Origin: a virus
Direction: 5' to 3' (one strand)
Virus record (IMG/VR): IMGVR_UViG_3300045952_000267
Span: 1 to 21,235 of that record
Length of the DNA: 21,235 nt
Shown here: in pieces, positions 1 through 21,235 of the stretch
Position numbering within the stretch: position 1 is the first letter of the stretch
How the letters are laid out: the number at the start of each line of letters is the position of its first letter
Notes under the pieces: generated by a model
Databases searched by the model: none
What the model was told of the DNA's origin: nothing
The model's input: the letters and a program-made list of their open reading frames with translations, nothing else
Program-made: the position numbers and the translations under genes

Positions 1-1
1 T

Positions 2-382
2 GACTTCCAGCTTGACTCCCAAGCACGTCCAACCATCCCCTTCTATCAGGGTCAACGTGTAATTGTGGACGACGGAATGCCCGTCTCTGGAACTAGTTAT
101 ACTAGCTATTTGTTCGGTGCTGGAGCAATTGGCCAGGGCGAAGGCAATCCCAAGGTGCCTGTTGAGACAGAGCGCAATGCATTGATTGGCGGTGGTGAAG
201 AATACCTCGTTGAGCGGCGCCATATTGTGCTGCATCCGCGTGGTATCAAGTGGAATCCTGTATCCGGGACTCCAGCGCTTGACACTCCTTCCAACACCGA
301 ACTTGCGACAGTCGGCAACTGGCTCCGTGTCTGGGAAGCAAAGAATATCCGTATCGTGCGGTTTATTCACCGGCTGGCATAA
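2..382 (+). CDS. major capsid protein, C-terminal part (start lies upstream of window)
   Basis: An open frame enters the window at base 2 and stops with TAA at 382, giving about 126 residues of a protein whose N-terminus is outside. The visible part contains VDDGMPVSG, YLFGAGAIGQGEG, PVETERNALIG and RRHIVLHPRGIKW, an order I associate with the C-terminal half of the Gp13-like major capsid protein family of siphophages. That protein forms the icosahedral shell. An internal ATG at 65 exists but has no ribosome binding site and lies inside the conserved region, so it is not a start. A strong terminator follows directly, which fits a highly expressed capsid gene. The family name is from memory of the motif pattern, not from a search; the capsid role is also supported by the head and tail genes downstream. 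Confidence 0.82.
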   Translation, partial: DFQLDSQARPTIPFYQGQRVIVDDGMPVSGTSYTSYLFGAGAIGQGEGNPKVPVETERNALIGGGEEYLVERRHIVLHPRGIKWNPVSGTPALDTPSNTELATVGNWLRVWEAKNIRIVRFIHRLA

Positions 383-415
383 TTTCGCGGCGGACCTGAC
401 TACGCCGACGAGGAG

Positions 416-453
416 AGGGAGTGTCTTAACCCGGGAGGTTGGCACTCCCTTTT
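416..453 (+). terminator. intrinsic terminator after the capsid gene
   Basis: The arm 416-425 (AGGGAGTGTC) pairs with 441-450 (GGCACTCCCT) with one T-G wobble. Inside it AACC (428-431) pairs with GGTT (437-440) around a 5-base loop. The 3' arm runs straight into TTTT (450-453). This is a classical rho-independent terminator placed 34 bases after the capsid stop and before the next ribosome binding site. It should lower readthrough from the capsid gene into the downstream genes. Confidence 0.85.
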
Positions 454-477
454 GCTTAGTTCAGCCTGGAGGTGAAC

Positions 478-1035
478 ATGGCTAAAGTTGATCCAGAAAA
501 AAGAGCAGCGATCGAGGCAACCCGCCAGGCATATTATGCGAGACTAGCGTCTGGCGAAGAAAAGCTGCCAGTTCACGCGCCCCCGCCTGAAAAGGCGCGT
601 GAAACACCTACCCCTGGACAAAAAGCCCGAATGGCCGCTGGAACGCCCGCTGTTCCGAAGGTCCAATTCAAGGCTAGCGGTGGAATGGTAATTCCAGACG
701 GTGTGCAATACGATGATGAATCGGGTCGTACACATACCCAGTCGGGACAGATGTCCAGGGGTGCTTTAGTAGAAGATGAGGTAAAGGAGCGTGAGATAGA
801 GGAGGCATTGGAAGCAGCTCCTAGACCCAAGCCTAATGAAGGTAAGTCAATTGCTGATTCGGAGCAATTGGCAGCTCGAAATAATGAGATTTATATTCAA
901 GACAATTGGAAGAATCTATCTTGGGATAAGATGCGGAAGCTTGCTCGTAGTCTTTCCAGTGAGAATGTGACTAATAAGGCAAAGGCTATTGAGATTATCA
1001 CCGCAGAAATTGAACGTCGCAATTCGCCGGAGTAA
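478..1035 (+). CDS. small phage protein with Rho-N/SAP-like C-terminal domain
   Basis: The protein has 185 residues. An in-frame GTG at 472 is possible, but ATG 478 has GGAGGT at 468-473 at ideal spacing and is preferred. The N-terminal two thirds are low-complexity, rich in Pro, Glu, Lys and Ala, and probably disordered. The last ~50 residues (NNEIYIQDNWKNLSWDKMRK and onward, ending in an I-T-A-E-I-E-R-R helix) look like the short helix-extended-loop-helix folds (Rho N-terminal, SAP or HeH) that bind nucleic acid or act as a hinge in small phage proteins following capsid genes. It lies between the capsid terminator and the first glycosyltransferase-like gene and ends 3 bases before it. Function is unknown; a capsid-associated or DNA-contacting accessory role is a guess. 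Confidence 0.75.
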   Translation: MAKVDPEKRAAIEATRQAYYARLASGEEKLPVHAPPPEKARETPTPGQKARMAAGTPAVPKVQFKASGGMVIPDGVQYDDESGRTHTQSGQMSRGALVEDEVKEREIEEALEAAPRPKPNEGKSIADSEQLAARNNEIYIQDNWKNLSWDKMRKLARSLSSENVTNKAKAIEIITAEIERRNSPE

Positions 1036-1038
1036 AGA

Positions 1039-1788
1039 ATGCCTCAATCTATTTGGATCGGCTTTGATTCACGTGAAGCCGATGCGTTTGCAGTGGCGAG
1101 GCATAGTGCCAATCGTCTTAATGTAATCCCCGTTCCTTTATATCCTTTAATACTTGATGATTTAACTAAAAGTGGTTTTTATCAAAGGCCTATGGAAATA
1201 AAAGATGGGAAGATGTGGGATCCTATCTCAGAATTTTGGATGTCAACAGAATTTGCTAATAGTAGGTTTCTTGTCCCGGAGTTGGCGCGTCTTAAGTTTA
1301 GGGGTAAGTTAGGTGTTGGTTGGGCGCTCTTTGTAGATTGTGATGTACTGTTTCGAGTAAATCCACAACGTATTTTCGATCTAGCTGATCCAAAATATGC
1401 TGTGATGTGTGTCAAACATCAATATGCACCCGTTAACGAAACAAAGATGGACGGTCAGGTTCAAACAGTTTACCCCAGAAAGAATTGGTCCAGTGTGATG
1501 TTAATCAATTGCGACCATCCCTCCAATGCTGCTCTCTGGAGGGCGAATTTGGTTAACACTTTACCTGGGCGTGATTTGCATCGTTTTTGTTGGTTAGAAG
1601 ATGAGGAGATAGGGGAGTTACCGATTGAATGGAATTATCTTGTGGGTCATTATACCAAGGAAGATTGTCCAAGTCCTTGCCTATTGCATTTCACCGAGGG
1701 CATACCAAGAATGGAAAAATACAGGGATTGTGAGTATGCGGATGAGTGGCGTGATGAGTTAACATTGTGGGCTCTGAATCACAGATGA
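1039..1788 (+). CDS. glycosyltransferase-like protein (GT-A/GT8-like, DxD motif)
   Basis: 249 residues, ATG at 1039 with GGAG at 1029-1032. The N-terminus IWIGFDSREADAFAVARHS and the segment GWALFVDCDVLF (DxD at D100-D102) are typical of metal-dependent GT-A enzymes of the GT8 type, where the two Asp bind the metal and nucleotide-sugar. Further support comes from a later CDHPSNAALWR-like stretch and a C-terminal LLHFTEGIP, resembling the H-x-x-G end motif of GT8 enzymes. It would transfer a sugar from a nucleotide-sugar in the cytoplasm. The acceptor could be a virion protein or host envelope glycan; neither can be read from sequence. It overlaps the next gene by ATGA, and that gene also has a DxD motif, so the two are translationally coupled and probably act together. 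Confidence 0.75.
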   Translation: MPQSIWIGFDSREADAFAVARHSANRLNVIPVPLYPLILDDLTKSGFYQRPMEIKDGKMWDPISEFWMSTEFANSRFLVPELARLKFRGKLGVGWALFVDCDVLFRVNPQRIFDLADPKYAVMCVKHQYAPVNETKMDGQVQTVYPRKNWSSVMLINCDHPSNAALWRANLVNTLPGRDLHRFCWLEDEEIGELPIEWNYLVGHYTKEDCPSPCLLHFTEGIPRMEKYRDCEYADEWRDELTLWALNHR

Positions 1789-2543
1789 AAGCAGTTGTTG
1801 TAACCACTTTTAATAAGGAAGGTTATGCGCTTTATGGCAAGCGCATGATCGAAACGTATCTTGAGTATTGGCGTTGCAATGTGCCCATGGTTGTTTATTA
1901 TGAGAATTGGGACCCAAGACTGAAGGCTGATAATCTTGAATATGTAGAATTGTTAAAGTCCTCTACTTGGTTGAATGATTTCAAACGGCGTAATAGGCAC
2001 AAGAGTAGAACTAATTATAGGCATGATGCTGTTCGATTTAGCCACAAGATAGCAGCGGTGATAGCTACAGCTAGATCCAAAGCATTAGACTATTTGATTT
2101 GGGCAGATGGAGACATCTTAACCCATATGCCCTTCGACCTGCCGGCTTTGCAAACGCTCCTCCCAAGCCGCAATCAATTGATTGCGTGGCTGGACAGGTC
2201 GAAGACCTACCCTGAGTGTGGTTTCTTTATATTGAATTGTGGTCATAAAGATTATTGGAAGTTTATCGATGGTTTAGAGGAATTGTATGCTACAGATAAG
2301 ATTTATGAGTTAGCGGAATGGACAGATTGTCATGCAATTGAGCAAATGATCATGATTCTACAGGCAGAAACTAAATCTTTGTCTGGAAATATAGGGCAGC
2401 ATAGCAATCATCCATTTGTCAACGGCCCTTTGGGGCGTTGGTTTGACCATCTTAAGGGTAATAGGAAGCGTATGGGAAGAACGCCAACTGGCGACCTAAT
2501 GCGACAGAGGGAGGAACCCTATTGGAGGAATAGAAGGTGGTAA
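1785..2543 (+). CDS. second glycosyltransferase-like protein (DxD motif)
   Basis: 252 residues. The ATG at 1785 overlaps the TGA of the upstream gene as ATGA; a GTG at 1767 in the same frame would only add six residues inside the preceding gene and has no better signal. The N-terminus MKAVVVTTFNKEGYALYGKR opens like a GT-A Rossmann strand, and YLIWADGDILTHMP carries a DGD (D108-D110) in the place of the metal-binding DxD. PECGFFILNC and WTDCHAIEQM resemble acceptor-side segments of the same phage/bacterial glycosyltransferase group. The C-terminus is strongly basic (RKRMGR...YWRNRRW). It is likely a partner of the upstream enzyme, adding a second sugar to the same acceptor; target unknown. 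Confidence 0.7.
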   Translation: MKAVVVTTFNKEGYALYGKRMIETYLEYWRCNVPMVVYYENWDPRLKADNLEYVELLKSSTWLNDFKRRNRHKSRTNYRHDAVRFSHKIAAVIATARSKALDYLIWADGDILTHMPFDLPALQTLLPSRNQLIAWLDRSKTYPECGFFILNCGHKDYWKFIDGLEELYATDKIYELAEWTDCHAIEQMIMILQAETKSLSGNIGQHSNHPFVNGPLGRWFDHLKGNRKRMGRTPTGDLMRQREEPYWRNRRW

Positions 2544-2617
2544 GAAGGCGTCAACCCTATCGATCGCTTTGGAATTACAATCGCCGTCGGCAAAAAACAC
2601 GTCGAGAAGGATTATAG
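2537..2617 (+). CDS. possible 26-residue Arg-rich micro-ORF
   Basis: A GTG at 2537 lies 8 bases after a GGAGG (2524-2528) and opens a 26-codon frame ending at TAG 2615-2617, overlapping the stop of the glycosyltransferase gene and ending 2 bases before the next ATG. The peptide starts VVRRRQPYRSLWNYNRRR and has nine Arg and one Lys, using six different Arg codons, so it is not simple repeat DNA. It fills almost all of the otherwise empty 76-base gap. It could be a real nucleic-acid-binding micropeptide or a coupling leader for the next gene. No homologue is recognised, and it may be non-coding. Confidence 0.35.
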   Translation: MVRRRQPYRSLWNYNRRRQKTRREGL

Positions 2618-2619
2618 AA

Positions 2620-3252
2620 ATGGCAAATGCAGTATATCCCCTCTACAAGCAGAACCTCCTGGCCGGTACTACTGGCTATGACCTCGATAATGATACCACT
2701 ACTGATGGGCCGTTTTGTGCACTGGTTGACACAGGTACCTATACCTACAACTCGGCTCATGACTTTTATAATGACATTAGTGGTGTTGCGGGTACCGATC
2801 AACGCATTACTGCACCAACAGTCACCAACGGTACCCTGGATGGAGGCGATTTGACGTACACAGCGGTGGCAGCTGGTAACTCAATTGAGGCATTGATTAT
2901 CTATCGCCACAACTCGGGTGCTAACACTACGTGGCCGCTCGTCCTTTATCTGGATTCCTCCGTTACGGGACTGCCGGTCACTCCCAATGGTGGAAACATC
3001 ACGGTCACTTGGAACGCCTCCGGAATCTTCACCATTAGCGATGGTGATCTTAAGGAAGATGTAGAGTATATGGGTTCTTGGGGCCCAGCAGACTTCTTTG
3101 GTTTCCGCTATCGTGGTGAGAAGGAACGTACCGTGGGCATGATCGCTCAGCAAGTTGAGCAGTGGGCTCCGGATGCAGTAGTCAAGGTCGATGGGCACCG
3201 TGAAGTTAACTACGGTGCAGCCCTGGAGCAGGCGGCAAGGATGGTATCATGA
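2620..3252 (+). CDS. virion surface protein with peptidase S74-like C-terminus
   Basis: 210 residues from ATG 2620, which has GAGAAGG at 2604-2610; in-frame upstream codons exist back to 2569 but lack a ribosome site. Residues 1-138 (MANAVYPLYKQNLLAG...) resemble a common short phage structural protein with alternating hydrophobic beta strands. From S140-D141 the sequence reads SDGDLKEDVEY, then GMIAQQVEQWAPDAV and DGHREVNYG. This matches the intramolecular chaperone (S74) domain at the end of many tail fibres and spikes, where the Ser-Asp pair drives self-cleavage after trimer folding. The S74-like part is only about 70 residues, shorter than the usual ~110-130, so it may be a reduced version. 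It probably decorates the virion or is a fibre-like trimer. It overlaps the next gene by 4 bases. Confidence 0.7.
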   Translation: MANAVYPLYKQNLLAGTTGYDLDNDTTTDGPFCALVDTGTYTYNSAHDFYNDISGVAGTDQRITAPTVTNGTLDGGDLTYTAVAAGNSIEALIIYRHNSGANTTWPLVLYLDSSVTGLPVTPNGGNITVTWNASGIFTISDGDLKEDVEYMGSWGPADFFGFRYRGEKERTVGMIAQQVEQWAPDAVVKVDGHREVNYGAALEQAARMVS

Positions 3253-3596
3253 TAGGTAATGGTCAAGACGATCCATTGCGTAATCTAAAAGATCCGCTTC
3301 ATAATACAGCACCCGAGTCATCGCGTGATGTGTTTAGACGGGTTTCAAAGGAGCTAGTGGGTTGCCCATATGAGCAGGTGCTTGATGTTGCAATGAATTT
3401 AATCATTAATTCATTGCGGCAGAAGCATTCAACTCGAAATATGGCGTCAGTAGAGTTTGATGAGTTATTTGGTCGAACGAAGGGTATCCTAATGGATCAG
3501 TATGATTCGTTTGGTCGTAAGAAAGGGATCTTTCCGTACGATCAACATATCATGATGGATCTGTTCCGGGACTCGGATAAATTCCAGAGGAAGTGA
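3249..3596 (+). CDS. hypothetical phage protein
   Basis: 115 residues, starting at ATG 3249 inside an ATGA overlap with the upstream gene. It is mixed helical, charged and without membrane segment or signal peptide. The stretch ELVGCPYEQVLDVAMNLIIN followed by a basic hinge and FDELFGRTKGILMDQYDSFG looks like a compact alpha-helical domain. I do not recognise a family with confidence. Position between structural genes and translational coupling on both sides suggest a small virion or assembly factor. Confidence 0.72.
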   Translation: MIGNGQDDPLRNLKDPLHNTAPESSRDVFRRVSKELVGCPYEQVLDVAMNLIINSLRQKHSTRNMASVEFDELFGRTKGILMDQYDSFGRKKGIFPYDQHIMMDLFRDSDKFQRK

Positions 3597-3853
3597 TGGC
3601 AACGCTCAACTACCAGTATGTTGATCGCTGTGAGGGTGGTGGCCACGTGTTCATCGACGTGTCCTTCAATGAAGGCGCGCCGATCCGTTTCACCTATGCG
3701 ACCGACGAGCTGCGCGCGCCGATCTCGACGTTCACGCAGGACAACCGCGAACTGTTCGCACTGATGACGCTGAAGGTGCATTACGCCGGCCAGACCCGCC
3801 AGCAGATGCATGACGAACTGACGCAGCCTGGCGGCATCACGGTGACCATATGA
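3596..3853 (+). CDS. hypothetical small phage protein
   Basis: 85 residues. ATG 3596 shares its A with the upstream TGA stop and follows AGAGG; a GTG three bases earlier is less likely. The sequence (ATLNYQYVDRCEGGGHVFID...IRFTYATDELRAPI) suggests a small beta-rich fold, and the C-terminus has QTRQQMHDEL. Its DNA is clearly more GC-rich than the preceding gene, marking the beginning of a GC-rich stretch that continues to about 4970, which suggests recent exchange of this gene together with the next one. It overlaps the next gene by ATGA. Function unknown. Confidence 0.7.
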   Translation: MATLNYQYVDRCEGGGHVFIDVSFNEGAPIRFTYATDELRAPISTFTQDNRELFALMTLKVHYAGQTRQQMHDELTQPGGITVTI

Positions 3854-4977
3854 GCTGGACATCTGTCGGTCCTGGCAATTGGCTGAGGCCGCCCGAATAT
3901 GAACTGGGCTCGACTACGATGCAGTTCACCAGCACGGTGATCGATGCGACCGGCGAGAAGATCGCATTCCTCGGGCAGGTCTGGAACAAGGACCGCGCGA
4001 CCAAGAATCTCACCAAAGTCGGTTTCCGCTTCGGCACCGTGACCAAGGCCAGCGGCTCGGCGCTGACCGTTTCGCTGCAGAATGTCGCGACGGCTGGCGG
4101 TCTGCCCTACCAGCCAGATGAAGTGCAGGACCAGACGGTGGCAATCGCTAACGGCGACAGCGGCTTTACCAGCAATGTCTGGTATCAGACCGGTGCCTTC
4201 AGCGCGTCACGCTCGGTTGCGTTCGGCGAATTGCTGGCCGTTGTCGTCGAGTTCGACGGCTCCGGTCGTCTCGGTTCGGACGCCGTCAATTTCCATGCCT
4301 TCGGTCTGGCTGCCACAACAGTCGTCAATGAAGTCACCGGCACGGTGCTGAAGACGGCATCATGGGCGACCGTCGCCGTCAGCACCAACATCGTCCTCGA
4401 ATTCGACGACGGCACGTTTGGATGCTTAGCCGGCAATTCGCAGATCGCGTCAGCGCAAAGCGCCGCAGCCTATAACAGCGGCAGCGGCTTTGATGAACTC
4501 GCGCTCGAATTCCAAGTGCCGTTCGCCTGCAAGATTGATGGCTGCTGGATACGGATGCGTGTTGCCGGTTCCACGTCGGATTTCGATGTCGTCCTCTACG
4601 ACAGCGGCGGCGGCACGCTGGCATCCGTCGCCGTTGACGCTATGCAATTGGCGATTTCCGGCACCAATGACCGCATCGCGACATTCACGTTCGCCGAGAC
4701 GGAACTGGCGATCAACACGACCTATCGGCTGTCGATAAAGCCGACCAGCGGGAACAATGTCACGCTCTACTATCGTGAGGTCGCCAACGCCAACCACAAG
4801 CAGGCGATGCCAGGCGGCACGGCATGGAACTATACGACGCGCGTTGACGGCGGCTCATGGGCCGCCGCGACGACGACCAGAGTGCCGGAAATGGGTATTC
4901 GCATCTCGGCTCTTTCAGATAGCGCAACGGCAGGAGCAGGGGGTTATCCAGCCTCCCGCGTTCGTTTGGGGATGTAA
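3850..4977 (+). CDS. beta-rich virion structural protein
   Basis: 375 residues, start at ATG 3850 within an ATGA overlap. The protein is rich in Thr, Ser, Ala, Val and Gly with alternating polar/hydrophobic strands throughout, no membrane segment and few charged clusters. Two successive beta-sandwich-like parts are suggested: residues ~20-190 (FLGQVWNKDRATKNLTKVGF..., ...NIVLEFDDG) and ~200-355 (FDELALEFQVPFACKIDGCW..., VVLYDSGGGTL, TYRLSIKP). Such proteins occur among phage capsid-decorating and fibre proteins; I do not recognise a named family. The GC-rich base composition contrasts with flanking genes, consistent with horizontal exchange of the 3596-4977 pair. Confidence 0.7.
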   Translation: MSWTSVGPGNWLRPPEYELGSTTMQFTSTVIDATGEKIAFLGQVWNKDRATKNLTKVGFRFGTVTKASGSALTVSLQNVATAGGLPYQPDEVQDQTVAIANGDSGFTSNVWYQTGAFSASRSVAFGELLAVVVEFDGSGRLGSDAVNFHAFGLAATTVVNEVTGTVLKTASWATVAVSTNIVLEFDDGTFGCLAGNSQIASAQSAAAYNSGSGFDELALEFQVPFACKIDGCWIRMRVAGSTSDFDVVLYDSGGGTLASVAVDAMQLAISGTNDRIATFTFAETELAINTTYRLSIKPTSGNNVTLYYREVANANHKQAMPGGTAWNYTTRVDGGSWAAATTTRVPEMGIRISALSDSATAGAGGYPASRVRLGM

Positions 4978-4980
4978 TCC

Positions 4981-5496
4981 ATGACGCGTAGGCTCGCTCA
5001 ATCCACTTCACATGTACTGATGCTCAAAGTATTTCTATCGAGCGATCATGTTTCAGCGGCAACCGGTAAGACGGTAGCGATTGTTATTAGTAAGGCTGGT
5101 GCTGCTTTTGGTAACCCGAATGCTGGTGCGACCAACGCTACAGAGGTGTCTAATGGTTGGTACAAAGTGACACTCGACACTACTGATACCGGTACATTAG
5201 GTGATCTCGTTGTTCGGGGCACCGCGACCGCTTGTGATGATAGTGAGCAGATTTGCCATGTGGTGAGCGCCACCACCAACGGTGCCAGCAATCTCGACGC
5301 CGCTGTGTCAACGCTGGCGACACAGGCGAGCGTCAACACTATCGATGACTTCCTCGATACTGAGATTGCTGCGATCAAGGCGAAGACCGATTCCCTAACC
5401 TTCACCGTCACTAATCAAGTAGATGCCAATATTCAGAGTGTCAATGAAGTAACGGTTACTGGATCTGGTTCTGGTGGATCACCTTGGGGGCCATAA
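4981..5496 (+). CDS. virion structural protein with flexible C-terminus
   Basis: 171 residues from ATG 4981, 3 bases after the previous stop. Residues 1-100 form a beta-rich domain (LMLKVFLSSDHVSAATGKTV, ISKAGAAFGNPNAGATNATE, VSNGWYKVTLDTTDTGTLGD) that I have seen repeatedly at the base of phage and prophage fibre proteins. The segment NTIDDFLDTEIAAIKAKTD is an amphipathic, possibly trimeric coiled-coil helix that accompanies this domain in such proteins. The C-terminus ends in Gly/Ser-rich GSGSGGSPWGP. It directly abuts the next gene (TAA then TTG), so it could be the attachment partner of the large enzyme-bearing protein downstream. Confidence 0.72.
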   Translation: MTRRLAQSTSHVLMLKVFLSSDHVSAATGKTVAIVISKAGAAFGNPNAGATNATEVSNGWYKVTLDTTDTGTLGDLVVRGTATACDDSEQICHVVSATTNGASNLDAAVSTLATQASVNTIDDFLDTEIAAIKAKTDSLTFTVTNQVDANIQSVNEVTVTGSGSGGSPWGP

Positions 5497-8166
5497 TTGG
5501 CGACGTTGCGACCCAATACAACGGATTTGGTTGGTGCCTGGAAAGATCATTCAGGTGGCACTGATCTTGCTGGTTCTTTAGACGAAGTCTCGCAAAATGA
5601 TACTGATTATATTGTAGTTACCAATCCGGTTGATGATATCTGCCGCGTCAACCTTGGCGGTGATATCGTTCTAGATGGCGATGAGCCAATAACCATAGGT
5701 TATACGCTCGGCGCTACTGAGGATGGTGTGATCGACATGACGGTGCGTTTGAAGCAGGGAGCGGCACTGATTGCGACGTGGACGCATACCGGTATTCCTG
5801 CGGCGATTACGCTGCATGAGCAAGAGCTGACAGACCCTGAGCGGGAATCTATTGACTGGGGTAATCAAGATAATTTGAAATTGGAGTTTGTGGCCAGTGG
5901 CGGTACCTTAACCATTGGAGGAGTATCGGTTGGTGATGAAGGTGAGGTCGGCACTATTTATGAGGGCTACACGCTGTCATGGGGGCATGATTTCTCAATC
6001 CTCGATATTGTCACGCCTAACAACCCAGCTGGTAAATGGTTCACCAACCGCACCTACTTACCAGGAGCACGAACCTCAGACTCACTGCTCAACACCATGT
6101 ACGATACGGACCCGTCTCATACGGGTCATGCCGACGTCAATCGCGGCGAGGCGGTCGGCTTCGACAATATGTCGATAGGCGCAAATGGTATCCTGTTGCA
6201 AGCACGTGCAGCCACTTCTCCAGAGCAGGATATGATGTACGCGGGCCGTAATGAAGTCTCGGCGATGGTCTCGGGTGTCGGTGCAGCGCACTGGTATGCA
6301 GGAGCGGCTGGCACTAACGATATTATCATCGAAGCACGGGAGTGGCGGTCTACCGGAAGCCCGGATGGCTGGCACCCAACCTTTTGGATCACTTCAGGAG
6401 CACCATCAATCAGTATTGACACTGATGAGTATGATTACGAAGGCAATTCGGAAAATACCTATTTTTATCGTAATATCTGGACAGGTGGTTCATCGAGCGG
6501 TACGAATATTGCTGGACCATGGGCGCATGACGCCACCTATCATACGATCAGCTTTAAGGTGAATACCACCAACGTCACGCTCTATCGCGACGGTGTCTCG
6601 GCCGGCGTCGCCACTGGCAATGGTAACAGCAAGGGCAAGTTTCAGAATATTATCTTATCGTCGCATATTCTTAATGGTACTTTTCAAGGTGACACTTACA
6701 GTGCTTCCGCATGGGATGCAGATGTAGATGGTGCATTGTTGGCTGTCGATTGGGTGCGCATTTGGCGCAGAACCGGTAAGACTCATTATAAGCCACTCGT
6801 TAGTGTGGCCGATGCCAATATCGATTACGGCGACAATCAGATCATCACGCTGCCGTCGAAGACGACGCTGTGGGGTAGTACCGCGCCGACCGAATATCTG
6901 CAGGTTGTCTATAATGATGAAGCCGAGCCGGGTGTCACTCACACCACCGTGTTCGATCAGTTTCCGTCCGGCGTCAGTTACGATTCAGGCACTCGAGAAA
7001 TTACTATCAATATTACCTCGGGTAATAGTGGTCGCATGAATTTTGTACTTTCTGCATGGGAAACTGGTGGTACCGGTGAGCCCTTGCGTTTCGCGGTCAA
7101 TCTATCACCTAGAATTACTCTTGATGATTTTAATGTAGCCACCGGATCGACAAGTGTTGATGTTTATGCTCAATGTGATTGTGGTGTATTGACGCCGAAG
7201 ACGATCAGTGTTTCCAATCTTGGCGCAAGCGGGTTGAGTTACAACACCTCAACTGGTTTATTGGAAGGCACGGCGGTCGAGGGTACCTATGCCGATGTGG
7301 CCATTTCCTGCACCAACGGTGCCGGCCAGACTACGACCGCGACTATCACTATCACCGTCGCCGAGGAAAGTTCCGACTACACGACATGGAGCGGACCCGG
7401 CTGGTTCGATGCCAGTGCTACGGCAACCGTGACAACGTCCGGCACCAACGTGCTCGCGGTTGCCAACAAACGCTTTGGCGGCGGTAACCTTGACTATGCT
7501 GGTAATACCGGCGATGTCGACCTGATCGCGAGCGCGCAAAACGGCCTGTCCGCGCTGCGGCTGACACGCAACATCACGGGCGGCAGTACCGACAGCGGTT
7601 CGCAGGTGAGGCCGCGCCTGTCGGCCGCCGTCACCGATCCGCTGTCGACGATGTTCCAGGGCGACGACATGCCCTATACCGTGATCGTCGCCTACAAGCC
7701 GACCGATTCCAACACCGGCTTTATCTGGGCAGCAAGTGATACTGTTGATGCAACTGATGGTCAGCAGATCGCCTTCGTGCGACGTTCTGGTTCGTCTTGC
7801 AGCATCCGCCGTATGTTGGTCACAGCAACACCGAATGATGTCAATTTTGGCTCGGGCAGCGGCCATGCTTCGGGTTCGGCGCGGATCGTTGCGGTCAAGC
7901 ACACCGGCACCGCCGTCTCGGTGTGGGATACCAGCCTGACTAAATCGGTCAATGGCACGGCGCAGAATGTCGGTTCGTTTAACAGCGAACTGACGTTCCG
8001 CCTGTTCGCGTCCGAGAATCCCGGAACCGTCGATCCGGCGTACCAGGCGGTGGCCTGTGCCTGCGATCTGTTCGAGATCATCATCGAGGACGACGCCAAG
8101 GACGATACCTTTATTGAGCAAGCGATTAGTGATCTTGCTGATAAATGGGGTATTACACTGACATAA
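5497..8166 (+). CDS. virion-associated glycanase: GH16-like domain with Ig-like and lectin-like domains
   Basis: 889 residues. The start is TTG 5497, immediately after the upstream TAA and 6 bases downstream of GGGGG. Residues 1-150 are a beta-sandwich like those at phage fibre bases. Residues ~155-423 look like glycoside hydrolase family 16: strand-rich, WHPTFWI, then DEYDYEG with E311, D313 and E315 in the ExDxE spacing of lichenase-type GH16 (nucleophile, helper Asp and acid/base), and a terminal VDWVRIWRR like the family's usual last strand. Residues ~424-535 and ~538-623 are Ig-like (the second with GLSYNTSTGLLEGT, a putative-Ig signature). Residues ~625-889 resemble a LamG/ConA-like lectin ending in LADKWGITLT. 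It should bind and cut a beta-glucan or galactan-like host surface polysaccharide during adsorption. The actual substrate is unknown. Confidence 0.78.
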   Translation: MATLRPNTTDLVGAWKDHSGGTDLAGSLDEVSQNDTDYIVVTNPVDDICRVNLGGDIVLDGDEPITIGYTLGATEDGVIDMTVRLKQGAALIATWTHTGIPAAITLHEQELTDPERESIDWGNQDNLKLEFVASGGTLTIGGVSVGDEGEVGTIYEGYTLSWGHDFSILDIVTPNNPAGKWFTNRTYLPGARTSDSLLNTMYDTDPSHTGHADVNRGEAVGFDNMSIGANGILLQARAATSPEQDMMYAGRNEVSAMVSGVGAAHWYAGAAGTNDIIIEAREWRSTGSPDGWHPTFWITSGAPSISIDTDEYDYEGNSENTYFYRNIWTGGSSSGTNIAGPWAHDATYHTISFKVNTTNVTLYRDGVSAGVATGNGNSKGKFQNIILSSHILNGTFQGDTYSASAWDADVDGALLAVDWVRIWRRTGKTHYKPLVSVADANIDYGDNQIITLPSKTTLWGSTAPTEYLQVVYNDEAEPGVTHTTVFDQFPSGVSYDSGTREITINITSGNSGRMNFVLSAWETGGTGEPLRFAVNLSPRITLDDFNVATGSTSVDVYAQCDCGVLTPKTISVSNLGASGLSYNTSTGLLEGTAVEGTYADVAISCTNGAGQTTTATITITVAEESSDYTTWSGPGWFDASATATVTTSGTNVLAVANKRFGGGNLDYAGNTGDVDLIASAQNGLSALRLTRNITGGSTDSGSQVRPRLSAAVTDPLSTMFQGDDMPYTVIVAYKPTDSNTGFIWAASDTVDATDGQQIAFVRRSGSSCSIRRMLVTATPNDVNFGSGSGHASGSARIVAVKHTGTAVSVWDTSLTKSVNGTAQNVGSFNSELTFRLFASENPGTVDPAYQAVACACDLFEIIIEDDAKDDTFIEQAISDLADKWGITLT

Positions 8167-8176
8167 GGAGTTGAAG

Positions 8177-8653
8177 ATGGCTTGTTCTGGCTATTGGATA
8201 CAAACGGAAGGAGCTGTTGCTCTTACTGCTGCGACAGCTAAAACTATTCTTGGTGCTAAAGCTCATGCAAATTCGGGATTACAGGTTAAAGGTTTCCTTG
8301 TTGCATTTGATGGTGTTACATCCAGTGCTGTGCCGGTGCTGGTCGAACTTTGCTATTCGACATGGGCGACCAACTCGCCAGGCACACAGTCGACGTCGGT
8401 AACAGTGCGGCAGAGTTATGGGCGCGTGTTGACGGCGGGCTTTACAGCGGCAAAGTCATGGAACGCATCCAATGAGCCGACAACGCTGACCACGCAGATG
8501 GAATTCTTGATGGCGCCAGACAAAGGCTTAGTCATGTGGCAGTTCCCGCTTGGTCAAGAACCTGATTGTGCGTTGGCTGAAGGTTTTGCCATTCGTTGTA
8601 CGGCACCAGCAACGGTTAATGTTCGCGCATCAATGACTTTGGAGCGGATATGA
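8177..8653 (+). CDS. phage structural protein, unknown role
   Basis: 158 residues from ATG 8177 with a perfect AAGGAG at 8165-8170; a TTG at 8171 is dismissed. Beta-rich sequence with LKGFLVAFDG-like strands, TLTTQMEFLMAPDKGLVMWQ and FPLGQEPDCALAEGFAIRCT then NVRASMTLE at the C-terminus. The ending of this type (FPLG.EP...AIRC.AP..VN.RA.M..E) is recurrent in phage virion proteins as I remember them, but no function has been attached. It sits between the glycanase gene and an unknown gene, overlapping the latter by ATGA. Confidence 0.72.
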   Translation: MACSGYWIQTEGAVALTAATAKTILGAKAHANSGLQVKGFLVAFDGVTSSAVPVLVELCYSTWATNSPGTQSTSVTVRQSYGRVLTAGFTAAKSWNASNEPTTLTTQMEFLMAPDKGLVMWQFPLGQEPDCALAEGFAIRCTAPATVNVRASMTLERI

Positions 8654-9129
8654 AGAATCATCGCTTAGATGGTATACAGGATCATATTGATGCTGTTGCC
8701 ATTGGCGATTTCATTGAGGATAGACTGGCGTTGATCCGGGGCTCCAATTTCCTCGACAATGAAGCACGTCAAGTTCAGATGTATTTCTTGAAAGCCTTCT
8801 GCCTGTGTGCCGCGCTTGAGCCGCTGTGCGGTAGTGAAATTGACCTTGGCGATGGTTATAGCATCAGGTTGCGCAAGAAACGCCACGAGATCGAGCACGA
8901 CGGCGATCTACCGGGGGCGCGGGTGGACGGCAACGGCTGGCTGGTGATTGAAGGTCAATACTGTAAGGACGGCAGGATCGGTGACCGTTTCGACAAATGC
9001 GGTTATCCGTTGTGGCCGTTCATGGTGCGTAACCCGCCCGTTCAGGGGTCAGGTCCCTGGGGGAATTTCCTCCCGCAAGCGCTAGATCTTTTGCGACAAG
9101 GTGCAGAGGTGTGGCGTTATGGCAACTAG
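8650..9129 (+). CDS. hypothetical phage protein
   Basis: 159 residues, ATG 8650 in an ATGA overlap. Unlike its neighbours it is not beta/Thr-rich: it has a helical first half (DHIDAVAIGDFIEDRLALIR, FLKAFCLCAALEPLCG), four Cys in total (two near residues 51-60), and a charged segment IRLRKKRHEIEHDGD followed by a Gly/Pro-rich part (WPFMVRNPPVQGSGPWGNF). It overlaps the next gene by 11 bases. I recognise no family. The Cys-rich helical half might be a metal or disulphide element, but this is speculation. Confidence 0.65.
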   Translation: MKNHRLDGIQDHIDAVAIGDFIEDRLALIRGSNFLDNEARQVQMYFLKAFCLCAALEPLCGSEIDLGDGYSIRLRKKRHEIEHDGDLPGARVDGNGWLVIEGQYCKDGRIGDRFDKCGYPLWPFMVRNPPVQGSGPWGNFLPQALDLLRQGAEVWRYGN

Positions 9130-10375
9130 GTTTGTTTTCAGCGACACTGCAGATGGTTATGTTCAATGTAGCAATGCCGATTATGCGACGGCACGTAGTG
9201 GTGCCGGGTCGCGCGTGCAGAACAGTGTGGATGATACCCTGTATGTGGGTCAACAATTCACTGGCAGCACTTATGTGGTCTCTCAATTGTTTATCCAATT
9301 TGATCTCTCTTCTGTTGGGTCTATATCTTCCGTCACGTTTTCGGCCCGCATGGAGAATGACTTCTCTACCACAGACTTCACAATAAATGTCCGTTCCTAT
9401 GATTGGGGCGGCACTGTTAGCACCGCAGACTTTATTGACGGTAGCCTGTTGTCGGCTAATACTTTGTTGGCCACGTTTGATACATCGACCACTGCGTTGA
9501 ACAGTTATCAGAATTTTGTTGATTCGGCGCTGTTGGCCAATGTGGCATCAACTTATCGCATGATGATGTGTAGTTCTAGGACAGAATCGAATACGACTCC
9601 GACCGGTAACGAGTATATGGGGATAACTTCCAGGAACAACACTACCGCTTACGCTGGACCTTGTAGGTTGACTGTTGTGGATGATTCAACTCAGTCCTCC
9701 ACCACCATAAATACTGGTACTACTTCGTTTACTCCTAGTGTGGTCGGGCTTCATGATGTGGACTTGTTTGGAGGTGGTGCCCGTCCCACACTGGCTTCCA
9801 GCCAAGAGGGTAGTGGCGGTGGGTCTTCATATGCTTTCTACACATTGACCGTGGGCTCGCTTTCCTCCATCACGGTTTCCGTGGCGGCCCAGCAGAACAC
9901 TGCTGCTACAGCCGGAAATGATACCACGTGGGACACAGGACCCGTTGCCAGGGCTAAGGGCGGTGTTGCCTCGGGCGCAGCCTCGAACAGTGGTAATCTC
10001 GGTGTCATAAGATTTTCGGGTAGCAATGCTACAGCGGCACAGGGCGGTGGCGGCTCGCGTGGTGGTTCGGGTGGTGGTTCATCAGGGAGTGCGGCAGGCA
10101 ACGGTGTGGCAGGAAGTGCTGGATCCGGTTCTGCTGGTGGTGCTGGTGGGATCGCACCGAGTGGCGGTGGCAATGGTGGTGCGGGTGGTGCGTCTGGCGT
10201 TGCTGGTTCGAGTGGGACAGTACCCGGAGGTGGCGCTGGTGGTGGAGGCAATGGCGCAGATGCCGGTAATGGTGCCGCAGGCCGCATAATTGTTTACTGG
10301 TATACACCTGCTGTCGGCCGCCGCCAGCAACCGATTATTCGTTCCAATGCAATGCAACGGGCCGCGAGATGGTAG
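9119..10375 (+). CDS. Gly-rich adhesin/fibre-like virion protein
   Basis: 418 residues from ATG 9119 (MATRFVFSDTADGYVQ), overlapping the upstream stop by 11 bases; an upstream in-frame codon at 9101 is not supported. Residues 1-190 look like a beta-sandwich of the DNRLRE/CBM-like kind (VSQLFIQFDLSSVGSIS, FTINVRSYDWG). Residues ~306-385 are Gly-rich with runs of GGGG, GGSGGG, GGAGG and alternating Ser/Ala, closing with GRIIVYWYTP. This pattern (Gly-rich block followed by a G-R-I-I-V strand) recurs at the ends of phage fibre proteins and is reminiscent of polyglycine-II bundles in receptor-binding adhesins. It probably contacts the host surface or forms a rigid rod. Its stop abuts the next start directly. 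Confidence 0.72.
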   Translation: MATRFVFSDTADGYVQCSNADYATARSGAGSRVQNSVDDTLYVGQQFTGSTYVVSQLFIQFDLSSVGSISSVTFSARMENDFSTTDFTINVRSYDWGGTVSTADFIDGSLLSANTLLATFDTSTTALNSYQNFVDSALLANVASTYRMMMCSSRTESNTTPTGNEYMGITSRNNTTAYAGPCRLTVVDDSTQSSTTINTGTTSFTPSVVGLHDVDLFGGGARPTLASSQEGSGGGSSYAFYTLTVGSLSSITVSVAAQQNTAATAGNDTTWDTGPVARAKGGVASGAASNSGNLGVIRFSGSNATAAQGGGGSRGGSGGGSSGSAAGNGVAGSAGSGSAGGAGGIAPSGGGNGGAGGASGVAGSSGTVPGGGAGGGGNGADAGNGAAGRIIVYWYTPAVGRRQQPIIRSNAMQRAARW

Positions 10376-13300
10376 ATGGCACGTCTTGCTAGATCTCTAC
10401 CCGGATTAATCATTAATCGGCATGGTCCGGACGAGGTTAATGCGCCCTATCTGCGGTCGTATTCAAATACGACTTATACCTCGCGTACCACCAGTACGAC
10501 ACTGACTGCGCCGACTGGTATCCAGAACGGCGATCTACTGATCCTGACGCAGGTCATTGGTGTTACCGGATCATCACCACCGACGCCAACGCCGCCGACC
10601 GGTTTCGTCGCGGTTCCAAATACCACACTCGTCGATGCCAATGACGGCAGTTTTCGAGCCCACTTTTATGTCTGGTATAAGGTAGCCAGTAGCGAGGCAG
10701 GCAGCTACGTCTGTACTCACAGCGGAACTGCCAGTACGCAGTTGGCGATGGTGGCAGTTGCCGGGGCTGACACCACAAATCCTATTGATGCTTCCCAGGG
10801 TAGCCAGGGAACTGCAACGGCGACATTTAGCGCAACCGGCGTTACAACGACTGAAGCAAATGATTTCCTTGTCATTGTTGATCACGATTGGGGCATAGCA
10901 CCGGGTACACAGACGCCTCCTTCTGGTTTTACCGAAATCATTGAAACCACACTGAGCCATGCGTTTGTGAAGTTGCAAACGGCGGTCGGTGCCACTGGCA
11001 ATTTTTCAATTGGCACTTCCAACAGTGATAACGACGCGTGGGCTGCTGCGGTCATTGCCGTCCGCAAGCCTATTTCCGGCGACATCCTGCAGCCATCGCT
11101 CTACAGCGATGACGATAGCTTCTATCCGCCAACTGTCATTCCGGGCTTAATAACTCTTACTCCAGACCTATATACTGATACAGATATTTTTCAAACACCA
11201 ATTATTGTATATGCACTGACGCAGGCGGCGCTTTACGAAGACACAGATATATTCTTTGGGCCTACAGTGGGTGTGGGTACGGTTAATCTTGCGCCTGCTC
11301 TTTACGATGATGCCGATGCATTTTACACAGCCACAGTTGCCGCCGCCGTTCCACTTCAAGGTTTTGTTACGTGGGCCTATATAGAGGGTACTGAGGTTGC
11401 TCCAAAATCGCTGACACCGTCGCACTATGATGACAGCGATACGTTTTATTCAGCTACCATCGCTACAGGCGCTGTTGATCTTGCGCCGAATATCCATACT
11501 GACACAGATATATTCTTCTCATTAACTGCAATAGCCGGTACAATCAATATTTCACCATTGCTCTATGTCGATGGTACACTTGGATATGATCCATGGAACG
11601 GCAGCTGGGGTACTTCGTGGGGTAGTAGCTGGGCGGCTACAGGAGCACCCGATTTCTTCTATGAACAGACAGTCACACTAACTGCGCCTGGTGAGCAGGG
11701 AATTTTTCCATCTTATTATAATGATACTGATATATTCTATACTCATATAGTTATTGGTGATATTAGCCTAACTCCTAACTTATATACCGATATAGATAGT
11801 TTTTATACACCAACTGTTTTTGGCTTGTACACAATAACTCCACCCCTTTATACGGACTCGGAAACATATTATACACAAACGACCAGCTATATTTATGCTC
11901 TAACGCCATCTCTATATACAGATACCGATATATTCTATACTCAACTATCAAGTTATCCGTTAGTACCGTCTCTGTATACGGATCCTGAAACATATTTTAC
12001 ACCGACAGTTGTAAGCGGTGCTGTTAATCTAACTCCAGCACTTTACACTGATACAGATTCGTTCTATACACCAACCCTTGGGCGCGGCGCTGTTAGCATA
12101 ACGCCTTCCCTGTACACCGATGCGGATACATTCTATACGCAGATGGTTGCGTCTACATATGCATTGACGCCTTCCCTGTATACTGATGCAGATACTTTCT
12201 ACACGCAGACACTTGTTTCAATTTATGCTCTAACACCTTCTCTCTATATAGATGCAGATATTTTCTACACGCAGATGGTATCGTCTACATATGCGTTGAC
12301 GCCAGCTAAATATACTGACAATGAAACATATTACACCCAGACGGTAGCGTCTACATATGCCCTAACCCCATCTCTGTATGTAGACAGTGAAACATATTAT
12401 ACGCAGACAGTATCCTATACATATGCTCTAACTCCATCTTTATATGTCGATACGGATACGTACTATAATCACCTCCTGGAAAGAGCAGGTGAAAAGAATG
12501 TAGCTCCGGATCCATATACGGATACGGATACTTTTTATACGCCAACCATTACCACTGGAGCAGTCAATATTGCTCCATCCCTTTATACTGATGCGGATAC
12601 TTTCTATACACAAACCGTAGTGTCAACGTATGCGTTGACGCCTTCCCTGTATACTGACAATGACACTTTCTACACGCAGACTGTTGCATCCATTTATCCT
12701 CTAACGCCTGCCAAGTACACTGATAACGATACGTTCTATACGCAGACGCTATCGTCTACATACGCTCTATCACCTGCTAAGTATACTGACAACGATACGT
12801 TCTATACACAGACACTGGTGGGTGGTGCTGTTAATCTAACACCACCTCTCTATATTGATACTGAGACATACTATACTGGAACAATCCAAGTTGCTCCTAT
12901 CCAGGGACTAACTCCGGCACTCTATACTGATACAGATACATTCTATTCAGTTATTGTAGCGCCTGACCAGGCAATGCACCCATTCCTATATGTGGATGGT
13001 GAGGGATTCTATACACATATTCTTGTATCGACTTATGCACTTGTACCATCTCTGTATACCGATGACGATACATTCTATTCCGTTTCGGATGTAAGCTATC
13101 CTGTTGCAGTTGGCTTATATATTGACGACGATATATTCTATACGCCTGCTCTGACTGGAGCTGGGTTTATTGCACCTAGCTTGCACATCGAGAGTGATAT
13201 AATTTATAGTGTACGTTTAGCGCTCGTTACTGATACAGATACTGATCGTTACGCTCGCGTTATAGCTGAAGATCGAGCTGCAAGGGTTATAGCCGAAACT

Positions 13301-13456
13301 CGAACTGTTCAAGTCATAGCGGAAGACAGATTTGCTCGAGTAGTGGCAGAAGATCGTTATGCCAAGGTAATAGCGGAAGATCGTTATGCCAAGGTGATAG
13401 CAGAAGACAGAGAAGGCGACGCACCAGCCGAAGGAAGGTTTGCGGAGGTACCGTAA
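10376..13456 (+). CDS. giant repeat fibre protein (22-residue aromatic repeats, nonapeptide tail)
   Basis: 1026 residues; ATG 10376 follows the upstream TAG with no gap. Residues 1-235 are a beta-sandwich domain (NGDLLILTQVIGV, FYVWYKVASSEAGSYVCTHSG, LAMVAVAGADTTNPIDASQG). Residues ~238-948 hold about 30 copies of a ~22-residue unit with consensus LTPSLYTDxDTFYTQTVxxxYA, Tyr/Asp/Thr-rich and lacking Cys. One unit is enlarged by a Trp-rich insert (W407, W411, W415, W419 in DPWNGSWGTSWGSSW). Residues 957-1019 are seven nonapeptides with consensus DRxAxVIAE. The regularity suggests an elongated solenoid or bead-like beta rod, perhaps a whisker or tail/head fibre with surface aromatic and Asp ladders that could bind ions or glycans. 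Repeats are diverged at DNA level, showing selection on the protein. A glycosyltransferase-like gene lies about 300 bases downstream. Exact fold and location in the virion are unknown. Confidence 0.8.
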   Translation: MARLARSLPGLIINRHGPDEVNAPYLRSYSNTTYTSRTTSTTLTAPTGIQNGDLLILTQVIGVTGSSPPTPTPPTGFVAVPNTTLVDANDGSFRAHFYVWYKVASSEAGSYVCTHSGTASTQLAMVAVAGADTTNPIDASQGSQGTATATFSATGVTTTEANDFLVIVDHDWGIAPGTQTPPSGFTEIIETTLSHAFVKLQTAVGATGNFSIGTSNSDNDAWAAAVIAVRKPISGDILQPSLYSDDDSFYPPTVIPGLITLTPDLYTDTDIFQTPIIVYALTQAALYEDTDIFFGPTVGVGTVNLAPALYDDADAFYTATVAAAVPLQGFVTWAYIEGTEVAPKSLTPSHYDDSDTFYSATIATGAVDLAPNIHTDTDIFFSLTAIAGTINISPLLYVDGTLGYDPWNGSWGTSWGSSWAATGAPDFFYEQTVTLTAPGEQGIFPSYYNDTDIFYTHIVIGDISLTPNLYTDIDSFYTPTVFGLYTITPPLYTDSETYYTQTTSYIYALTPSLYTDTDIFYTQLSSYPLVPSLYTDPETYFTPTVVSGAVNLTPALYTDTDSFYTPTLGRGAVSITPSLYTDADTFYTQMVASTYALTPSLYTDADTFYTQTLVSIYALTPSLYIDADIFYTQMVSSTYALTPAKYTDNETYYTQTVASTYALTPSLYVDSETYYTQTVSYTYALTPSLYVDTDTYYNHLLERAGEKNVAPDPYTDTDTFYTPTITTGAVNIAPSLYTDADTFYTQTVVSTYALTPSLYTDNDTFYTQTVASIYPLTPAKYTDNDTFYTQTLSSTYALSPAKYTDNDTFYTQTLVGGAVNLTPPLYIDTETYYTGTIQVAPIQGLTPALYTDTDTFYSVIVAPDQAMHPFLYVDGEGFYTHILVSTYALVPSLYTDDDTFYSVSDVSYPVAVGLYIDDDIFYTPALTGAGFIAPSLHIESDIIYSVRLALVTDTDTDRYARVIAEDRAARVIAETRTVQVIAEDRFARVVAEDRYAKVIAEDRYAKVIAEDREGDAPAEGRFAEVP
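11087..13219 (+). repeat. ~30 tandem 66-bp-class coding repeats (22-residue unit)
   Basis: Within the large fibre gene the motif L-Y-T-D-x-D-T-F-Y-T recurs about thirty times at a spacing of 21-23 codons, with a few longer units (around 11350, 11588 and 12480). Several adjacent units between about 12110 and 12820 are nearly identical in DNA, while the first and last units are strongly diverged. This pattern suggests expansion from the centre of the array by unequal recombination or slippage. Confidence 0.92.
13244..13432 (+). repeat. seven nonapeptide coding repeats
   Basis: Codons 957-1019 of the fibre gene read as seven 27-base units of consensus D-R-x-A-x-V-I-A-E. Units 5 and 6 (13352-13378, 13379-13405) encode the same nine residues and differ only at two third-codon bases. 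The last unit (DREGDAPAE) and the following GRFAEVP are degenerate. Similar nonapeptide ends are, as I recall, common at the C-termini of phage proteins lying directly before a small protein of the kind encoded next here. Confidence 0.9.
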
Positions 13457-13457
13457 G

Positions 13458-13745
13458 ATGGCAATATCTTGGCCTGCACCTAAGGATCCCAATGACATTA
13501 AGGACTATGCCCTGGACTGGTCGCCCAAGCTTCCAGACGGGGATATTCTTATTGGCTCAGAATGGTTTGTTGTAGATGAAACTCAGAGCTTGGTTATTGA
13601 TAGCTCTAGTTTTACCGACACATTGTCTACTGTATGGCTTTCGGAAGGTGATGAAAGTAGCGCTGTGGAAGTGCTCAATCGTGTTACTACCCAAGGTGGT
13701 CGGCAGTATGATCAAACCATGAAGCTGAAGATCAAAACCCTGTAA
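13458..13745 (+). CDS. conserved small phage protein
   Basis: 95 residues from ATG 13458, with GGAGG at 13444-13448 inside the end of the repeat gene. The sequence MAISWPAPKDPNDIKDYALD, then SSSFTDTLSTVWLSEG and a C-terminal RVTTQGGRQYDQTMKLKIK match a small beta-rich protein I have seen often in siphophages and prophages (W-P-x-K-D-P-x-x-x-x-D-Y start, TTVWLSxG core, TxxGRxxDQTxxLKI end). It may cap or anchor the fibre that it follows. No function is established to my knowledge. It overlaps the next gene by one base (TAATG). Confidence 0.78.
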   Translation: MAISWPAPKDPNDIKDYALDWSPKLPDGDILIGSEWFVVDETQSLVIDSSSFTDTLSTVWLSEGDESSAVEVLNRVTTQGGRQYDQTMKLKIKTL

Positions 13746-14563
13746 TGTTGTGGGTAGTAGTAGCCAAGGAGCGTAGAGACAAACAACTTGTTCAAGCTGA
13801 GGCAATGATAGATGGGTTACGTGGTCACGGGGTCAAGGCTGAGATATGCTTGGATGATCCGCCGAACGATAAGGACCCCTTCATTGCGCGTGGGCAATTA
13901 TGGGTTGTTGAGCGTATTGTACCCAAAGCGCTCAAAACGGGACAACCTTTCTGGATTATTGATAATGGATTTTACAAATATGGAAGAGGTGGCTATTATA
14001 AAATCACCTACAAAGGATTAAGTCCAATTGTGCTTAAGAATCCAGACACAAAACGCTTTCCTCCGGAGAAGGTAATGCACCCTTGGATTCAAAAACGTAG
14101 TGAAAGGGGCTATGTACTGATAGGGGTCCCTGGACCAAAATTTGGCAAGTGTTTAGGTATAGATGTACCTACATGGATTAAAACAATTTATCAAAGAGTG
14201 AGGGCAAACACAAATAGAAGGGTTATAGTCCGTGAAAAATGGACTCAGAGTCCCACATTGGCGGAACATCTTGCCGGTGCTCACGTGTTGGTTACTCATA
14301 GCAGCAATATTGCTGTTGATGCAATAATTCAGGGTGTACCAGCAATTGTTGAGTCAACCAATCCAGCAGCACCAGTTTGTGCTCAATCCTTGGACTATAT
14401 AGAAAGGCCCCTTTATCCAGATAGAAGGTCTTGGTGGCGGTCTCTAATGTGTCAACAATTTAATGATGTAGAAATGTCAAATGGTCTAGCATGGCATTGG
14501 ATGAAAAAAGTTCAGGAGCAGGTTGATGGTGAGCCGTTGCCTAGTAATTGGGTCGGCGCGTAA
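13745..14563 (+). CDS. putative glycosyltransferase (capsule/GT-B-like)
   Basis: 272 residues, ATG 13745 sharing a base with the upstream TAA. The C-terminal half contains TLAEHLAGAHVLVTHSSNIA followed by VDAIIQGVPAIVES, a pattern typical of the nucleotide-sugar-binding half of GT-B enzymes and of capsule polysaccharide synthesis proteins: a Thr-His-Ser-Ser loop, an acidic/hydrophobic helix, then G-V-P. Before it are a basic RRVIVREKW strand and an N-terminal half with PFWIIDNGFYKYG. The tail (RPLYPDRRSWWRSLMCQQFN) matches the end of similar phage/bacterial proteins as I remember them. It may glycosylate the repeat fibre or remodel host glycans. The assignment to transferase is an inference from the motif order, as no direct catalytic signature is fixed for this group. 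Confidence 0.6.
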   Translation: MLWVVVAKERRDKQLVQAEAMIDGLRGHGVKAEICLDDPPNDKDPFIARGQLWVVERIVPKALKTGQPFWIIDNGFYKYGRGGYYKITYKGLSPIVLKNPDTKRFPPEKVMHPWIQKRSERGYVLIGVPGPKFGKCLGIDVPTWIKTIYQRVRANTNRRVIVREKWTQSPTLAEHLAGAHVLVTHSSNIAVDAIIQGVPAIVESTNPAAPVCAQSLDYIERPLYPDRRSWWRSLMCQQFNDVEMSNGLAWHWMKKVQEQVDGEPLPSNWVGA

Positions 14564-15092
14564 CTGGGAAGAAGATGTTGCGGCTGCTGAAGCAATGGCA
14601 GAGTTCAAGCATTTTGTTGTGGTTAAAGGTGTGGGTTGCATTTGGCCAAGAGAAGTGGATGCTTGGGTAACACTCCATAATGAAATGATTGAAAGTCAGG
14701 TAGCAGATAGGAAGAAAGCAGGATTTTCTGATGCTAAAGCAATTTACAGTTGGGATAAACCGCCAAAGATTAGATGCATCACGCATAGGACGGAATTCCG
14801 TTGGCCGAACCAGAAAGTATCAGCAAGTTCTGGCATATTTGGTGCCAAGGTTGCTGCTGTTGATCTCGGTTTTAACCGTGTTGTACTTTGTGGTTGTCCT
14901 TTAGAAGCTGGATGGGGTCGAATTGACTACACTCATGCCTGGACTCATGCTAGATCCTTTATTAAGGGTTTTTTGCAAGCTGTACCAGATATGATAAATG
15001 TGCGTTCAATGTCAGGTTTCACTAGGGAACATCTAGGGGCTCCTACTATTGAATGGTTAAATGGAATGCCCTATAATGGGGCACCAGGGTGA
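14526..15092 (+). CDS. Rossmann-like phage protein (DUF115-like, possibly sugar-related)
   Basis: 188 residues. ATG 14526 follows AGGAG at 14514-14518; a TTG one codon upstream is less likely. It overlaps the preceding gene by 38 bases. RCLVIGSARNWEEDVAAAEA resembles the first beta-alpha-beta of a nucleotide-binding fold; later SSGIFGAKVAAVDLGFNRVV followed by LCGCPLEAG and VRSMSGFTREHLGAP form a pattern I know from many phage hypothetical proteins and from the DUF115/sialyltransferase-like superfamily (S-S-G, helix, G-F/Y-x-x-I-V-L-x-G). Tight coupling to a glycosyltransferase-like gene supports a role in sugar transfer or sugar-nucleotide handling. Function remains unproven. Confidence 0.62.
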   Translation: MVSRCLVIGSARNWEEDVAAAEAMAEFKHFVVVKGVGCIWPREVDAWVTLHNEMIESQVADRKKAGFSDAKAIYSWDKPPKIRCITHRTEFRWPNQKVSASSGIFGAKVAAVDLGFNRVVLCGCPLEAGWGRIDYTHAWTHARSFIKGFLQAVPDMINVRSMSGFTREHLGAPTIEWLNGMPYNGAPG

Positions 15093-15117
15093 GCGGCGTC
15101 CGGATTCGTCGTTCACA

Positions 15118-15159
15118 GGTGTTGCGGGTCCTTCGCTCCAGGGGTTGATCCGCAACACC
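15118..15159 (+). promoter_or_regulatory. long stem-loop before head-tail connector gene
   Basis: GGTGTTGCGG (15118-15127) is exactly complementary to CCGCAACACC (15150-15159); three more pairs, one of them G-T, extend the stem to 13 bp around a 16-base loop. There is no T-run after it, so it is not a normal intrinsic terminator. It lies in the 85-base gap at the end of the accessory block, 9 bases before GGAGG of the next gene. It could be a processing site, transcript-end stabiliser, antitermination target or weak terminator. Confidence 0.65.
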
Positions 15160-15177
15160 GCATATTAGGAGGGTTAA

Positions 15178-15717
15178 ATGGCCACATTGATTATCGAAGA
15201 AGGCACTGGAGAAGAGGATGCGAACGTCTATACCTCTATGGCTGATTCTGATGCCTATCATGATTCGATGGGTCATACTGATTGGGTCCAGGTATCGCCG
15301 GACAATGCTCGTATTCAGGCCAAGATCCGCGGTGCGGCATACATTGATCGAAAATATGCAACTCAGTGGCCTGGGACACGAGTTAATGGGCGTAGTCAAT
15401 CAATGGCGTGGCCGCGGGAAGATGCTTATGACCAAGAAGGTGAGCTGATTGATAGTGAATCAGTTCCTCGCGAGGTCAGAATTGCTTCTATGGAAGCAGA
15501 ATACAGGGAATTCCTGGAGCCTGGATCCCTTTCCCCGGACGTTACTCCAGCACAGCAAGTGATTTTTGAGCAAGTTGGTAGCCTTGCTGTTCGGTATAGT
15601 GATACAACGGGTGTTCAGGCTCAATTGCCTGTTCTTACGGAGATTGATGAAATCTTAGCCAATATTATTGGTGACCCCTCTAGTGGGGTTGGTGTTACCT
15701 GGGTAAATCGAGCATAA
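15178..15717 (+). CDS. head-tail connector (DnaT-like family)
   Basis: 179 residues from ATG 15178, preceded by GGAGG at 15168-15172. VYTSMADSDAYHDSMGHTDW near the N-terminus and then ARIQAKIRGAAYIDRKYATQWPGTRV, followed by QSMAWPR, are characteristic of the siphophage family annotated as DnaT-like ssDNA-binding protein, which in practice is the first head-tail adaptor that docks on the portal ring. C-terminal helices (ILANIIGD) and a short tail complete a normal length for the family. It restarts the conserved neck gene order after the 14 kb accessory block. It overlaps the next gene by TAATG. Confidence 0.85.
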   Translation: MATLIIEEGTGEEDANVYTSMADSDAYHDSMGHTDWVQVSPDNARIQAKIRGAAYIDRKYATQWPGTRVNGRSQSMAWPREDAYDQEGELIDSESVPREVRIASMEAEYREFLEPGSLSPDVTPAQQVIFEQVGSLAVRYSDTTGVQAQLPVLTEIDEILANIIGDPSSGVGVTWVNRA

Positions 15718-15959
15718 TGGGCGAAGTCATATTTCTACAACAGGTACGTGAAAAGATAGATGCTGCTGCGAAACATGGCGTAGCGTTGGAAAATGTTCTC
15801 GATCGCGTTCAATTGGAGAAGCTTAACACAATAATGGTGTTTCACGACGATGGTCATGTCATCCACTGGACGCGCCTCAAGACAACCGAACAATTTAGTT
15901 GGCTTAGAAAGTGTTTTGACTCGATCGTCTCCCGCTCCAAAAAGGCAACTAAAAAGTGA
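15717..15959 (+). CDS. hypothetical small phage protein
   Basis: 80 residues; ATG 15717 shares a base with the upstream TAA. The sequence VIFLQQVREKIDAAAKHGVA, IMVFHDDGHVIHWTRLK and a basic tail (SRSKKATKK) suggest a small alpha/beta fold ending in a positively charged tail. The 3' half lies in a region also open in the frame of the NusG-like gene, so the two may overlap by up to 110 bases. No family is recognised. Confidence 0.65.
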   Translation: MGEVIFLQQVREKIDAAAKHGVALENVLDRVQLEKLNTIMVFHDDGHVIHWTRLKTTEQFSWLRKCFDSIVSRSKKATKK

Positions 15960-16419
15960 TTGGCTCATTGTTCATGTGTTTCCAGGACGTGAAATGAATG
16001 TTTGTGAGTATGCGGAAAGACATGGACTCATAACATATTTTCCTCGAATAAAGAAAATGATTAAACCGCCTAAGAAGCGGAAGCCCATATTTCAAGAAAC
16101 CCGCAATGCTGTCTTCCCAGGATATGTATTTGTTTTGTTTGATTGGGGTTGGAAAAAGTTGCTGCAGGCCGATTATGTGATAAAGTTCCTGGGTGATGAT
16201 GAGATACCTGCATTAATATCCAATTTTGATATTGAGCAGATACAGAATGTAGAGGAAGCAGGATTTATATCAAGAAATCGTGGTATAGTGATAGGCGATG
16301 GTGTTGTGGTTAAAGTCCTAGGTGATATCACGTTGCCAGTAGAATCTATTGGAAAAAGCAGCATATTCTTATCTGCTGGTGCATTTCGAATTAAAATACC
16401 ACTTGTGTCAAGCGATTGA
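15850..16419 (+). CDS. NusG/RfaH-like transcription elongation factor (NGN domain)
   Basis: Up to 189 residues; the start is uncertain. ATG 15850, ATG 15856 and TTG 15916 are in frame and none has a strong ribosome site; the conserved domain begins at W38, so TTG 15916 would suffice. DWLIVHVFPGREMNVCEYAE matches the first NGN strand and helix (W-x-V-x-x-x-P-G-R-E), YFPRIKK and FPGYVFVLFD (P90-V95) match the next strands, and IQNVEEAGFI resembles the last NGN helix. This domain binds the RNA polymerase clamp helices and keeps it elongating. The C-terminal part (GDGVVVKVLGDITLPVESIG...) occupies the KOW position but lacks the usual G-x-F-x-G-x-x-G core. A phage-encoded paralogue here probably acts on the phage's own late operon, as RfaH or LoaP do on long operons. 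Confidence 0.75.
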   Translation: MVMSSTGRASRQPNNLVGLESVLTRSSPAPKRQLKSDWLIVHVFPGREMNVCEYAERHGLITYFPRIKKMIKPPKKRKPIFQETRNAVFPGYVFVLFDWGWKKLLQADYVIKFLGDDEIPALISNFDIEQIQNVEEAGFISRNRGIVIGDGVVVKVLGDITLPVESIGKSSIFLSAGAFRIKIPLVSSD

Positions 16420-16434
16420 ATAATATACTATAAT
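16405..16434 (+). promoter_or_regulatory. possible sigma70-like promoter (GTGTCA-N18-TATAAT)
   Basis: A perfect TATAAT at 16429-16434 lies 18 bases after GTGTCA (16405-16410; four of six bases as in TTGACA). The -10 sits in an AT-rich patch just after the stop of the NusG-like gene. Transcription would begin near 16441 and give a ~75-base leader before the next ATG. A chance match in AT-rich DNA is possible. Confidence 0.4.
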
Positions 16435-16467
16435 TATTGGATAAATCTCGGAAACAACTTGCGCGTG

Positions 16468-16504
16468 GGGACATGGCGCAGACGAGGTCCCAGGGTGTTC
16501 ACCC
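16468..16504 (+). promoter_or_regulatory. structured leader before second connector gene
   Basis: Two small hairpins can form in the 97-base gap between the NusG-like and connector genes: GGGAC (16468-16472) with GTCCC (16487-16491), then GGGT (16493-16496) with ACCC (16501-16504) around a 4-base loop. The following ATG at 16517 has no clear Shine-Dalgarno sequence, unusual among the genes here that do not overlap a neighbour. The leader could control translation or serve as an RNA signal for the adjacent elongation factor. Confidence 0.4.
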
Positions 16505-16516
16505 GGTACTTTAGCT

Positions 16517-16876
16517 ATGGCTGATTTCTATACTAGGATGCAGGCAACTGCGAACCGTTTGTTGGGTAAATACCAACAAGGTACGGCGGCGTTGATTAGA
16601 GCGGAAATCAGTACTCCTGGAAATCCTTGGTCCCCTGTACAATCTGCACCTACTCAATATCCATTGACAGTTGTGGTTGAGCCAATAGCGAAGAAGTATA
16701 TTGATGATAAGGTAATATTTTCTGATGATCGAATGGTATTGTTTCAAGTATTAGATATCGAACCTGTTCTTACTGATCGAATTATGTTGGGTAGTAAGAC
16801 ATTTGAGATTAAGAAATTGTTTCGTTATCCTGATGCAGGCATGGCATGTTATCATGCGGCGGTAATCTGTGCGTAA
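16517..16876 (+). CDS. head-tail joining / head completion protein
   Basis: 119 residues, ATG 16517. MADFYTRMQATANRLLGKYQQGTA is the usual amphipathic N-terminal helix of small siphophage head-completion proteins (stopper/connector type), followed by beta-rich sequence (PLTVVVEPIAKKYIDD, DRMVLFQVLDIEP, KTFEIKKLFRYPDAG). Length fits the family. It would stack below the DnaT-like adaptor to close the capsid channel before tail joining. The ribosome binding site is weak or absent and the leader is structured. It overlaps the next gene by 8 bases. Confidence 0.75.
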   Translation: MADFYTRMQATANRLLGKYQQGTAALIRAEISTPGNPWSPVQSAPTQYPLTVVVEPIAKKYIDDKVIFSDDRMVLFQVLDIEPVLTDRIMLGSKTFEIKKLFRYPDAGMACYHAAVICA

Positions 16877-17900
16877 ACCTATTACTGCTGGCGAGAGAAC
16901 AGCATGGTTGGAAGATGTACATCAACCTTTAATGCGTGATGGTTATCTTACTTCCATTGAAAGCATAGTTACCAATATTGATTTAGGTGAATTGGAGCGT
17001 TTAATTGGGGTAGGTGATGTCGAAGCAGCATACAAGGCCCTACATATTGATAATGCAGCTTTTCGACCCTATGATATTACTTTTACAAATGCTTTCGAAC
17101 AATCGGCTACATTTGAAACAATGGCTATGCCATCCATGGAGGATGCTCAGGGCCGTAAAATTATATTTCGTTTCGATATTAGAAACATCGAAACCGAACG
17201 GTGGCTACAAGAATATCTTGGTGGATTCATCACTTCTATTACTGATGAGCAACGAGATGTTGTCAAATCCCACATCCTTAAAGGGTATGAAGATAAGCTT
17301 GCAAATAAATCGATTGCACTTGGGATTGCGGGCAGAATAGATCCAACTACTCGAATGAGGCAAGGTGGCGTGGTGGGCCTATCAAAACCTCAAGAGGAGT
17401 ACGTGACCAATGCGCGCCGGGAACTCACTTCTGGATCTATTGACGATATGCATAGTTACCTTCGTCGCTCCCTTCGTGATAAGCGTTTTGACAGTGTTGT
17501 TACTAATTCTATAACTCAGGGCAAGCCCTTGAATGCTGAAACGGCAGACAAGTTAGTTAAATCCTATTCTAATCGGCTTCTTCGTTTTCGAGCTGGATTA
17601 ATTGCACAAGTAGAATCCGGTGTTGCAATCAATCAGGGTAAAATAAGTTCTTATGTCCAAGCTATCCGCAATGGTGCTTTTCGCTCCGAACAAGTGGAAA
17701 AGACTTGGAGATCGATGCGCGATCAGAACGTCAGATTTACACACAAGTCTCTCGATAATCAGGTTGTTGCCCTGTACGATAAATTTAAGAGCCCAAGCGG
17801 TGCATTGCTCGATTACCCTCGTGATCCTGAAGCACCGGCTGACGAAAGAGTGGGTTGCCGCTGTCGAATGTACATTCGCGTGAATGGCAGGGTTAGATAA
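16869..17900 (+). CDS. minor head protein (Mu gpF / SPP1 gp7-like)
   Basis: 343 residues from GTG 16869, overlapping the previous gene by 8 bases. The C-terminal ~80 residues carry the family signature: EKTWRSMRDQNVRFTHKSLD, then FKSPSGALLDYPRDPEAPAD and GCRCRMYI with C330 and C332. The family binds the portal/capsid interior and is thought to assist DNA ejection or head assembly. The N-terminal 250 residues are mostly helical. The position, after connectors and far from the capsid gene, differs from the common portal-gpF-scaffold-capsid order. Confidence 0.85.
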   Translation: MRKPITAGERTAWLEDVHQPLMRDGYLTSIESIVTNIDLGELERLIGVGDVEAAYKALHIDNAAFRPYDITFTNAFEQSATFETMAMPSMEDAQGRKIIFRFDIRNIETERWLQEYLGGFITSITDEQRDVVKSHILKGYEDKLANKSIALGIAGRIDPTTRMRQGGVVGLSKPQEEYVTNARRELTSGSIDDMHSYLRRSLRDKRFDSVVTNSITQGKPLNAETADKLVKSYSNRLLRFRAGLIAQVESGVAINQGKISSYVQAIRNGAFRSEQVEKTWRSMRDQNVRFTHKSLDNQVVALYDKFKSPSGALLDYPRDPEAPADERVGCRCRMYIRVNGRVR

Positions 17901-18391
17901 TGGCTCTTTCACCTAATTATAGAGCGCCTAATGTTTCCATCCGAGGAAGCTCTCTTCGTAAAAATTCGCAGGCAACTTTTAAAGCCCAAATTGATGAATG
18001 GGTGAATAAGACCAAAGCACGGATGGATTTGGTCCCAAAGCTAGCAACCTTTCGCCTTTCGCAGGTAATGCAAACCACCGTCTACGAAGGTGGTAATCTT
18101 CCATATAGGCATGGTTATCTTCGAGCCTCTTTGAAAGTTACCTTTAATTCGGATGCCCCTCGTGCAAATCGTCTTAAGTCCAACTCAACGACGATTTACA
18201 ATGAAGACGCAACCAGGATGGCCATCTTTGGAACGCCTCCTGGAGCGACAATACGCTTGTCTTATACCATGAATTATGCTCGTATCCTTGAGTATACGGG
18301 CAAACATGCAGGTTATGTGATGCGTTCTGTACAGCGTTGGCCAACAATTTTTCATGCTGCTGTTCAGGAAGCGAAAGGGATGATCAAGTGA
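17900..18391 (+). CDS. HK97 gp10-like neck/tail-completion protein
   Basis: 163 residues, ATG 17900 sharing a base with the previous TAA. The N-terminal part is basic and helical (ATFKAQIDEWVNKTKARMDL), the middle has VYEGGNLPYRHGYLRASLKV and the C-terminus YTMNYARILEYTGKHAGYVM followed by RSVQRWPTIFHAAVQEAKG. The order of Y-A-x-x-x-E-Y-x-G-x-x-A-G-x-V-x-x-x-x-x-W is typical of gp10-like proteins, which sit at the head-tail interface. It overlaps the next gene via GTGA. Confidence in the role comes from motif and conserved gene order. Confidence 0.78.
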   Translation: MALSPNYRAPNVSIRGSSLRKNSQATFKAQIDEWVNKTKARMDLVPKLATFRLSQVMQTTVYEGGNLPYRHGYLRASLKVTFNSDAPRANRLKSNSTTIYNEDATRMAIFGTPPGATIRLSYTMNYARILEYTGKHAGYVMRSVQRWPTIFHAAVQEAKGMIK

Positions 18392-18798
18392 GCGCCGAAG
18401 CTGATGTCTTTGATGCTCTGATGTCACATGTGGAGGATATTCCTCTTTCCCCTTATTTACCTGTTGCTTGGCCTAATTTCGCTTACGAACCTGTTGTAGG
18501 GGTTCCATATCTGGAAGCTCGCCATTTGCCCAATGACAGTGATCGTATAATGATTAGTGAACCAACTGATAGGATGTACGGAATATTGATGCTTACTATC
18601 AATACACCTATAAATCAGGGTATTGAAGATGTAGTTGAAGCCGCTGGTGCTATTTGTGAGCACTTTGCTACGGATACTCGCCTGTATTCGGGAGATACAG
18701 AAGTTCGAGTGTATCGACGTCCCACTCAGAAAGAAGGTTTAAACTTGGACGGGTGGCTTAAGACACCCATCCTTGTTTATTATGAAGCATTCGCCTAG
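18388..18798 (+). CDS. tail terminator protein (DUF4128-like)
   Basis: 136 residues from GTG 18388, which overlaps the upstream TGA as GTGA and follows AAGGGA at 18375-18380; the in-frame opening at 18337 would lie inside the preceding gene. LPVAWPNFAYEPVVGVPYLE, then MYGILMLTINTPINQGIEDV, HFATDTRLYSG and a final DGWLKTPILVYYEA match the phage tail-terminator-like family. These form a hexameric ring that stops tail tube growth and joins tail to head. Its place just before the tail tube gene agrees with lambda-type order. Confidence 0.88.
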   Translation: MSAEADVFDALMSHVEDIPLSPYLPVAWPNFAYEPVVGVPYLEARHLPNDSDRIMISEPTDRMYGILMLTINTPINQGIEDVVEAAGAICEHFATDTRLYSGDTEVRVYRRPTQKEGLNLDGWLKTPILVYYEAFA

Positions 18799-18858
18799 CG
18801 TCTGCTGGCGATGTTGCCGTAACCCGCCCTTCGGCAAGGCAGTGAAAGGAGTAGCCAC
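18799..18858 (+). promoter_or_regulatory. tail-tube gene leader with small hairpin and strong RBS
   Basis: The 60-base gap holds a hairpin of TTGCCG (18814-18819) with CGGCAA (18832-18837) and AAGGAG at 18846-18851, seven bases before the tail-tube ATG. There is no T-run. A strong ribosome site suits a protein needed in many copies; the hairpin may mark a processed 5' end or a partial terminator. Confidence 0.45.
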
Positions 18859-19344
18859 ATGGCTATCTACGCGACAGCGGGCGCAAGGCTCTACATCGGC
18901 CCGCAGATGGACACCCAGGACGATGACTTTGTCCTTGGTGACTTTGAAGGTGCTTCGCCCGTCCTCACCTGGACTGAGATTTCTCCAACCGAGAACCTGG
19001 GCACCCTTGGTGACTCGAACGAGGTTATTAACTTCGATGCGATTAACTTAGGTCGTAGGCAGAAACTCAAGGGCGTTGCTGATGCTGGTACGATGCAAGT
19101 CGTATGCGGCAATGATACTGCCAATGCTGGACAGGTTGCTGCCTATGCGGCCCAAGCAGAACCGGGAACCTATGCGTTCAAAGTTCAGTTTAATGACTCG
19201 TCGCTCTCCGGCACCCCGTCTCTGCGCTATTTTGTCGCGCACGTGATGTCAGCGTCGGAAACACTTGATACCGCTAACAACGTTATCAAGTTCAACATGA
19301 CGTTGGGTGTTAACTCCAACGTGGTCAGGAAGAATCGTACGTAA
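18859..19344 (+). CDS. major tail tube protein
   Basis: 161 residues from ATG 18859, ribosome site AAGGAG. The sequence (GARLYIGPQ, WTEISPTENLGTLGDSNEVI, RRQKLKGVADAGTMQVVCGN, TANAGQVAAYAAQAEPGTYA, YFVAHVMSASETL) follows the beta-barrel tail tube pattern of lambda gpV-like proteins, with the R-x-x-K-x-K-G-x-x-D-x-G-T/S-M core. Its position between tail terminator and frameshifted chaperones is the canonical place. Hexameric rings of this protein form the tail tube through which DNA passes. Confidence 0.9.
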   Translation: MAIYATAGARLYIGPQMDTQDDDFVLGDFEGASPVLTWTEISPTENLGTLGDSNEVINFDAINLGRRQKLKGVADAGTMQVVCGNDTANAGQVAAYAAQAEPGTYAFKVQFNDSSLSGTPSLRYFVAHVMSASETLDTANNVIKFNMTLGVNSNVVRKNRT

Positions 19345-19359
19345 GTAGAGGAGTGTGTG

Positions 19360-19758
19360 ATGGATCTGTTATCAATCCGGCCGGATTCCATCGAAGTACC
19401 TATCAATCATCCAGGGACACGCAAGCCGCTTGGACTAGTTCTCAAATGTGTGTCCCTGGAAGATGAGCGCGTTAAGGCAATTGAGCGTGTGATGAAGAAT
19501 AAGGCTCTTCGTGCTGGTCGTAATTCGATGTCTGCGGAGAAGATGGACGAAAACACGCTCGCCTTACTATGTGCCACTGTAGTTGGTTGGACTTGGCCCG
19601 AAGAACTCACTTTGGGCGATTTGGCTAAGCCTGATGCGACTCCGGAGAACGTTCGTAAGTTGTTGTCTATCAACTGGATAGCTAAACAGTTGGATGATGC
19701 TCTTGGAGATGATTCGGCTTTTTTTACGAAATCGGCACTGAACTCTGCTCCATCATAG
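19360..19758 (+). CDS. tail assembly chaperone (gpG-type, unshifted product)
   Basis: 132 residues from ATG 19360 with GAGGAG at 19347-19352; a GTG one codon upstream is also possible. Helical and acidic, with WPEELTLGDLAKPDATPENV, then RKLLSINWIAKQLDDALGDD and SAFF just ahead of the slippery run, matching gpG-like chaperones that coat the tape measure protein during tail building. Reading past the run in frame gives a short tail (TKSALNSAPS) and a stop at 19758. Most ribosomes should make this form; a minority shift to give the longer product. Confidence 0.88.
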   Translation: MDLLSIRPDSIEVPINHPGTRKPLGLVLKCVSLEDERVKAIERVMKNKALRAGRNSMSAEKMDENTLALLCATVVGWTWPEELTLGDLAKPDATPENVRKLLSINWIAKQLDDALGDDSAFFTKSALNSAPS

Positions 19759-20168
19759 AAGAACAAGTTGCCTACATCAAAGAAGACTCGAAGGGAGACT
19801 CCGCTCAAAAGCGAGACGAACGAGAGGGATTTCCCCCTCCTGATTTCTCAGCCGATCCAGACTACCAACACATCCTGGATTGGTTTTGGGAACTTAGCTC
19901 CGCTCGACGTGTGGGCTTTAATGGTGGTGAGCCTTTTTCTTTTGCCGATATTGAATCCTGGATTCGCCTTACAGGTGTACAGGTCCTACGAGAAGAGTTT
20001 CAAATACTCATGCGGATGGATAGGGCATATATAGGGAAGTTGGCAGCCTTGTCTAAGGATTATAAAGTCGCAGATAGGCATCGCCCTGATCCTAGGCAGG
20101 AAGACCCAGTGCTTGCAGATCGAACCAATGAAGCGTTAACCCCAGCAATCTTTGATAGTCTATTCTAA
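19360..20168 (+). CDS. tail assembly chaperone (gpGT-type) by -1 ribosomal frameshift
   Basis: The zero frame up to the TTT codon at 19723-19725, then a -1 shift continuing from TAC 19725 to the stop at 20166-20168, gives about 269 residues. The shifted part reads YEIGTELCSIIEEQVAYIKE and later LDWFWELSSARRVGFNGGEP, SFADIESWIRLTG and MRMDRAYIG, the recognised T-type extension of tail chaperones. The T-part has no start signal of its own near its beginning, supporting fusion by shifting. As in lambda, the long form is presumed to recruit tail tube protein to the tape measure complex and is absent from the final virion. The stop overlaps the tape-measure start by TAATG. Confidence 0.9.
19719..19725 (+). 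promoter_or_regulatory. -1 frameshift slippery heptamer TTTTTTT
   Basis: Seven T residues lie in the phase T TTT TTT of the upstream frame, the canonical X-XXY-YYZ form for tandem tRNA slippage. The zero frame ends 33 bases later, while the -1 frame stays open for 444 bases and encodes the expected T domain. Confidence 0.92.
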
Positions 20169-21235
20169 TGGCAGAAGACGTCGCAACTCTAAGTGTAGCA
20201 GTTGATTCCTCACAAGTCAATGCTGCTACTCAAGATCTAAATAATTTTGCCAATACTGCTGGCAGAATTCAGGCTATGTTCAATAACCTACAGCAGGTGG
20301 CCACAGGTGCTATGTCTGCTGCGGGTCGAGTAGCCGCGGGCATTGGTTCTGGAATGAACGTCGCTTCTGCAAGTATGGGTGCAGCAGCTCGTTCAGCTCA
20401 AGCTCTTGCGTCAGCTTTTGTAGCTGATGAATCAGGTGCAATTCGCCTTGGTGCAGCAATGCAAAGAGCGGGTGCAGCATTCCAGCAATTTGGGACAGGG
20501 GTACGAACTGCGGGTGTGTATGTCAATACCTTTTTAACCAATATTAGGCTAATGGGCTCGACTCTTATGTCGACCACTGGTAGCCTATTGTCCTTTGGTA
20601 CTGCTGCCAACACCGCCGCCAACAATGTTGTTCGATTGAATGCTGCTGCTAATGATAACATTCATGCTGTCCAGGCAGGACGTTACCATACTGCCAACCT
20701 AGCGGCGCAATTTCAGGATATTGCTGTCCAGGCGCAGACAGCGACTAACCCAATGCAGATCGCCCTGCAACAGGGCACCCAAATGTCGCTCATTTTCGCC
20801 GGAATGGGCGCAGCTGGCGCGTTTCGAACATTTGCTGGAGCGATTGCTTCTGTACTTTCGCCACTTAATTTCTTGATTATTGGACTTACCTATCTTGCTG
20901 CTGTTGGAGCTCAGGCAGTTTCTTGGATTCCGCTCATGCAACGCGGCCTTAACGCTTTGGCAGATATTATTCCGCGCATTAGTACTTCTGTTGCGATACT
21001 CGGGGCAGCTATGCTTGTGGCTTTTTCGCCGCAAATTATATCAACTGTAGTGAGCTTGACAGCATCGCTCATTCGCCTTACCGCTGTCATAGCTACCTTA
21101 GGTGTTGTGGGTGGATTTACCAATCCATTTACAGCATTTGTTTTGGCTATAGGTATAGCGGCGGCAGCGGCGGTTGAGTTTAGAGATGAACTTCAGCAAT
21201 ATTTTGGTCATGATATTGTTGCAGTGCTGGAGGAC
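20168..21235 (+). CDS. tail length tape measure protein, N-terminal part (continues past window)
   Basis: Start at ATG 20168, sharing a base with the TAA of the chaperone; 356 codons remain open to the window edge. The N-terminus is helical and Ala/Gln/Asn-rich (ATLSVAVDSSQVNAATQDLN...). RYHTANLAAQFQDIAVQAQT followed by ATNPMQIALQQGTQMSLIF is the signature of the lambda gpH-type tape measure N-terminal domain. Later hydrophobic stretches (LNFLIIGLTYLAAVG, residues ~236-250; SVAILGAAMLVAF and SLIRLTAVIATLGVVGGFT around 275-320) could insert into the host inner membrane during DNA ejection. The protein sets tail length; full length is not visible. Confidence 0.93.
   Translation, partial: MAEDVATLSVAVDSSQVNAATQDLNNFANTAGRIQAMFNNLQQVATGAMSAAGRVAAGIGSGMNVASASMGAAARSAQALASAFVADESGAIRLGAAMQRAGAAFQQFGTGVRTAGVYVNTFLTNIRLMGSTLMSTTGSLLSFGTAANTAANNVVRLNAAANDNIHAVQAGRYHTANLAAQFQDIAVQAQTATNPMQIALQQGTQMSLIFAGMGAAGAFRTFAGAIASVLSPLNFLIIGLTYLAAVGAQAVSWIPLMQRGLNALADIIPRISTSVAILGAAMLVAFSPQIISTVVSLTASLIRLTAVIATLGVVGGFTNPFTAFVLAIGIAAAAAVEFRDELQQYFGHDIVAVLED

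Follow-up and report, generated by a model that had tools for sequence, protein, structure and literature searches.

The window analyzed here (the whole stretch of DNA, 21,235 bases) is an IMG/VR virus record whose right end contains siphophage connector and tail genes, namely those for Ad1, Hc1, head morphogenesis, Neck1, tail terminator, major tail protein and tail assembly chaperone. The features considered in this study are as follows:

2620-3252, plus strand: phrog_644 protein, similar to the tail wing arm gp31 of phage Bxb1 (9d93, E 2e-6)
5497-8166, plus strand: large protein of phrog_9750, carrying a putative Ig domain that scored below the Pfam cut-off
9101-10375, plus strand: protein with a polyglycine-type C-terminal region (Gly_rich_2 only, E 0.33)
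10376-13456, plus strand: fiber gene, 1026 aa, encoding an N-terminal globular domain, an array of about 30 repeats of 22 residues and a nonapeptide tail
10376-11071, plus strand: N-terminal globular domain, residues 1-232
11084-13225, plus strand: repeat array, residues 237-950
11549-11674, plus strand: unit with a W-rich insertion, residues 392-433
13226-13453, plus strand: C-terminal tail of period 9 (AEDRYAKVI), with Arg every nine residues
13458-13745, plus strand: homologue of the gp77-type fiber-tail adaptor (PF23148, 76.1 bits against a cut-off of 27; 8jou_D, E 1e-4)

An earlier note on this DNA had placed the repeat protein in a virion fiber, and the neighboring tail-appendage genes supported this context. 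The gp31-like protein at 2620-3252 had a weak S74-chaperone-like C-terminus that fell narrowly short of the Pfam cut-off, and its homologue preceded the repeat gene in 41 of the 44 loci with room upstream. Entry 9d93 belongs to phage Bxb1 (PMC13148394), whose tail wing the module resembles in its gp31-like arm, but no match to the 22-residue array was found among PDB sequences. A protein of locus L052 matched the gp31-like protein over almost the same full length. The products of 9101-10375 and 5497-8166 are probably a second and a third appendage protein, respectively.

The genes at 1039-1788, 1782-2543, 13745-14563 and 14541-15092 flank the fiber genes and appeared glycosyltransferase-like by eye (e.g. 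VDCDVLF, WADGDIL). Library searches gave no support for these four proteins beyond a DUF6716 match below the cut-off and phrog_28018. Possible substrates would be the virion or the Thr-rich array. Separately, a NusG/RfaH-like transcription factor (PF02357, E 1e-11) is encoded at 15850-16419 amid the head-tail connector genes.

Anatomy of the fiber protein and its C-terminal tail

Using a family-trained scoring matrix, we found 28 units of at least 10 bits and one of 9.9 bits in residues 237-950 of the fiber protein (29 scored units), but none in 200 shuffles of the same protein. Together with an extra unit at residues 392-433, in which a long W-rich loop sits between the two Asp positions (the D-x-D corner) and which has a counterpart in locus L008, the array comprises about 30 units across about 714 residues. 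Autocorrelation was maximal at lag 22 in the array (0.30) and at lag 9 in the tail (0.57), so the regular array that had been described between a globular N-terminus and a 9-residue repeat was confirmed. Its unit length is less strict than the earlier note proposed: units were chiefly spaced by 22 or 23 residues, but spacings of 20, 21 and 24 and a few long gaps also occurred. The net charge of the array is -71. The N-terminal domain has relatives in two loci (L087 and L088), where it is joined to other bodies; the L087 protein (4905-8012) carries, after this domain, a different repeat (TDSATLTDSSS) and a long C-terminal part, free of repeats, that resembles a tail hub.

The central units had been called identical, which proved incorrect. 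The most similar pair shared 17 of 20 residues (85%) and 82% of the DNA, adjoining units were scarcely more similar than distant ones, and 61% of the differences among similar pairs fell at third codon positions. Recent tandem duplication in the window was therefore ruled out, and the units appear to be old copies kept by selection rather than the product of a fresh expansion. The related suggestion that copy number can change held nevertheless: close relatives with shared ends carried 8, 10 and 13 units, the change among L034, L066, L070 and L071 being one of whole units.

The adaptor gene starts (ATG) one base past the fiber stop codon, and in one locus (L010) a single reading frame encodes both the repeat protein and the adaptor. 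The adaptor adjoined the repeat gene in only about seven relatives and was absent there in most, which counts against the reading that we prefer below. Ralstonia podophage GP4 (8jou), whose gp77 is the adaptor of PF23148, is comparable in the gp77 homologue directly downstream of the fiber gene; in contrast with GP4, the window phage is a siphophage and its fiber body had no PDB sequence match. Arg-phased tails were also read directly before gp77 genes on the unrelated bodies of Lacusarx, Itty13, Mwe-JY26 and CRP-207, which suggests that the tail is the attachment end and, consequently, that the polarity would be opposite to that of classical fibers. This tail-adaptor link comes from reading the sequences, as counts of Arg chains against gp77 neighborhood were too noisy to serve as a statistic. 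On these sequence grounds, the fiber is probably anchored by its C-terminal tail.

Distribution of the repeat family

A search with a five-row profile identified 187 repeat-bearing stretches in uncultured viral contigs of IMG/VR, whereas the only phage record with the repeat among 50,697 was that of Pseudanabaena phage Pam2. Two bacterial genomes were also positive. A bacterial origin was considered and ruled out: 2 of 29 candidate genome_contigs stretches were confirmed, of 385 genomes sampled from a single class 2 were positive, and so few occurrences indicate that the repeat is not a host family.

The family set comprised 839 units from 67 distinct proteins (none in shuffled sets), with the consensus T-L-T-P-A-L-Y-T-[N/D]-x-[N/D]-T-F-Y-x-P-T-V. 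The most conserved positions were F13 (94%) and L2, P4 and L6 (84%). Proteins contained from a few up to 29 units, and the spacing was quantized, with 22 (375), 23 (269), 25 (56) and 20 (31) residues predominating and 21, 24 and 26 being rare. The linker type tracked the spacing, being mostly xxGAVx at 23 and mostly xQxGGxxQT at 25. The earlier note knew of no solved structure with this repeat, and the repeat matched no known repeat family: Pfam, PHROG, NCBIfam and PDB sequences gave no credible match, and a literature search for the motif letters found no published repeat core. Matches to Col_cuticle_N, TMEM43 and phrog_8501 were rejected because they were short or composition-driven and involved few or no stretches. 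Thus, the rod family is widespread in uncultured phages, almost absent from cultured ones and apparently undescribed.

Pam2, a siphovirus with a tail of about 300 nm, carries the same repeat unit as the window, of the N-x-N type, in gp68 (UQS94948.1), N-terminal to a C-terminal region in common with PA-SR01; gp68 differs in its size (539 aa) and in that this region is unlike the nonapeptide tail of the window. In its relative PA-SR01, the corresponding gene has the same C-terminal region with a different body in place of the solenoid, so the rod is an exchangeable module of tail-appendage proteins.

Other features were confined to parts of the family. In each of six loci (L003, L004, L007, L009, L017 and L057), the array included a single special unit whose conserved loop, ICEDYVDPGYVTPGYVEFYAFNVNVFY, took the place of the D-x-D corner. 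Arrays of the first five of these ended in short C-terminal repeats of about 10 residues (TQTPNWxxV), and those of L013, L034, L036, L066 and L070 in other short repeats of similar length (MTVQELPRRS), whose copy number also varied (3 in L066 and 5 in L034). Each type of C-terminal repeat might mark a different partner protein.

Acidic and amide pairs at positions 9 and 11

Asp and Tyr had been noted at fixed positions, which is true of the window protein; family-wide, over half of the units have Asn-Asn or Asn-Gln instead of the Asp pair. Therefore, calcium binding cannot belong to the repeat as such. The two states were hardly ever mixed: positions 9 and 11 were both acidic in 355 and both amide in 458 of the 839 units, only five units combined an amide with an acid (none as D followed by N), and the other 21 carried another residue. 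When a unit was scored as matched if both or neither of the two positions were acidic, 834 of 839 units were matched, compared with 780 +/- 5 in within-protein shuffles. Held-out contigs, which were outside the training of the matrix, showed the same pattern, with 128 of 132 units matched against 96 +/- 4 and no acid/amide mixtures.

On the other hand, adjacent units switched type freely, and no significant dependence on the neighbor was observed: the state was shared in 135 of 187 adjacent pairs, compared with 130 +/- 4. Inside the unit, the strong couplings included three at i/i+2, namely positions 6-8 (R6 with D8), 1-3 and 9-11, a spacing that extended beta strands give. Same-position couplings across adjacent units were weak, although stacked ladders should show them. 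It is possible that the pairing reflects ancestry, if two old unit types had been moved as blocks, but the 9-11 coupling (0.96 bits) was far above those of positions 9 and 11 with their neighbors (at most 0.36). The acidic pair may represent a putative cation site.

Predicted fold and possible role of the rod

AlphaFold2 predictions were made for monomers. For the window protein, a model of nine units with 96 repeat segments as the alignment had regular two-strand coils in its central units at low confidence (pLDDT 60, pTM 0.50). The regular relative L034 reached a pLDDT of about 75-88 over residues 20-210 (about 190 residues), most of its coils having one 13-residue and one 4-residue strand, and fell below 50 in its C-terminal short repeats. 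The closest structural neighbor of the L034 model was the curli protein CsgA of Pontibacter korlensis (8c50; VIA Z 21.1, 292 aligned, rmsd 9.8 A), followed by a tailspike (VIA Z 15.2), and the window model was closest to SufB/SufD-type solenoids (VIA Z 14.7). Foldseek searches against PDB and BFVD gave no match at E 0.001. The repeats are predicted to form a parallel, curli-like beta-solenoid. AlphaFold2 tends to give solenoids for tandem repeats, and the fold may therefore be an artefact of repetition, which makes it the weakest link of our argument.

The earlier note expected folded repeats, and the predictions agree with this, most clearly in L034. A flexible, largely disordered stalk, perhaps glycosylated, that tethers the domains appears improbable to us: the composition of the array (Thr 17%, Pro 7%), the modest pLDDT of the window model and the nearby genes that look glycosyltransferase-like by eye would suit it, but the strict aromatic and hydrophobic positions, the quantized spacing, the residue couplings and the predicted confidence for L034 argue against it.

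Similarity to curli should be read as one of plan. Curlin repeats are 23 +/- 5 residues long (PMC10192328), and the family spacing of 20-25 lies within this range; units of 22-23 residues with a predicted two strands each, a variable unit number and ladders of Asp/Glu or Asn/Gln are further points in common with CsgA/curlin (PF07012). The curlin fold is a left-handed, two-stranded beta-solenoid, which the predicted coils may resemble. Unlike curlin, the repeat belongs to a phage gene and has globular and adaptor-linked ends attached. The Pfam model PF07012 matched neither P0001 nor six relatives, nor four repeat-bearing records, although the E. coli control did match. Neither curlin signature (QX10Q, NX5QXG) occurred in the window array, and the 67 proteins contained 66 QX10Q (36 in shuffles) and 2 NX5QXG. 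Thus, the rod may work like curli but is not classed here as curlin. The calcium-binding RTX beta-roll motif GGXGXDXUX was likewise absent from the array, and the tail nonapeptide is AEDRYAKVI. Because CsgA polymerizes end to end through open strands (PMC10192328) and is the closest neighbor of the L034 model, the solenoids might be assembling subunits that stack into a long virion whisker; we regard this as very improbable, since many members end, on one side or on both, in globular or adaptor domains that would cap the open edges.

A homotrimeric shaft, either a triple beta-spiral or a triple-stranded beta-helix, is a more serious alternative, though still an unlikely one. Three chains would then be wound together, each unit contributing one level at which the D/N pairs come together on the threefold axis, and this also fits a lock that is fixed per unit and independent of the neighboring unit. 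Most phage fibers are trimeric, including the long tail fiber of Agrobacterium phage 7-7-1 (9rkv), which has a beta-helical central part (PMC12796354); the window model gave a VIA Z of 10.9 to 9rkv_M, a value that common arrangements also reach. However, our models are of monomers, and they are predicted to form regular closed coils without partners.

Our preferred reading, which we hold to be somewhat more probable than its negation, is a tail-associated siphophage fiber whose rigid parallel beta-solenoid rod would serve as a length-adjustable spacer and which would dock by its C-terminal tail. Neither virion proteomics nor EM turned up for any member of the family. Each unit of about 22 residues would make one coil (strand, D-x-D corner, strand and short linker) on a curli-like plan with a separate sequence. 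The nonapeptide tail would attach to the gp77-type adaptor, the product of the following gene, and the rod would hold the N-terminal globular domain at a distance from it, distal and possibly facing the receptor. At one coil per unit, 30 x 0.48 nm would give a rod of about 14 nm in the window, which makes the earlier description as giant doubtful.

If this reading is correct, a rod module frequent among uncultured phages would gain a name and a testable fold, curli-like architecture would extend to virions, and the array would offer a natural ruler, variable in length and charge by whole coils. More tentatively, and with a rather low probability in our estimate, the phage-only curli-like solenoids may have a two-state site in each coil, either an acid pair that holds a cation or an amide pair that is hydrogen-bonded and cation-free. 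The acid/amide lock offers a sharp prediction; under the two-state reading, the charge and ion dependence of the rod would be set coil by coil, and gain or loss of whole coils would tune its length.

Follow-up and report, generated by a model that had tools for sequence, protein, structure and literature searches.

A NusG-family gene without a recognisable KOW domain among the head-tail genes of a phage late operon

NusG travels on the host RNA polymerase, and its tail domain contacts Rho and the ribosome. Residues I164-F165-G166 of E. coli NusG touch Rho, RfaH has lost these residues, and F56 of RfaH is required for polymerase binding (PMC7593976). Prophage-borne rfaH-like genes are mentioned in the same paper. 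LoaP-type RNA hairpins are characterised by a UNCG tetraloop (PMC12691694). A phage-like head-tail cluster of 14-kb in Caulobacter needs antitermination (PMC11150451). Lambda Q and Caulobacter GafZ share with the protein described here a proposed role in the readthrough of late head-tail genes, but as proteins they are unrelated to it, and they act from the operon start. Closer at hand are the terminase-linked phage NusGs (PHROG 6386 and PHROG 25909, for instance in phi3LM21 and vB_MseS-P1), which like our protein are phage-encoded, contain an NGN domain and lie on the strand of the late genes. They are found upstream of the terminase and mostly have a KOW domain, whereas the NusG discussed below lies between the head-tail adaptor gene Ad1 and the head closure gene Hc1 and has no recognisable KOW. 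Phage NusG paralogues are already known as annotations; what is new here is the position in the neck region and the loss of a recognisable KOW.

The window, by which we mean the whole stretch of DNA analysed, is a fragment of 21,235 bases, and the terminase, the early genes and any second NusG would fall outside it. Every called gene in the window is on the plus strand, and the features are the following.

1..382, plus strand: C-terminal end of the major head protein, truncated where the window begins (PHROG 247 'major head protein', 8.5e-39)
416..453, plus strand: terminator-like hairpin (stem, then TTTT) directly 3' of the capsid gene, a candidate readthrough site
15118..15159, plus strand: 13-bp hairpin without U-tract, directly 5' of the Ad1 ribosome site (z -4.22)
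15178..15717, plus strand: head-tail adaptor Ad1 (PHROG 477, 8.5e-35)
15717..15959, plus strand: 80-aa ORF sharing bases with both the Ad1 stop (TAATG) and the beginning of the NusG-like ORF
15850..16419, plus strand: NusG-like ORF (PF02357, 1.3e-11; PHROG 6386, 4.8e-13), start at ATG 15850 or TTG at about 15916
15958..16245, plus strand: NGN domain with FPGYVFV (RfaH F56-type phenylalanine), from profile, AF2 model and fold matches
16255..16416, plus strand: non-canonical C-terminal part without GPF loop and without IFGR (Rho-contact) loop, from profile, model and comparison with NusG
16420..16516, plus strand: 97-nt spacer containing a promoter-like site; its fold is no better than chance (z -0.39)
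16517..16876, plus strand: head closure Hc1 (PHROG 161, 3.5e-12)
16869..17900, plus strand: head morphogenesis protein, Mu F-like (PHROG 3517, 1.1e-83)
17900..18391, plus strand: neck/tail completion protein (PHROG 169, 7.3e-7)
18337..18798, plus strand: tail terminator (PF13554, 5.2e-26; PHROG 179, 4.9e-20)
18859..19344, plus strand: major tail protein, tail tube (PHROG 158, 2.9e-15)
19357..19758, plus strand: tail assembly chaperone (PHROG 313, 4.3e-7)

The order runs from the capsid end and the 416-453 hairpin, through a stretch of about 15 kb with structural and accessory genes, to Ad1, the 80-aa ORF, NusG, Hc1, the Mu F-like gene, and the neck and tail genes. A reading made earlier from the sequence alone (the sequence-only reading) had placed a NusG-like gene among head-tail genes and had described a long late operon with a terminator at 416-453; the profile matches to Ad1 and Hc1 on either side bear out the first statement, and the one-strand genes with the terminator-like hairpin after the capsid gene agree with the second. 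Two further genes of this block may be recorded in passing. Positions 10376-13456, within the capsid-to-neck block, encode a 1026-aa protein with many diverged repeats (LYTDTDTFYT-like) and no PHROG match, and 13745-14563, inside the structural operon, has a weak match (0.0052, under the cut-off) to the putative glycosyltransferase family DUF6716.

Counted from its first ATG the NusG-like ORF has 189 amino acids, of which residues 37-131 match Pfam NusG (PF02357; E=1.3e-11, 45.3 bits against a cut-off of 22.2) and residues 34-138 match the PHROG 6386 profile 'transcription antiterminator' (4.8e-13). Its first 35 or so codons are shared, in another frame, with the 80-aa ORF (15717-15959), for which no relative was found. 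Because of this overlap, and because the NGN begins only at 15958, the TTG at about 15916 may be the true start, giving 167 amino acids; the sequence fits ATG 15850 too. The possibility that NusG is entered by frameshifting out of the 80-aa ORF was set aside, as no slippery site is apparent by eye and in-frame starts are present.

An AF2 model of the protein, built with 56 viral sequences, reaches block mean pLDDT values of 91-97 across most of the NGN and 70-84 in the middle loop. Among solved structures it matches polymerase-bound RfaH and NusG, the best match being RfaH on RNA polymerase (8pen chain P; Z 12.2, 98 residues, rmsd 2.7). Profiles and predicted fold together confirm membership of the NusG/Spt5 superfamily by the NGN domain; in the model, this domain presents the same fold and FPGYVFV surface that NusG and RfaH use to grip the beta-prime clamp helices of RNA polymerase. 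The clear NGN domain of the sequence-only reading is therefore upheld, Pfam, PHROG and fold matches being in agreement, as are the three motifs it had picked out (W38, PGRE and FPGYVFV; the second reads FPGRE). At the position of RfaH F56 the window protein has F, as against L or M in the alphaproteobacterial housekeeping NusGs compared; the F seen among viral NusGs is not independent evidence, since the scan that collected them selected on the FPGYVFV motif itself.

Below the level of the superfamily, the scores against the NCBIfam families compared all stay under their cut-offs. The view that it is not the housekeeping NusG is supported by its score against TIGR00922 (25.3 bits, equivalog cut-off 135.7) and by the absence of IFGR from its sequence. 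Against RfaH (TIGR01955) it scores 18.2 bits where the cut-off is 144.5, and against UpxY (NF033644) 27.8 bits where it is 100; LoaP (NF033641) gives the best family-level NCBIfam score, 28.5 bits (1.4e-6) with a cut-off of 125. The likeness to RfaH consists of the closest solved NGN fold, the FP.Y.FV motif with F56 and the absence of the Rho-contact loop, but the score lies far below the cut-off, the C-terminus is a different one and no ops element occurs above chance. LoaP is similarly two-sided: it scores highest among the specialised NusGs and a hairpin lies nearby in the window, but the score is below the cut-off and the predicted fold contains no UNCG hairpin.

The last 48 residues (RNRGIVIGDGVVVKVLGDITLPVESIGKSSIFLSAGAFRIKIPLVSSD), taken in isolation, score -0.8 bits when compared with a profile built from 55 viral NusGs; the 'GD.V.V' strand, the first strand, is all that aligns. 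Confidence in the whole-protein AF2 model drops below a pLDDT of 50 here; modelled alone, the tail gives a weak all-beta structure (mean pLDDT 61) that matched no solved fold at E <= 0.001, a result that means little given the low confidence of the model. A shrunken barrel is possible, judging from the model and from a residual pattern in which the GD.V.V strand is followed by two further beta-prone stretches. Housekeeping NusGs of three alphaproteobacterial genomes carry DGPFASF[ND]G and SIFGRATPV in this region, and in comparison with them neither was found in the window protein. The earlier description of a degenerate KOW was thus too mild, there being no KOW profile match, and what stands of it is the residual strand. 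Among 85 NusG sequences compared, the KOW end aligned in 71, some of the others being truncated by contig ends. In a few of the 85 the tail is of another kind: in the viral-contig sequences L173, L193, L134, L198 and L202 a basic stretch (RRWRKSRKP-like) and a conserved WSAF.D.I..LD..GR..AL replace the KOW, and by sequence these five form a KOW-less NusG class.

Close relatives of the window NusG were not found by single-protein searches of phages, viral contigs and genome contigs. A plasmid search returned one match of 28%, to a host nusG, and nothing else, and 289 alphaproteobacterial-class genomes gave matches of 23-38% identity only. Extra NusG-like paralogues occur beside the housekeeping copy in alphaproteobacterial genomes (G001:C1:1329689-1330081 and G007:C23:514467-514982). 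The best viral-contig match, L115, is 31% identical over 129 residues, and no relative exceeds about 31-35% identity. In a tree the window protein falls within a set of 24 viral rows, itself included (SH-aLRT 95). Its terminal branch is the longest in the tree, which leaves its precise placement uncertain; with identities this low and a branch this long, function by homology is weakly founded.

One FPGYVFV motif scan yielded about 77 distinct viral-contig paralogues, a count that is a lower bound and biased to the F56-type, as only exact-motif NusGs are taken. The earlier statement that phage NusG-family factors are uncommon is true but already on record, in PHROG families, annotated phages and these viral contigs; a literature search on exact phrases such as 'phage NusG' returned no paper using such wording in the collection searched. 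In L115 the order is helicase, replication initiator, NusG, small terminase, large terminase, and in the Sinorhizobium phage phi3LM21 and the Mesorhizobium phage vB_MseS-P1 it is replication initiator, NusG, terminase; in PPF1 the NusG lies near the end of the linear record, after the gene of an HTH-domain regulator and methylases. Large terminases and HNH nucleases are the top families among 82 same-strand ORFs downstream of viral NusGs, and upstream there are ORFs for primases, helicases and primosomal proteins, among others, as well as 14 PHROG 426 members (labelled small terminase). For ten members of the 24-row set, the large ORF lying downstream encodes a large terminase in nine cases and a head protein in one; these ORFs were chosen by size, and the tally of 82 is the less biased. 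Phage NusG paralogues typically lie near the large terminase, after the replication genes, at the early/late boundary, in a place that by gene order resembles that of lambda Q and that fits antitermination of the late operon.

This position bears on the first alternative to an operon-linked role, that an NGN-dominated protein displaces host NusG from all polymerases late, uncoupling Rho and/or the ribosome with no operon specificity. Such host takeover would suit a protein that retains the NGN while its KOW-type C-terminus is gone, and a late accessory gene at a junction variable in gene content. The related phage NusGs, however, keep the KOW (71 of 85) and lie near the terminase, which suggests an operon-linked role. 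We regard this explanation as unlikely.

Relatives of the phage itself were collected through the head-morphogenesis protein, which is 39% identical to its counterpart in Rhizobium phage RHph_X2_24. The scans returned 79 viral loci and 15 genome (prophage) loci, nearly all from Alphaproteobacteria, and an alphaproteobacterial host is therefore likely. Near the neck, a NusG was found in 0 of the 79 viral and 0 of the 15 prophage loci. Whole-record searches found a NusG-family gene in two of 42 viral relatives and in one prophage (beside the host copy), each time 12-16 kb upstream of the head gene. In the two viral relatives no terminase was located; the Pseudorhizobium prophage has the order NusG, further genes, large terminase, portal, scaffold, capsid (also PHROG 247), Ad1.

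The Ad1-Hc1 junction varies in gene content, with gaps of 200 to 1,360 bases in about 20 relatives, often occupied by a conserved opposite-strand gene. In Rhizobium-phage relatives this gene encodes about 165 aa with no Pfam match (e.g. L002:7006-7512(-) and L003:7057-7548(-)), and tests of the neighbour proteins at the junction of Rhizobium phages for NusG gave none. The NusG gene could on this ground be accessory cargo with little or decaying function, one more insert where some 20 relatives carry other sequence, and its branch length and unrecognisable C-terminus would agree. Against decay, the frame is open, the NGN core is intact and GC3 resembles that of the neighbours, and we find cargo of this kind quite improbable.

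The hairpins of the window are candidate sites of action. The 383-471 region folds at -37.4 kcal/mol (z -2.47), but consensus terminator matches in the window number 16, with 16.1 expected by chance, so that individual terminator sites are unproven. The hairpin at 15118-15159 noted by the sequence-only reading is real (z -4.2); it is the strongest among 70 Ad1 leaders, lies 0.8 kb upstream of the NusG gene and, in its predicted fold (leaders being taken within the fragment only), has no UNCG tetraloop. Intrinsic terminators occur just before Ad1 in eight of 57 distinct leaders of relatives (L002, L003, L014, L025, L027, L030, L053 and L081), before Hc1 in none of 60 and before the Mu F gene in none of 70. 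Whole records of RHph_X2_24, P106B, L025, L030, L053 and L081, which have a terminator before Ad1, were searched and contained no NusG. To judge from these comparisons, 15118-15159 resembles a place where termination or attenuation recurs in this operon, and it is a plausible readthrough target.

A further alternative is that the protein acts as a specific antiterminator, loaded at 15118-15159 in the manner of LoaP or at an ops-like site in the manner of RfaH, and the strength of this hairpin, its closeness to the gene and the LoaP score speak for it. Since relatives without a neck NusG have terminators or hairpins at the same place, 15118-15159 is not demonstrated as a loading site; the missing tetraloop and a LoaP score of 28.5 of 125 also count against it. 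The ops pattern has 25 matches in the window at <=2 mismatches, with 15 expected, three of them with one mismatch and none exact; the one-mismatch sites, best at 16858-16869, are at chance level, and a diverged target would escape this search. Rfam gave nothing at its thresholds and one sub-threshold match on the opposite strand. The claim that the protein recognises a sequence or an RNA hairpin, which the sequence-only reading had put forward, was not supported, and specific loading is in our judgement distinctly improbable. Re-use of the NGN fold as a structural neck protein, for which the position among neck genes is the sole argument, is highly improbable, the RNA-polymerase-facing motif being kept and no relative having such a neck protein.

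The explanation that we favour, with moderate confidence, is a specialised NusG paralogue (NusG-SP) that sits at the NusG site of the polymerase without bringing in Rho and makes transcription of the distal late operon more processive. With its NGN fold and polymerase-facing motif, the protein would be made from the late transcript and bind, at the NusG site, the polymerases that transcribe phage DNA; with the Rho loop absent, it would exclude host NusG, be unable to recruit Rho and suppress pausing. Given its place in the late operon and the terminator-like hairpin upstream, a larger fraction of polymerases would then get past the two hairpins, the one 3' of the capsid gene and the one 5' of Ad1, and go on to the neck, tape-measure and tail genes farther along. 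A gene about 15 kb into the late operon is unlikely to be an on-switch, and the timing would be that of a feed-forward processivity factor, not of a switch first turning late genes on. The gene may have originated as a terminase-linked NusG paralogue of other phages, inserted at the variable Ad1-Hc1 junction. Counted against this processivity reading are the several relatives that keep terminators before Ad1 without a NusG, the failure to find a recruitment signal and the position of the gene inside the very operon that it would help. A narrower reading, a late-made NusG that acts through its NGN by itself (lacking a KOW and contacting neither Rho nor S10) as a feed-forward antiterminator inside its own operon, is put forward tentatively and is unlikely.

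The finding points to a broad and little described set of phage NusG paralogues near the terminase, in the place where lambda keeps Q. If the window protein acts on the polymerase, it would offer a natural way to ask what an NGN lacking the Rho/ribosome-binding KOW does for a 20-kb operon, and if the NGN-only feed-forward reading is true, the logic would differ from that of a Q-type switch before the terminase.
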